Positions 1 to 50,262 of a stretch of 50,262 nucleotides of DNA are shown piece by piece; the stretch's first letter is position 1; each line of letters opens with the position of its first letter. Both the position numbers and the translations under genes were made by a program. Source of the stretch: Methanomassiliicoccales archaeon (GTDB taxonomy: Archaea > Thermoplasmatota > Thermoplasmata > Methanomassiliicoccales > UBA472); contig JAPKYJ010000019.1 in the NCBI GenBank assembly GCA_026394375.1, forward strand, positions 1 through 50,262. The letters run 5' to 3'. The notes below the pieces were generated by a model. That model worked only from the letters and a program-made list of their open reading frames with translations. It ran no database searches and had not been told where the DNA came from.

Positions 1-1041
1 GGAAAGACGGTCGGCCAGCACCAGCTTGCTAAATGGAGCGACGCCGACGTCATAGTCTACGTGGGCTGCGGGGAGCGGGGGAACGAGATTGCCGAGGTTC
101 TGGTTGAATTTCCGGGCCTGAAGGACCCGCGCTCCGGAAAGTCAATCATGGAGCGTACCGTGCTCATAGCAAACACCTCAAACATGCCTGTAGCAGCCCG
201 CGAGGCTTCCGTCTACACGGGAGTCACAATCGCCGAATACTACCGCGACATGGGCTACGACGTTTCCGTGATGGCCGACTCCACTTCCCGTTGGGCGGAG
301 GCCATGAGAGAGATCTCCTCCCGCTTGGAAGAGATGCCCGGCGAGGAAGGCTTCCCTGCCTACCTCTCAGCCCGCCTGTCGGAGTTCTACGAGCGCGCCG
401 GTCGCGTGGACGCCTTCTCGGGCAGCCAAGGCTCGGTCTCCGTCGTAGGAGCGGTCTCCCCGCCTGGTGGCGACCTGTCAGAGCCAGTCACTCAAGGAAC
501 GCTGCGCATCGTGCGCGTCTTCTGGGCCCTGGATTCTAAATTGCGCGAGCGCCGACACTTCCCGGCCATCAACTGGCTGACATCCTACTCGCTGTACACT
601 AGCACCCTCGACTCCTGGTACCGCACCAACGTGGCCCCGGACTTCCCGGAGCTGCGTGCCTGGGCCATGGAGGTGCTGCAGAAGGAGGCAGAGCTGCAGG
701 AGGTCGTGCAGCTGGTCGGTTCTGACGCGTTGCCGGAGGAGCAGAAGCTGACCCTCGAAGTGGCGAGGATGATCCGCGAGATCGTCCTGCAACAGAACGC
801 CTACCATCCGGTGGACACCTATTGCCCGATGAGCCGCCAGTACCAAGTGATGAGGACCATCAAGCGCTTCGCCGACCTCTCCAAGAGGGCGGTGGAGAAC
901 GACGTCATGGTGGACGCCATTGCCAACATGCCATTGCGTACCAGGCTGGGCAAGTCCAAGTTCGAGGAGACCGTGGACAACGAGCTTGAGACGATCCTCA
1001 AAGAGATGGACAAGGCCTTCGAATCACTGGGAGGTAAGTAA
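1..1041 (+). CDS. atpA: A-type ATP synthase catalytic subunit A (5' end outside window)
   Basis: The reading frame is open from base 1, which falls on the GKT of the Walker A loop, so roughly the first 40% of the protein is missing. Subunit A is the nucleotide-hydrolysing or ATP-forming subunit of the A1 head. Visible family features are [11 protein letters not shown] just after the P-loop, the [11 protein letters not shown] segment, EEGFPAYL, and the [17 protein letters not shown] stretch of the nucleotide-binding domain, followed by the helical C-terminal domain. The stop at 1039-1041 abuts the ATG of subunit B, so the two are one operon. Identity is secure; only the start is unknown. Confidence 0.96.
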
Positions 1042-2439
1042 ATGGCCGTAAGCAAGGAGTACAGGAGCATCTCACAGATCGCCGGACCGTTGGTCTTCGT
1101 GGAGAAGACCGACCCAGTGGGATACAACGAGATCGCCATCGTCACACTGCCCAACGGCGAGGAGCGCCGGGGTCAGGTGCTTGATACATCCAGTGACGTG
1201 GTCGTCATCCAGATGTTCGAGGGCACCGCGGGCATCGAACGGTCCGCTGGCGCCAGGTTCACCGGCGAGACGTTGAAGATGCCGGTGTCCCAGGACATGC
1301 TGGGCCGCATCATGTCCGGTTCGGGAGAACCACTGGACGGAGGCCCGAAGATCACTCCCGAGGACCGATTGGACATCATCGGCTCGGCCATCAACCCCTG
1401 GGCCAGGGACAATCCGCGGGAGTTCATCCAGACGGGCATTTCCACCATCGACGGCATGAACACCCTGGTGCGGGGGCAGAAGCTGCCGATATTCTCCGGC
1501 GCGGGTCTCCCGCACAACGACATCGCGCTGCAAATCGCCCGCCAGGCCAAGGTGCTTGGCAAGGAAGAGGAGTTCGCAGTGGTGTTCGGCGCCATGGGCA
1601 TCACCAACGAAGAGGCACAGTACTTCATGAAGGACTTCGAGCGGACCGGGGCGCTGAAGCGCGCGGTCGTGTTCATGAATCTGGCCGATGACCCAGCCAT
1701 CGAGCGCATCATCACTCCTCGGCTGACGCTGACGACGGCCGAGTACCTGGCCTACACCCTAGGCATGAACGTGCTGGTCATCCTCACGGACATAACCAAC
1801 TATTGCGAGGCTTTGAGGCAGATCGGTGCGGCGCGTGAGGAGGTTCCCGGTCGCCGGGGGTATCCTGGATACATGTACACCGATCTGGCCACTTTGTATG
1901 AGAGGGCGGGAAGGATCAAGGGAAAGAAGGGATCCATCACCCAGATCCCCATCCTTTCTATGCCAGGTGATGATATCACGCATCCGATCGCTGACCTAAC
2001 GGGCTACATCACCGAAGGGCAGATCGTGGCCAAGCGCGACCTGCACCGAGCGGGCATCTACCCGCCCATCGACGTGGGCTCTTCGCTCTCCAGGCTGATG
2101 GACGCTGGAATCGGCGTGGGCCGCACTCGCGAGGACCACAAGTCGGTCTCAGACCAATGCTACGCCGCATATGCCGAAGGCCGAGACCTGCGCGGTCTGG
2201 TGGCCATCGTCGGCAAGGGCGCGCTCTCCGACCGCGACAGGAAGTTCTTGGACTTCGCCGACCTGTTCGAGAAGCGCCTGGTGCGCCAGGGCAGGGAGGA
2301 GGACAGGGACATAGAGACCACCCTCAACCTGATGTGGGACCTGCTCGCGCACATTCCCGAGAACCAGCTGACCCGTATCGACCGCAAGTGGATCGAGAAG
2401 TACCACCCGGCGCACAAGCAGAAGCCCCAGGCGGCGTAA
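1042..2439 (+). CDS. atpB: A-type ATP synthase subunit B
   Basis: A 465-residue regulatory, non-catalytic B subunit of the A1 head, alternating with subunit A in the hexamer. It shows the beta-barrel N-terminus ([14 protein letters not shown]) and the pseudo-P-loop SGAGLPHND, where the lysine of a real Walker A is lacking, as expected in this family. The [19 protein letters not shown] and [16 protein letters not shown] segments are typical of subunit B. Length matches the family. It starts immediately after the subunit A stop and is followed three bases later by subunit D. Confidence 0.97.
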
Positions 2440-2442
2440 GGC

Positions 2443-3081
2443 ATGCCCAAGCTGGACGTCAAACCAACCCGGTCGGAGCTCCTCGAGGTCAAGAGGAAGA
2501 TCAAGCTCTCCCAGGCAGGCTACAAGATACTGAAGATGAAACGGGACGGCCTGATCCTGGAGTTCTTCAAGATCTTGGAGGAGGCGAAGGAGATCCGGAT
2601 CAAGGTCAACCGCGACTACGAGACGGCGATGGAGAAGATCGCTGTGGCCAAGGCGGTGGACGGCGTCATAGCGGTGAAATCGGCCGCTTTCGCGCTCAAG
2701 GTGCATCCAGAGATCAAGCTCCAGTCCAAGAACATCATGGGCCTGGTGGTGCCGCAGATCGAGGCGGCGAGCATCCGCACTCCGGCGGACAAGCGCGGCT
2801 ACGGAGTGATCGGCACCTCCTCGTACATCGATGAGGCGGCCAAGGCCTACGAGGCGCAATTGGAGACCATCGTGGAGGCGGCGGAGATCGAGACCACGAT
2901 GAAACGATTGCTGGACGAGATCGAGAAGACCAAGCGCCGGGTGAATGCCCTGGAGTACAAGGTCATTCCGGAGCTGCAGGAGGCAGAAGCGTTCATCCGC
3001 CTGCGCCTGGAAGAGATGGAGCGCGAGAGCATCTTCCGCTTGAAGCGCATCAAGAAGAAGATGGCCGCGCGGGCGAAATGA
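2443..3081 (+). CDS. atpD: A-type ATP synthase subunit D (central stalk)
   Basis: A 212-residue central-stalk subunit that rotates inside the A3B3 head. It is almost entirely helical: an N-terminal coiled coil (PTRSELLEVKRKIKLSQ, then GYKILKMKRDGLILEFF) and a C-terminal coiled coil (KTKRRVNALEYKVIPEL) are hallmark segments of the ATPase D family. It lies directly behind subunit B in the usual A-B-D order. Its stop codon overlaps the ATG of a 42-residue membrane protein (ATGA). Confidence 0.96.
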   Translation: MPKLDVKPTRSELLEVKRKIKLSQAGYKILKMKRDGLILEFFKILEEAKEIRIKVNRDYETAMEKIAVAKAVDGVIAVKSAAFALKVHPEIKLQSKNIMGLVVPQIEAASIRTPADKRGYGVIGTSSYIDEAAKAYEAQLETIVEAAEIETTMKRLLDEIEKTKRRVNALEYKVIPELQEAEAFIRLRLEEMERESIFRLKRIKKKMAARAK

Positions 3082-3206
3082 ACCTAGAAGACATCTTTTC
3101 CGACCCGGAGAGGAAGGCCAAGCTTCTCCGGCTTTTCTGGATCATCTCCCTAGGGATGCTGGTCCTAGGCTATCTCGTGATATTCCTTTTCTGGAACAGG
3201 ACATAG
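3078..3206 (+). CDS. 42-residue single-helix membrane microprotein at the end of the A-ATPase operon
   Basis: A short frame whose ATG overlaps the subunit D stop (ATGA at 3078-3081), which implies translational coupling. The product begins MNLEDIFSDPERKAKLLR, a charged cytosolic head, followed by one hydrophobic helix (LFWIISLGMLVLGYLVIFLF) and a short NRT tail; it ends with TAG at 3204-3206. No homologue was recognised. Position and coupling suggest a membrane accessory of the ATP synthase, but this is inference. The frame is convergent with the DP1 gene, which ends four bases later. Confidence 0.7.
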   Translation: MNLEDIFSDPERKAKLLRLFWIISLGMLVLGYLVIFLFWNRT

Positions 3207-3210
3207 CTGC

Positions 3211-4638
3211 TCAGTTGAAGTCCTTTATCACGCTCTTCCCCGTGCCCAGATGCACCAGCGGCATCTTGGCCGGGTTGGGATGGAAATTGTGCATCCTTTG
3301 GAAGGAGGTCTGCGCCTGCCAGGTGGAAGCGTTGATCAGCCTCACTCCCCGATACTCGGAGATACCTGCACCGTGCACATGTCCGGTGACGAAGATGTCC
3401 GGCACCGGATCAATGACCAAGTAATCCTTCTTCTCCGGGGCGATGGGGGTCTTGCCGCCGTAGATCGGCGCCATGTGCCTCCGTTTGAGCATCTCCTTCA
3501 TCGCCTCCAGTGGATTGTCATATGTCAGGCCTTGGATGGCGTTCACCAGGTCGTCCATGCTCCGGCCGTGGTAGGAGAGGATGAGGCGTCCCTCGATCTC
3601 CATGTAGCATGGATTGCCAACGAGCACGATCTGTGAATCGAACATGCGCGCGATCTCTCCGCTGAAGGCGGGTTGCGGCTCCGCCGGTCGGACGGCGTCG
3701 TGGTTACCCGGCTGCAGGACGATCCGAAGCCAATCCGGGAGTCCCTTGAGCAGCTCCGCCAGGAGGCGGTACTGCTCGAAGATGTCCTCGATCTCCAGCT
3801 CCTCTTCCTGGTCAGGGAAGATGCCGATCCCGTCCACGCAGTCCCCGGGGATGACCATGTATTCCAGACCATCCTTCTGGCCCTCGGTCCGGACCCAATG
3901 CACCATCTTGTCCCACTGCGGCCGGAGGAAGGTGTTGCTCCCCACATGCATGTCCGAGACGAATGCCACTTGCGAGGTCGAGTCCGTAGGGGCCATGCTG
4001 CCCCGTAGCGGCACATCTGGACGGACGATCTCATCCACCACGATCATCTCGCGCTTGCGAGAGTTCTTGCCGATGATACCTATGACCTCGTCCTGCACCA
4101 CCGCCTCGTTGATCAGCGGCGAATCCTTCATCATCAAAGCGAGGCACTTGCCCTCCTCGTCCTCCAGTTCCAGCATTTTGTGGCCGTTCTTGGTGATGCG
4201 GACCTCGTTCACTATGCCGATGAGCTTCACCTCCCTTTCCAGCTTGAGGGCCCGGGGGACGCTCACGCAGCCCGCCAGCTCCCGCCTTCTGAGCAGGATG
4301 CGTTTGAGGGTCTGGAAACGGTCGTTGAAATAGCGGGCGAAGTCGATGATGTTGCCCTCGCAGGTCGAGTTGCCGGTGATGTCCTTGATCACTTTTACCT
4401 CGCCCCGGCGCACCTCTTGCCGAGGCGGGAGCTGTGGCGGGCAAGCTGGAGACTCGGGGGAAGAGCAGAACGTCTCCCTCAGGTCCTGAACGGAGATCAC
4501 CAGAGGCTGCTGCGGCATCCTCGATATCGCCGCTTTGACGAAAGCAAGGGGGTCCACCTGCTGCATGATGAATCCTGCCGCCTCCGGTTCGAGCAGGATG
4601 CCCTCGGAGGCGAGCGTTTCCAGAACCTGGTTCCACAT
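3211..4638 (-). CDS. polB: DNA polymerase D small subunit DP1 (exonuclease subunit)
   Basis: A 475-residue DP1 subunit of archaeal replicative polymerase D. After a helical N-terminus there is an OB-fold region (about residues 145-210, with VKLIGIVNEVRITKNG). A calcineurin-like phosphodiesterase domain follows, with metal-binding motifs FVSDMHVG, PGDCVDGIG, PGNHD and VTGHVHG. The presence of all these motifs suggests an active 3'-5' exonuclease. An AGGAGG ribosome-binding site lies just before the ATG at 4638. The large subunit DP2 is not in the window. The gene is divergent from the RNA-binding protein at 4696, with a 57-base shared promoter region. Confidence 0.95.
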   Translation of the reverse strand: MWNQVLETLASEGILLEPEAAGFIMQQVDPLAFVKAAISRMPQQPLVISVQDLRETFCSSPESPACPPQLPPRQEVRRGEVKVIKDITGNSTCEGNIIDFARYFNDRFQTLKRILLRRRELAGCVSVPRALKLEREVKLIGIVNEVRITKNGHKMLELEDEEGKCLALMMKDSPLINEAVVQDEVIGIIGKNSRKREMIVVDEIVRPDVPLRGSMAPTDSTSQVAFVSDMHVGSNTFLRPQWDKMVHWVRTEGQKDGLEYMVIPGDCVDGIGIFPDQEEELEIEDIFEQYRLLAELLKGLPDWLRIVLQPGNHDAVRPAEPQPAFSGEIARMFDSQIVLVGNPCYMEIEGRLILSYHGRSMDDLVNAIQGLTYDNPLEAMKEMLKRRHMAPIYGGKTPIAPEKKDYLVIDPVPDIFVTGHVHGAGISEYRGVRLINASTWQAQTSFQRMHNFHPNPAKMPLVHLGTGKSVIKDFN

Positions 4639-4663
4639 CCGACCTCCTATGAAGAAGAGTCGC

Positions 4664-4674
4664 CTTTTAAATAC
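4664..4674 (+). promoter_or_regulatory. TATA box for the 4696 gene
   Basis: CTTTTAAATAC is centred about 27 bases before the ATG at 4696. This spacing predicts a leaderless transcript beginning at the ATG and supports that start over upstream frame extensions. Confidence 0.55.
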
Positions 4675-4695
4675 TTCGTCCGGGATGCCGAGCGC

Positions 4696-5085
4696 ATGTC
4701 ATTCATCACCGCCCGCGTGCACTGCTTTCCCACCGAGAATCCAGAGAAGGTGAGGCAAGCGCTTCTCAATCTCTTCCCCGACGCCTTGGTGGAGGAGTAC
4801 GAGGGTGGCCTGCTGGCCCGAACGGGATCGCTGGACCGCTTCAAGGAACTCATTCGTAACCAGCGTATACTCGACAGCACGCGCCACATCCTGGTCCGGG
4901 GTGTTCGGGACGAGGAGATAGTCTTGCGGCTCAACAAGCAGGTGGCCTTCGTGGGCAAGGTGAGCTTCGTGGACGAGGAGATGCCGCTAGGGAGTATCGA
5001 GGTGTCCATCGAGGCCGGGGACCCGCAGAAGCTCATCGATGAGGTGGCACCTATGACCATGGATGGAAAGGAGGTCGTTCGATGA
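4696..5085 (+). CDS. RNA-binding protein, COG1325 type (predicted exosome-associated)
   Basis: A 129-residue protein beginning MSFITARVHCFPTENPEKV and resembling the archaeal COG1325 family of small RNA-binding proteins, often predicted to be exosome-associated. Supporting segments are the N-terminal beta-alpha unit, LLARTGSLDRF, RILDSTRHIL, and LRLNKQVAFVGKVSF followed by GSIEVSIE. The open frame continues upstream to 4180, but there it runs antisense to DP1. The TATA box at 4664 places the true start at 4696. Its TGA overlaps the ATG of the next gene (ATGA at 5082-5085). Confidence 0.75.
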   Translation: MSFITARVHCFPTENPEKVRQALLNLFPDALVEEYEGGLLARTGSLDRFKELIRNQRILDSTRHILVRGVRDEEIVLRLNKQVAFVGKVSFVDEEMPLGSIEVSIEAGDPQKLIDEVAPMTMDGKEVVR

Positions 5086-5849
5086 TATCCGTTTCTTCGC
5101 CGGTATTCTCAATGCTTGACTTTGAGATGGCCTTGGGTTTCGTGAGCCAGGAGTTCGACGCTTGGGAGATCGTGGGCGAGGGCAAGCACTTCCTGCCCTC
5201 CATCGAGGGGCAGTTCCTCGATGCCACCTCCTCCTTCGATCTGCAGTTCTCCGCTCATGCGCCGCTGAGCGACATCAACATCGGCTCGCTCAATCCCCGC
5301 ATCCGCGAAGCGTCGGTGCGAGAGGTGACGAACGGTCTGAGCTCTGCGAGCAAACTGAATATGTCCGTCTACACCGTGCACCCGGGGTTCTACTCGCCCA
5401 TCGGGCTGCTGGACAAGAGATCGGTGTTCGAGAGGACGCGAGAGTCGCTCGCGCTCATCGAGAAGGTCTCCCGGGACACGGGCGTGCGGGTGGCGCTGGA
5501 GAACATGCCGAACCTCGGTCCGATGGCCATGGGCCGGACGCCGGACGAGCTGTTTCCATTGCTGGACGGCCTGGACATGGACCTATGCTTCGATGTCGGC
5601 CACGCCAACACCACCAATTCCATCGAGGGGTGGCTCGCGCACAAGGAGAGATTCGCCAACGTGCACGTGCACGACAACCTGGGAGACCGGGATGCTCACC
5701 TGCCCATCGGCGAGGGCAACATCGATTACCAGCGGGTGCTCTCTGGCCTGGAAGGTTACAAGGGAAGGCTGGTCATAGAGGCAAGGAGCCTGGGCGAGGC
5801 GATCACGTCGCGAGACCGGTTGCGGAAGCTGTCGGCGTTCAAGAACTAA
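5082..5849 (+). CDS. Xylose isomerase-like TIM-barrel protein (AP endonuclease family 2)
   Basis: A 255-residue TIM-barrel protein of the sugar isomerase/endonuclease IV superfamily. Metal-ligand-like motifs are visible: YTVHPGFYS, ALENMPN, LCFDVGHAN, VHVHDNLGDRDAHLPIGEGNIDY and LVIEAR. These match the His, Glu and Asp ligands used by the family for two or three metal ions. The substrate cannot be read from sequence; both AP-site cleavage and sugar isomerisation occur in the superfamily. It is translationally coupled to the RNA-binding gene, which may point to a nucleic acid role, but that is weak evidence. Confidence 0.75.
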   Translation: MISVSSPVFSMLDFEMALGFVSQEFDAWEIVGEGKHFLPSIEGQFLDATSSFDLQFSAHAPLSDINIGSLNPRIREASVREVTNGLSSASKLNMSVYTVHPGFYSPIGLLDKRSVFERTRESLALIEKVSRDTGVRVALENMPNLGPMAMGRTPDELFPLLDGLDMDLCFDVGHANTTNSIEGWLAHKERFANVHVHDNLGDRDAHLPIGEGNIDYQRVLSGLEGYKGRLVIEARSLGEAITSRDRLRKLSAFKN

Positions 5850-5850
5850 G

Positions 5851-7131
5851 CTACTGACGCCAACCGCATCGAACGCACTCCAGCTTTCCGTCCTGGTATT
5901 TCGCTTCATTGCTGCCGCAGCGGGCGCAGGTGAAGAAGCTTTGCCCCCGGGAGCCGACTGCTGGCTGTGCCTCAAAGGTGCTTGTCTGCCCACCCATGCC
6001 CGCTTCTAGAGAGCTGGCGGTGGGTGCGGGCCTCGGCCTGAGGTCCAGCCCGAGCACGAACATGATGATGCGTCGGGCATACACCACCAGGAACGGCATG
6101 CCGAGGATCCCCAGGGCGATGAGGATGAGCCCGAAGACTCCTTGGATAGCCACGCTGTTCAACGAGAGGCCAAGCATGTCGTAATAGTCCACGGCGAAGT
6201 GAAGCACTATGCAGGCATAGAGCCCGTAGCGTATGAAGAGGAAGCCCAAGGCTATGCCAGCGGCAAAGGTGGGGAGCAGTTTGAAAGCGTCCCAGTAGAC
6301 GATGTGACCGAGGGCGAAGATGCCCGCCGACACCCAAATGAAAACGATCTCCTTGGTGCCGAACACCTTGCTTCCGCCGAGCAGGTATGGCTTGAGGCTC
6401 TTCGCCTTGCCCAAGGCCAGGTCGATGAGGAGCAGCGGCACTCCCAGCCAGAGCACGCGCGTGATCAGCTCCTCCCAGACGGAGGCGCTGGCGAAAGCGT
6501 GCAAGAGCTGCCACAGCTTCATATCCCCGAAGCCAGGGGAATTAGGAATAGCGTTGAAGAGGATGATCAGCGCAACGTAAATGAGATTGACGGCCATCAG
6601 GGCCAGGAACAGGGTGGTGATGCGGTAGATGGGGCTGTGCCCTTCCTCTGGAAGTTGCAGCGTTAGCTCCTTGGCGAACGGCTTGGCGCTCTTCTTGAAC
6701 GTCCAGGCCAATGAGGCGAGGATGGCGCTGACGATGAGGACGTGGTATACGCCGAACCAAACGCCGTCCACCGGGAATAGTCTGAGGATGGGGTTCGGCC
6801 CCGGGATGAGGAGGTACAGGGTCGTGCCGTGGCTCGGGTCCGCGGCGATCGGGAGCACCACCCCCAGGCTCCATATGAGTATGCCTGCGTTGATGATCAG
6901 GAGCACGATCAAAGCGAGGGCGGTATAGGCGCCGACCGCTCGGCCGACCCCCAGGATGGCATCTCCGACGGTGTCGGTCGGAGGACGGGGGTCGACCTGC
7001 GCATAGAAGTTGTGAGCCATTCCCAGGCCGCGACCACAATGGGGGCAGATCTCCGCTTGCTCGGGCAACGGCATGCCGCAGCCGGGGCAGTACCTTGGCA
7101 CGGCGTCACTTCCAGCCCCGCCATCGGTCAT
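5851..7131 (-). CDS. CPBP family intramembrane metalloprotease with zinc ribbons at both ends
   Basis: A 426-residue multi-pass membrane protein. The N-terminus has a CPGCG...CPHCG zinc ribbon; the C-terminus ends in a second ribbon (CARCG...CVRCGWRQ). In between are about eight hydrophobic segments with the three CPBP/Abi motifs: EELITR near residue 220, FALGH near 276 and HFAVD near 311. The family includes Rce1-type prenyl-protein proteases and bacteriocin-immunity proteins. An in-frame ATG lies upstream at 7173, but a TATA-like CTATATCTA at 7154-7162 would be inside that version. I therefore prefer the ATG at 7131. The substrate is unknown. Confidence 0.85.
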   Translation of the reverse strand: MTDGGAGSDAVPRYCPGCGMPLPEQAEICPHCGRGLGMAHNFYAQVDPRPPTDTVGDAILGVGRAVGAYTALALIVLLIINAGILIWSLGVVLPIAADPSHGTTLYLLIPGPNPILRLFPVDGVWFGVYHVLIVSAILASLAWTFKKSAKPFAKELTLQLPEEGHSPIYRITTLFLALMAVNLIYVALIILFNAIPNSPGFGDMKLWQLLHAFASASVWEELITRVLWLGVPLLLIDLALGKAKSLKPYLLGGSKVFGTKEIVFIWVSAGIFALGHIVYWDAFKLLPTFAAGIALGFLFIRYGLYACIVLHFAVDYYDMLGLSLNSVAIQGVFGLILIALGILGMPFLVVYARRIIMFVLGLDLRPRPAPTASSLEAGMGGQTSTFEAQPAVGSRGQSFFTCARCGSNEAKYQDGKLECVRCGWRQ

Positions 7132-7153
7132 GGCCAGTGCAATCCGCGGATTG

Positions 7154-7162
7154 CTATATCTA
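7154..7162 (-). promoter_or_regulatory. TATA box deciding the start of the CPBP protease
   Basis: On the minus strand this reads TAGATATAG and is centred about 27 bases before the ATG at 7131. It implies initiation there rather than at the upstream ATG at 7173. Confidence 0.4.
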
Positions 7163-7270
7163 GGTGTCGCCATCGCATGCAGGAGGGGCGGCCTGGATGG
7201 GCTCTTTCCAACACCCTAGATGTTGTCGTGTCAAAGGTCGGCAATCGAGATACATTCCTCTCTGTAGAAA

Positions 7271-7280
7271 CTTTTAATAC
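7271..7280 (+). promoter_or_regulatory. TATA box for the 7323 gene
   Basis: CTTTTAATAC is followed 31 bases later by a strong GGAGG ribosome-binding site at 7311-7315, seven bases before the ATG at 7323. This transcript therefore probably has a leader of about 20-25 bases. Confidence 0.5.
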
Positions 7281-7322
7281 AGAACCCACATCTTCCGAGA
7301 TGCCGACTTAGGAGGCACTGTA

Positions 7323-7574
7323 ATGGACGAAGAGGCACCGGGCAAGAAGGTGGATTTTGTAACGATAAGCGCTGAGAAGATCCCATTCGGACGGAACAAC
7401 TTCATCGAGGTTGCCCGCAAGAAGGCGATCACAGACGACGGTGAGAACGAGTTCATCTCGCTCTCAAGAGGATACTACCTCCCGGACGGCACGGAACGGT
7501 TCAAGAAGTCCGTGACCATCCCAGATGATCCGAAGATCAAGGATTTCGTGGTCGACAAGATCAAATCGCTCTGA
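7323..7574 (+). CDS. Small conserved-looking hypothetical protein (83 residues)
   Basis: A soluble, charged 83-residue protein beginning MDEEAPGKKVDFVTISAEK, with predicted alternating strands (FIEVARKKAI, EFISLSRGYYLPDG, RFKKSVTIPDD). It has its own TATA box and a strong ribosome-binding site, so it is probably well expressed. I do not recognise a family with confidence. The gene is convergent with the CYTH gene, with a 43-base gap. Confidence 0.8.
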   Translation: MDEEAPGKKVDFVTISAEKIPFGRNNFIEVARKKAITDDGENEFISLSRGYYLPDGTERFKKSVTIPDDPKIKDFVVDKIKSL

Positions 7575-7617
7575 AGGCGTAAAGGCAGTTGTCGCTCACC
7601 TATGGGTCTAACGACCT

Positions 7618-8157
7618 TCAGGTCTTCTGATGGTCGACCGGGGATCTCAGTAGGAGCAGCTCCAGGTAGGAGCGGCGCTCGTTCCCGCGCACGTCAAGCT
7701 CGCGCATGAGCGTGGCGATCTCCTCCTTACCCTTCTCCAGTTCCTCGCCTTCGAACTCGAATTCCGCGAAATCCCCCAGTCCATCGACGCGGTCCAGGCA
7801 GACGGAGATGCCCCTGAGCCCGAGAACCTTGCGTCTCTTGACCACGGTCAGCACCGGCCTGAATCCAAGTCGTTCCAGGATCTCGGCCATGGCCTTGGCG
7901 TTGGCGACCGAGACCTCGATCTCCTCGCGGGCCTTGGAGGATGGGTCTATCTTCGGCCCTTTGTAGGTGAGCATCTGGAGGTCATTCTCGATCCTTATCC
8001 TCAGGGCCTCGTCGGTGACCCCGAAATCTTTGGTCGGATGAGCGTAGTACACGTCCTTCTGCGCCAAGGTCCCGAAGTCCCTAGCGCCCATCCCCCTCAG
8101 CTTTGCCTCCAGCCCTGCGAGGTCAGCGACCGGGGCCTTGACTTCGATCTCGAGCAT
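7618..8157 (-). CDS. CYTH domain protein (CyaB-like class IV adenylate cyclase/thiamine triphosphatase family)
   Basis: A 179-residue single-domain CYTH protein. The defining ExExK motif is at the very start (MLEIEVKAP). Later family segments are LRIRIEND, LTYKGPK, EEIEVSV and the acidic FAEFEFEGEE strand of the triphosphate tunnel. Members bind triphosphates and divalent metal; archaeal CyaB-like members are usually of unknown substrate. The frame is open to 8232, but the ExExK position and a TATA-like TTTTATCTT on the minus strand near 8183-8191 fix the start at 8157. Confidence 0.88.
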   Translation of the reverse strand: MLEIEVKAPVADLAGLEAKLRGMGARDFGTLAQKDVYYAHPTKDFGVTDEALRIRIENDLQMLTYKGPKIDPSSKAREEIEVSVANAKAMAEILERLGFRPVLTVVKRRKVLGLRGISVCLDRVDGLGDFAEFEFEGEELEKGKEEIATLMRELDVRGNERRSYLELLLLRSPVDHQKT

Positions 8158-8244
8158 TCCTGACCTTAGACGCCGCCGCAAGATAAAAGCACTTGCCCAG
8201 GGGGATGTTTCTATACCTGGTCGGTCAATCACGAATCGAGGAGC

Positions 8245-8769
8245 ATGTCAGGCCTCGGTCTCGTTCAGGTCTACACCGGAGGGGGAAAGGGCAAGACGAC
8301 CGCCGCCCTAGGATTGGCGTTACGAGCCTGGGGGCGGGGTCTTCGAATATGCATCATCCAGTTCATGAAGCACGGCGATGACTATGGGGAGATAGTTGCG
8401 CTGCGCAAGCTAGGATCCATCGAAATATCCCAGTTCGGCCGGGACAAGCTGATACACAAGGGCCGGCACACGAAGGAAGACGAGCGCCTGGCCCACGAAG
8501 GATTGGAGAAGGCACGCGAAGCGCTCACCTCGGGCAGATACGACCTGGTCATCATGGACGAGATCAACGTGGTGGTAGACTTCGGCATCCTGCAGGCGGA
8601 CGAGGTGCTGGAGGTAGTGCGCTCTAGGGCCGGAGAGGTGGAGGTCGTGCTCACCGGCCGCAACGCTCCGGAGGAGATCATCCAGGAGGCGGACCTGGTG
8701 ACGGAAATGGTGATGCGCAAGCACCCCTACGACAGGGGGGTCATGGCCCGGCAGGGCATAGAGTACTGA
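8245..8769 (+). CDS. cobO: Corrinoid adenosyltransferase (BtuR/CobO/CobA type)
   Basis: A 174-residue ATP:cob(I)alamin or cob(I)yrinate a,c-diamide adenosyltransferase, making the Co-C bond of adenosylcobalamin. It has the modified P-loop GGGKGKTT near residue 12, the IIQFMKHGDD strand, and the DLVIMDEINVVVDFG Walker B region followed by VVLTGRNAPEEII, all characteristic of BtuR/CobO. A GAGG ribosome-binding site precedes the ATG. No other cobalamin gene is adjacent, so it may serve salvage or biosynthesis. Confidence 0.93.
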   Translation: MSGLGLVQVYTGGGKGKTTAALGLALRAWGRGLRICIIQFMKHGDDYGEIVALRKLGSIEISQFGRDKLIHKGRHTKEDERLAHEGLEKAREALTSGRYDLVIMDEINVVVDFGILQADEVLEVVRSRAGEVEVVLTGRNAPEEIIQEADLVTEMVMRKHPYDRGVMARQGIEY

Positions 8770-8770
8770 T

Positions 8771-8935
8771 TTAGCCATAACGCTGGCGCATGGATGGCAT
8801 GAGGAACATCCAGGCCCCCATCAGAAAGAACCCTATTCCCAGCACAGAGACGTGAGCGACATAGCTGGCCAGAAAACCGAGGAGCACGAAGGCTGCTCCA
8901 AGGACGTAGAGGAAGATGGTTTCTCTGACCAGCAT
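8771..8935 (-). CDS. 54-residue two-helix membrane protein
   Basis: A short frame convergent with cobO. The product starts MLVRETIFLYVLGAAFVLLG, forming one hydrophobic helix, then has a second (VLGIGFFLMGAWMFL) and a basic tail MRQRYG. The strong hydrophobicity across two helices and the compact fit between cobO and the regulator gene support coding. No family was recognised. It lies directly downstream of the HTH/NTPase gene on the same strand (23-base gap), so the two may be co-transcribed. Confidence 0.6.
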   Translation of the reverse strand: MLVRETIFLYVLGAAFVLLGFLASYVAHVSVLGIGFFLMGAWMFLMPSMRQRYG

Positions 8936-8957
8936 GTGAGTGATATCCGGCCACGTT

Positions 8958-10070
8958 CTAATCTGCTTTTCTCCGGGTGCGCAGGTACATGAGAAAGCTC
9001 ACCTCCTCGCTCAAACGTATCTTGCGCAGCTCCTCGGCATCCCCTTTCTTGATCAATGCCAGGGCGAGCGGCTGTCCCCGGGTGAGCATGTAGATGAGCT
9101 GGAAAGCTTCGTCATCGATGTCCTCCCCCACCAGCCTCCGGGCCATGGCCTCATCGAAGCGATGCACGTGCACCTCGACGGCGGAGCCGTCAACCAGATC
9201 GCGTTTCTGGTAGAAACGGTTGTACGAGGGCGTCTCTTCGCGCATGGCCACAGCCATCTTCGCCGCCCCTCCCTTCAACGCCTGAAGGAGGTCGAAGAGC
9301 ACATCGACGTTCTCCTGGCTTACGTCGTTGTAGTTATCGAAGCACAACAACACCCGCTCATTCCTGAGACGGTCCAGCTCGCCTTCCAGGCCCAGCTGAC
9401 TGGCGTAAGACCTCAGTGCCTCGACCAGCTTGACCGAGGAGCTCTCCTTCTCCAGGTCGTGCCAGAACAGGTGTCCGTCCCATAGCTCCAGGGCGAGCTT
9501 CTTCATGAACGTGGACGAACCGTAGCCATAGTTCGCGAAGACGGCGAGCAAGGTCGCGTCCGAATGGACGAACCCTTGGGCCGTCCGCAGCTGTTCCTCC
9601 CGCCCGAGGAAATCCTCGAGCCGCAGGGGGGCGTTCGAGGTGACGAGCTTCTTAATCGGCGGAAGGCGCATCTCCCGCCCAACGGAATCGGCGACCGTGA
9701 GGGCCGGAAGATCGGTCCGCAAGGCGAGCAACTCGCGAACCGTCGTCATCCTGCGCCCGGACGAATCGACGACCACCAACTCCTCGTCCCCGATGCTTCG
9801 TATCACATCCACCGCGTTCGCCAATCCTGCCTCGGTGAGCTTGTAGAAGATGAGCTTGCGCTCCTTGCCGGATACGTGGCCCTTGTCCTGTTCTACCAGT
9901 CCAGCATCCACCAGGGGGCGCAGGGTGCGGGTGATGTGCGTGCGGTTCACTCCCAGCGCCAAGGCGATCCCTTCCTGGGTGATGGCCTCCGAAGGCCTCT
10001 CCCTCATCTGTTCTCTTCGGGCATCGTAGAGGTGCAGAAGCGCTCTCTCGCGCGGCGACAGCGGCGGCAT
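8958..10070 (-). CDS. Winged-helix regulator fused to an NTPase-like domain with degenerate Walker A
   Basis: A 370-residue protein. The first 90 residues are a MarR/winged-helix DNA-binding domain (AITQEGIALALGVNRTHITR, then LVEAGLVEQDKG-like wing). Residues about 150-365 resemble the STAND/archaeal ATPase fold. The loop FANYGYGSSTFMKKLA occupies the Walker A position but lacks the usual GK[ST]. ERVLLCFDNYND looks like Walker B. The frame is open to 10211; the ATG at 10070 begins directly before the HTH, and a TATA-like ATTATTATC lies near 10096-10104 on the minus strand. It is divergent from the giant surface protein and could regulate it (inference). Confidence 0.75.
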   Translation of the reverse strand: MPPLSPRERALLHLYDARREQMRERPSEAITQEGIALALGVNRTHITRTLRPLVDAGLVEQDKGHVSGKERKLIFYKLTEAGLANAVDVIRSIGDEELVVVDSSGRRMTTVRELLALRTDLPALTVADSVGREMRLPPIKKLVTSNAPLRLEDFLGREEQLRTAQGFVHSDATLLAVFANYGYGSSTFMKKLALELWDGHLFWHDLEKESSSVKLVEALRSYASQLGLEGELDRLRNERVLLCFDNYNDVSQENVDVLFDLLQALKGGAAKMAVAMREETPSYNRFYQKRDLVDGSAVEVHVHRFDEAMARRLVGEDIDDEAFQLIYMLTRGQPLALALIKKGDAEELRKIRLSEEVSFLMYLRTRRKAD

Positions 10071-10218
10071 AGCTGCCAGCACTATCGGGGCGGAGGATAA
10101 TAATTGTGCGCACGCGATTCTTGGTTCGGCGTCCGGGCTGAGCAATCGGCAAGCCGGGCCAGTCGCTTCTTCATGGCACGTTCTGGGGATTCCCAGGTGG
10201 GTAATTACCACAGAATCA

Positions 10219-10226
10219 TTTTATAT
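10219..10226 (+). promoter_or_regulatory. TATA box for the giant surface protein
   Basis: TTTTATAT is 63-70 bases before the ATG at 10289. A GGAGG ribosome-binding site lies at 10277-10281, so the transcript has a leader of roughly 40 bases, unlike the leaderless genes nearby. Confidence 0.45.
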
Positions 10227-10288
10227 GCTCTTGGAGGTAGAGTAGGATCAGAGGAGCGTAGCTTAGCGAGGACCTTGGAGGCAGTAAG

Positions 10289-13200
10289 ATGCAACAGTTG
10301 AAACGCAGATTGAAGTGGAGCCGGAGAGGAGTGTCCGAGATCATCGGGAACATCCTCATCCTCGGCATAACGGTGACGCTGTTCTCGAGCATCATGTGGT
10401 ACGTGGTCTCGATGCCGCCACCGCAAGAGAACGCGTACGCGGACTTCTCCTCGCAGGTCTACATTAATACGCAAGTGATTCCCGCCCAAGTGCAGATCAA
10501 CATCACGCATAAAGGCGGACAAGAGCTCAAGAACTCCTCCTCTGCGCTCTATTTGGAATTCAACAGTAAGCCTTATGTGCTCCGCATCTCCGACAGCTCG
10601 CCCAGCATCGGGTCCACCTGGGTGACCGGCGAGACATGGCGCTACGGCTTCGACATCCTTCTGGGTGAGGATCCCCACGGGCCCATGAGCATTATGATCG
10701 TGGATACGGTTCGCAACACCGTGGTCTGGACCGCCACGCTCTCGGGAGGGGCGGTCGGCGGCGGCGTCAAGCCGATAATCGGTGCTCGGGGAACGACCCC
10801 CATACCATCCTACGCTGGTGATCCCCTTTGGTTCTACGTCACGGTGACGGACCCGGACGGCGATCTCAACCGTAACAGTGTGTATGTTGACCTTGCGTCG
10901 ATCGGGCAGTGGAACCCGGCGACCAGCAACTACTCCTGGAAGATGACCGACAGCAACAACGACAACGTGTTCACGGTTGGCACGTACACCCCCCCGATAG
11001 ACAATAACAACTGGAATGGGGAAATCGTGATCTTCAATGCCACCGACCTGAACGGGCACATGGAGGTCGGCAGGCTGACACTGAACATACAGCTCAAGCC
11101 CGGCGGAGGGAGCGAAAACAGCTACGGACCGTACATCAACTACTCCCATTACCTGGTGAACGGAACCTATCCACCCGATGCGAGCGGAGGCGAGGCCGGT
11201 CCGTCCACGGGCACCACTTTCTACTACATCCGCCGCTACTCGGATAACGTAATCACTAAGGACTTCGTCGTGGGAGAGAGGGTGCTGGTTGAGGTCTACT
11301 CCGACGCGCTAGCCAACCTGGCGCTGGAGAACGCCTTCTACGTCTTCGACCCTATCTTCGGTGAGCCCGTATCCCCCCAGACCAAGCTCACAGATGCATT
11401 CCAGTATGGTGGCATCTACGGTACATTCCATCGTTACGTCTACAACTTCAGCGCGCCCAGCAACCCCTACATCTACCCGTTGCAGATGAAGATGAAGGAC
11501 TCCACTGGCACTACCATCAACCTGGCCGACACGATCAGCATTGGGGGTGCCAACTACCCCAAGCTGGAGACGTACAAGTTAGTGAGCGGTAGTCTGGTCA
11601 AGACGTCGAACTTCAACCACACCGACACCATGTACCTGAGGATAGTGACCATGGACGTGGACCGCCTGTCCAGCACTGTCTACTTGAGCGACCTCGAGAT
11701 CTCAGACTATACTGGCCGCTACATCGTCAAGAAGGTACCGCCATCCTACGCCAGCCCACCGGCATATAGCGCGCCGATAAGCTCGCTCTACAAGACGTCG
11801 GGCACCAGCCCCACGCCGGATTGCGAGAATACCAACAACGGGGTGTATACGGTCTACGTCGTGCTCAAGGACGCCTACCAGGGTTGGTGGCTCCCGAAGA
11901 AGAACGCCTACACCATGAAGATCCTTAGGATAACAGATACTGGCACGGGCGGATCCACCGCTGAGGTCTACAACTTCCTGAACATGCAGATCAACGTCAC
12001 CGCCCCTCTGAGCACAACCGACCTGATAGCGACCGTGGGGTCCGGCACCTTCACCTGGAGCTCCTCGGGTGCCACCTGGACCAACAATAAAGTCTCCTGG
12101 TACTCAGGCGGGGAGCAGTGGGACGAAACGGTCATCGATGATAATCCCAACGCTGGATGCATCGGAATAGCACTCGCAGACCTCAGCGGCGATGGCAGGA
12201 ACGACGTGGTCATCGGCAGCCAGGATAGCACCTATGCGAACCTGATTTGGTATGAGAATCAGAAGGCGGATGGCAGTCAATGGTCGTCCGGCCGTCCGAT
12301 CGCCATGCCATTTGATGCTATTGCGGGTACGCAGGCCGCCCACGACAATGACAAGGGATATGACAACGAGGACTCGAGCGTATTCTCGACGCAGGACGGG
12401 GACCGCTTCCAGACCACGTACACCTGCAACATGGAGCTCGTGGGCGCCATCGCGGTCGGTGATTTCGACCACGACGGGGACGGGGACGTGGTAGCCAGCT
12501 TCATCCACGTGGTGGTGTACTCGACAGCGACGAGCGAGGCCGACGCGCGCGCCAACCCCGGCAAGAACCAGGGCATGTACTTCAACCGGGGCGTCTATGT
12601 GTTCTGGAACGACGGACTATGGACGCGCACCACCTTGTACTCGACCGACACCTGGATAGCGAACAACGAAGCGAACAAGGACACCAACCCGGCGGCCATG
12701 GACCTGGCGGTGGGCGATTTCGATCGCGACAATTATCCGGACATCGTGGCTGTGTACGAAACGGGCGCGACCAAGGTGTGGCTGAACCAGTGGGGAAAGA
12801 TAACGGGCGACGCGACCGCGCATCGGAACGGAGCGTTCGCGGTCGCATCCTACAGGAACCTAGCTGCCCTGCCGGCCGCTGACTCGACGCTCCCCTGGGA
12901 CCACGTTCAGTACATCCCTCGCGTGCGCGTGGCGGACATGAACCTGGACCAGTATCCGGACATCATCCGCACCAACACCAAGAGCAAGAGCGTGAGCATC
13001 CTGTATACCATTCCGGGAGTTCCGGACGAGATCATCAACACGCCGCAGTACGAGTACCCGGCGGCTGGCAGCACGACGCCCAGTCGTACGGGGTCCATGG
13101 CCAACCTGGCCATCGCCGACGCTAGCTACGAGGTTCTTAGGGAGACATACCTGAACTACACTCCTACCACTGTCATACCCTCAATGCAGAGCATGCTCGA

Positions 13201-14506
13201 CACTACCGGTTGGCTTAACACGGACCGGCTCAAGTACAACGACTCAGTGGACTACAATGTCGGCACTGGCGCGCTAAACACGCTTTGGATAACCTACTGG
13301 GATGTCGACTCGTTCTACTCTGGAAGGGTGGCGGCGGAGGTGAAGGTGATCGCAAAGTTCACGGTGGACTCTGGCTACACTGGCAGCAGCAAGCTACAGT
13401 GGTCATACGACGGGTTCACATTCTATGACACCACCATCCAGCCGACTGGCTCTGATACGTCGTACGTGTACCGCACCTTCATCCTGCCCAAAGCGGTGGA
13501 CACCTTCGGCGAAGTGCAGAGCCTGGACTTCAAGTTCGTGAACAACGACGGAACGACCCATAAGGTCAACTTCGACTTCCTGAACCTGCAGGTCACCTTC
13601 GTGCAGACGAGGGAGATGGGTTGGGTCTGGCAGATACCGAACCAGAACCGGGCCTTCCACAACATGACCTTCGTCGGTCACCGCTCTGGCACCACGGCCG
13701 AGACCTTCCGGCTGGCATACTCAGTGGACAACATCACCTGGTTCAACCTGACGGACATCACCGCCATTACGGACGTGACCTTGCAGTTCGACCTCACCTA
13801 CACCCCTAGCGCCTACTACTGGGTGCGAGTGGTAGATCTGATAAGGGACACGAGCGACGTGTTCAACGACACGCTCTACGTGGATAAGCTGACCATCAGG
13901 CACTTCGCTTTGACGGTAAGCTGGGATCTGGCTCACACCTACAAGATACCATGGACCGGGCCCGACTATCTGACCGCCTTTGCGGTGGGAGATGTCGGTC
14001 ATATCGGCACCGACTATAAGGCGGACGGCATACCGGACATCGTGGTCTCGACAGCCCGTGTCGGTTCAGGGTATGATACGCAGACCTTGTACATACTGAC
14101 CCAGGGCTCGATAGGCTCCTACAGCGGCTCCTTCACCCCCAACGCCGTCTACACCACGCAGATGTCCGTGCTCTGTTCCAACAGCGCCCAGTATGACACC
14201 AAGGCGGTCGAGCTGGGAGACAACGACGGCGATGGGGACTTGGACATAGTCGTGGTGGTGGGCGCGCCGCCCGGCGTTTCGCCCGGCGCCGGTCCGACCA
14301 TGTGGTCCTACATGAACAACCAGCAGTTCGCCCCGGGTGTGTGGCAGTTCGGAGAGAGCTACGTGAACGTGCTCGCGTCCAAGGGCGAATCGGCCATCAA
14401 CGTGAAGGAAGGCAACATCGACCTGTCCATCTTCCTGCCGTTCTTGGGCGTGCTGGGCGTGGTGGTCGCTGAGGCGGTCGTGAACCGGAAGGGAAAGCGC
14501 GAGTAA
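10289..14506 (+). CDS. Giant surface protein: type IV pilin-like N-terminus, FG-GAP/VCBS repeats, C-terminal anchor
   Basis: A 1405-residue exported protein. The N-terminus (RRGVSEIIGNILILGITVTL) looks like an archaeal type IV pilin signal: a basic stretch, a short cleavage-type motif, then a hydrophobic helix. A long extracellular region of beta-sandwich character follows. Calcium-binding FG-GAP/VCBS-like units recur near residues 622 (LADLSGDGRND), 713 (VGDFDHDGDGD), 804 (VGDFDRDNYPD), 876 (VADMNLDQYPD), 1228 (VGDVGHIG) and 1305 (DNDGDGDLD). The C-terminus has a hydrophobic helix (FLPFLGVLGVVVAEAVV) and a basic tail. It may act in adhesion or cell-envelope structure; the partner is unknown. 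Its size is far beyond ordinary pilins. Confidence 0.85.
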   Translation: MQQLKRRLKWSRRGVSEIIGNILILGITVTLFSSIMWYVVSMPPPQENAYADFSSQVYINTQVIPAQVQINITHKGGQELKNSSSALYLEFNSKPYVLRISDSSPSIGSTWVTGETWRYGFDILLGEDPHGPMSIMIVDTVRNTVVWTATLSGGAVGGGVKPIIGARGTTPIPSYAGDPLWFYVTVTDPDGDLNRNSVYVDLASIGQWNPATSNYSWKMTDSNNDNVFTVGTYTPPIDNNNWNGEIVIFNATDLNGHMEVGRLTLNIQLKPGGGSENSYGPYINYSHYLVNGTYPPDASGGEAGPSTGTTFYYIRRYSDNVITKDFVVGERVLVEVYSDALANLALENAFYVFDPIFGEPVSPQTKLTDAFQYGGIYGTFHRYVYNFSAPSNPYIYPLQMKMKDSTGTTINLADTISIGGANYPKLETYKLVSGSLVKTSNFNHTDTMYLRIVTMDVDRLSSTVYLSDLEISDYTGRYIVKKVPPSYASPPAYSAPISSLYKTSGTSPTPDCENTNNGVYTVYVVLKDAYQGWWLPKKNAYTMKILRITDTGTGGSTAEVYNFLNMQINVTAPLSTTDLIATVGSGTFTWSSSGATWTNNKVSWYSGGEQWDETVIDDNPNAGCIGIALADLSGDGRNDVVIGSQDSTYANLIWYENQKADGSQWSSGRPIAMPFDAIAGTQAAHDNDKGYDNEDSSVFSTQDGDRFQTTYTCNMELVGAIAVGDFDHDGDGDVVASFIHVVVYSTATSEADARANPGKNQGMYFNRGVYVFWNDGLWTRTTLYSTDTWIANNEANKDTNPAAMDLAVGDFDRDNYPDIVAVYETGATKVWLNQWGKITGDATAHRNGAFAVASYRNLAALPAADSTLPWDHVQYIPRVRVADMNLDQYPDIIRTNTKSKSVSILYTIPGVPDEIINTPQYEYPAAGSTTPSRTGSMANLAIADASYEVLRETYLNYTPTTVIPSMQSMLDTTGWLNTDRLKYNDSVDYNVGTGALNTLWITYWDVDSFYSGRVAAEVKVIAKFTVDSGYTGSSKLQWSYDGFTFYDTTIQPTGSDTSYVYRTFILPKAVDTFGEVQSLDFKFVNNDGTTHKVNFDFLNLQVTFVQTREMGWVWQIPNQNRAFHNMTFVGHRSGTTAETFRLAYSVDNITWFNLTDITAITDVTLQFDLTYTPSAYYWVRVVDLIRDTSDVFNDTLYVDKLTIRHFALTVSWDLAHTYKIPWTGPDYLTAFAVGDVGHIGTDYKADGIPDIVVSTARVGSGYDTQTLYILTQGSIGSYSGSFTPNAVYTTQMSVLCSNSAQYDTKAVELGDNDGDGDLDIVVVVGAPPGVSPGAGPTMWSYMNNQQFAPGVWQFGESYVNVLASKGESAINVKEGNIDLSIFLPFLGVLGVVVAEAVVNRKGKRE

Positions 14507-14556
14507 ACCCCTGAAACCTCTTTCATCTTCTCTTATTTGGCTTGAGGAGGTGCGTC

Positions 14557-15732
14557 TTGCACGAGGTCATCGTCTCCGGATCTGGACCGAGCGAATCGTT
14601 CGCTGCCCGTCTGCTAGCCCAGCGAGGGTTGGACGTAGTGCTACTAGAGAAGGAGCATCATCCCCGTCCGAAATGCTGCGCTGGGGGCCTGCTCCTTCGA
14701 GCGGCAAGGAAGCTCGACTTCGAACTTCCGGAAGAGATCGTGGAAAAAAGGATCTCGCGTTTGAGGTTGGTCTCAGGCGGGGACGCGGCGGAGCTCCGGG
14801 CGACGGGGCAGTTCGCACTGACCATCAAACGGGAACGTCTGGACGAGCTCATGGCGCAAAAGGCAAAGGAGGCGGGGGCGGAGCTTCTGGAAGGGGTCAA
14901 GGCCCTGGACGCGCATCAGGATGCTGCATCCGTTGCCGTGACGACCACGGCCGGTGAGATGCGCTGTCGCTACTTCCTGGTGGCCGAAGGGACTACTAGC
15001 CTGAACGCCGATCGCCTTTTCGGTCGGTTCGACCGTAGGAGGGTGGCCGTGGGAGGGGCCATGCGCATGAAGCTGCAGGAAGAGCCGGACGATGCCATGG
15101 AGGTGCATTTCTTGCCCCATCGTTCCGGCGTCCACGGGACAATGCCTCCGACGGCCGCCGTCTTTCCATATCGAGGCGGAGCGACGGTATCTCTCGTGGC
15201 CAAGGGCCTTGATGGGGAGACGATTCGCGCCGTGCTCTCTAAGGTGGGGAAGGAATACTCATCTCGGTTCGGGCGAGCTTTTGACGATACAGAATCGTGC
15301 TTCCATAAGCTGCCTCTTTGGATCAGGCCGAAGCTACGCAACGGACGTTGCTTGGCCCTAGGCGACTCGGCGGGCTTCGTTAGCCCGTTCTCTGGCGAGG
15401 GCTTGACCCACGCCCTGGAGAGCTCCAGGTTGGCGGCGCTGGCCGTGGTGAACGCTCGCACCGAAGGCAACGCCCGGAGCCTCGCGCTCTATGAAAGGAC
15501 CTGCTGGCGCGAGATCGTAAGAAGGATGCGGGCGACTGCGATCCTCGGACCAGTGGTAAGGTCGGTATCGCGTCGGATCGACGTAAGGGAATTGGCGCGA
15601 GCGCTGGATGAGGACGAGTTGTTGCGAGACAAGCTGTCAGGGCTTCTGGATGGCAGAAGCGGGGCATTGGAGGCGTCAGCGGTCATGATGGCCAAGTTCC
15701 CGAGGTTGATGCCCCGGCTGAACATCCGTTGA
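14557..15732 (+). CDS. Geranylgeranyl reductase family flavoprotein (paralogue 1)
   Basis: A 391-residue FAD-dependent reductase of the family that saturates geranylgeranyl chains of archaeal lipids or isoprenoid quinones. It has an N-terminal dinucleotide-binding fold, the PRPKCCAGGL motif, and GDSAGFVSPFSGEG near residue 270. The first loop reads GSGPSES instead of the usual GxGxxG, so one conserved glycine is missing. A near-perfect ribosome-binding site (GGAGGTG, 14547-14553) selects the TTG at 14557 rather than the TTG at 14542. It lies 48 bases ahead of a paralogue, so the two likely share a transcript. Confidence 0.88.
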   Translation: MHEVIVSGSGPSESFAARLLAQRGLDVVLLEKEHHPRPKCCAGGLLLRAARKLDFELPEEIVEKRISRLRLVSGGDAAELRATGQFALTIKRERLDELMAQKAKEAGAELLEGVKALDAHQDAASVAVTTTAGEMRCRYFLVAEGTTSLNADRLFGRFDRRRVAVGGAMRMKLQEEPDDAMEVHFLPHRSGVHGTMPPTAAVFPYRGGATVSLVAKGLDGETIRAVLSKVGKEYSSRFGRAFDDTESCFHKLPLWIRPKLRNGRCLALGDSAGFVSPFSGEGLTHALESSRLAALAVVNARTEGNARSLALYERTCWREIVRRMRATAILGPVVRSVSRRIDVRELARALDEDELLRDKLSGLLDGRSGALEASAVMMAKFPRLMPRLNIR

Positions 15733-15780
15733 GCGCGGTCGGCGCGGATTTATCCACGCGCAAGCACATGGAGAAGGAAG

Positions 15781-16971
15781 GTGTACGACGTCATTGTCTC
15801 GGGGGCTGGGCCGGGAGGAGCATGCGCGGCCAGGGGATGTGCCCAGCTCGGCCTCTCCACCTTGTTGCTGGAAAAGGGCCAGCTACCTCGGGTCAAGTGC
15901 TGCGCCGGAGGGCTGTTGCAGCGCGCTCTGAACCATCTCGACCTCCAGTTGCCCGATGATGTCGTGCAGCGGCAGATAATGGGCTTCGCGGTGGAGGTCG
16001 GAGGTCAGAGAGAGGAGTTCAGCTTCTCCCGCCGCGTGGGGGTGACGGTGCGGCGGGCGCAGTTCGATCATTTCCTGGCGAAGCAGGCCGTGAGCGCCGG
16101 GGCCGAGCTCATGTCTGGCACAGCCACGAAAGAGGTCTGTGAGCACAAGGACCGAGTGGAGGTGGAGACCGAGGCAGGCGTTTTCCAGGCGCGCTTACTC
16201 ATCGTGGCCGAGGGCGTGAGCAGCAGAACGGCCCGGAAGCTCTTCGGGCCTTTTCCTCCCTTGGCTCTGGCCACGGGAATGGCGGCGAACGTGTCAACGG
16301 AGAGAGATCCCGGGGACAAGATCGAGCTGCATTTGATTGACACACCTACCCGGGGACTGCATTGGGATCGCTTTCCGCTGAACGGCTGGATGTTCCCTCA
16401 GCGCGACGGTGCCAGCATCGGAATCGTAGGTCAGGGAAGCAGCAGGGAACGTCTGAACGCGTCCATGCGTGCGATCATGGAGAAGCTGGAAGCCCGCTGC
16501 GGTCCGGTCGTCACCCTGGACAGGAGCGCACATCCTTTGCCGTTCCGTCCCCGACCCCGCCTCCACTCCGTTCGTTCCATGGCCGTGGGGGACTCCGCGG
16601 GCTTCGTCAATCCTATCACCGGAGAGGGGATGGGATATGCTTTCCTGAGCGCTCATCTGGCCGCCCGGACGGCGCGTGCCGTGGTGGACACGGAGAGCGT
16701 GCGGGCGCTGGAGCTCTATGACCGCAGCTGTCAAGAACAGATACTGCGCGACCTGCGCGCAGCGGCGCTGATCGGACCGGTCCTGCATTGGCTGGTGGGA
16801 GTGGTGGACGCTCCCCGGTTCTTCGGGCGCTTCAAAGAGGACAAGGCATTGGTGGAAGTGTGCGCGGACATCGCCCGAGGTGAGGCGGATTGGCGCCGCC
16901 TGGCTCGCCTGGCCGGCCCCCGGTTCCCCCGCCTTTTCTTCTCTTCTCTGGAACCGATCAGAACAAGCTGA
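15781..16971 (+). CDS. Geranylgeranyl reductase family flavoprotein (paralogue 2)
   Basis: A 396-residue FAD-dependent reductase starting at GTG 15781 (VYDVIVSGAGPGG, translated with Met first). It has an intact GAGPGG loop, PRVKCCAGGL, and GDSAGFVNPITGEGMGYA. The paralogue upstream has the same architecture, indicating an old tandem duplication. The likely substrate is the prenyl chains of archaeal ether lipids, or of a prenylated quinone or phenazine given the neighbouring UbiA gene; sequence alone cannot decide. The last 14 bases overlap the end of the convergent UbiA gene. Confidence 0.92.
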   Translation: MYDVIVSGAGPGGACAARGCAQLGLSTLLLEKGQLPRVKCCAGGLLQRALNHLDLQLPDDVVQRQIMGFAVEVGGQREEFSFSRRVGVTVRRAQFDHFLAKQAVSAGAELMSGTATKEVCEHKDRVEVETEAGVFQARLLIVAEGVSSRTARKLFGPFPPLALATGMAANVSTERDPGDKIELHLIDTPTRGLHWDRFPLNGWMFPQRDGASIGIVGQGSSRERLNASMRAIMEKLEARCGPVVTLDRSAHPLPFRPRPRLHSVRSMAVGDSAGFVNPITGEGMGYAFLSAHLAARTARAVVDTESVRALELYDRSCQEQILRDLRAAALIGPVLHWLVGVVDAPRFFGRFKEDKALVEVCADIARGEADWRRLARLAGPRFPRLFFSSLEPIRTS

Positions 16972-18634
16972 GGTAACGCAAGGCCGCATATGCCAGGCCT
17001 ATCAAAGCCACCAACAGCACCGGACGAGAGCTCATGGAACGGGCGAACAGCACCGCCGCCGCCACCCCCAGGGCTGGGAACACCAGTATGTCGCTCAGCT
17101 GGTGGAAAAGGAAGAGCGGAGTGAGCGAACCGGCGTAGATCAAGGCGGAAACGAGCTTCGTCGCTCTCTCCTTTCCCAGCACCGTGTAGATCGTGCGCAC
17201 GTTCCCACGCCGGTCCTCATCGTAGCCATCGATGTCCGTCACTATCGATCCGATGACCAGGCCGAGGAACATGAAGAAGCCCAACAGGAAACCCTCTGGC
17301 ATGAGCTGAGGCACGAGCACGTCGCCCGTCAGGTAAGGATAATAGATCCCTCCTTGCGTGAACTTCTCCACCACGCTGTAGGGGGTGAGGTAGCCGTAGA
17401 GGTAGGCCAAGAAGGCACCCAGGCCGATGAGCACCGGGCTGAGCAGGTGTTCCTTGAAGCGCACCGGCTTGAACGAGTAGACGAAGGCCAGTACCAAGAT
17501 GACCAACAAGATCAAGCCCTGGAGCAGGGACAAGAGGAATGAAAGGATGACGCTGATGATTACCAGAACCATGGATATCTGCCAAAGGAACCTCGCTTCC
17601 ACCGTGCCAGAGGCCACCAGCCGGTCCGGGCGGCTCGGCTCGTCGGAGGCGGAATCACTCAGATCGTTCCACATGGTGCTCACTTGCCAGGTCAAGAGGG
17701 CTGCGATGATGGCGGTCCCCGCGAAGCACAGGTTGACCCAGTAGGGAGTCGTCAGAATCATCGTCACCAGGTCCAGGCTGTATCCCAGACGCCAACCGGT
17801 GACGATCCCGGCCGCCACCACCCCGCCGAAGAACAGCGTCTGCGCGGGTCGCATGCTGCGCAGCACCCGCCGGAACTCGGACTTCATGGCGAAGTAGTAG
17901 ATGGACAGAGCCACCACCTCTCCGCCCACCAGGTAGTAGAGGAGCAGGAAGAGATGGAACTGGTAGTAGCGGGTTAGGTCGAACGCCGGGAACTCCGGAA
18001 TGCCGCCCTTGAACCCCACAGGCAGGAAGGCCCCGGGCGTGGCCATGATGAACATGGCTAGGAAGGTGAAGAATACCAGGAAGCAGACTCGCACCAGGAC
18101 GATGGTACGACCTTTGAGCGTTGATAAAGCGGTTCGCTGGGTCCAGATGCCGTAGGCGAAGATGGCGAAGAGCACCACCACCACTTCGCTCGCTTGACCG
18201 ATGTGGAAGCCCTCCCCGCTGAAATGCAATATGGCGTTGACAAAATCGGTTATGGAGAAGTACGCATAGTTCTGATCGAGCCCACCAATGTAGTGGTCGA
18301 TGATGGGCGGCAGCACGATGATCCAGTAGAACATGCAGACGAAGTTCGTGCATCGCCTGACCCCTCTTCCCGAGAAGGCGGAGAGGAGGAAGATGAGACC
18401 GAGGAAGACCACCACATAGAAGGCCACGTGATGGGCGATGCTGAATATCCATGGATGGGGCGCGGTCACGAAAGGCTGGTCCAGCAGGAAATACTCCAAG
18501 AGATCGCGGGTCGTGGCGATGGCGATCACGTACACGAAGATGGCGAGGAGGGGCAAACGGTCCTTCTCCAGCCAAGCGACGAACCGGTCCACCCTTTCGG
18601 CGAAGCGCTGCTCAAAGCCATCCTCCCCTGGCAT
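16958..18634 (-). CDS. UbiA-type prenyltransferase with an extra N-terminal membrane domain
   Basis: A 558-residue polytopic membrane protein. The C-terminal half (from about residue 285) is a UbiA prenyltransferase: the first Asp-rich motif is NDLSDSASD near residue 322 and the second is DIDGYDED near 466. Together they bind Mg-prenyl diphosphate. The N-terminal half has six or more hydrophobic segments and no motif I recognise. Ordinary UbiA proteins have about 280-300 residues, so this is a fusion or long extension. The start is ATG 18634 or TTG 18637; a TATA-like TTTATAG at 18657-18663 supports a leaderless start there. Convergence with two geranylgeranyl reductases suggests one lipid pathway (inference). 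Confidence 0.85.
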   Translation of the reverse strand: MPGEDGFEQRFAERVDRFVAWLEKDRLPLLAIFVYVIAIATTRDLLEYFLLDQPFVTAPHPWIFSIAHHVAFYVVVFLGLIFLLSAFSGRGVRRCTNFVCMFYWIIVLPPIIDHYIGGLDQNYAYFSITDFVNAILHFSGEGFHIGQASEVVVVLFAIFAYGIWTQRTALSTLKGRTIVLVRVCFLVFFTFLAMFIMATPGAFLPVGFKGGIPEFPAFDLTRYYQFHLFLLLYYLVGGEVVALSIYYFAMKSEFRRVLRSMRPAQTLFFGGVVAAGIVTGWRLGYSLDLVTMILTTPYWVNLCFAGTAIIAALLTWQVSTMWNDLSDSASDEPSRPDRLVASGTVEARFLWQISMVLVIISVILSFLLSLLQGLILLVILVLAFVYSFKPVRFKEHLLSPVLIGLGAFLAYLYGYLTPYSVVEKFTQGGIYYPYLTGDVLVPQLMPEGFLLGFFMFLGLVIGSIVTDIDGYDEDRRGNVRTIYTVLGKERATKLVSALIYAGSLTPLFLFHQLSDILVFPALGVAAAVLFARSMSSRPVLLVALIGLAYAALRYLSLF

Positions 18635-18656
18635 CAAGACATGCAGCCCCTACTGG

Positions 18657-18663
18657 CTATAAA
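18657..18663 (-). promoter_or_regulatory. TATA box for the UbiA-type gene
   Basis: On the minus strand this reads TTTATAG, centred 26 bases before the ATG at 18634, predicting an essentially leaderless message. Confidence 0.5.
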
Positions 18664-18696
18664 TAATATGCACGGTAAAGTGCTTGATGATCTACC

Positions 18697-19344
18697 CTAG
18701 GAACGCGTTCCCGCTCGGCCGGTGCGCGCGGCTGCCGACCGCAACGTCTCAAGCACGCCTTCCTCCTTCTCATATTCCACCACGGCCAGGATCACCTTGT
18801 ACTTCGAGGTCATGGCTTCCAGCGCCGATGCCATGTGCCTCTCCCGGTCGACCTCTAGCTCCCTGAACCCCTTGGCCTTGTTGATCCGTCGGTCCCAGTC
18901 CAAGGCGAACGCCTCCGGCGAGGAGATGTCGAATTTCTTCCGGGCGATGCTGCGGGTGAAGAAGGACTCCCGCGCTATCTCCATAGCCCCTATTCTCTCG
19001 CAGTAGGCTTCGGTATATTCCTCGTCATTCATATCCAAGGGAAGAATGGGAATGGCCCTCTCCTCGCAAAGCTCCATCGCCCTAACGTACGCGGGCGTGG
19101 GCAACGCTATCGGACCAAAGCTCTCCACGTAGATGGAGTACACCTCCTCCAACGTGGACATCTCGTATTTGGAGTAGTCCTCTTTCACCTTGAGGGCGGC
19201 CAGCTCCTCCTTGGAGACGCTCAGCCCGACCGCTTCCGGGCCGAGCGTGGAAATGGCTTCCTCCACCTTCTTGGATTCTGCGACCAGGCCCTTCACGACC
19301 CCTAAGACATGGATCGTTGAGCCGTTCACTTCAACGCTTGGCAT
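18697..19344 (-). CDS. TraB-like conserved archaeal protein
   Basis: A 215-residue soluble protein. IHVLGVVKGLVAESKKVEEA followed by GPEAVGLSVSKEEL resembles the start of the TraB/GumN fold, in which a conserved strand-helix unit precedes acidic residues. RERHMASAL near the C-terminus matches the family's usual R-MA segment. The usual catalytic-type motifs are weak, so the assignment is tentative. The start at ATG 19344 lies inside the end of the upstream HTH gene (14-base overlap), indicating coupling. An upstream in-frame start at 19398 would lengthen that overlap. Confidence 0.6.
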   Translation of the reverse strand: MPSVEVNGSTIHVLGVVKGLVAESKKVEEAISTLGPEAVGLSVSKEELAALKVKEDYSKYEMSTLEEVYSIYVESFGPIALPTPAYVRAMELCEERAIPILPLDMNDEEYTEAYCERIGAMEIARESFFTRSIARKKFDISSPEAFALDWDRRINKAKGFRELEVDRERHMASALEAMTSKYKVILAVVEYEKEEGVLETLRSAAARTGRAGTRS

Positions 19345-20290
19345 TGGATTCACTACTTCTCTGCTCGACCAGGTGGAAAAGCTTGTCTGCCGCATCAAGC
19401 TTCTTCAGCTCGTCCCTGCCGATCAGAGCGGTGCTCTCGATGCTCGCCCTTGACTTGACCTTTTCTATGAAAATGACCGAGCGGTGCTCGGTGATCTTGC
19501 TGATGTCCGAGACCACTTTCGCCTTCTCCAATAGCCTGTTCTCCCTGAATCCTACGCCGGTAAGAATGAGCACTTCGCGGTCCTTGGTCAGCGCCTCGAA
19601 CGGGCATTTGGTGGTCGGCAGGACGGAGAAGCCCATCTGCATCAGCCGCTCGAAGATCTGCTTGGTGAACGCGTCCATGTTGCCGAGGTCCGGGGCCGGT
19701 TTTGCCTCTCCGGTCCTGTGCTCGAAGAGGTCCACCGGCACCACCAGCGGCTGCTTCAAGTAGTCCTCCAGACGAACGGCGACCCCGATCATGGCGCCCA
19801 TGCCCGTCTCATACATCTGGATAGTGCGCCTGGAAACCCCGGCCGCCTCGGCCAGATTGCCCAGGCTGATCCCCCTCTCATCTCTTATCTGGCGCAAGGC
19901 CAGGCTGTCCAACTTCACGTAGAGGCCGCCAGGAGCGGCGAAGATGAAGGGGGGTACGCCCTCCAGCAGGTAATCCCCCAACGTCTGAAGGCAGACGATA
20001 GGAACGGCGAACCGGGAATAGACGATGCCGTCCTCGATGATGCCAGAGCCGGAGCGCTCCCCCACCATGAGCGGAGAGGCCTGCAGGGCCTCGGCCAAGG
20101 TCTTCATCTCCTCCGCGTTCTCTTTGGAGAAGGCGTCCACATTGGAAAGGATCTTGATCACTAGCAGCGTCTTGTCGCGCCGGGCGACCACGTCAAAGCT
20201 GATGCTGCGCATGTTGAGAGGCTTGGACACGTAGAAGCCCGCACGTGCAAGGGTCTCTCTCACCCCGGCGATCAGCTCTTCCCTGGGCAC
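19331..20290 (-). CDS. Archaeal HTH-type transcriptional regulator (COG1395 type)
   Basis: A 319-residue protein. The N-terminal domain (about residues 1-125) resembles a nuclease-like or sensor fold (ISFDVVARRDKTLLVIKIL). It is followed by a Cro/C1-type HTH near residues 128-182 (LRQIRDERGISLGNLAEAAG, then VSRRTIQMYE). A C-terminal domain repeats features of the first (PFEALTKDREVLILTG). The three-part layout matches the putative archaeal HTH regulator family COG1395. Its target is unknown; the overlapping TraB-like gene is the only co-transcribed partner visible. Confidence 0.82.
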   Translation of the reverse strand: MPREELIAGVRETLARAGFYVSKPLNMRSISFDVVARRDKTLLVIKILSNVDAFSKENAEEMKTLAEALQASPLMVGERSGSGIIEDGIVYSRFAVPIVCLQTLGDYLLEGVPPFIFAAPGGLYVKLDSLALRQIRDERGISLGNLAEAAGVSRRTIQMYETGMGAMIGVAVRLEDYLKQPLVVPVDLFEHRTGEAKPAPDLGNMDAFTKQIFERLMQMGFSVLPTTKCPFEALTKDREVLILTGVGFRENRLLEKAKVVSDISKITEHRSVIFIEKVKSRASIESTALIGRDELKKLDAADKLFHLVEQRSSESNAKR

Positions 20291-20370
20291 ATTCCTTTAG
20301 CAGGTTGTGCTTCTATATAATCGTTACCGTGAGCGGTTTCGCTTGGGTGGGGGCCAGTGAAAATCGAAGA

Positions 20371-20388
20371 GGGGGGTTACGCTCCCCT
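20371..20388 (-). terminator. Possible terminator hairpin of the Cdc48/Hsp20 operon
   Basis: On the minus strand GGGGAGCGTAACCCC can form a four-pair G-C stem just after the Hsp20 stop at 20396. A pyrimidine-rich stretch follows. The stem is short, so support is weak. Confidence 0.25.
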
Positions 20389-20395
20389 TGTAACT

Positions 20396-20923
20396 TCACT
20401 CCACCTTGATCGCTTTGCTCCTTTTCTTTGGCGCCACGCGGGTCAGGACGACCTCGAGCACGCCGTTCTTGTAGTTGGCCTTGGCGCTGTCCCGCCGGAT
20501 GTCGCAAGGAAGGTCCAGGTGCTTGCTGAACGGCTTGTCCGGGTTCTCCACCCCGATGTCCAGGGCACGGTCGCTGGCATTCACCTTGATCTCCTTCTTC
20601 TCCACCCCGGGCAGCTCCACGATGACCCGCACCTTGTCCTCCGACTCGATGATGTCCGTGAGCGGTTCGCGCAATAGTTCCTTGCCCTCACCTTCCTTTC
20701 TAGATCCTAGGGCGTTGCCGAACTCCTGGATGACCGGGGCGCCATCATTCCCCACGCGCATGGAGAACCCATAGACGAGGGGGCTCTGCTCTGCGTCTAG
20801 CTCACCTCGCATGAACCCCTCCAGTATCTGGTCCAGCCGACCGCGCATATCCTCGAAGTCGCCGTCGAACTCTCCGAAGAAGTCGTCCCACTCGTTCCGC
20901 TTTCTCCGCTCTTCCTCAGCCAT
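20396..20923 (-). CDS. Hsp20/alpha-crystallin-like small heat-shock protein (second copy)
   Basis: A 175-residue protein with an acidic N-terminal arm ([19 protein letters not shown]), a Gly/Ala-poor middle, and an alpha-crystallin-like domain near residues 85-170 ([20 protein letters not shown], then [15 protein letters not shown]). The A-x-x-x-N-G-V-L signature is present. The extreme C-terminus lacks a clear I-x-I motif. It starts four bases after the Cdc48 stop, so it is coupled to that chaperone ATPase. Confidence 0.85.
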
Positions 20924-20927
20924 CCGA

Positions 20928-23111
20928 TCACCTCACGTATTCGAAGTCCTTGACGATCTTCTCGTACTTGCTCAGATCCGTGCGGGCCACGGGCTTCACC
21001 TTGGCCAGGGCTTCGTTGAAGCTCTGCATGCCGATCTTCTCCTTCTTTAAAGCCTCCGGCTTGAGCTCCTTGTTCTTGGATACTAGTCTGCGGATAGCCA
21101 GCATGGTGGCCTCGTTGACCATGGCTGCCAGGTCCGCACCAGTGTATCCATTCGTGCGCCGGGCGAGGTCATCCAGGTCCACGTCAGGCGCCAGGGGCTT
21201 GTTCTTGGCGTGCACCTTCAGTATCTGCTTCCTCGCCTCCAGGTCCGGTGCGCCTATCTTCACCAGGCGGTCGAAGCGGCCCGGCCTGAGCAAGGCGGGA
21301 TCCAGCATGTCCGGACGGTTGGTGGCCGCGATCACCACCACGTTGTGGAGCGACTCCAGGCCATCCATCTCCATCAGCAGCTGAGAGATCACCCTCTCCG
21401 TCACATGCGAATCGCCATCTCCGCCTCGAGTGGGAGCTATGGAATCGATCTCGTCCATGAAGACGATGCAAGGCGACGCCTGCCTGGCCTTGCGGAAGGT
21501 CTCGCGGACGGCCTTCTCGCTCTCGCCCACCCATTTGGACAGGAACTCCGGTCCTTTGACGTTGATGAAATTGGCCTCGCTCTCCGCGGCCACGGCCTTG
21601 GCCAGCATGGTCTTGCCCGTGCCTGGTGGACCGTAGAGCAGGATGCCCTTGGGCGGGGTGGCGTTCATGTACTCGAATACCGGACCATAGCGCAGGGGCC
21701 ATTCCACCGCCTCGCGCAGCTCGCGCTTGGCATCCTCCAGTCCACCGATGTCCTCCCAGTGCAGGTTAGGCCTCTCGATGAGCACCTCGCGCAGGGCGGA
21801 GGGTTGCAGCTCTCTCAGGGCGGCGAAGAAGTCGTCTCGGGTGACGGTGATCCGGTTCAGAACCTCCACGGGGATCGACTCCGCTTCCAGGTCCAGGTCC
21901 GGCAGGATGCGGCGCAGGGAATGCATGGCCGCCTCCTTGCACAGGGCGGAGAGGTCCGCGCCAGCATACCCATGCGTTAGATCGGCCAACCTATCCTGGT
22001 CCACCTCCTCGGACAGGGGCATGCCCCGGGTGTGGATCTGCAGGATCTCCAGCCGGCCATCGCGATTGGGGATATTAATCTCGATCTCCCGGTCGAAGCG
22101 GCCCGGTCTTCTTATGGCCGGGTCTAGGGCGTTGGGTCGGTTGGTGGCCCCGATGACCACCACCTTTCCTCGCGCCTCCAATCCATCCATCAAGGCCAGG
22201 AGCTGCGCCACCACTCTTCTCTCCGTTTCGCCAGTGACCTCGTCCCGCTTGGGCGCGATGGAATCTATCTCGTCTATGAAGATGATGGTCGGAGCGTTCT
22301 CCTCCGCCTGTTTGAAGATCTCCCTCAGTCGCTCCTCCGACTCGCCATAGAACTTGCTCATGATCTCCGGTCCGCCTATGGAGACGAAGTTGGCGCTCGT
22401 TTCTCCGGCCACCGCCTTGGCCAGGAGGGTTTTTCCCGTGCCGGGCGGCCCATGGAGCAGCACCCCTTTGGGCGCTTCTACGCCCAGACGCTCGAAGAGC
22501 TCCGGGTGCTTGAGGGGGAGCTCGATCATCTCTCTTACCCTCTTGACCTCGTCACCCAGGCCTCCGATGTCTTCGTAGGTGACTCTGGGGATGTGTGAGG
22601 CGCCCTCCTTCACCGGCTTGTCGCTGATCTTGACCTTAGTGGTGCGGTGCACCAGCACGGCGTCGACCGTGGGGGTGTACGAGATGACCACCAGGTCGAT
22701 GCGCCGGCCCATGACGTTGATCTCGATGATGTCGCCCCTGGTGACGACCCTGCCTTCGAGTGATTGGCTCAGGTACTCCTCGCCGCCCATGATGCGCAAC
22801 TGCTCGGTGGGCGCGAAGCTGATCTTCTGCGCTTCTTTCACCACGACCTTGCGGATGGCCACTTTCTCATCTATGCCCGTTTCCGCGTTCCTTCTGATGG
22901 TGCCGTCGATGCGGATCAGGCCTCGGTTCGCATCCTCGGGATAGCCGGGCCAGACGATGGCCACCGTGCGCTTCTTGCCTTCGATCTGAACGACATCCCC
23001 TGGCGTGAGCCCAAGGATATCCATGATCGCCGGGTCTACCCTGGCGATGCCTCGACCGGCATCCTTCGGCTTCGCCTCCACTACCTTGAGCACCTTCTCT
23101 GACGAGTCCAT
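20928..23111 (-). CDS. Cdc48/VAT family AAA+ ATPase
   Basis: A 727-residue protein unfoldase. The N-terminal double-psi barrel ([19 protein letters not shown]) is followed by two AAA domains. Walker A loops [12 protein letters not shown] (near residue 222) and [12 protein letters not shown] (near 495) are both intact, as are Walker B motifs [14 protein letters not shown] and [14 protein letters not shown] and arginine-finger regions [10 protein letters not shown] and [10 protein letters not shown]. Length matches archaeal VAT. Archaeal Cdc48 feeds unfolded proteins to the proteasome. It sits between two Hsp20 genes. Confidence 0.96.
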
Positions 23112-23178
23112 GCTAATCTTCTCTCATCCCTGTTATTCGTTCGTCTGTTCGTCGATTTCGATCAAAGCGGGTCTGGGC

Positions 23179-23688
23179 CTACTTGACCTCGACCTTCTTC
23201 TTTTTCTCTGCCTCGGAGGGTTTCTTGCTCACCTGGACCGTGAGCACGCCCTCCTCCAGCTTCGCCTCGATGCTTTCGTCATCGACGTCATCCGGGAGCA
23301 CCAGGCGCCGGTGGTAGGTGATGTAGCCTCGCTCCCTTCGAATGTAGCCCTCCTTCCCCGTCTCTTCAAGGCTCTCTTCCTTCTTAGCCGAGATCTCGAG
23401 GACGCCCTCGCCGATCATCACATCCACATCCTCCTTCGTCAGGCCAGGAAGGTCCGCCTTCACCAGGTACTTATCCCCTTGGTCCATGATGTCCACTGCG
23501 GGATAGCGGCTCATAGCCGCCGCGATCGGGCGCCATTCTGGGTAGTCGATGTCCTTGGTCATCTCTCCCATCATCCTCTCCATCTCGCGTATCATGCTTC
23601 CAGGCCCCCAGGGCCTTCCGAACCACATCGGTCCCCAATAGCGGTGGGGCACCAGTTCTCCCCTTCGCCGTTCGCTCTCTTCTACCAT
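23179..23688 (-). CDS. Hsp20/alpha-crystallin small heat-shock protein (first copy)
   Basis: A 169-residue small heat-shock protein. The N-terminal arm is Trp/Arg-rich (YWGPMWFGRPWGPGSM). The alpha-crystallin domain spans about residues 70-160, with YPAVDIMDQGDKYLVKADLP, then GYITYHRRLVLPDDVD and AKLEEGVLTVQVSK, the conserved A-x-x-x-x-G-V-L core. A GGAGG ribosome-binding site is at 23697-23701, upstream of the ATG. It is first in the run Hsp20-Cdc48-Hsp20 and lies behind a palindromic operator candidate at 23723-23760. Confidence 0.93.
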   Translation of the reverse strand: MVEESERRRGELVPHRYWGPMWFGRPWGPGSMIREMERMMGEMTKDIDYPEWRPIAAAMSRYPAVDIMDQGDKYLVKADLPGLTKEDVDVMIGEGVLEISAKKEESLEETGKEGYIRRERGYITYHRRLVLPDDVDDESIEAKLEEGVLTVQVSKKPSEAEKKKKVEVK

Positions 23689-23722
23689 TGTCCGTGCCTC
23701 CTTTCTGGCTTCAAGATATCAA

Positions 23723-23760
23723 CCGTATGTTGATAACATATGGATAACATCACTTATGTT
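23723..23760. promoter_or_regulatory. Operator candidate: repeated ATGTT/AACAT half-sites before the heat-shock genes
   Basis: A 21-bp inverted repeat has arms CCGTATGTT and AACATATGG around GAT (eight of nine pairs match). A second pair, AACAT and ATGTT, follows at 23746-23760. Four half-sites lie just upstream of the first Hsp20 gene. The ArsR-like protein encoded in the same cluster is the obvious candidate ligand, which is inference. Confidence 0.5.
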
Positions 23761-23782
23761 TGAACTTCTATATATCGTTTAT

Positions 23783-24082
23783 CTAGGGCTTACCCATGGC
23801 CGCATAGACATCGTCCAGGTACTTCTCCAGCCGCTTGCCCATCCGCCCCAGGTCCTTCTGGATTTTGGGCACGTCCTGCTTCATGTCCGTCACCACGGCG
23901 TTGGCGATGTTGCGCAGGCGCTTCTCCGCATCCTTGGCCTGATCTGGCATCTTGGCGTATATCTTCTGGCTCACGCGGTCCACACGCTCCGCCACCTTCT
24001 CCAGCTCTTTTCCGACGTCCTCAAGCATCTTCGCCATCTCTCTGGCGCACTCTTCGTCACACAGATCTTCCTTCTTCGCCAT
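23783..24082 (-). CDS. Small coiled-coil protein in the heat-shock cluster
   Basis: A 99-residue, highly charged and almost wholly helical protein. Heptad-like runs are visible in MAKMLEDVGKELEKVAERVD and DAEKRLRNIANAVVTDMKQD. It lacks tryptophan and has two cysteines near the start (CDEEC). I do not recognise a family. It starts one base after the stop of the ArsR-like regulator and precedes Hsp20, so it probably belongs to the regulator's transcript. Confidence 0.78.
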   Translation of the reverse strand: MAKKEDLCDEECAREMAKMLEDVGKELEKVAERVDRVSQKIYAKMPDQAKDAEKRLRNIANAVVTDMKQDVPKIQKDLGRMGKRLEKYLDDVYAAMGKP

Positions 24083-24083
24083 T

Positions 24084-24734
24084 CTAACCCACGCTCCTCA
24101 ACTTCCGAATAGTCTGCTGTACCAGATCATCCCTAAGGTCCAGGTCCACCGCTATCTGCTCCGTAGACAGCTCCGGTCTCTGAATGTACTCGTAGATGAT
24201 GCGTCGGACCTGGTAATCATCGATCTGGCTCTCCACCAGTCTGCCGGCCTCCTCCAGAACGCGCTCTTTGGTCGTGATGAGACGGGCCCGGTGGACATGG
24301 AGCTCCTCCAGCTCGTTGGCCACGCCCGCCACGGTCTCCCGGAGGCGGTTGATCTTCACCCCGATCTCCACGAACTCGTTCTCCGACCCCTCGTCCTGCA
24401 CTTCTTCCTCGCTCTCAAGGTCGCTCATGGCGAGCTTCACCAGCTCGGCATTGAAAAGGCCCGGGCCGAAGTCCACGATGATGGTGAACTTGGTGGTGGG
24501 GACATAGCTCTTCCTGGCCGGTCCTCCTTGGTCGCTCTCCTCTGGGAAAGAGCGTACCAGATTGCGATCTTCCAACATCTTCAGATGCTTCATGATGGCC
24601 TGTTGGCTCATGCCCAGCTCCCGTGACAATTGCAGAGGATAGTGCGGCTCTCTCACCAAGGCTTCCAAGATCCTTCTCCTAGTGGGGTTCTCTATCACCG
24701 ACAGGAGCATGTCCAGATCAGACAGGTTCGTCAT
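24084..24734 (-). CDS. ArsR-type winged-helix regulator
   Basis: A 216-residue regulator. Residues 1-75 form an ArsR-like winged helix (LSVIENPTRRRILEALVREP, then LSRELGMSQQAIMKHLKMLE). A long central coiled coil with acidic patches follows, and the C-terminal 50 residues resemble a second small helical domain (RPELSTEQIAVDLDLRDDLV). It heads a minus-strand cluster with Hsp20 and Cdc48. A TATA-like AAGTATACA lies near 24761-24769, about 30 bases upstream. It may regulate itself and the heat-shock genes (inference). Confidence 0.85.
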   Translation of the reverse strand: MTNLSDLDMLLSVIENPTRRRILEALVREPHYPLQLSRELGMSQQAIMKHLKMLEDRNLVRSFPEESDQGGPARKSYVPTTKFTIIVDFGPGLFNAELVKLAMSDLESEEEVQDEGSENEFVEIGVKINRLRETVAGVANELEELHVHRARLITTKERVLEEAGRLVESQIDDYQVRRIIYEYIQRPELSTEQIAVDLDLRDDLVQQTIRKLRSVG

Positions 24735-24871
24735 TCAGAACACCGTTGTTAACCTCGGGTTGTATACTTAGTGCAGCTTGTTGTATAAGGGGTTTTCGTT
24801 TCCTCCCCCGCGATCGCCGAGCAAGAGCGGCAGCGAATAGTATTATCAAGGGCATTCTGTTACGAGCCATC

Positions 24872-25924
24872 ATGCCCGGCGACCTGATCGGCGACTCCGT
24901 CCTCGTAAAGGATCAAGCGGAAGCCAGCCAGATATACAACAAAGGCTTCTACGGCTATCCCCAGTCGGGAGGCGGGATCGAGCTCGATCTGCTGGAGGCC
25001 ATCTTTCTCCAGGAATGCGATCGTCTGGTCGTCTCAGAAGATGGGAACGTGGTGTCGCACCTCGAGCTCATCCGAAAGGCGGCTCGAGCATCGCCCGATT
25101 TCGGGATCCGCTACATCGTGTATCGCGACCTAAGGCAACGGGGATATGTGGTCAAGTCCGATGCAGGGGATTTCGACTTTCGCGTCTTCCCTCGAGGAGG
25201 AACGCCCTCGACCACGCAGACGAAGTACTGGGTGAACGCGGTGTCCGAACGAGCGCCGTTCCACATCCGCGATATGATGAAGCTGAGCCAGACCTCCGAT
25301 CGGACCAGGAAGGAGCTCCTGCTGGCGGTGGTGGACGAGGAGGGGGACATCACCTATTACCAGGCCGCGGCCGGCGCTCCGCACGCTCCCAAGACCGCTA
25401 AGGTCGACGAGGGCGAGGTGGAGGGCTTTCTCCTGGAGGACCGGGTGCTGGTGATGGACGACATCGGACAGTCGCTATACACCCAGGGGTTCTATGGAAA
25501 GCCCATCGGGCGGACGCTCCAGCTCTCCCTCATCGAGACGGCGCACCTCATGCGGCTTGGCAGGCTATTCATCCGCCTTCCGGGCACGGGAAGGAAGATG
25601 GGGGTGGCCGCCTTCAAGAAGAAGGCCACGAGCATCCAGTCAGATTTCGAGCTCAGGATGAGGGCCTATGATGACATGCGGGAGAAGGACCTGGTGGTCA
25701 AGACCGGGTTCAAGTACGGCACCCACTTCCGGGTGTACGACGGCGATCCAAGCAACCATCATTCCCGGTACTTGGTGCATGCCATACCGGCGGACTACGA
25801 GACCGGCTGGCCAGAGATATCGCGCGCGGTTAGGCTGGCCCACGGGGTGAAGAAGGACATACTATTCGCCGCCGTGTCGGCCAAGAGCGTGGAGTACGTC
25901 CGTCTCCGGCGCATGCGTCCATAG
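24872..25924 (+). CDS. endA: tRNA-splicing endonuclease, fused two-domain form
   Basis: A 350-residue EndA that removes archaeal tRNA and rRNA introns at bulge-helix-bulge sites. Two tandem EndA repeats are visible: IYNKGFYGYPQSGG in the N-terminal repeat and LYTQGFYGKPIGRT in the C-terminal one. The C-terminal repeat carries the catalytic triad: Tyr289 (FRVYDGD), His303 (RYLVHAI) and a Lys near 327 (HGVKKDIL). The N-terminal repeat reads FRVFPRG at the Tyr position and is a structural copy. The frame is open from 24746; a TATA-like AGTATTATC at 24839-24847 supports the ATG at 24872. Confidence 0.93.
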   Translation: MPGDLIGDSVLVKDQAEASQIYNKGFYGYPQSGGGIELDLLEAIFLQECDRLVVSEDGNVVSHLELIRKAARASPDFGIRYIVYRDLRQRGYVVKSDAGDFDFRVFPRGGTPSTTQTKYWVNAVSERAPFHIRDMMKLSQTSDRTRKELLLAVVDEEGDITYYQAAAGAPHAPKTAKVDEGEVEGFLLEDRVLVMDDIGQSLYTQGFYGKPIGRTLQLSLIETAHLMRLGRLFIRLPGTGRKMGVAAFKKKATSIQSDFELRMRAYDDMREKDLVVKTGFKYGTHFRVYDGDPSNHHSRYLVHAIPADYETGWPEISRAVRLAHGVKKDILFAAVSAKSVEYVRLRRMRP

Positions 25925-25935
25925 GCCGACGTGGA

Positions 25936-26763
25936 TCAGCTCTTCTGCGCCAGGATCTGGTTCTTGATCTCCAATGCGCCAGCGGTGTCCTGGGGGTCCA
26001 GTTCAAGAGCGCCCTCAAGCACCTGGAGCGCTTCGTCGTTCCGGCCGTCGTTGTGGAGCACCATCGCCATCTTGACCATGAAATTGCTCTGCTTCCTTCT
26101 GAACTTGGTGTAATGAATGGCCTTTCTATAGGTCTCCAATGCCAGGTCAATCTCCCCGGCCTTGAGGTAGGCATCGGCCAACCGAGCGAAGCGGACCGAG
26201 CGCGCCTCGGGTCTGGAGTCCTGATCGGCAATGATCTTCAAGGACTGGATGGATTTCTGCACCGCCTCCGAATGCTCCACCGAAGCACCGCAGCTGGGGC
26301 ATTTCTCGCCCTTGGTCTTGAGCTCGTGACCACAGTTGGCGCAGTGGCGAGGTAAGTGGGTACCACATTGTGGGCAGAGCACCCACTCCTTCTCGATGAT
26401 CTCGTGGCAGTTCGGGCACTCGGATACGGTCTTGACCAATGGCCCGCTCAACTTCCTCATTGCCACTTGCCGCTCCTGCTCAGTGGGCATGAATACGTCT
26501 TTGAAGTGGTACAACAACAGGACGGTGATTCCTTCCACCACCAAGAAGACCAAGTTCAGAATAAGCAGAGCGAAGACGAAATCATCCTTGCCCTTGGGAT
26601 CGAGGTATACCTTGTAATTGACGTAGATGAGGAATGCCCTGCCGAGGAGGCTAAGGATCACTAGGTTGAGAGAGCCCCTCCAGCTGCCCATCTCGCTGCG
26701 GTAGATGGCACGGGCGGTGCTCATCTCGAACCCGCCTACGATGGACAACAGCAAGAGCAGCAA
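25936..26763 (-). CDS. Membrane protein with zinc ribbons and TPR-like helices
   Basis: A protein of up to 275 residues. Two or three hydrophobic segments at the N-terminus are followed by two zinc ribbons (CPNCHEIIEKEWVLCPQCG and CANCG...CPSCG). A C-terminal helical-repeat region resembles TPR (YLKAGEIDLALETYRKAIHY, then NDGRNDEALQVLEGALELDP). The first ATG is at 26724; starts at TTG 26763 or further upstream are possible, since the frame is open back to the stop of the preceding small gene. The layout is common in archaeal membrane proteins of unknown function. Confidence 0.7.
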   Translation of the reverse strand: MLLLLLSIVGGFEMSTARAIYRSEMGSWRGSLNLVILSLLGRAFLIYVNYKVYLDPKGKDDFVFALLILNLVFLVVEGITVLLLYHFKDVFMPTEQERQVAMRKLSGPLVKTVSECPNCHEIIEKEWVLCPQCGTHLPRHCANCGHELKTKGEKCPSCGASVEHSEAVQKSIQSLKIIADQDSRPEARSVRFARLADAYLKAGEIDLALETYRKAIHYTKFRRKQSNFMVKMAMVLHNDGRNDEALQVLEGALELDPQDTAGALEIKNQILAQKS

Positions 26764-26787
26764 GACGCCAGGCAGTGTCCCAAAGGC

Positions 26788-26925
26788 CTAGTTGGACTTG
26801 AGCAAAAAAACCTCGATCGAGGCAACGATGGTTACCAGGCCGGCAGCGATCAAGAGGATACCCACCGGCTTGAAAAGTTTCTTCTTGTCTACCAAAGGAA
26901 CACCTTCCGCTGGATTAGCTCTCAT
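26788..26925 (-). CDS. 45-residue single-helix membrane protein
   Basis: A short frame starting MRANPAEGVPLVDKKKLFK, followed by one hydrophobic helix (GILLIAAGLVTIVASIEVFL) and a short tail. It lies just ahead of the zinc-ribbon membrane protein on the same strand, and the open frame of that gene begins at this gene's stop. Co-transcription is likely. No family was recognised. Confidence 0.55.
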   Translation of the reverse strand: MRANPAEGVPLVDKKKLFKPVGILLIAAGLVTIVASIEVFLLKSN

Positions 26926-26979
26926 TCATAAACAGGTTATGTGCGGAGCCCTAGAAAGACGGACCCCGCCGAACGGTTC

Positions 26980-27915
26980 TCAAAGCTGGATCTCTATGCC
27001 CAGTTTCTCCGTGAGCTCCTTGTAGCGGTTACGGATGGTGACCTCCGTGACGCCTGCGACGTCAGCCACCTCTCGTTGGGTCCGGCGCTCGTTGCATAGG
27101 ATGGAGGAGATGTATATCGCCGCCGCGGCGACGCCGGTCGGACCTCGTCCGGACGTCAGCTCCTTCTTCGCTGCGTCCTTGAGGATCTCGGCCGTCTTCC
27201 CCTGCACCTCACCGCTCAGCTTCAGCTCGGAGCAGAAGCGCTGCACGTAGTCCTGCGGTCGGGTGGGCATGAGCTTGAGCTTGAGTTCCCGGGTCATGAA
27301 CCTGTAGGTTCGTCCGATCTCTTTCCTGCCCACGCGGGAGGAATTGGCAACCTCGTCCAGCGTCCGGGGGACGTTGCACTGCCTGCACGCCGCGTATAGG
27401 GAAGCGGCCACCACGCCCTCTATGCTTCGCCCGCGGATCAGGTTCTTGTTCACTGCCTTGCGGTATATCATGGCCGCTGTCTCGCGCACATTGCGGGGCA
27501 GACCCATGGCGGAGGCCATGCGGTCCAGTTCGCTCAAGGCGAAGGCCAGGTTCCGCTCCGTGGCGTTCGACACCCGGATGCGTCGCTGCCATTTCCTGAG
27601 ACGGTACAGCTGGGCACGATTCCGGGTGGGAATGCTCTTCCCGTAGGAGTCCTTGTTCTTCCACGATATCTCCGTGGAGAGGCCCTTGTCATGGATGGTG
27701 TAGGTCATGGGTGCGCCGGTGCGAGCGCGCTTCTCGCCCTGTTCCACATCGAACGCTCTCCATTCCGGTCCCTGATCGATGAACTGGTCGTCAATGACCA
27801 GGCCGCACTCCTCGCAGATAAGCTCTCCTCGTTCGTAGTCGCGGACTAGGTGCGCGCTGTTGCACTCCGGGCAGCGCTCGATCTCATCGGTCCCTTCTTT
27901 TACCGCCTTTGCCAT
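26980..27915 (-). CDS. tfb: Transcription initiation factor B (TFB)
   Basis: A 311-residue archaeal TFIIB homologue that bridges TBP-bound promoter DNA and RNA polymerase. The zinc ribbon is CPECN...CEECG near residues 15-37. The B-reader region contains [10 protein letters not shown] and the [10 protein letters not shown] linker. Two cyclin repeats follow, with [16 protein letters not shown] and [16 protein letters not shown] as the family signatures. A GGAGG ribosome-binding site before the ATG at 27915 supports this start over 27933. Its 5' end overlaps the 3' end of gar1 by 32 bases. Confidence 0.96.
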
Positions 27916-28147
27916 GTTCTCCCTCCTCAACATAGACCTGTTTGCCTACTGCCGACAAAAGACTCTGCTCGCTGGAAACCTGTACCGAGACGTAGGGCTC
28001 TCGGACTGGTCCGAAGACCCTGACCACCAGGCCGATGGGGCGCTTGCGGCCGTCGAAAACCCCGTCCCTGGCGTGGGGAGCGAAAACGCCTTTGACGATG
28101 AGCTTGCCTTCGTGGGTCACCTCTTGGACCTCACCCAGAAACTTCAT
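27884..28147 (-). CDS. gar1: Gar1-like H/ACA ribonucleoprotein subunit
   Basis: An 87-residue Gar1/Naf1-type beta-barrel protein of the H/ACA pseudouridylation complex. The core begins [20 protein letters not shown] and continues with [20 protein letters not shown], matching the Gar1 barrel. A Gly/Lys/Arg-rich tail ([12 protein letters not shown]) follows. An ATG at 28192 would add 15 unconserved-looking residues; TATA-like boxes at about 28206 and 28226 do not settle the choice. The overlap with tfb indicates a shared transcript, a common archaeal pairing of translation and transcription genes. Confidence 0.85.
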
Positions 28148-28360
28148 TGCGGTTCGTCGCTCCTCGTCGGTTCCCGGCGCTTTTTGGCCCAATGCCGTTA
28201 ATTGTATTTAAGCATTTTGCATAACTATATAGCCTTTTTGCCATCGCCATAAAAAGGATTTGCACGTTCAGCTGAACAAGGACAGCGAATACTGTTCCTG
28301 CGGATGGCTGCGACGCCAACGATGAACTGGGCCTTCCCGCGTAGGGGTCCGTAGGCCGCA

Positions 28361-28369
28361 ATTGTTTAT
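28361..28369 (+). promoter_or_regulatory. TATA box for phosphopantothenate synthetase
   Basis: ATTGTTTAT is centred about 29 bases before the GTG at 28395. It overlaps the more upstream possible start codons, which argues against them. Confidence 0.45.
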
Positions 28370-28394
28370 CACCGCCATGACGCTACTCTTCTTC

Positions 28395-29150
28395 GTGCAG
28401 GTTTCGAAGGACCACCCTCGGTACAAGTCGCTCGTCATTCGTGAGATGATGTCAGAGAGGGTGAGAGAAGGGATCGTCTCGCAAACCGGCCTCATCGCAC
28501 ATGGAAGGGGAGAGGCCTTCGACTACCTGCTGGGAGAGGTGACGACCCCTCCAGCCCTAGCCGCGGAACGAGCTGCCACGGCCTGTCTCCTCGAGGCCGG
28601 AAGACCGGTCATCTCCGTCAACGGTAACACCGCGGCCTTGAGCGCCAAGGATATCGTTCTGCTCTCCAAGGCAACTGGAGCCAAGATCGAGGTCAATCTC
28701 TTCCACCGAACTGAGGAGAGGGTCGATCTCGTCTGTACCTTCATGGAAGCGGCGGGAGCGCAGCACGTTCTGGGTCGGAATCCTGACGCCCTGCTTTCAG
28801 GCATAACCTCCAACCGGGCCAAGTGCTCCAAGGAGGGCATTTTCTCCGCGGACGTAGTGCTCGTTCCCCTGGAGGACGGGGACCGGGCGGAAGCTCTGGT
28901 CAAGGCAGGGAAGAAGGTCATCGTCGTCGACCTGAACCCCCTTTCTCGATCGGCCAGGGCTGCGACCATCACCATCGTGGACGAGGTCACCAGGGCCATC
29001 CCGAACATGTTGGCCATGGTGCCGAAGCTGAGCCGCGAGAGGGAGCGCGGATTGATCCTGGCAGGATTCGACAACTCTCAGAACCGGAAAGCCTCTCTGG
29101 ACATGATATGCGCCCGGCTCCGCGCCATTGGGTCTGAAGGCAAAGGCTAA
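28395..29150 (+). CDS. Archaeal phosphopantothenate synthetase (4-phosphopantoate--beta-alanine ligase)
   Basis: A 251-residue enzyme that joins 4-phosphopantoate to beta-alanine using ATP in the archaeal coenzyme A pathway. Family segments are SKDHPRYKSLVIREMM, GLIAHGRGEAFDYLLGE, SVNGNTAAL, EVNLFHRTEERV and the C-terminal LILAGFDNSQNRKASL. Length matches the family (about 250). GTG 28395 is preferred because a TATA box at 28361 fits a leaderless start there; the ATG at 28377 is the alternative. The gene is followed 31 bases later by AhcY. Confidence 0.93.
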   Translation: MQVSKDHPRYKSLVIREMMSERVREGIVSQTGLIAHGRGEAFDYLLGEVTTPPALAAERAATACLLEAGRPVISVNGNTAALSAKDIVLLSKATGAKIEVNLFHRTEERVDLVCTFMEAAGAQHVLGRNPDALLSGITSNRAKCSKEGIFSADVVLVPLEDGDRAEALVKAGKKVIVVDLNPLSRSARAATITIVDEVTRAIPNMLAMVPKLSRERERGLILAGFDNSQNRKASLDMICARLRAIGSEGKG

Positions 29151-29181
29151 ACTGCCCCTCTGTGGATTCAGGGGCGATAAG

Positions 29182-30423
29182 ATGAGCGATGATCTTCTGG
29201 TCAAGGGAGTGCGCAGGCTGGAGTGGGCCAGCACGCACATGAAAGTGCTCGCCGCCATCCGCCAGAGGCTGGTCAAGGAAAGATCTTTGGAAGGTGTGCG
29301 GGTGGGCATGGCCTTGCACGTGGAGGCCAAGACCGGCATGTTGGCAGTGACCTTGGCACAGGCCGGGGCGAAGGTGCGCCTGGCCAGCTGCAATCCGTTG
29401 TCCACGGACGACTCCGTTTCCCTGGCCCTGAGAGAGGAGCATGGCATAGAGACCTATGCCAAGAAATGGGAGTCCACGGAGGAGTACTATAGCAACCTGA
29501 ACTCGGTCCTCGACCTGGATCCGGAGTTCGTCATCGACGATGGCGCCGACCTCATAACCATGCTGCACACGGAGCGCCGGGCGCAGCTGAAGAAGGTGAA
29601 GGGAGCGAACGAAGAGACCACGACCGGCATCATCCGCCTGCGCTCCATGGCCCAGGCGGGCAAGCTGGAGTTCCCTGTGATCTCGGTGAACGACGCCCAG
29701 ATGAAGTACCTGTTCGACAACCGCTACGGGACGGGGCAGAGCACCTTCGACGGCTTCATGAACGCCACTAACCTGCTCGTCGCCGGCAAGGTTCTGGTCG
29801 TGGCCGGTTACGGTTGGTGCGGCCGGGGGATAGCCATGCGCGCCAAAGGTCTGGGCGCGAACATCATCGTCACCGAGGTGGACCCCATACGAGCGATAGA
29901 GGCCAAGATGGACGGCTTCCAGGTCATGCCAATGCTGGAGGCAGCCAAGGTGGCGGACATCATCATCTCGGCCACGGGCTGCAAGGACATCGTCACCCGT
30001 GAGCATCTCAAGGTGCTCAAGGACGGTTGCGTCCTGGGCAACTCCGGTCACTTCGACAACGAGATATCCAAGAAGGAGCTGGAGGAGTACGGTGGCAAAC
30101 CGAGGAAGGTGAGGGAGTTCGTGGACGAGTATCCCTTGCCAGGAAAGCGTAAGGCCTACCTCATCGGCGAGGGTCGACTGATGAACCTGGCCGCCGGTCA
30201 GGGGCATCCGGTGGAAATCATGGACATGAGCTTCTCCATTCAGGCCCTCTCCCTAGAGTACCTGGTGAAGCATCATCAGGAGCTCAAGCCCGGAGTGTAC
30301 AACGTGCCGGCGGAGCTGGACCAGACGGTGGCGAAGCTGAAGCTAGAGAGCATGGGCGTCAAGATCGACTCGCTCAGCAAAGGGCAGAAGCACTACCTGG
30401 CCGCTTGGCAAGAGGGAACGTGA
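29182..30423 (+). CDS. ahcY: Adenosylhomocysteinase
   Basis: A 413-residue NAD-dependent enzyme that splits S-adenosylhomocysteine and so relieves inhibition of methyltransferases. The NAD-binding loop is VVAGYGWCGRGIAMRAKGLG; other conserved segments are ETTTGIIRL, GTGQSTFDG, CNPLSTDDS and a C-terminal K/Y-containing tail (KGQKHYLAAW). In several archaea the same fold acts on S-inosylhomocysteine; sequence reading cannot separate the two. ATG 29182 is chosen because the homologous N-terminus starts there. Its TGA overlaps the ATG of the PfkB kinase by one base. Confidence 0.94.
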   Translation: MSDDLLVKGVRRLEWASTHMKVLAAIRQRLVKERSLEGVRVGMALHVEAKTGMLAVTLAQAGAKVRLASCNPLSTDDSVSLALREEHGIETYAKKWESTEEYYSNLNSVLDLDPEFVIDDGADLITMLHTERRAQLKKVKGANEETTTGIIRLRSMAQAGKLEFPVISVNDAQMKYLFDNRYGTGQSTFDGFMNATNLLVAGKVLVVAGYGWCGRGIAMRAKGLGANIIVTEVDPIRAIEAKMDGFQVMPMLEAAKVADIIISATGCKDIVTREHLKVLKDGCVLGNSGHFDNEISKKELEEYGGKPRKVREFVDEYPLPGKRKAYLIGEGRLMNLAAGQGHPVEIMDMSFSIQALSLEYLVKHHQELKPGVYNVPAELDQTVAKLKLESMGVKIDSLSKGQKHYLAAWQEGT

Positions 30424-31334
30424 TGAAGACGTTCCTATGCGTCTACGGGCACACCAACCTCGACTACATCCTCAGCCTGAAGCAATTCCCGGAGCGGAAC
30501 ACCTCCGTGGACGTGGAGGAGAAGCGCTTCTACTACGGAGGAACGGGAGCGAACGTGGCCATCATCGCCTCCAGCCTGGGAGTGCCCACTGCCCTTTGTT
30601 CCTTCGTGGGCAAGGACCTGCCTTCGGGGTTCCGGAGGCTGATGGAGCAGAAGGGCTTAGACCTTCGCGACCTGGTGGAAGTGGAGGAGCAGGAGACGCC
30701 CACGGTGTGGATAGTCTCCGACCAAGAGCATAACCAGATAGCCTACGTCTACCAGGGGCCCATGGGGGTCATGGAGCGATTCCCTCCGCGCACGGAAGCG
30801 GCCCTGGAATCGGAATGGGTGCACATCATGACCGGGCGACCCGACTACTACCTTAGGGTAATGGATGACTGCACGCGTGCGGGCAGGAAGATATGCTTCG
30901 ACCCGGCGCAGGAGATCCACCACGTCTGGGACGCAGAGCGATTCCGAAAGGCGATCTCCCGGGCCAAGATGTTCTTCTGCAACGAGAACGAGCTGCGGAC
31001 CGCCTTGCGATATCTTGGAATGGATAAGGTCGAGCAGTTGCTGGAGCACGTCGAGGTGGTGGTGAACACCCTGGGCTCGAGGGGCAGCCGCATCTGCACC
31101 AGGGAAGGGATGGTGGAAGTGCCGGCAGTCGCTCCCAAGCAGGTGGTGGACACCACTGGTGCGGGGGACGCTTTCCGCGCTGGCTTCTACGCCGGACGGT
31201 TCAGAGGCTTCGACCTGAGGAAGAGCGCGGTGGTGGGGGCGGTCACGGCGTCCTTCATCATCGAATCTAGAGGCTCGCTGACGAACATTCCGACTTGGTC
31301 ATCGATCGAAGAGCGGGCACGGGGACTACTCTAA
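30423..31334 (+). CDS. PfkB/ribokinase family carbohydrate or nucleoside kinase
   Basis: A 303-residue sugar/nucleoside kinase. Family motifs are present: YGHTNLDYI at the start, the GGTGANVAIIASSLG substrate loop, and near residue 240 the signature DTTGAGDAFRAGFYAG containing the catalytic Asp. ATP dependence is usual for this branch. Coupling to ahcY (stop and start overlap) suggests adenosine or another product of SAH metabolism as substrate, an inference worth testing. Confidence 0.88.
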   Translation: MKTFLCVYGHTNLDYILSLKQFPERNTSVDVEEKRFYYGGTGANVAIIASSLGVPTALCSFVGKDLPSGFRRLMEQKGLDLRDLVEVEEQETPTVWIVSDQEHNQIAYVYQGPMGVMERFPPRTEAALESEWVHIMTGRPDYYLRVMDDCTRAGRKICFDPAQEIHHVWDAERFRKAISRAKMFFCNENELRTALRYLGMDKVEQLLEHVEVVVNTLGSRGSRICTREGMVEVPAVAPKQVVDTTGAGDAFRAGFYAGRFRGFDLRKSAVVGAVTASFIIESRGSLTNIPTWSSIEERARGLL

Positions 31335-31438
31335 GTCCCTCTTCGAATCAGGACAAGAACGCCAGACAGGCATTCGATGGAGCCAACACAGAAAGCTTTA
31401 TTTGAGAAAAAGCCGTAACCCGTGAACAGGTGAACCGC

Positions 31439-31672
31439 ATGGCGGTGGGGTTCGTCCTGATAAGCACGGCGCCAGCCAAGGAGCATGAGGTGTACAACGA
31501 ACTCCTGAAGGTGAAGGAGGTCGTTGAGCTTCATCCCCTGTTCGGGGAGTACGACTTGATCGCCAAGATCGAGGCAGACGACTTCAACCTCCTCGGGCAG
31601 GTGGTCGTGGACAAGATCCGATCGATCCCCGGTGTCATCGACACGAAGACCCTTACTGGAATTAAGTTCTGA
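31439..31672 (+). CDS. Stand-alone Lrp/AsnC ligand-binding (RAM) domain protein
   Basis: A 77-residue protein consisting only of the RAM fold (MAVGFVLISTAPAKEHEVYN, LFGEYDLIAKIEADDF, IRSIPGVIDTKTLTGI). No DNA-binding helix-turn-helix precedes it. Such single-domain proteins are common in archaea and bind amino acids or partner with full-length Lrp proteins. A TATA-like CTTTATTTG lies at 31396-31404 and an AGGTGA-type ribosome-binding site just before the ATG. Confidence 0.88.
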   Translation: MAVGFVLISTAPAKEHEVYNELLKVKEVVELHPLFGEYDLIAKIEADDFNLLGQVVVDKIRSIPGVIDTKTLTGIKF

Positions 31673-31690
31673 GATAGAAGGTGAACAAAG

Positions 31691-31996
31691 ATGGAACTGA
31701 TGGATTTCCTGACGGTGCTTTTGCTGACGTTCGGCCTGTTCATGATATTGGCGGGCGTCTTCACTGCCTATTTTGGCAGCGGCAAGAGCCGGATGATCGG
31801 TGTAGCGTTGCTGGTTGTCGGCCTGGTGGTCGGCATCCTGTGGATATGGATGACCATGTACGGCGGACCGGGCTACGTCAAGCTCTCAGCCAGCCTGAGC
31901 AGTGTGATCTGGACCGCGTTCATCAACATCATCGCTGCGCTCGTGGGCGCGTTGATTGCGGTAGGCGTGTTCCTATTGGCGATCATGAAGAGCTGA
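31691..31996 (+). CDS. Three-helix membrane protein of unknown function
   Basis: A 101-residue protein with three hydrophobic segments: FLTVLLLTFGLFMILAGVF, MIGVALLVVGLVVGILWIW and FINIIAALVGALIAVGVFLL. Charged residues are few (GSGKSRM loop). It starts 18 bases after the RAM gene and is preceded by an AGGTGA ribosome-binding site, so the two are probably co-transcribed. No family was recognised. Confidence 0.75.
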   Translation: MELMDFLTVLLLTFGLFMILAGVFTAYFGSGKSRMIGVALLVVGLVVGILWIWMTMYGGPGYVKLSASLSSVIWTAFINIIAALVGALIAVGVFLLAIMKS

Positions 31997-32005
31997 TCGC
32001 CTCTC

Positions 32006-32036
32006 CCAAACCTTTTATTTGTTTGGTTTCGAAACC
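32006..32036. promoter_or_regulatory. Palindromes in the purE upstream region
   Basis: CCAAAC (32006-32011) and GTTTGG (32021-32026) form an inverted repeat around a T-rich spacer. GGTTTCGAAACC at 32025-32036 is a perfect 12-bp palindrome. The motif AAACCTT recurs at 32008 and 32032. This fits either a terminator for the upstream gene or an operator for purE. Confidence 0.45.
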
Positions 32037-32067
32037 TTCTTATTCTCTCACCTTTTGAGTGGGCAAC

Positions 32068-32535
32068 ATGCCCGCCGTGCTGGTGATCCTCGGCAGCAAG
32101 AGCGACTTGCAGATAGGTCGGAAGGCAGTTGCCACCCTGAAGAAGTTCGGGGTGGAGGCGAGCATAGTGGTCGCTTCAGCCCATCGAACGCCGGACCGCG
32201 TGAAGCGCATGGTGGAGATGAGCGATGCGGACGTCTTCATCGCCGTGGCCGGACTATCGGCGGCGCTCCCCGGGGCCATAGCCTCCATCACAGTTAAGCC
32301 AGTGATTGGAGTGCCGGTCAGCGGCAAGGTCAATCTCGATTCCATCCTTTCCATAGTGCAGATGCCGCCAGGAATACCGGTGGCGGCGGTAGGCATCGAC
32401 CGGGGCGAGAACGCCGCTCTGCTGGCGGTGGAGATGCTAGCCCTCAAGCACCCCAAGCTCAAGGGCAAGTTGGTCAAACATCGAAAAGAGATGGCCGACC
32501 AGGTGGAGAAGGATTCCCTCGAGGTGTCCGGCTGA
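32068..32535 (+). CDS. purE: 5-(carboxyamino)imidazole ribonucleotide mutase
   Basis: A 155-residue PurE that converts N5-CAIR to CAIR (or AIR plus CO2 to CAIR in class II enzymes) in purine synthesis. Signature segments are ILGSKSDLQIGRKA, VVASAHRTPDRV, IAVAGLSAALPGAIAS and GVPVSG. A TATA-like TTCTTATTC at 32037-32045 suits a start at 32068. The TGA stop shares its last base with the ATG of guaAB, so IMP-to-GMP genes are coupled to it. Confidence 0.95.
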   Translation: MPAVLVILGSKSDLQIGRKAVATLKKFGVEASIVVASAHRTPDRVKRMVEMSDADVFIAVAGLSAALPGAIASITVKPVIGVPVSGKVNLDSILSIVQMPPGIPVAAVGIDRGENAALLAVEMLALKHPKLKGKLVKHRKEMADQVEKDSLEVSG

Positions 32536-33482
32536 TGTTCAACGCCAAGGAGTTCGTGGAGGAGAAGATCGAGGAGATCAAGGCGGCCATCCCGGCCAAG
32601 GCCATCATCGCCTGTTCGGGGGGCGTGGATTCCACCGTGGCGGCCGTACTGGTCAGCAGAGCCATCGAATCCCGGCTCCTGGCCATCTACGTAGACACCG
32701 GCATGATGCGCAAGGGCGAGACCGAGAGCGTCAGGAAGATGCTGACCAAGCTCAAGGTCAACTTCAAGGTGGTCGATGCCTCGGACGAGTTCTTCGCCGC
32801 CCTCGAGGACGTGGAGGACCCGGAGGCCAAACGCAAGATCATCGGCGAGAAGTTCATCCGGGTCTTCGAGCGCGAGGCCAAGAGCTTCCGCGCAGCCTAC
32901 CTGGTCCAGGGGACGATCGCCCCGGATTGGATAGAATCGGGGGACCAGGTCCGCGACACGATAAAATCGCATCACAACGTTGGCGGCCTGCCCGTGGACA
33001 TGAAGCTCAAGCTGGTCGAGCCTCTGCGGAACCTCTACAAGGACGAGGTGCGCAAGCTCGCCCGGTATCTGGGAGTGGAGGTCTCGGAGCGGCAGCCATT
33101 CCCCGGTCCAGCCTTGGCGATACGCACCATCGGACCAGTCACCAGAGAGGGCGCGGAGGTCGTGCGGGACGCCTGCGCCATCGTAGAGGAGGAACTGGAG
33201 AAGGCTGCCAAGGAGGGCAAGATGGAGATCCCTTGGCAATACTTCGCCGTGCTCCTGCCCGTCCGGAGCGTGGGCGTGCAGGGAGACAACCGGGCTTACG
33301 GTCGTACCGTGGCCATCAGGGCGGTCCAGTCCATCGACGGCATGAGCGCTGCCTATTCAAAGGTGCCGCACGAGGTGCTAGAGACCATTTCGGTCCGCAT
33401 CACCAATGAGATGAAGAACAAGGTGAACCGGGTGGTCTACGACATCACTAACAAGCCGCCGGCCACCATCGACTGGGAATGA
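32535..33482 (+). CDS. guaAB: GMP synthetase subunit B (ATP pyrophosphatase)
   Basis: A 315-residue synthetase half of the archaeal split GMP synthetase; it activates XMP with ATP and adds ammonia. The PP-loop is IACSGGVDSTVAAVL near residue 26. The rest matches the GuaA C-terminal dimerisation domain, for example ERQPFPGPALAIRTIGPVT, LPVRSVGVQGDNR and the terminal NKPPATIDWE. The glutaminase half is encoded separately at 34326. The stop is two bases from the end of the convergent HAD gene. Confidence 0.96.
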   Translation: MFNAKEFVEEKIEEIKAAIPAKAIIACSGGVDSTVAAVLVSRAIESRLLAIYVDTGMMRKGETESVRKMLTKLKVNFKVVDASDEFFAALEDVEDPEAKRKIIGEKFIRVFEREAKSFRAAYLVQGTIAPDWIESGDQVRDTIKSHHNVGGLPVDMKLKLVEPLRNLYKDEVRKLARYLGVEVSERQPFPGPALAIRTIGPVTREGAEVVRDACAIVEEELEKAAKEGKMEIPWQYFAVLLPVRSVGVQGDNRAYGRTVAIRAVQSIDGMSAAYSKVPHEVLETISVRITNEMKNKVNRVVYDITNKPPATIDWE

Positions 33483-33484
33483 TC

Positions 33485-34213
33485 CTATTCCCTTTCCTCG
33501 ATAAGCACCCGCAGCTCGTCCCAATTGGAGATCCTGGCGTCCGGCACGATGTTGTCATCCGGAGTGAAGTAGTCAGACTCCTTGAGCACGGCGGTCATGC
33601 CCACATCGAGGGCGCCTTTGATGTCCGCCTGGAGCGAGTTGCCTACGAAGTACGACTCCCGCGGCGACGATTCGATGTTGCTGAGGGCCATCCTGAAGAT
33701 CCGGGGATTGGGCTTCCGCAACCCGACGTCAGTGGAGAAGACCATGTCATCGAAACACTTCTCCAATCCGAAATGCCTCATATCCTTCTGCGGGAAGTAC
33801 GAAGGAAGGCCCCAGGCCACGTCCGACACCAGACCGATGCGGAATCCCCGATCGCGAAGCGAGCGCAGCATCTCCTTCGTGCCTGGTACGAGCTCCCTTC
33901 TTTCCAGAAGCACGTTGTAGAAGGCCTCCAGCGAAGCTCGCATCAGGTTCTCGTCACCCGCGCAGGAGAAGTTCTCAAAACAGATGCGCAAAACATCTTC
34001 CAAGGGAATCTCCACCATCTCCCTCAGCTTCCTCTCCCTTCCCTTCTCCAGCAGAGAGAACAGGTATGAGGAGACCCTCCTCTCATCGGCTCCATTCTGG
34101 CTGGCCTCCCGCACCAGGGCTGAGACGCTGGCCACGGCCTTGGCCTCTGGACCTTTCCAGTCGTTATGGTAGTTGATGAGGGTATGCCCCAGGTCGAAGA
34201 TGACGGCCTTCAT
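33485..34213 (-). CDS. HAD-superfamily hydrolase
   Basis: A 242-residue haloacid-dehalogenase-type phosphatase. Motif I is VIFDLGHTLIN (the second acidic residue of the usual DxD is replaced by Gly), motif II is IGLVSD, motif III lies in VGLRKPNPRIF, and motif IV is YFVGNSLQADIKGA. The missing second Asp resembles HAD enzymes that are not general phosphatases, so substrate prediction is unsafe. It is sandwiched between guaAB and guaAA on the opposite strand. A TATA-like GTTTATCAA is near 34238-34246. Confidence 0.85.
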   Translation of the reverse strand: MKAVIFDLGHTLINYHNDWKGPEAKAVASVSALVREASQNGADERRVSSYLFSLLEKGRERKLREMVEIPLEDVLRICFENFSCAGDENLMRASLEAFYNVLLERRELVPGTKEMLRSLRDRGFRIGLVSDVAWGLPSYFPQKDMRHFGLEKCFDDMVFSTDVGLRKPNPRIFRMALSNIESSPRESYFVGNSLQADIKGALDVGMTAVLKESDYFTPDDNIVPDARISNWDELRVLIEERE

Positions 34214-34292
34214 TCCAGTCTTCCCATCCCCCGCGCTTTGATAAACCTTCCCTTAGCTAGTAGGCGAACCTCGGATACGGTCGCGTGCCAAT

Positions 34293-34300
34293 GATTTAAG
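34293..34300 (+). promoter_or_regulatory. TATA box for guaAA
   Basis: GATTTAAG lies 26-33 bases before the ATG at 34326, predicting a leaderless transcript. Confidence 0.45.
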
Positions 34301-34325
34301 AATCGCCCGGGGTTTACAGTGCACC

Positions 34326-34901
34326 ATGAAGGTCTTCGTGGTGGACAACGGAGGGCAGTGGACACATCGCGAATGGCGCGTGCTCACGTACCTCAAGGTG
34401 GAAACGAAGATCATACCCAACACCGCTCCCTTTGAGGAATTGCAAGGAGTGGACGCCCTGGTGCTCTCAGGCGGAGCGCCTCGGGTGGCCACCGACCTGG
34501 GACGCATGGGCCGGAACGGCGAGTATCTTGATAGAGCTCAATTCCCCATCCTTGGCATCTGCGCGGGGATGCAGTTCATGTGCAACCATTTCGGTGGAGC
34601 GACCGCTCCCGCCAAGCTCCCCGAGTTCGGGAAGACCACATTGATCGTCGACGAGGAGGATGACATGTTCGCGGGATTGCCGAAGCAGTTCACCGTCTGG
34701 GGATCGCACAATGACGAGATCGCCTCCCTCCCCCCGGTCTTCAAGGTCCTGGCCCACTCGGCCAATTGCCCCATCGAGGCCATAAGGCACGAATCGCGAC
34801 CGATGTACGGCCTGCAGTTCCATCCAGAGGTGGAGAACACCGAGCACGGCTACGAGATATTCCAGAACTTCCTGAAGGTCGTCGAGAGATGGCACAGATG
34901 A
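34326..34901 (+). CDS. guaAA: GMP synthetase subunit A (glutamine amidotransferase)
   Basis: A 191-residue class I glutaminase that supplies ammonia to GuaAB. The catalytic Cys is in ILGICAGMQFM near residue 78, and the His-Glu pair is in LQFHPEVENTEHG. KVFVVDNGGQWTHREWR at the start is characteristic of archaeal GuaAA. Length matches the family. The stop overlaps the start of a small helical protein by 13 bases. Confidence 0.96.
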   Translation: MKVFVVDNGGQWTHREWRVLTYLKVETKIIPNTAPFEELQGVDALVLSGGAPRVATDLGRMGRNGEYLDRAQFPILGICAGMQFMCNHFGGATAPAKLPEFGKTTLIVDEEDDMFAGLPKQFTVWGSHNDEIASLPPVFKVLAHSANCPIEAIRHESRPMYGLQFHPEVENTEHGYEIFQNFLKVVERWHR

Positions 34902-35119
34902 AGGGAGCGGTCCGCCTGGCGCTCAAGAACGCGGTGGAGAAGCGCCGCAAGGACGAAACGTTCGAAAGGTCGCTGGGAAGGGCGATGCGCAATTCCGGTC
35001 TTGATTATTCGGATTATATCGAGGTCATGAGCGAGGTGCGGCAGATCGCCAAGCGAAGGAAGATCAGCCCGGATGAGGCTGCGCTCCAGCTCTCAGAGCA
35101 GAAGGAAGAGCAGGAATAG
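34889..35119 (+). CDS. Small charged helical protein coupled to guaAA
   Basis: A 76-residue, highly charged, mostly helical protein: MAQMKGAVRLALKNAVEKRR, RSLGRAMRNSGLDYSDYIEV, VRQIAKRRKISPDEAALQL. It overlaps the guaAA stop, suggesting translational coupling. I do not recognise a family. Its last 27 bases overlap the end of the convergent DUF131 gene. Confidence 0.7.
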   Translation: MAQMKGAVRLALKNAVEKRRKDETFERSLGRAMRNSGLDYSDYIEVMSEVRQIAKRRKISPDEAALQLSEQKEEQE

Positions 35120-35515
35120 CACGATCAGCACGATAGCCATGATCGCCATGGCCACAATGACGGCCCGGCCAGATGATCCGAACGCAATCGGTATGGGGCC
35201 GATGAGCAGCACCCCCCCATACTCCCCGCCCCTACGCCTCGTCCTCCGGTCCGTTGCGGAGGAAGAGGAAGCGGCATTTTCTTCGTCAGAATGTTGCGAT
35301 AAGGGGAAAGTGAGTGCATCAGCCATAAGCAAGAAGACGCCGGCGACCATCGATAGGATCGCCATCGCTCCCAATAGGGAATCCCCGTAGAGGTAGGGGA
35401 TGATGAAGAGCAGCAGACCTACCTTCACTTCTCCAAGCAGCACCGCCGCCACCGCGGTCACGATTCCGGTGCAAAGAATCAGAAGGCCAAGAAAGCGAAG
35501 TCCTCTCATCCTCAT
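35093..35515 (-). CDS. DUF131-type membrane protein
   Basis: A 140-residue protein with an N-terminal pair of hydrophobic segments (LGLLILCTGIVTAVAAVLL), a Ser-rich linker, and a C-terminal part GEYGGVLLIGPIPIAFGSSG followed by a long hydrophobic helix. The GGVLLIGPIPI segment is the hallmark of the archaeal DUF131 family of unknown function; the N-terminal helices are an extension. A TATA-like GGTTTAAGT lies near 35550-35558 on this strand. Confidence 0.78.
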   Translation of the reverse strand: MRMRGLRFLGLLILCTGIVTAVAAVLLGEVKVGLLLFIIPYLYGDSLLGAMAILSMVAGVFLLMADALTFPLSQHSDEENAASSSSATDRRTRRRGGEYGGVLLIGPIPIAFGSSGRAVIVAMAIMAIVLIVLFLLFLLL

Positions 35516-35579
35516 CGAAATGGCAACAACTTCCTAATCAAACCGAGGATTCAGAACTTAAACCCACAGCGCAACGCAG

Positions 35580-35659
35580 GCTCCGCCGCCTGGAGCGGAA
35601 CCTCTGGTGATTCTGCCCAGGCGCCCGGGGACCGGGAAGCTGGCACTGCCTGACCAGCT
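35580..35659. other. Cluster of short hairpins in the DUF131 upstream gap
   Basis: Within 80 bases four G+C-rich inverted repeats can be read: GCTCC/GGAGC (35580-35596), GCCTGG/CCAGGC (35588-35622), CCCGG/CCGGG (35624-35636) and AGCTGG/CCAGCT (35638-35659). The first two overlap and would compete. The region lies outside both flanking genes. It could be a small structured RNA; the strand is unknown. Confidence 0.3.
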
Positions 35660-35717
35660 CCTCCAGATTCGATTTCATGAGTTCGGTCGATCCACATCCG
35701 TCGATGCCGGTTACAAG

Positions 35718-35725
35718 GTATATAT
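35718..35725 (+). promoter_or_regulatory. TATA box for the 35751 gene
   Basis: GTATATAT is centred 29 bases before the GTG at 35751. The box is nearly symmetrical and could also fire leftwards into the hairpin cluster. Confidence 0.5.
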
Positions 35726-35750
35726 CGCACGAGCTTGATTAGGGGGTCGG

Positions 35751-36689
35751 GTGCAATGGTTGACATCCCTGAAAGCGCTGGTTGCCGAGATACTGGAGTC
35801 TCGGGAGTTCCAGGTGCAGGAACGGGACGGGTTCCTGCTCGCCAGAAAGGGAGAGGCTGAAGTGGCGCTATGTCTGCTCGGAGCGGGCGACGACAAGCTC
35901 CTGACGTTCCTCGATAGGTTCCGGGATTTCTCCGGGAAGAAGGTCATCGTCAGCCTGGGAGCGATCCCTGAGATCCCTCCGGAGAGGCTGGATTCCCGGG
36001 TGGTGTTCTGGGATCGCGAGGCGCTGGAGCACGAGATAGGTCGCACGCACCTGGAGCGGCTGGTGGGCGACAAGGACCACGGCCTGGTGGACGAGCTGGT
36101 GGCCGATGACTATCCGCGCATGGTCTCGGAGGCTGATCTGCAGCGGTTGCAGGGAGCGGAGGTGGGAGAGCGCATCATCCGGCCCACCATGGACATCCAG
36201 GACGTGAAGGAGATAGGGATGCGTACCGTGGGCGGTTTCCGCCACCGACTAGAGCTTGTGCCGTACTACCTTTTCGACTATTCCTGCGACCTCTATCTGG
36301 ATGGTGAGAAGATAGGGATGGAGAAGGGGAGGCTCTCCATCAACGGCCTGACGAAGAAGGCGGAGAGGTGGGGGGAGAACCTGGACGTGGTCTATGCCCT
36401 GGAGCAGGGGCACCGTCGGCTGGAGCCAGGCATCGACGTCGAGGCGGCGAGGAACGCGGCCAGGCAAGAGGTGCTGAGGCTGCACACCAGCGAGAGGGAG
36501 GTGGTGCGGGACCAGAGTCACGTCACGGTCAAGGAGAAGAAGAAGGTGGCTCCCCGGGAGCAGGACGTGGTTCTCCAACCGCAGGGCATCTATTACCTGC
36601 CAGTCTGGTGCGTAGAAGGGGTGCACGGGGTCATGATAATCAACGCCGGCACGGGGAAGATCGTCAGCGAGGACTACTATCGGGTGTGA
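35751..36689 (+). CDS. Unrecognised 312-residue protein
   Basis: A soluble protein with three visible parts. Residues 1-95 have a beta-alpha pattern reminiscent of restriction-endonuclease-like folds (FQVQERDGFLLARKGEAEVA, then GKKVIVSLGAIPE), but no clear catalytic motif. Residues 100-180 are helical. Residues 180-312 hold a beta-rich domain (LVPYYLFDYSCDLYLDG, and IYYLPVWCVEGVHGVMIINA near the end). GTG 35751 is chosen from the TATA box. I do not recognise a family. It is convergent with the Mut7-C gene. Confidence 0.75.
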   Translation: MQWLTSLKALVAEILESREFQVQERDGFLLARKGEAEVALCLLGAGDDKLLTFLDRFRDFSGKKVIVSLGAIPEIPPERLDSRVVFWDREALEHEIGRTHLERLVGDKDHGLVDELVADDYPRMVSEADLQRLQGAEVGERIIRPTMDIQDVKEIGMRTVGGFRHRLELVPYYLFDYSCDLYLDGEKIGMEKGRLSINGLTKKAERWGENLDVVYALEQGHRRLEPGIDVEAARNAARQEVLRLHTSEREVVRDQSHVTVKEKKKVAPREQDVVLQPQGIYYLPVWCVEGVHGVMIINAGTGKIVSEDYYRV

Positions 36690-36699
36690 GAAGTCCGAA

Positions 36700-37152
36700 C
36701 TACAGGTCTTCCAGCCGCTTGTTGATCTGTTTCCAGTGCGAACCGCGCCAGTAGAACTTGCCGCAGGCCAGGCACAAGTAGAAGGAGGTATGATTCTCCA
36801 GCGCCCCTTCGGGCACATGTCCCTTGGCTTTCTCCGGAGGAACCACTTCCAGCTCGCCGTTGCACACCGTGCATCGGGACCGCTCGGCGTTGGCTTCCAG
36901 CTGGAAGCGAGAGCGCGCCTGCCGCAGCTGTTCGTCCAGGTCGTCGCTCTCCACGTAGACGCCCATCTCGCCCATGCGCTTCGAGAGCTCCCAGTCCCGG
37001 GTGAGGAGGAAGCGGCCGTCGCCCTTGGCCAGGTGCAGGATGGCCGAATCGGTCCTATCTCTCGTGTACACCGTATCGTATCCCATGATCCTCAGCCAGC
37101 GAGCCAAGGAGCCGAGCATCTCGTCCACGGCGAAGCGCGGCCGCTCGGTCAT
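36700..37152 (-). CDS. Mut7-C RNase-like domain protein with zinc ribbon
   Basis: A 150-residue Mut7-C protein. The PIN-like N-terminal part begins RFAVDEMLGSLARWLRIMGY, followed by YTRDRTD and FLLTRDWEL with conserved acidic residues. The C-terminal zinc ribbon is CTVCNG...CLACGKFYWRGSHW. The family is predicted to have RNase activity. Its start codon overlaps the stop of the riboflavin-pathway gene (ATGA at 37149-37152), so translation is coupled. The open frame upstream of 37152 is antisense-like shadow in the next gene. Confidence 0.9.
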   Translation of the reverse strand: MTERPRFAVDEMLGSLARWLRIMGYDTVYTRDRTDSAILHLAKGDGRFLLTRDWELSKRMGEMGVYVESDDLDEQLRQARSRFQLEANAERSRCTVCNGELEVVPPEKAKGHVPEGALENHTSFYLCLACGKFYWRGSHWKQINKRLEDL

Positions 37153-37778
37153 CGGACGACCTCGTAACTGAGCAGCACACCATCGCCCAGGTGATCCACC
37201 CTCAGCAATCTGAGGCTCAGGCATCTTTGGCCCTCGAAGCCCTCCCCGTCCGCCGGGGTGGGGGAGCGTCTTCCTCCAAGCACCTTGCTGCCTATGAACA
37301 CTCGATACTCGTCGACCAGGCCGGCGGAGAAGAAGGAGTAGATGGTCTCTCCGCCCCCTTCCACCAGCAGGGTGCGCACTCCCCTTCGGTCCAGCTCGTC
37401 CATCAAGCGGGTCAGGTCCACTCGCTCCTTCCCCAGGCGGACGACCTCCGCTCCTGGCCAGTTGCGAGCGCAGCATTCGGCGGTGGCGATGAGCGTTCTT
37501 GCCCTGGTATCTAGCACTTGGGCGCTCGGGGGCGTCCGACCCTGGCTGTCCAGAATCACGCGTAGCGGGTTCTTCTCCGGGAGCAAGCCTTTGACCGTGA
37601 GATGCGGATCGTCGGCCAGCACCGTTCCCACCCCCACCAACACGGCGTCCACCTGCGCTCTGAGCTGCTTCACTCTCTCCAGGTCCTCGGACGAAGAGAT
37701 GCGCACCTGCTTGCGTTCCCGGCCGGCGATCTTGCCGTCGGCGGTCATGGCGCAATTGACGATGACGTGGGGGCACAT
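37149..37778 (-). CDS. 2,5-diamino-6-(ribosylamino)pyrimidinone 5'-phosphate reductase (RibD C-terminal type)
   Basis: A 209-residue NADPH-dependent reductase of archaeal riboflavin and F420/FO precursor synthesis. Motifs are VIVNCAMTADGKIAGR near the start, DAVLVGVGTVLADDPHLTVK, NPLRVILDSQGRTP, and LLVEGGGETIYSFF. Only the reductase half of bacterial RibD is present, as usual in archaea. Starts at 37778 or 37808 are possible; the first fits the homologous N-terminus. The dead TnpB gene ends about 60 bases upstream, so its insertion may have altered this promoter. Confidence 0.9.
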   Translation of the reverse strand: MCPHVIVNCAMTADGKIAGRERKQVRISSSEDLERVKQLRAQVDAVLVGVGTVLADDPHLTVKGLLPEKNPLRVILDSQGRTPPSAQVLDTRARTLIATAECCARNWPGAEVVRLGKERVDLTRLMDELDRRGVRTLLVEGGGETIYSFFSAGLVDEYRVFIGSKVLGGRRSPTPADGEGFEGQRCLSLRLLRVDHLGDGVLLSYEVVR

Positions 37779-37811
37779 GCTCTTCCATCGAGGGCCAAGC
37801 GCGGTCATAAA

Positions 37812-37836
37812 GCTTGTCCATGATACCAACAAACAA
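37812..37836. repeat. Hairpin just beyond the tnpB remnant
   Basis: GCTTGT (37812-37817) and ACAAGC (37831-37836) form a six-pair stem. A hairpin at this place is typical of the right end of IS200/IS605-type elements and would fall in the guide-RNA region of an active TnpB element. The element boundary itself cannot be fixed. Confidence 0.35.
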
Positions 37837-37840
37837 GCCG

Positions 37841-38986
37841 TCAGCAACCCACGATTGAGATTGCAGGCTTGTAACTAGGCTCCGCCTCAATTGCCTTTCG
37901 GCCTTCGGCCTCAGCACCCGCTACATTCGGTCGGCTGACGATCGACCTGCCACCGACCCGTCTAGAGAAGGTGGCGATGTTCCTGCTGGCGTTCAGGTCT
38001 GCGTCGAGGCTGAACCCGCACTCGACGCATTTGAACTGCCTTCCTTTTCTATTCACTCTCGATACATGACCGCACTTGGAGCACGTCTAGGAGGTATGGT
38101 ATGGATTGATGACCAGTACCTTCTTTCCCAATGCCTCCGCTTTGTACTCCACGAAGCCGAGCAACTGGGCGAACGACCAGTTGCCGAGCTTACGATTGAA
38201 CACCTTGTTCTTCTTGACCACGCGGATGGCGGTCAGATCCTCGAACACCAGAACGTCATACGGCTTGTTCACTATCTCCCTGGCTACACAGTGGTTCAAG
38301 TCCCTGACGAACCGTCTCTCTCGCCCGCCTATCTTTTTCAGCTTGCGTTTAGCGGAGCGAGTGCCTTTGGACTGTAGTTCAGCCTTGAGATGCTGGTACT
38401 TGCCCTTGACGTTCTTCCAGTGCTTCGAGTTGAAGAAGGTGTTGTCCGAACAGACGGCGACGTTGTTGATGCCGAGGTCGACGCCCAACCTCCTGTCGCC
38501 GCCGTTGAACGGCGGGGCCTCGCTTTCAACCTGGACATGCAGGAAACAAGCGTTCCTTCCAACGGCCAATTGAGCGTTCTGCACCTTCCAGGTCATATAC
38601 TGGCGGTAATATTCTGGCAGGGTGAAGGTGTACTTCATCCTGCCGAACACGGTGCTCATGGAACAATGCCCGGATTCCAGAAAGACGCTCAGTGTGCGCT
38701 TGTCGTAGCGTATCGAACTGAGCGGCCTCTTGAATATCTTATGCTTGATTTTGTCCCGCCGCATCATCTCGCTGGCCTGGTCCCTGGCCGTTTGGACCAG
38801 GGCCGATGGCAACGAGGGAAGGTCTGTTCTGACACCACGATAGGTTGCGCGATGGAGCCTGGTCTTGTTGTACTGCTTGTTCTGCTGACCTCAGTCCAAG
38901 ACACGCTGGCACGCTTGATTGAACACGCTGACCGTTTGCACCAGGTCGGCGATGCGTTCCAAACGTATCTTGATGGTGCGAAACAT
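37841..38986 (-). pseudogene. tnpB: TnpB (IS200/IS605-type) inactivated by two in-frame stops
   Basis: One continuous 382-codon frame encodes a nearly complete TnpB RNA-guided nuclease relative, from MFRTIKIRLERIADLV to KPAISIVGC. It is broken by TGA at 38891-38893 (after ACQRVLD) and TAG at 38087-38089 (after VLVINPYHTS). No frameshift is present. RuvC-type acidic residues remain: GVDLGINN, LVFEDLTA and DADLNASRN. So does the zinc finger TCSKCGH...CVECG. No tnpA transposase is nearby. This looks like recent decay. A shorter frame starting near 38812 might still be translated between the stops. Confidence 0.88.
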
Positions 38987-39040
38987 ATCATTTCTAAAAT
39001 GGCTGCTGTGTATTCAATTTCCACTGTTACTAGTCATCCA

Positions 39041-39054
39041 AGGAATTCATTCCT
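39041..39054. repeat. Short palindrome upstream of the tnpB remnant
   Basis: AGGAATTCATTCCT forms a six-pair stem with TC at its centre. It lies 55 bases upstream of the TnpB start and may mark the left end of the element or a regulatory site of the PAC2 gene. Confidence 0.3.
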
Positions 39055-39073
39055 GGGTCTTCTGGCGACCCAT

Positions 39074-39080
39074 CTATAAG
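39074..39080 (+). promoter_or_regulatory. TATA box for the PAC2 gene
   Basis: CTATAAG is centred 30 bases before the ATG at 39107. Confidence 0.45.
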
Positions 39081-39106
39081 TAGGAGCAGGGGGAATATGC
39101 CGCCTG

Positions 39107-39952
39107 ATGAACGGCATCGACATCATCGACATCAAGGAGAAGAACGTCAAGGGGGCCTACGTCATCGATGGCTTCCCTTCCATCGGTTTGGTCGGTTCCA
39201 TAGTGGCGAACTACCTGGTCAGCTTTCTCAACCTAGAACAAATAGCAGTGGTAGACTCCGTTTACTTCCCGTCCATCTCACTCGTCCGGGAAGGCGTGCC
39301 TCTGGCGCCGGTGCGGGTGTACGCCGGAGCGCTGGGCAAGAAGGAGCAGGACAAGATCGTGGTGTTCGTGTCCGAGTTCCAGCCGAGCCCGGAGACCCTC
39401 AAGGCCCTGGCCATCACCATCATGGACTGGGTGGAGGACCACAAGTGCAAGGTGGTCATCTCTCCCGAAGGTCTTCTTTCCAAAGAGGAATCGGAGCGAA
39501 TGGTGCGGACGGCAAAGGCGCGGGCGGACGAAGAGGTGGTGACGGAGCTGGAGGTCAGCGCTGGTGCCGGACCATCCAAACCCAACGGCGGAGCGGCAGT
39601 GTTCGGCGTAGGGTCGACGCCCATCGCCCGAGCCATTCTCAAGGAGGCCGAGGTCAAGACCTTCGAGAACGGGGTCATCGCCGGCCTGGCGGGCATGCTC
39701 CTGAACGAGGGAGTGACCAGGGACTTCGATGTGATCTCCTTGTTGGCGGAAGCGCACGTCGAGTATCCGGACGCGCGGGCGGCCGCGGCCATCATGACCG
39801 TCATCGACCGGATGCTGCTCCACGCGGAATTGGACCTGAAGCCGCTGCTTGAAGAGGCGGCGATGATCGAGGAGACCCTCAAGGAGATACAGAAGCGGTC
39901 GAGCACCGAGGAAGACGCGGCGAAGAGGCGCTCATCCGTCATGTACAGCTAG
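39107..39952 (+). CDS. PAC2 family protein (proteasome-assembly-chaperone-like)
   Basis: A 281-residue PAC2/PbaB-type protein. GAYVIDGFPSIGLVGSIVAN at the start, VVDSVYFPSISLVREGVPLA, and the late GLAGMLLNEG and LLAEAHVEYPDARAAAA segments are typical. Archaeal PbaB relatives help assemble or activate the proteasome, but members of this family have various partners. The helical C-terminus (ELDLKPLLEEAAMIEETLKE) suits oligomerisation. The last 14 bases overlap the end of the convergent rtcA. Confidence 0.9.
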   Translation: MNGIDIIDIKEKNVKGAYVIDGFPSIGLVGSIVANYLVSFLNLEQIAVVDSVYFPSISLVREGVPLAPVRVYAGALGKKEQDKIVVFVSEFQPSPETLKALAITIMDWVEDHKCKVVISPEGLLSKEESERMVRTAKARADEEVVTELEVSAGAGPSKPNGGAAVFGVGSTPIARAILKEAEVKTFENGVIAGLAGMLLNEGVTRDFDVISLLAEAHVEYPDARAAAAIMTVIDRMLLHAELDLKPLLEEAAMIEETLKEIQKRSSTEEDAAKRRSSVMYS

Positions 39953-40964
39953 GCGAGACGCTGACCAGGTGATCTTCTCCATCATCAGCAAGCTCCACCC
40001 GGACGTCGAGGAACCGACGCACCAGTTCGATTTGAGTGGATAGGTGGCCGGTGATCTCCCTCACCAAGAAGCGGGATTCGCCGTTCGCCAGGGCCATGTA
40101 GGGCAAGAGCTGGTCCGCGGTGTGCACATCCAGCGTGCTTCGGCTATTGATCTCAGACAGAAGAGCATCGGCCGCCTTCTCACCCACTCTCTCTGAGCTG
40201 ACCCCCCTTTCTCCTAGGGCATCTCCACCCAGTATCGTCCGCCCAAACGACGCGCACAAGAATACGCCCGCTCCGGCGGAAGGTCCTTGGCCGACATCCA
40301 TGTGGATGTGTGGCTCTATGCCTTTGAACCTCTTGCGCGCCGCATCGGCCATCCTCTGGCATATGTTAGGGGGTAGATTGCGGGAGAAGCACACTCCATC
40401 GATGGAGCGAAGCATACCCCGTTCTTCCGCCTTGAAAGGGGCGATGTGCTTCCACGGCCCAACGGTCACCAGCACCTCACCTCCCCCTTCAGGGTAGAAT
40501 CCCCGTCGCACAACATCCATCCGGACCTCACCCCCCATCTGGCATAGGAGAGGTAGGAGCACCAGTTGATAGTGATCCACCGGCGGCGACCATCTGACGT
40601 TCGTTCCTCCGCGGATCTGCAGAACGACCTCCTTCCGGCAGCGAGCAAGGGCGAGGAGGCAGGCCTGCAGGACGAGGGTGACGCTGCCCGCGGTCCCGAC
40701 ATCCAGCTGGTGCTTGCCTCCCACCATCGGTCCGGGCTTGAAACGCAGGTCCATCGATCCGGCCTTCGCTCCCTCGATTTCCGCCTCGCACAACTCTCCC
40801 ACCCCGGACACCGAGGTCACGTGCTGTGCCGCCAGACCAGGGTTCTGCCGATTGGCCCGGATGCTGGTCATATTGAACTCCTTTCCAGTGAGGGCGGAGA
40901 GCGCCAGGGCGGTGCGAAGCATCTGCCCGCCACCTTCACCTTGGGAGCCATCGATCTCGATCAT
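39939..40964 (-). CDS. rtcA: RNA 3'-terminal phosphate cyclase
   Basis: A 341-residue enzyme that makes 2',3'-cyclic phosphate ends on RNA using ATP. It begins MIEIDGSQGEGGGQMLRTAL, the family's first motif; GTNVRWSPPVDHYQLVLLP and GGGEV follow. The nucleotidylated His is in DVHTADQLLPYMALA near residue 285. The frame is open to 41066, but the conserved N-terminus fixes ATG 40964. RtcA acts in RNA repair and processing; EndA in the same window also handles RNA ends, although not in the same operon. Confidence 0.95.
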   Translation of the reverse strand: MIEIDGSQGEGGGQMLRTALALSALTGKEFNMTSIRANRQNPGLAAQHVTSVSGVGELCEAEIEGAKAGSMDLRFKPGPMVGGKHQLDVGTAGSVTLVLQACLLALARCRKEVVLQIRGGTNVRWSPPVDHYQLVLLPLLCQMGGEVRMDVVRRGFYPEGGGEVLVTVGPWKHIAPFKAEERGMLRSIDGVCFSRNLPPNICQRMADAARKRFKGIEPHIHMDVGQGPSAGAGVFLCASFGRTILGGDALGERGVSSERVGEKAADALLSEINSRSTLDVHTADQLLPYMALANGESRFLVREITGHLSTQIELVRRFLDVRVELADDGEDHLVSVSPSCT

Positions 40965-41365
40965 CCAACGGTCCACCGTTGAATGATGATTGCATTGACC
41001 GGTCATTAATTCAACCGTCATGAAAGCCCGATAAGGGCAGGCAGTCCAGATGAGCCGGCGGTGCACCCGCCCGAGCGGGGGAGGGGCGGCGCAGGCACAG
41101 GCCAGAAGCGAATCCAGCCAGGAAAGTATTTAGTATGGTGCAGTGGATTATGAGGGTTCAGGGATGCACTGAGCTTATCGTCCCGTCAGAAGGGAATGGA
41201 TGAGCTGGGCTCTAGGGCGACCGCAGCCTATGGGATCGCGATCCGGCCTCTTCCAGCTGCTTGCATGTAGCGCCTTCCGGGCACACAGCAGTCCAAACGC
41301 TTTCCTGCGATGGTAAGCTAGACAGCTCGCTCACAGCTTCAGCACGGTATCGAGGAGAGGCAAGC
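40965..41365. other. Gene-free gap with a TATA box and structured leader candidate
   Basis: No convincing gene is visible in this 400-base gap. A TATA-like AAGTATTTAGTAT lies at 41124-41136. If it drives the antiporter, the leader is about 200 bases long. That leader contains the inverted repeat AGCTGG/CCAGCT (41203-41258), enclosing a perfect 12-bp palindrome GGATCGCGATCC at 41233-41244. Nothing recognisable as a known riboswitch was found. Confidence 0.4.
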
Positions 41366-43213
41366 ATGGTCGCAACGCAACAGGTGATGCTCGAGGTAGG
41401 GATCATCATGTTGGTCGCGTTCATCGGCGCAGCCCTGGCCTCGAAGGCCAAGCAGAGTGTCATCATCGGATACATCCTCGCAGGCATCCTCATCGGTCCG
41501 AACCTGAGATTCGAGCTCTTCGGTTTCCGCTATGAAGGCATCATCTCCGACCTCTCCTTCATCAGCTACATGTCGCAGATCGGCCTCATGATGCTGTTGT
41601 TCTTCGTGGGGCTGGAGTTCTCCGTCAGCAAGCTGAAGAAGACGAAAGCTCCGGCGATTCTGCTGGCGGTCGTCAACACCGGCCTGGACATGTTCGTTGG
41701 GATATTGTTGGGTCTTGCCCTTGGCTGGCCGTTGGTTGACACCATCTTCCTTGCGGGCGTGGTGGCCATGGGCTCCGCTGCCATAACGGGCAAGTCGCTC
41801 ATGGAGCTGCAGAAGTTCTCCAATCCGGAAACGGAGTTCCTGCTGGGCATGGTGGTGGTAGAGGACTTCCTGTCCATGGTCCTGCTCACCATCGCCGGCG
41901 GACTGGTCATCCAGAGCGGGGGCGTGGGCCTGGGCGCAGGCAACTTCCTAGGCATGCTCGTGGGCGTGGCCGCCTTCTACGGATTCTTCGCCTTCCTGGC
42001 CATCTGGGTCATACCTCGGGCATCGAAGCACATGCAGAAGATCCGCAGCGATGAGCTGTTCGTGCTCTTCGCCCTCGGCCTGGTGTTCCTGTCTTCCGCT
42101 CTAGCGGAGGTCTCGGGTGTTCCGGCGATCATCGGCGCGTTCTTCCTGGGCATGGTGTTCGCGGAGACCAAGGTCGCCGACCGCATCGATAGCAAGCTCA
42201 CCTCGTTCCGCGATGCCTTCGTGGCCATCTTCTTCGTCCTCTTCGGCATGCTCATCGACCCGGCCATGTTCCAGTCCGTGCTCTGGATCGTGCTGGCCGC
42301 GGTGCCGTTGGTGCTCTTGAGCGATCTATTGATCACGGGTGCCCTGGCGTACCTGCTGGGCTTCTCCGGTCGGGCCGCCACCTCCATGGGCGCGGCCATG
42401 TGCGGGCGGGGCGCCGAATCGGTCATGTATGCCAGCGTGGGCAGCAGCGCCGTCAATGCCACCAAGGGTGCGGAGCTGTATCCGTTCGCAGGCGCGTTCT
42501 GCTTCATCTTGAGCGTCATCACTCCAACGCTGATGCGGTTCAGCGACAACATCTACCGCGTGCTCTCGCGTATCTTGCCCCAATACGCCAAGCACTCTGG
42601 CGCGGTCATCTCGCGCACCTTGGGCAAGATAGTCCTGCCTTCCCCCCTTCGGCTGTTCAAGCGGGGGCGTCGCATCGAGATCGGGCTCATCGCCTTCTTC
42701 GTGCTGCTCATCGCAGTGGCGGTCAGCGATTCCTGGCTCCACATCATGTTGGCAGCGGTCGGACTGGCGGTCACCATCTGGATCTTCAGGGTCCTGGACG
42801 AGGAGCTGCGCCCCATCGTACGCTCCATCAACTACGACAACCTCAACGTGTCCAGCAGGGACGGACGACCGATCAGCCGCTTCATCTCCTCCTTCGTCTC
42901 CGATAGCCTGATCATGATGCTGGTGGTGGCCTTCGTCTTCCTCTACGTCTGGTGGTTGAGCGTGGTGGTCATGGTGGTCTACTTCTTCGCCATGCTTGCG
43001 CTGATGAAGATGTACTCCCGACGCATGCGATCCCCCTTGCCTTTTGCTGGCGTCTCCTCCGCCAAGAGCGTTTGGGGGTTCGAGAAGCCCTCTGGACCGA
43101 ACAAAGGGGGGTCCGACGAGGAAGTTCTTCCAGGGGAGAGACTGCGCACGCGCATGCTCCGGGGAAAGGTGAAGCCGGCCAACGGCAACGGCAAGAAGAA
43201 GCGGCGGCTCTGA
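41366..43213 (+). CDS. CPA2-type cation/proton antiporter
   Basis: A 615-residue membrane antiporter of the KefB/NapA type. About twelve hydrophobic segments span residues 8-390, with GYILAGILIGPNL, LLFFVGLEFSVSKL and the exchange-domain segment MVVVEDFLSMVLL. MGAAMCGRGAESVMYASVG lies in the later transport region. Residues 430-580 form an extra hydrophobic domain (IGLIAFFVLLIAVAVS, SLIMMLVVAFVFLYVWWLSV), and the tail is basic. There is no TrkA/RCK domain. The start at ATG 41366 is preceded by GAGGAGAGG; an upstream in-frame start at 41261 would add residues of non-membrane character. Confidence 0.9.
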   Translation: MVATQQVMLEVGIIMLVAFIGAALASKAKQSVIIGYILAGILIGPNLRFELFGFRYEGIISDLSFISYMSQIGLMMLLFFVGLEFSVSKLKKTKAPAILLAVVNTGLDMFVGILLGLALGWPLVDTIFLAGVVAMGSAAITGKSLMELQKFSNPETEFLLGMVVVEDFLSMVLLTIAGGLVIQSGGVGLGAGNFLGMLVGVAAFYGFFAFLAIWVIPRASKHMQKIRSDELFVLFALGLVFLSSALAEVSGVPAIIGAFFLGMVFAETKVADRIDSKLTSFRDAFVAIFFVLFGMLIDPAMFQSVLWIVLAAVPLVLLSDLLITGALAYLLGFSGRAATSMGAAMCGRGAESVMYASVGSSAVNATKGAELYPFAGAFCFILSVITPTLMRFSDNIYRVLSRILPQYAKHSGAVISRTLGKIVLPSPLRLFKRGRRIEIGLIAFFVLLIAVAVSDSWLHIMLAAVGLAVTIWIFRVLDEELRPIVRSINYDNLNVSSRDGRPISRFISSFVSDSLIMMLVVAFVFLYVWWLSVVVMVVYFFAMLALMKMYSRRMRSPLPFAGVSSAKSVWGFEKPSGPNKGGSDEEVLPGERLRTRMLRGKVKPANGNGKKKRRL

Positions 43214-43289
43214 CCGACCTCGTCCCTGACACCGATGTTCTAATCATCAACATTAAGTCCAAGAGCCACCCTCTTACTTTTCGGTCCAA

Positions 43290-43982
43290 ATGGAAGGCAG
43301 CCCCAGCAACGGACATCCACGAATAGGCATCATCGCCTGCGAGATCCTGAAGCGGGAGATAGAGATGCTCACCAAGGATGACCCGGACATCGTGCATCGA
43401 GAGTATCTGGAGTTCGGGCTGCACATCGATTCCGCCGTGCTCAAGGCCAAGGTGACGGAGAAGGTGAACGCGCTCAAGGGCAAGGTGGACTCCGTGTTCT
43501 TGGGCTATGCCATCTGCCAGTCGCTGCGGGACATCACCAAGCAGGTAGAGGTTCCCACGTCCATGATGGAATCGGACGACTGCATCGGAGCCTTCATCAC
43601 CCCGGAGGAGTACGCGCGGGAGAAGCGGGTGTGCACCGGCACCTGGTTCTCCACTCCGGGCTGGGCGGAGCTCGGCATCGACGGGGTGATCAAAGAGCTG
43701 CACCTGGATTGCATGAAGGACCAGGGCTACGATCGCATGTTCTTCTTGAAGATGCTCTTCGAAGGCTATCACCGCTGCCTGTACGTGGACACGGGCACCG
43801 GGGAGAAGGAGAAGTACGAGGGCATGTCCAAGGACTTCGCCAGGCGCCTGAACCTGAAGCATGAGAGCCGAGGGTGCGATCTGCGAGTCCTCGAGAAGGC
43901 CCTGGCGGAGGCGAAGGAATTGGCCCGGTCTGCCAACGAGGAGAAAGCGGCCCAACCGGAGCCTGCGGCATCGCCGGCCTGA
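43290..43982 (+). CDS. DUF1638 family protein
   Basis: A 230-residue soluble protein matching DUF1638 in the opening RIGIIACEILKREIE, the YLEFGLHIDSAVLKAKV segment, DSVFLGYAICQSL and SDDCIGAFITPEEY. An invariant-looking Cys is in each of ACEIL, YAICQ and DDCIG. From general knowledge, DUF1638 proteins occur widely in methanogens and other anaerobes, often near corrinoid methyltransferases; function is not established. The Ala/Pro/Glu-rich tail looks disordered. Confidence 0.82.
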   Translation: MEGSPSNGHPRIGIIACEILKREIEMLTKDDPDIVHREYLEFGLHIDSAVLKAKVTEKVNALKGKVDSVFLGYAICQSLRDITKQVEVPTSMMESDDCIGAFITPEEYAREKRVCTGTWFSTPGWAELGIDGVIKELHLDCMKDQGYDRMFFLKMLFEGYHRCLYVDTGTGEKEKYEGMSKDFARRLNLKHESRGCDLRVLEKALAEAKELARSANEEKAAQPEPAASPA

Positions 43983-44109
43983 TTTCACTGGTCTTGCGCT
44001 CTCGCCTGCTGACATCGGCGACCTTGGTTCCCTGTGAGCCTCCTTTTTCTGCTGACTTCAAGCTCAGGAAGCTGCTTTTGTCTCAATACGGGTTTTGGAG
44101 GCGACTCAA

Positions 44110-44547
44110 TTGAGCGTCGGGATAAGGGTCCCTGGCAGCGTCCGCGCACGGCTGAAGGCGATCGAAGGCTGTGAGTTCGCCCTAGTCAATGGGATGAAGG
44201 TGACGAAGGTCGGCGAGGATGAGATGGTGGTGGAGATGGGCCTCCATGGAAAGCTCAACGGCTTTGGCACCGGCCACGGCGGGGCGATATTCGCCCTAGC
44301 GGACCAGGCCTTCGCCATCTCCTGCAATCAAGGAGAGCACCCCCAGGTGGCCAAGGAAGTGAGGATGAGGTATCTCAAGCCAGCCAGAGGCAAGCTGAGA
44401 GCGGTCGCGCGCCAGGTCAAAGAGGACGAGCGCACGTCCTTGTGTCTGGTATCCGTTCATTCAGAAGAGGGCGTGGTGGCAGAGTTCGAAGGTGTCGGGT
44501 ACAAGCTCCGCCAAAAACCAAAAGCCGCCTCCTCCAATAGCTTGTGA
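44110..44547 (+). CDS. Hotdog-fold thioesterase (PaaI type)
   Basis: A 145-residue PaaI-like thioesterase. The catalytic-region signature is LNGFGTGHGGAIFALADQAF near residue 55; KEVRMRYLKPARGKLRA is the long central strand. Such enzymes hydrolyse acyl-CoA thioesters; the substrate is not predictable. GGAGG at 44097-44101 selects the TTG at 44110 instead of TTG 44095. It is the last clear chromosomal gene before the integrated element. Confidence 0.85.
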   Translation: MSVGIRVPGSVRARLKAIEGCEFALVNGMKVTKVGEDEMVVEMGLHGKLNGFGTGHGGAIFALADQAFAISCNQGEHPQVAKEVRMRYLKPARGKLRAVARQVKEDERTSLCLVSVHSEEGVVAEFEGVGYKLRQKPKAASSNSL

Positions 44548-44762
44548 TGTATGCCCATTTCTCCCCTCAGATTCGTGATAGGGAGGAATGGAGGCGCTGG
44601 TTGGATGAGATCAACGAAGAAGAGGCCTGGCTGCTCACAGAGATCCACACGGAGGCTGGAAGCTGGCGAAGAACCCGACCAGCGATGAACCAGCACTCGG
44701 ACATGCCAGGACGACACCGGGGCAGGGAGAGTGCGGCTGCCGGGCCTTACTCTCATGCATAG
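44544..44762 (+). CDS. Doubtful short frame running into the left attachment site
   Basis: A 72-residue frame whose GTG/ATG overlaps the thioesterase stop. The first half is charged (REEWRRWLDEINEEEAWLLT) and could be a real short coupled protein. The last part is encoded by the attachment repeat at 44727-44744 and element DNA, so the present C-terminus cannot be original. The frame may be broken by the integration or be non-coding. Confidence 0.35.
   Translation: MMYAHFSPQIRDREEWRRWLDEINEEEAWLLTEIHTEAGSWRRTRPAMNQHSDMPGRHRGRESAAAGPYSHA
44727..44744. repeat. Left attachment repeat (attL)
   Basis: The sequence equals the 18 bp at 49682-49699 exactly. It corresponds to the 3' end of tRNA-Gly plus the six bases that follow it, without the rest of the tRNA gene. 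Confidence 0.85.
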
Positions 44763-45667
44763 CCAGCAATCCATTTTTCTTTTTCAATCAAGAGGGAATT
44801 GTTTTCCAGTCTCGGTTGCTCTTTAACCCTTGGAACAGGTGAATGTTTTTTTGCATCCTGCTCTGCCCAGGTACATCGAGCCTCCGCTATCGCCTTTTCA
44901 GGCTTCTTACGGCAATAAGATTCCTCTGTGGTCTTGGATGTTTTATGCCCAAGGAAGAGAGATACATTCTCGACTGGCATGCCATCGTCAATGCATTTCT
45001 GAGCATAGGTACGGCGGCACGTTCTACCATCGAACTCCACGCCCGTTTCTTCCTTGACAATCGCCCTGAGTCTCGCCAGGCTGTTCGTCACAAAATAACC
45101 GTCCCCGTGACGGTCACCTAACGCCGGAAATAGGGCCTGATTGTCTGGGCAGTTCTTGGACACCACCCGATTTCTCACCCTGACGTAACGCTCAATGAAT
45201 CGGTGTCCGTCTGGGTCTATCGGTGGGTCTCTCGGCCTCCCATACCTGCCTTTGCCTTTGACCTCTTCTGCGTGAAGCGTCCATGTGTTCATGTCCAAGT
45301 CGCTGAGGTTGGTTAGCCTCAGTTCCTTGGATCTTACACCGGAACAGATTGCCATGACGGTCATAGCGTAGGCCTCAAGCCTTTTCCAATCGTTGTCAGG
45401 GACCGTCTCGGCTGTCCTGATTATCAGGGCACGCTCTTCACCAGTCATCGGAGGCAGACGCTCCTTGCTTTGCTTCGGAAATGCGGTAGGCACTCTGATT
45501 TTCGCTTTCTCAACCGCACCATTCCCGATGAACTTCAGGAGGCTGTTCAGCGCACATACTTCGTGCATTATGCCCTCGTCATTCAAGCCCCTTGACCGGA
45601 GCATTCCGACGAAGCCGACATTGGCGCCATTGTTCCGGGCCCTATCCCCCGCTCTTCCTCCAGCCAT
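44753..45667 (-). CDS. Tyrosine recombinase (integrase)
   Basis: A 304-residue site-specific recombinase. The catalytic set is recognisable: Arg112 in SGVRSKELRL, Lys137 or Lys139 in EEVKGKGRYG, Arg218 or Arg219 in GRTCRRTYAQK, His241 in FLGHKTS, and the nucleophile Tyr251 in EESYCRKK. The usual HxxR box has Thr/Cys in place of His, a variation I believe occurs in archaeal integrases. The gene ends 8 bp from attL. Nested inverted repeats cover its promoter (45668-45718), suggesting self-regulation. It appears intact. Confidence 0.92.
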   Translation of the reverse strand: MAGGRAGDRARNNGANVGFVGMLRSRGLNDEGIMHEVCALNSLLKFIGNGAVEKAKIRVPTAFPKQSKERLPPMTGEERALIIRTAETVPDNDWKRLEAYAMTVMAICSGVRSKELRLTNLSDLDMNTWTLHAEEVKGKGRYGRPRDPPIDPDGHRFIERYVRVRNRVVSKNCPDNQALFPALGDRHGDGYFVTNSLARLRAIVKEETGVEFDGRTCRRTYAQKCIDDGMPVENVSLFLGHKTSKTTEESYCRKKPEKAIAEARCTWAEQDAKKHSPVPRVKEQPRLENNSLLIEKEKWIAGYA

Positions 45668-45718
45668 TAGAATCGCATCCTGACTATGTATGTAGGTACA
45701 TACGAAAAAACGATTCTA
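45668..45718. promoter_or_regulatory. Nested inverted repeats over the integrase promoter
   Basis: The outer arms TAGAATCG (45668-45675) and CGATTCTA (45711-45718) are perfect complements. Inside, GTATGTA and TACATAC (45688-45703) form a second perfect repeat around GG. The integrase ATG at 45667 abuts the outer arm. This looks like a repressor or integrase binding region. Confidence 0.55.
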
Positions 45719-45726
45719 TCATGAAT

Positions 45727-45742
45727 GGTCTTGTTGCAAAAC
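45727..45742. repeat. Solitary IS terminal repeat
   Basis: GGTCTTGTTGCAAAAC matches the reverse complement of the right terminal repeat of the IS remnant at 49473-49488 (GGCCCTGTTGCAAAAG) at 13 of 16 positions. It is also close to its left end. No transposase sequence adjoins it. Confidence 0.45.
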
Positions 45743-46227
45743 TAAATCCGGCACTTTGACGATATAATCATTATTTGTTATCTGGCCCCGGTTAGGTTTG
45801 CATCCGTAAGTTCAGCGCCTGTCGTCCTAGAGGACCGCGAAGGAGGGGCCTTCGTCGAAGTACGATGTCGATGTACCTATCATCCGTAGAGCAAATAGCC
45901 GTCTGTGGTGACAGAATGACGGTTGTGACAGTTGAATAGGGGCAGGACGATAAGGAACGGTTTCGTACCTTGGGAAGCGCTAGGCTCGCCGCTCATGTTC
46001 ATCGAGGAATACCAAAGGAATCACGCATTCCGCACGAAGTAATGAACTTTTTAGGGGCTTAAATCCGGCTTCGATCCGGCTTCAAGATGGAATCTGGGGC
46101 ATTCTTTCCCGCTTGATTCCTACTTCGTACCCGCTTGACCGACGGATCGAGCGCGGGTCCGGGTGAGAAGCCGGGAAGGAACCGGTGACGGCCCGAAACT
46201 GCCCAGGCAAATTTCACGGGGTGTATC

Positions 46228-47470
46228 CTAGCTACTTCCAACCCTCCTTTTCCGAAGGTAATGGACCACGACCACGCTTACAAGGACTAGCACCACGACT
46301 ATCAAGACCAGCGGAATTGCTCCCATCGGTCCGGTTGGGCTTAGCAGATTGGTGTCCACATTGAACGAGATTGATTTCTCCGCGACGTTACCAGCATCGT
46401 CGATGACCCGGACAACCAACTGATGTTGGCCGTCGTGAAGGCCGGACAGGGGCGTGGAGATTTCAGCCGCATAGGAAGAAGCGGAGTGCGTGATCGGCGT
46501 TCCATCGTCGAGAATGGTAACGGTCTGACTGATTCCGCTTGTGCTGTCAGCACACGCCCACAAGATAGAGACTGAGCTAGAAGTGAAGATGCTTCCGTTG
46601 CTTTGATGCATTGTGATAAGCGACGGAGTCTTGTCTATCTTCAAGACCATACTACGGGTGGATTCCACGTTGCCCGCCAGGTCTGTTGAATAATACTGAA
46701 GGGCGTGGACGCCATCGGCTGAGACCATCAATTGAGTTGCATACTCGGAAAAAGCCCCAGAATCAATACTGAAGAATGTCTTGTGAACTCCGCTCGTGGT
46801 ATCCCCTGCAACCAGGGTCGCATTCACTTGAGACCTGTACCAGCCGCTCGACCCCTCCACACCCGTTAGTCCTAGCGAGGTTGAAGGTGGCAGCGTGTCA
46901 TAGGTCGTCGTCGCATCAGGGCTGGTTGGCGCCTGCTCGACGTTTCCTAAGTCATCCGTAGCTATTATAGTGTAGAAACCATAGACACCATCTCCGCCGG
47001 ATGATGAGGGATCGAATAGAATCGGGCTGGAAGACCAATGACCTGAAGGGTTTCCAGAAGGCGCATATCGTGTGAACGCCCCAGATGTCCCTTTTCTGAA
47101 GAATAGCTCAACGTACGCAACTGAACCGCCTCCGGTATCGGAGGCGATGAACGGAATTGGAACTACGGTTGAGTTGGTGCAGCTTGGCATCGAACCGACT
47201 AAAGAAACGGGAGGGGTCACGTCAGTGCCAGCAATCACGATGTCGTCGACATAGACGCCCTCATATGGGCCAAAGCCTACTGTGTCTTCACTGAAGAAGA
47301 AGCTGACCTTCGAGCTGTTGGTCGGAATCGGTAATGATGCAAGCTGCCAACCTCCGCTGGTCACATCGGGTTGCGTCCATATCGTAGTCCACGCAAAGCT
47401 ATTCCACACCCGGACATCCAGATGATCGGCCAAACACAAAGTTCGAAGCTCGTACCAGTCGGTTCGAGGC
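46228..47470 (-). pseudogene. 5'-truncated cell-surface protein with Ig-like domains
   Basis: The frame encodes a MAM/immune-inhibitor-like piece (SGGWQLASLPIPTNSS, YEGVYVDDIVI), two or more Ig-like repeats (DDLGNVEQAP, TDLAGNVEST and DDAGNVAEKS mark their ends), and a C-terminal membrane helix with basic tail (LVLIVVVLVLVSVVVVHYLR). The open frame continues to 47781 but there runs antisense to the start of the ice-binding gene. That extension has no signal peptide and is low-complexity. The original N-terminus therefore seems to have been lost at a junction near 47450-47510. An internal start could still express a fragment. Confidence 0.7.
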
Positions 47471-47483
47471 TTGCACCATAAAC

Positions 47484-47493
47484 CACTTAAGTG
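47484..47493. promoter_or_regulatory. Palindromic TATA-like site of the ice-binding gene
   Basis: CACTTAAGTG, a perfect 10-bp palindrome, is centred 27 bases before the ATG at 47516. It could be the TATA element of a leaderless gene. Confidence 0.35.
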
Positions 47494-47515
47494 TCGCCAC
47501 GTACTCGCAGCAACC

Positions 47516-49120
47516 ATGAGAAAGGGAGCACGAGCCTTCAAGATGATCCTGCCCGCGCTGCTGGCCCTCAGCATCCTATCCCTCCTCTCCGCCTCCATCC
47601 TTGCTGGCGGAGGCATGATGCAAGGCCAGTCAGCTCCGGGCAAGAGCATCCGAGCCGGTGCAGGGGGCATGGACGGCCCAGGCTTTACCACCGGTACATC
47701 AATACAAGCGCCAGTTGACCTTGGGTCGGCCGGCAATTTCGTCATTCTAGCAAAATCAGGGATCTCAACCACTGGAACCACCTCGATTGTTGGAAATATT
47801 GGAGTGAGCCCAGCAGCCGCGAGCTACATAACTGGATTCGATTTAATAATGGATTCCTCCAATCAATTCGCGACATCATCTTTGGTTACCGGAAACGTTT
47901 ATGCAGCCGACTATGCGCCTCCAACTCCAACTGTTATGACTACAGCTATAAGCGACATGGAAACAGCGTACACTGATGCCGCCGGACGAACTTTACCGGA
48001 TTATACTGAACTTGGAGCTGGAAATATCGGCGGAATGACATTAGTCCCCGGCCTCTACAAATGGAGCAGTGGCGTGACAATACCAACAGATGTCACCCTC
48101 TCGGGAAGCTCAAATGATGTATGGATATTCCAGATAGCGCAAAATCTCGATATCAGCTCTGCTACGCAGGTTATCTTAAGTGACGATGCGCAGGCAAATA
48201 ACATCTTCTGGCAAGTCGCTGGCCAAACGACACTTGGAACAACATCTGTCTTCTATGGAAATATCCTGGATCAAACAGCGATTGTGCTGAATACTGGCGC
48301 AACGCTTAACGGCAGAGCGCTGGCACAGACTGTGGTCACCTGCGACGCCAATGCCATCACTATGCCTAAAGATATCACCGCACCCACCGTGACTCTCACA
48401 GTCCCGGCTAATGCTGCCACAGGTGTGGCCGTCAACAGTGCAATGGCCGCCAGCTTCAGTGAAGCGATGGATAACTTGACGATCACCAGTTCCACATTCA
48501 CCTTGGTGCATGGGGTCACGCCTGTTTCAGGCACTGTGACCTACTCTGGCTTAACGGCGACCTTTACGCCGGCAGTCGATCTCGCATACAACACCGTCTA
48601 TAACGCCACGATCACGACCGGGGCCAAGGACCTGGCCGGCAATGCACTGGCAAGTGACTATGTATGGAGCTTTACCACAGGTGCGGCCCCAGACATCATC
48701 GCACCGACAGTGACTCTCACAGTCCCGGCCAACGCTGCCACGGGTGTGGCAATCAACGGTGCAATGACCGCAACCTTCAGTGAGGCGATGGACCCCTTAA
48801 CGATAACCACCGCCACATTTATCTTGAAGCAAGGGGCAACCCCTGTTTCAGGAGCGGTGACCTACGCTGGCGTCACGGCGACCTTTACGCCGGCAGTCGA
48901 TCTCGCATACAACACCGTCTATAACGCCACGATCACGACCGGGGCCATGGACCTGGCCGGCAATGCACTGGCCAGTAATTACACATGGACCTTTACCACT
49001 GGTGCGGCCCCAGCCTCCTCAGGATTACCGCTCTGGGCGATTATTCTGATAATCGTGGTAGTTGCCGGAATAGTAGCTGCCGCAATTTTCCGCCTCGCAA
49101 AGAAACCCTCGAAGAAATGA
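47516..49120 (+). CDS. Ice-binding-like (DUF3494) surface protein with two Ig-like repeats
   Basis: A 534-residue exported protein. A signal peptide (residues 1-30, ILPALLALSILSLLSASILA) precedes a DUF3494 domain at about 66-284: FVILAKSGISTTGTTSIVGN, IGVSPAAASYITGFD, GAGNIGGMTLVPGLYKWSSG, NIFWQVAGQTTLGTTSVFYG. Two Big_5/SbsA-like Ig domains follow with a 107-residue period. A C-terminal helix (LPLWAIILIIVVVAGIVAAA) and basic tail anchor it. DUF3494 proteins bind ice or act as surface adhesins; which applies here is unknown. The ATG at 47516 directly precedes the signal peptide, so it is preferred over 47471. Confidence 0.9.
   Translation: MRKGARAFKMILPALLALSILSLLSASILAGGGMMQGQSAPGKSIRAGAGGMDGPGFTTGTSIQAPVDLGSAGNFVILAKSGISTTGTTSIVGNIGVSPAAASYITGFDLIMDSSNQFATSSLVTGNVYAADYAPPTPTVMTTAISDMETAYTDAAGRTLPDYTELGAGNIGGMTLVPGLYKWSSGVTIPTDVTLSGSSNDVWIFQIAQNLDISSATQVILSDDAQANNIFWQVAGQTTLGTTSVFYGNILDQTAIVLNTGATLNGRALAQTVVTCDANAITMPKDITAPTVTLTVPANAATGVAVNSAMAASFSEAMDNLTITSSTFTLVHGVTPVSGTVTYSGLTATFTPAVDLAYNTVYNATITTGAKDLAGNALASDYVWSFTTGAAPDIIAPTVTLTVPANAATGVAINGAMTATFSEAMDPLTITTATFILKQGATPVSGAVTYAGVTATFTPAVDLAYNTVYNATITTGAMDLAGNALASNYTWTFTTGAAPASSGLPLWAIILIIVVVAGIVAAAIFRLAKKPSKK
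48390..49014 (+). repeat. 321-bp tandem repeat encoding the two Ig-like domains
   Basis: The two units are offset by 321 bp (107 codons). A stretch of about 70 bp near 48570-48640 is identical, or nearly so, to 48891-48961, pointing to recent duplication or gene conversion. Confidence 0.8.
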
Positions 49121-49146
49121 GGGTTTCCCTTTTTCACTTTTTTCAA
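49102..49146 (+). terminator. Intrinsic-type terminator of the ice-binding gene
   Basis: GAAACCCTC and GAGGGTTTC form a perfect nine-pair stem around an eight-base loop, followed by a T-rich tract (49130-49146). The TGA stop at 49118-49120 lies within the hairpin. Confidence 0.65.
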
Positions 49147-49176
49147 TTTTCTTTGTAGTATCCCGAAATTATTTCA

Positions 49177-49488
49177 GACTCTGTTGCTAAACTAATCGTT
49201 CCAAAGGAAACCGTTCCTAGCCAGTAAGAAAAGGTTGAACATTGAGAGCTTCGCCTGGACCTCATTCTTCCTGCCGTTCTCGGAACGGCACCTCAAGCGG
49301 TAACCGAAGAGGCGCTGGATCATGCTGAAACGGTCTTCAGCATGATTGGAGCGCTGCTCGGATATCGTCTTCGATGTCGGTCGGAAAACGGTCGAAGAAA
49401 TGAGGTTCGGGTCAAGCTCGCTCTGTTTGATCTAATTCAGCTGGCTATGCGAGTGGAGTTCTGGTCATGAGACTTTTGCAACAGGGCC
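49177..49488. mobile_element. Insertion-sequence remnant with terminal inverted repeats
   Basis: The left end GACTCTGTTGCTAAAC and the right end CTTTTGCAACAGGGCC are imperfect inverted repeats around the shared core CTGTTGC(A/T)AAA. The 312-bp interior carries the C-terminal part of a transposase on the minus strand. The element is too short to be active and looks internally deleted, MITE-like. Confidence 0.6.
49192..49431 (-). pseudogene. Transposase C-terminal remnant (DDE type)
   Basis: An uninterrupted run of 79 codons ends at TAG 49192-49194. It reads FRPTSKTISEQRSNHAEDRF, MIQRLFGYRLRCRSENGRKN and EVQAKLSMFNLFLLARNGFL, resembling the end of a DDE transposase of the IS5/IS1182 kind. A TAG at 49432-49434 closes the frame upstream, and there is no N-terminal catalytic part. 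Confidence 0.55.
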
Positions 49489-49681
49489 GACCGTAGATAA
49501 TACTCAAGGCCATGTCATTCCAACCCGCGTGCTTCTCCACTTGTACGTCTGACGGTTCTGATATATTTGACAGACAAGGGAAACGGATAGAAAAAGAAAA
49601 AAGAGGGAAATAGGTTTGCTGGACGTAGCGATTCGATTTCCCTTTTGATTGAAATCAGAAAATAATTGTCTGGATAGACAC

Positions 49682-49699
49682 GAGAGTGCGGCTGCCGGG
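49682..49699. repeat. Right attachment repeat (attR) in the tRNA 3' end
   Basis: This repeat is identical to 44727-44744. It covers 12 bases of the tRNA-Gly 3' end, the discriminator and five bases beyond, so the tRNA gene stays complete after integration. Confidence 0.85.
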
Positions 49700-49758
49700 A
49701 TTCGAACCCGAGTTAGAAGCTTGGGAAGCTCCGGTCATAACCACTAGACCACAGCCGC
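49687..49758 (-). tRNA. tRNA-Gly (anticodon CCC)
   Basis: On the minus strand the acceptor arms are GCGGCTG and CAGCCGC, with discriminator A. The D arm contains GTCTAGTGGTTATGAC. The anticodon stem is GGAGC/GCTTC around loop TTCCCAA, giving anticodon CCC. The T arm is CGGGTTCGAATCCCG. No CCA is encoded and no intron is present. Its 3' end is the integration target of the adjacent element. Confidence 0.95.
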
Positions 49759-49861
49759 TTGAGCGCCTTGAACTAATCCCCCGCGCGTTGATAAACTTTT
49801 CTTGCTGGCGTGGTTGGATAGGAGAGGGCCGAAAGGCGGGCCATGATTCCCGCCAAGAGGA

Positions 49862-50110
49862 TCACTTTATGGTTTCCAATTGACTGATGAGGTTCCAGAT
49901 CAACGTCCGCCCGTGCAAGGGAATGTTAGGGTCGTTGGCCAGGTCATCGAGGATGAATATCGCGCTGGCGGCCCTGACGTCCATGGCCTCTTTTGTCTGC
50001 AGCAAGCGCTCCTTCGCCGAGGTGGCGCCACGTCTGATGTTCCTGGGCACCGAGGTGTCCTCGGCCAGCTGGTCCAGCACCTCGATGATCTGTCTCAACC
50101 TCGAATCCAT
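49862..50110 (-). CDS. UPF0147 family protein
   Basis: An 82-residue helical protein of the archaeal UPF0147 family: VLDQLAEDTSVPRNIRRGAT, AKERLLQTKEAMDVRAASAI, ILDDLANDPNIPLHGRTLIW. The DxSVPRNIRR segment and the tandem NDPNIP segment are the family hallmark. The function is unknown. Confidence 0.92.
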   Translation of the reverse strand: MDSRLRQIIEVLDQLAEDTSVPRNIRRGATSAKERLLQTKEAMDVRAASAIFILDDLANDPNIPLHGRTLIWNLISQLETIK

Positions 50111-50138
50111 AATCTCACCTAATCGGTCATATGACCGT

Positions 50139-50262
50139 GTTACTTCCCGTTCTCCTTGGAGCCTTCCGGCTCGAACTTCAGGTCGCCCCTCTCCTTGAAG
50201 GTGGAGACGACCATCAGCGTCTTGCTGTCCTTCACGCCGGGGATGCTGGAGAGATCATCGAC
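50139..50262 (-). CDS. Lrp/AsnC-type protein, C-terminal end (5' end outside window)
   Basis: The frame reads DDLSSIPGVKDSKTLMVVST, then FKERGDLKFEPEG and a polar tail, ending in TAA at 50139-50141. LSSIPGVK..TLMVVS is the last helix and strand of a RAM (Lrp ligand-binding) domain. Whether a DNA-binding domain is attached cannot be seen. It is similar to the end of the stand-alone RAM protein at 31439. Confidence 0.7.

Follow-up and report, generated by a model that had tools for sequence, protein, structure and literature searches.

The window analyzed here, a stretch of 50,262 nucleotides from a Methanomassiliicoccales archaeon, contains an open reading frame (ORF) encoding a putative giant modular pilin (Table 1). 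The ORF begins with an ATG codon and is preceded by a GGAGG Shine-Dalgarno sequence located some 10 nt upstream of the start. It had been reported in a first-pass annotation of the window, and the gene call stands: because full-length orthologues with 41-58% identity keep the reading frame open across many genomes of the order, the ORF is far from a chance occurrence, and represents a genuine, conserved gene. Searches against Pfam yield matches to Pilin_N (residues 13-90, 41.7 bits with a cut-off of 25.2, E 2e-10), FG-GAP_3 (47.5 bits, four stretches) and FG-GAP (42.1 bits), and hydropathy delineates two helices (residues 14-32 and 1380-1398), the second of which corresponds to the separate C-terminal membrane helix proposed at first pass. 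We designate double-anchored giants, the form present in the window, as type A, and a single-anchored form as type B.

Table 1. Features of the giant pilin locus. Residue numbers refer to the giant protein.
Feature	Position	Strand	Details
Winged-helix/STAND regulator, divergent to giant	8958..10211	-	PF13545 27.6 bits (cut-off 27)
Giant modular pilin gene (putative)	10289..14506	+	1405 aa
Class III leader, residues 1-14 (MQQLKRRLKWSRRG)	10289..10330	+	predicted cleavage by prepilin peptidase after G14
Mature N-terminal pilin helix, residues 15-43	10331..10417	+	AlphaFold helix 13-41
Pilin head, beta strands, residues 44-152	10418..10744	+	AlphaFold strands 51-152; profile match to 8gi2
Ig-like beta domains, residues 153-611	10745..12121	+	AlphaFold pLDDT mostly 70-90
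FG-GAP propeller, first part, residues 612-900	12122..12988	+	calcium loops near 631, 725, 809, 882
Jelly-roll-type insert, residues 901-1225	12989..13963	+	AlphaFold pLDDT ~90 across much of insert
FG-GAP propeller, second part, residues 1226-1350	13964..14338	+	calcium loops near 1233, 1309
Juxtamembrane stretch GESAINVKEGNIDL, residues 1366-1379	14384..14425	+	conserved, 21 type-A C-termini aligned
C-terminal membrane helix and basic tail, residues 1380-1405	14426..14503	+	hydropathy 2.29
Geranylgeranyl-reductase-family gene 1	14557..15732	+	TIGR02032 146.9 bits, below cut-off 158.8
Geranylgeranyl-reductase-family gene 2	15781..16971	+	TIGR02032 187.9 bits, above cut-off 158.8
UbiA prenyltransferase, 559 aa	16958..18637	-	PF01040 69.9 bits at 291-532

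The surroundings of the giant gene in the window place it outside pilus operons. The first geranylgeranyl-reductase gene starts approximately 50 nt past its stop codon and has its own Shine-Dalgarno sequence, and in nearly all type-A loci, spanning five families, a reductase gene is found close to the 3′ end of the giant, on the same strand in most of these loci. The UbiA gene is convergent and outside the giant's operon. Its product conserves the WNDxxD and DxxGYxED motifs and carries an N-terminal membrane domain of ~260 aa for which the Pfam search returned no match. An invariant catalytic cysteine was sought in this UbiA-fused domain and none was found, so an exosortase-like role for the domain is unsupported. 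On the other side of the giant, the winged-helix/STAND regulator (PF25199 24.2 bits, below the cut-off of 34) maintains its divergent orientation in 5 loci and is a candidate for control of the giant gene.

The N-terminal pilin module and its genomic context

Sequence and structural models show that residues 1-152 of the giant make up an entire type IV pilin of the archaeal kind, and not a mere signal. The first-pass annotation had noted that the N-terminus resembles a pilin signal; the resemblance holds, but it extends over ~150 residues instead of being confined to the signal. The protein presents the basic leader, G/A at -1 and hydrophobic helix that define a class III signal, and beyond it the helix and beta head that make up the pilin fold, both of which are recovered in that order by AlphaFold. 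A search for class III signals on related archaeal giants, proposed at first pass, reveals a predicted cleavage site with G or A at -1, V at +1, S at +2 and D or E at +3 (34/34). Mean pairwise identity is 74% in the pilin helix, the highest among the regions compared, versus 25% in the leader. The N-terminal family profile matches the solved archaeal pilin 8gi2 (residues 11-147), and also 9myg and 8fj5, and in two related genomes (G010 and G013) the pilin module alone (~150 aa) is encoded at the same chromosomal site as the giant. The giant has a genuine class III pilin N-terminus, with a predicted cleavage.

The absence of pilin genes or peptidase from the genome had been put forward as evidence that would speak against this reading; peptidase, pilus ATPases, platforms and an ordinary pilin are all present. 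The prepilin peptidase (Arc_PepC_II 48.7 bits, cut-off 29.9) contains both expected Asp motifs (SDWRTR and GGADAK), and would have been missed at E 0.001 by the Peptidase_A24 profile alone (26.4 bits, cut-off 26.5). The genome also encodes three VirB11-type ATPases with adjoining TadC-like platform genes, and an ordinary pilin of 143 aa. A TadC platform is present in 42 of the 44 giant-bearing genomes, both exceptions being 67% complete, and eight TadC-positive genomes, most of them incomplete, have no giant. Across the class, the N-terminal pilin module occurs in 221 of 400 genomes, in ORFs of up to ~2,670 residues, and single-anchored relatives predominate. Giant pilin relatives are hence spread across the class, usually in genomes with pilus-building machinery, and because the distributions of giants and of pilus genes follow, for the most part, a single deep division (f1-f5 versus most of f6), this association reflects fewer independent events than the genomes counted.

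Grafted domains, the second anchor and its linked genes

The ~1,250 residues C-terminal to the pilin module comprise Ig-like domains, an FG-GAP propeller with a jelly-roll insert and the C-terminal membrane helix. The structure prediction suggested at first pass was carried out with AlphaFold, which yields the pilin helix and beta head, the Ig-like domains and the propeller with its insert. FG-GAP repeats with Asp-rich calcium loops, the hallmark used for FG-GAP beta-propellers, are present in the giant; their motifs fall in the two clusters initially proposed (residues 620-890 and 1228-1310), and the beta-sandwich sequence described between these clusters is likewise found there. Foldseek relates the propeller to integrin alpha-V, ITFG2 and CRTAC1 at the fold level. 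With regard to blade number, there are six loops, the model (pTM 0.68) includes the large insert, and the Foldseek matches are partial propellers. Overall TM-scores are low for the matches of multi-domain models, which for residues 1-620 include multi-Ig adhesins such as SiiE as well as complement C3/C5, and for the propeller-insert model taken whole include reelin repeats and CBM22 pairs. Homology of residues 1-620 to complement C3/C5 or SiiE was rejected, the matches reflecting serial Ig-like domains. The jelly-roll insert looks like a ligand-binding module.

The C-terminal membrane helix is present in 20 of 20 intact type-A proteins and missing both from type B and from those relatives across the class in which the C-terminus is intact. 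The possibility that type B is a frameshifted type A with its tail in the next ORF was rejected after reading the downstream frames. Processing of the C-terminus by an archaeosortase (PGF-CTERM) was also rejected: no PGF motif precedes the helix in the 21 type-A C-termini, and no TIGR04178 match scores above the cut-off in 147 genomes of the order.

The same flanking genes bracket every state of the giant site, which occurs naturally as pilin alone, single-anchored giant or double-anchored giant. Type A occurs only with the linked geranylgeranyl reductase and the 559-aa UbiA; the long UbiA is found in 26/26 type-A genomes versus 0/11 type-B/C genomes, the sole extra case being G139, which has a short fragment of a giant. 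Mapping onto a tree of neighboring genes forces at least six switches in which type A and the reductase-UbiA cassette changed together, and one genome (G126) retains the order of type-A, reductase and UbiA genes with a type-B gene upstream. A functional link of the reductase and UbiA genes to type A is probable.

A probable giant archaeal pilin and its alternatives

We favor, with a probability of roughly 60%, the interpretation that the protein is a giant archaeal modular pilin that works with the TadC/VirB11 pilus machine, serving either in adhesion at the surface or as a minor pilin. Cleavage, pilus association, adhesion and topology, along with any lipid link, are aspects that we infer for the giant. 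The chain would be inserted in the membrane and then trimmed, with the prepilin peptidase of this genome (Arc_PepC_II type) removing the class III leader at Gly14. The hydrophobic helix would be of the assembly type, with the Ig-like stalk, the calcium-binding propeller and the jelly-roll insert grafted onto the pilin head. In type B, and in the majority of relatives across the class, the helix of the pilin module could exit the membrane and the pilus would bear the propeller, most probably at the tip or close to it. In type A, the conserved C-terminal helix would keep the second end in the membrane. Found in every intact type-A orthologue, this helix speaks against departure of the chain from the membrane with a growing pilus, unless the helix is cut off; it is hard to square with filament assembly, and makes filament display doubtful for type A. 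With this anchor, and unless the tail is removed, the more likely outcome is that the protein remains at the cell surface, either as an adhesin in looped form or as a component of the pilus base. We read the giant as an adhesin of the cell surface or a minor pilin, with both ends tethered in type A. The first-pass annotation had envisaged a large filament-tip or envelope component; the C-terminal helix makes placement at the tip doubtful for type A unless it is removed.

The same helix lends weight to a less likely explanation, in which a double-anchored, S-layer-like or envelope adhesin has borrowed only the N-terminus of a pilin, using it as a signal for the membrane, and has no contact with the pilus machine, the genomic coincidence arising from a shared surface lifestyle. 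The location of the giant gene outside pilus operons and the eight TadC-positive genomes without a giant, even if mostly incomplete, are consistent with this scenario, as is the listing beside archaeal pili of S-layer-like components that include large C-terminally anchored proteins (PMC4858521). Nevertheless, a borrowed signal does not account well for conservation of the entire pilin fold, for a helix 74% identical next to a freely varying leader, for the dominance of single-anchored relatives in the class or for the tracking of TadC by the giants. A further option is that the N-terminus is an uncut, plain signal anchor whose pilin likeness is convergent hydrophobic sequence. The NCBIfam arch_flag_Nterm profile does score below its cut-off (17.1 bits, cut-off 20) and cleavage is a prediction, but Pilin_N exceeds its cut-off, the G/A and V-S-D/E positions are kept in all 34 giants, homology to solved pilins extends through the head and a prepilin peptidase is encoded in the genome, making this option very improbable.

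For the linked genes, one plausible account, to which we assign slightly less than even odds, is that the reductase and UbiA make an unrelated isoprenoid product and switch together with type A through block exchange by recombination between conserved flanks. All states do share their flanking genes, physical linkage predicts an equal pattern with no functional coupling, and UbiA is convergent to the giant. Against this, neither partner is kept alone, the reductase gene follows the giant at short distance in almost every type-A locus, and G126 preserves the gene order despite its upstream type-B gene. A more speculative proposal, which we regard as improbable, is that UbiA and the reductase produce an isoprenoid lipid, or attach one, either in place of the C-terminal helix or in addition to it, tethering the giant pilin to the cell surface by archaeosortase-independent anchoring. 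Haloferax archaeosortase substrates with PssA/PssD (PMC7157517) similarly combine a C-terminal helix and basic tail with a genetic tie to isoprenoid-lipid enzymes; the giant differs in that no archaeosortase was found in its order, it has no PGF motif and the enzymes are geranylgeranyl reductase and UbiA.

Modular type IV pilins have been surveyed in bacteria, where the largest member of the survey has 860 residues (PNAS 2021, PMC8179133). The giant shares with Streptococcus sanguinis PilB/PilC an N-terminal pilin module and a bulky C-terminal graft, metal-binding or lectin-like in those proteins, but has an archaeal Pilin_N instead of the bacterial N-methyl signature, is much longer (1405 aa, relatives up to ~2670) and, in type A, adds a second, C-terminal membrane anchor. 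PilC/PilY1 pilus-tip adhesins, for which DUF2341 proteins have been proposed as archaeal counterparts (PMC4858521), are likewise surface proteins of large size, associated with pili and of beta-propeller or PilY-like type, for which an adhesive role is suggested. However, PilY1 is a non-pilin with an IPR008707 propeller, whereas the propeller of the giant is covalently joined to a pilin; the giant was rejected as a PilC/PilY1 protein given this pilin module and the absence of an IPR008707/PilC-type propeller, its sole Pfam matches being those listed above. Integrin alpha-type propellers share the FG-GAP repeats and calcium loops, but in the giant the two FG-GAP blocks are split by a jelly-roll region of ~325 residues and joined to a pilin. 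No description of FG-GAP or modular archaeal pilins was found in open-licence papers.

The giant extends the modular-pilin kind, described from bacterial proteins, into archaea, and its class-wide distribution makes module grafting onto pilins look like a two-domain strategy that reaches larger sizes in archaea. The three states of one chromosomal site provide a natural experiment on the role of the graft and of the second anchor. If true, the lipid route would convert a pilus adhesin that can be released, as in type B, into one permanently fixed at the surface, as in type A, and the strict tie to isoprenoid-lipid enzymes offers a testable lead on surface-protein anchoring in archaea without archaeosortase.

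Pilin character of the giant N-terminus

The giant is encoded by a 1405-codon ORF with an ATG start, preceded at about 10 nt by the ribosome-binding site GGAGG, and it matches the Pfam families Pilin_N (41.7 bits; cut-off 25.2), FG-GAP_3 (47.5 bits in four stretches) and FG-GAP (42.1 bits), with hydrophobic helices at residues 14-32 and 1380-1398. These features confirm the giant FG-GAP protein with a pilin-type N-terminus and separate C-terminal membrane helix described in the first-pass annotation. Its notion of an export signal holds for the class III-like site but proves too narrow, because pilin fold matches run to about residue 152: the N-terminus is a pilin, and more than a pilin signal. 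A profile of residues 1-620 matches the solved archaeal pilins 8gi2 (residues 11-147, E 1.4e-5), 9myg and 8fj5, and AlphaFold predicts a helix at 13-41 followed by beta strands from 51 to 152. In 34/34 giants the predicted cut is preceded by G or A and followed by V, S and D/E, and seven distinct short pilins from the compared loci read AVSP or GVSP at the same position; judging from sequence, the mature +3 residue may mark major versus giant pilin roles. Averaged over pairs of giants, identity falls to 25% in the leader, reaches 74% in the mature helix and lies at 35-53% in the other regions, the pattern anticipated if the leader is discarded and the helix is constrained by assembly. The strongest support for pilin identity is that in two genomes (G010, G013) the protein at the giant's site, with the same neighbours, terminates after the pilin module.

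The source genome (1.73 Mb, estimated 99.8% complete, the window being one entire contig) also encodes a prepilin peptidase of the Arc_PepC_II family with both aspartate motifs, two loci in which VirB11-type ATPases (three in total) have TadC-like partners, and a 143-aa pilin. Among 147 genomes of the order, a TadC-platform orthologue occurs in 42 of the 44 with the giant's N-terminus, the remaining two being each 67% complete, and one 99% complete genome (G016) lacks pilins, TadC, a peptidase match and the giant. This association is supportive, but it largely reflects one deep split and is not decisive; the peptidase family is wider than the giants (123/147).

Coordinates of features in the window and compared loci (L)
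Feature	Location	Strand	Observation
Giant	10289-14506	+	1405 aa
Regulator	8958-10211	-	winged-helix/STAND-type; divergent from giant, 77 bp between ORFs
Long UbiA	16958-18637	-	~260-residue N-terminal membrane domain, invariant H-P-W, S-I-x-H-H, P-P-x-x-D, T-P
Short pilin	L018:7307-7738		Pro at mature +3 in short pilins; Asp/Glu in all 34 giants
Pilus locus	L017:6883-13274		source genome; two VirB11 ATPases, two TadC genes, 330-aa GVASTVG pilin-like protein
CARDB giant surface protein	L017:13435-19899		at least 2154 aa, zinc-ribbon tail; convergent to pilus operon
Separate pilus locus	L019:3068-6564		source genome; one ATPase, fused TadC-like gene
FG-GAP giant surface protein	L020:930-7199		2090 aa; N-terminus not pilin-like
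Tandem giants, G126	L052:6606-15085		type B and type A at site; reductase and UbiA after type-A copy
Tandem pilin-headed giants, G157 (outside order)	L090:611-12621		~2196 and ~1780 residues, one with CARDB

Relatives and precedents

Named sequence relatives are Methanomassiliicoccaceae or unclassified Euryarchaeota MAGs. At E <= 1e-8, the residues 1-620 profile finds relatives in 221/400 genomes of the class, mostly via the first ~260 residues, a count that includes weaker matches not individually inspected; since the source genome's own short pilin fails this threshold, the count is not made up of ordinary major pilins. Among the matches listed, ORFs range from about 180 to 2670 aa. Examples from other families join Pilin_N to FG-GAP or to CARDB. 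None of 18 class-wide relatives inspected has the C-terminal membrane helix, as far as their C-termini are intact.

The modular pilins in the literature were described in a survey of bacteria, the largest of them measuring 860 residues (PMC8179133), against 1405 for the archaeal giant. A census of archaeal pili covers large adhesins, S-layer-like proteins and minor pilins; looking for FG-GAP, propeller and multidomain as terms in its main text gave no hit (PMC4858521). By sequence and structure the giant classes as an archaeal type IV pilin, and as a modular pilin; its incorporation into filaments is hypothetical.

Three alternative states at one site

Between cyaB/CPBP genes on one side and u233/HTH/CDC48 genes on the other, the site holds a double-anchored giant of ~1400 aa that has the C-terminal helix and precedes one or two geranylgeranyl reductase genes and a convergent 559-aa UbiA (type A); a single-anchored giant of ~1250 aa lacking this helix and the reductase/UbiA genes (type B, assigned by identity for contig-end fragments in G133, G138, G145 and G146); or the pilin alone (type C). 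At genome scale, every one of the 26 type-A genomes encodes the long UbiA, against 0/11 type-B/C genomes; one further genome carries it (G139), where the giant is only a short fragment. The N-terminal membrane domain of the long UbiA has no invariant cysteine and no Pfam family match. The divergent regulator is present in five loci (window, L047, L049, L057, L067) and absent from the others compared.

A tree built from seven neighbouring genes implies seven changes of the A state, of which at least six are required by well-supported branches, and the long UbiA, coded by hand from the genome-wide search, switches in the same direction in 6/6 independent pairs. Functional coupling of type A to the reductase/UbiA genes is likely but unproven, as linkage inside an exchanged block could produce co-switching without it.

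Ectodomain and proposed mechanism

Residues 153-611 are Ig-like. The AlphaFold model of residues 585-1405 (mean pLDDT 82, pTM 0.68) yields Foldseek matches to the FG-GAP propellers of integrin alpha-V, ITFG2 and CRTAC1, and to jelly-roll pairs in reelin and CBM22. Both FG-GAP clusters of the first-pass annotation are seen, with beta-sandwich sequence between them, and they are most simply read as one putative propeller interrupted by a jelly-roll region (~901-1225). A conserved stretch (GESxINVxxGNIDL), the membrane helix and a basic tail follow in that order at the C-terminus.

The evidence supports a pilin module with a matching peptidase and assembly machine in the genome, and a calcium-loop propeller whose insert probably has a binding role. 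The leader would be cut after G14, and the giant would associate with pili and act in adhesion. Single-anchored relatives could plausibly be displayed on the pilus, as the analogy of modular pilins suggests; modelling of PilB could accommodate its bulky grafted module nowhere but at the tip (PMC8179133). A type-A giant, with its second anchor, more probably sits as a loop at the cell surface, provided that the tail is not removed. In Haloferax and Methanosarcina, genes for lipid synthesis that lie next to a sorting peptidase turned out to function in C-terminal lipid anchoring (PMC7157517). On this precedent, a hypothetical lipid role for UbiA and the reductase is worth testing, but a search of the order turned up no archaeosortase, and the giant's sequence lacks an archaeosortase motif.
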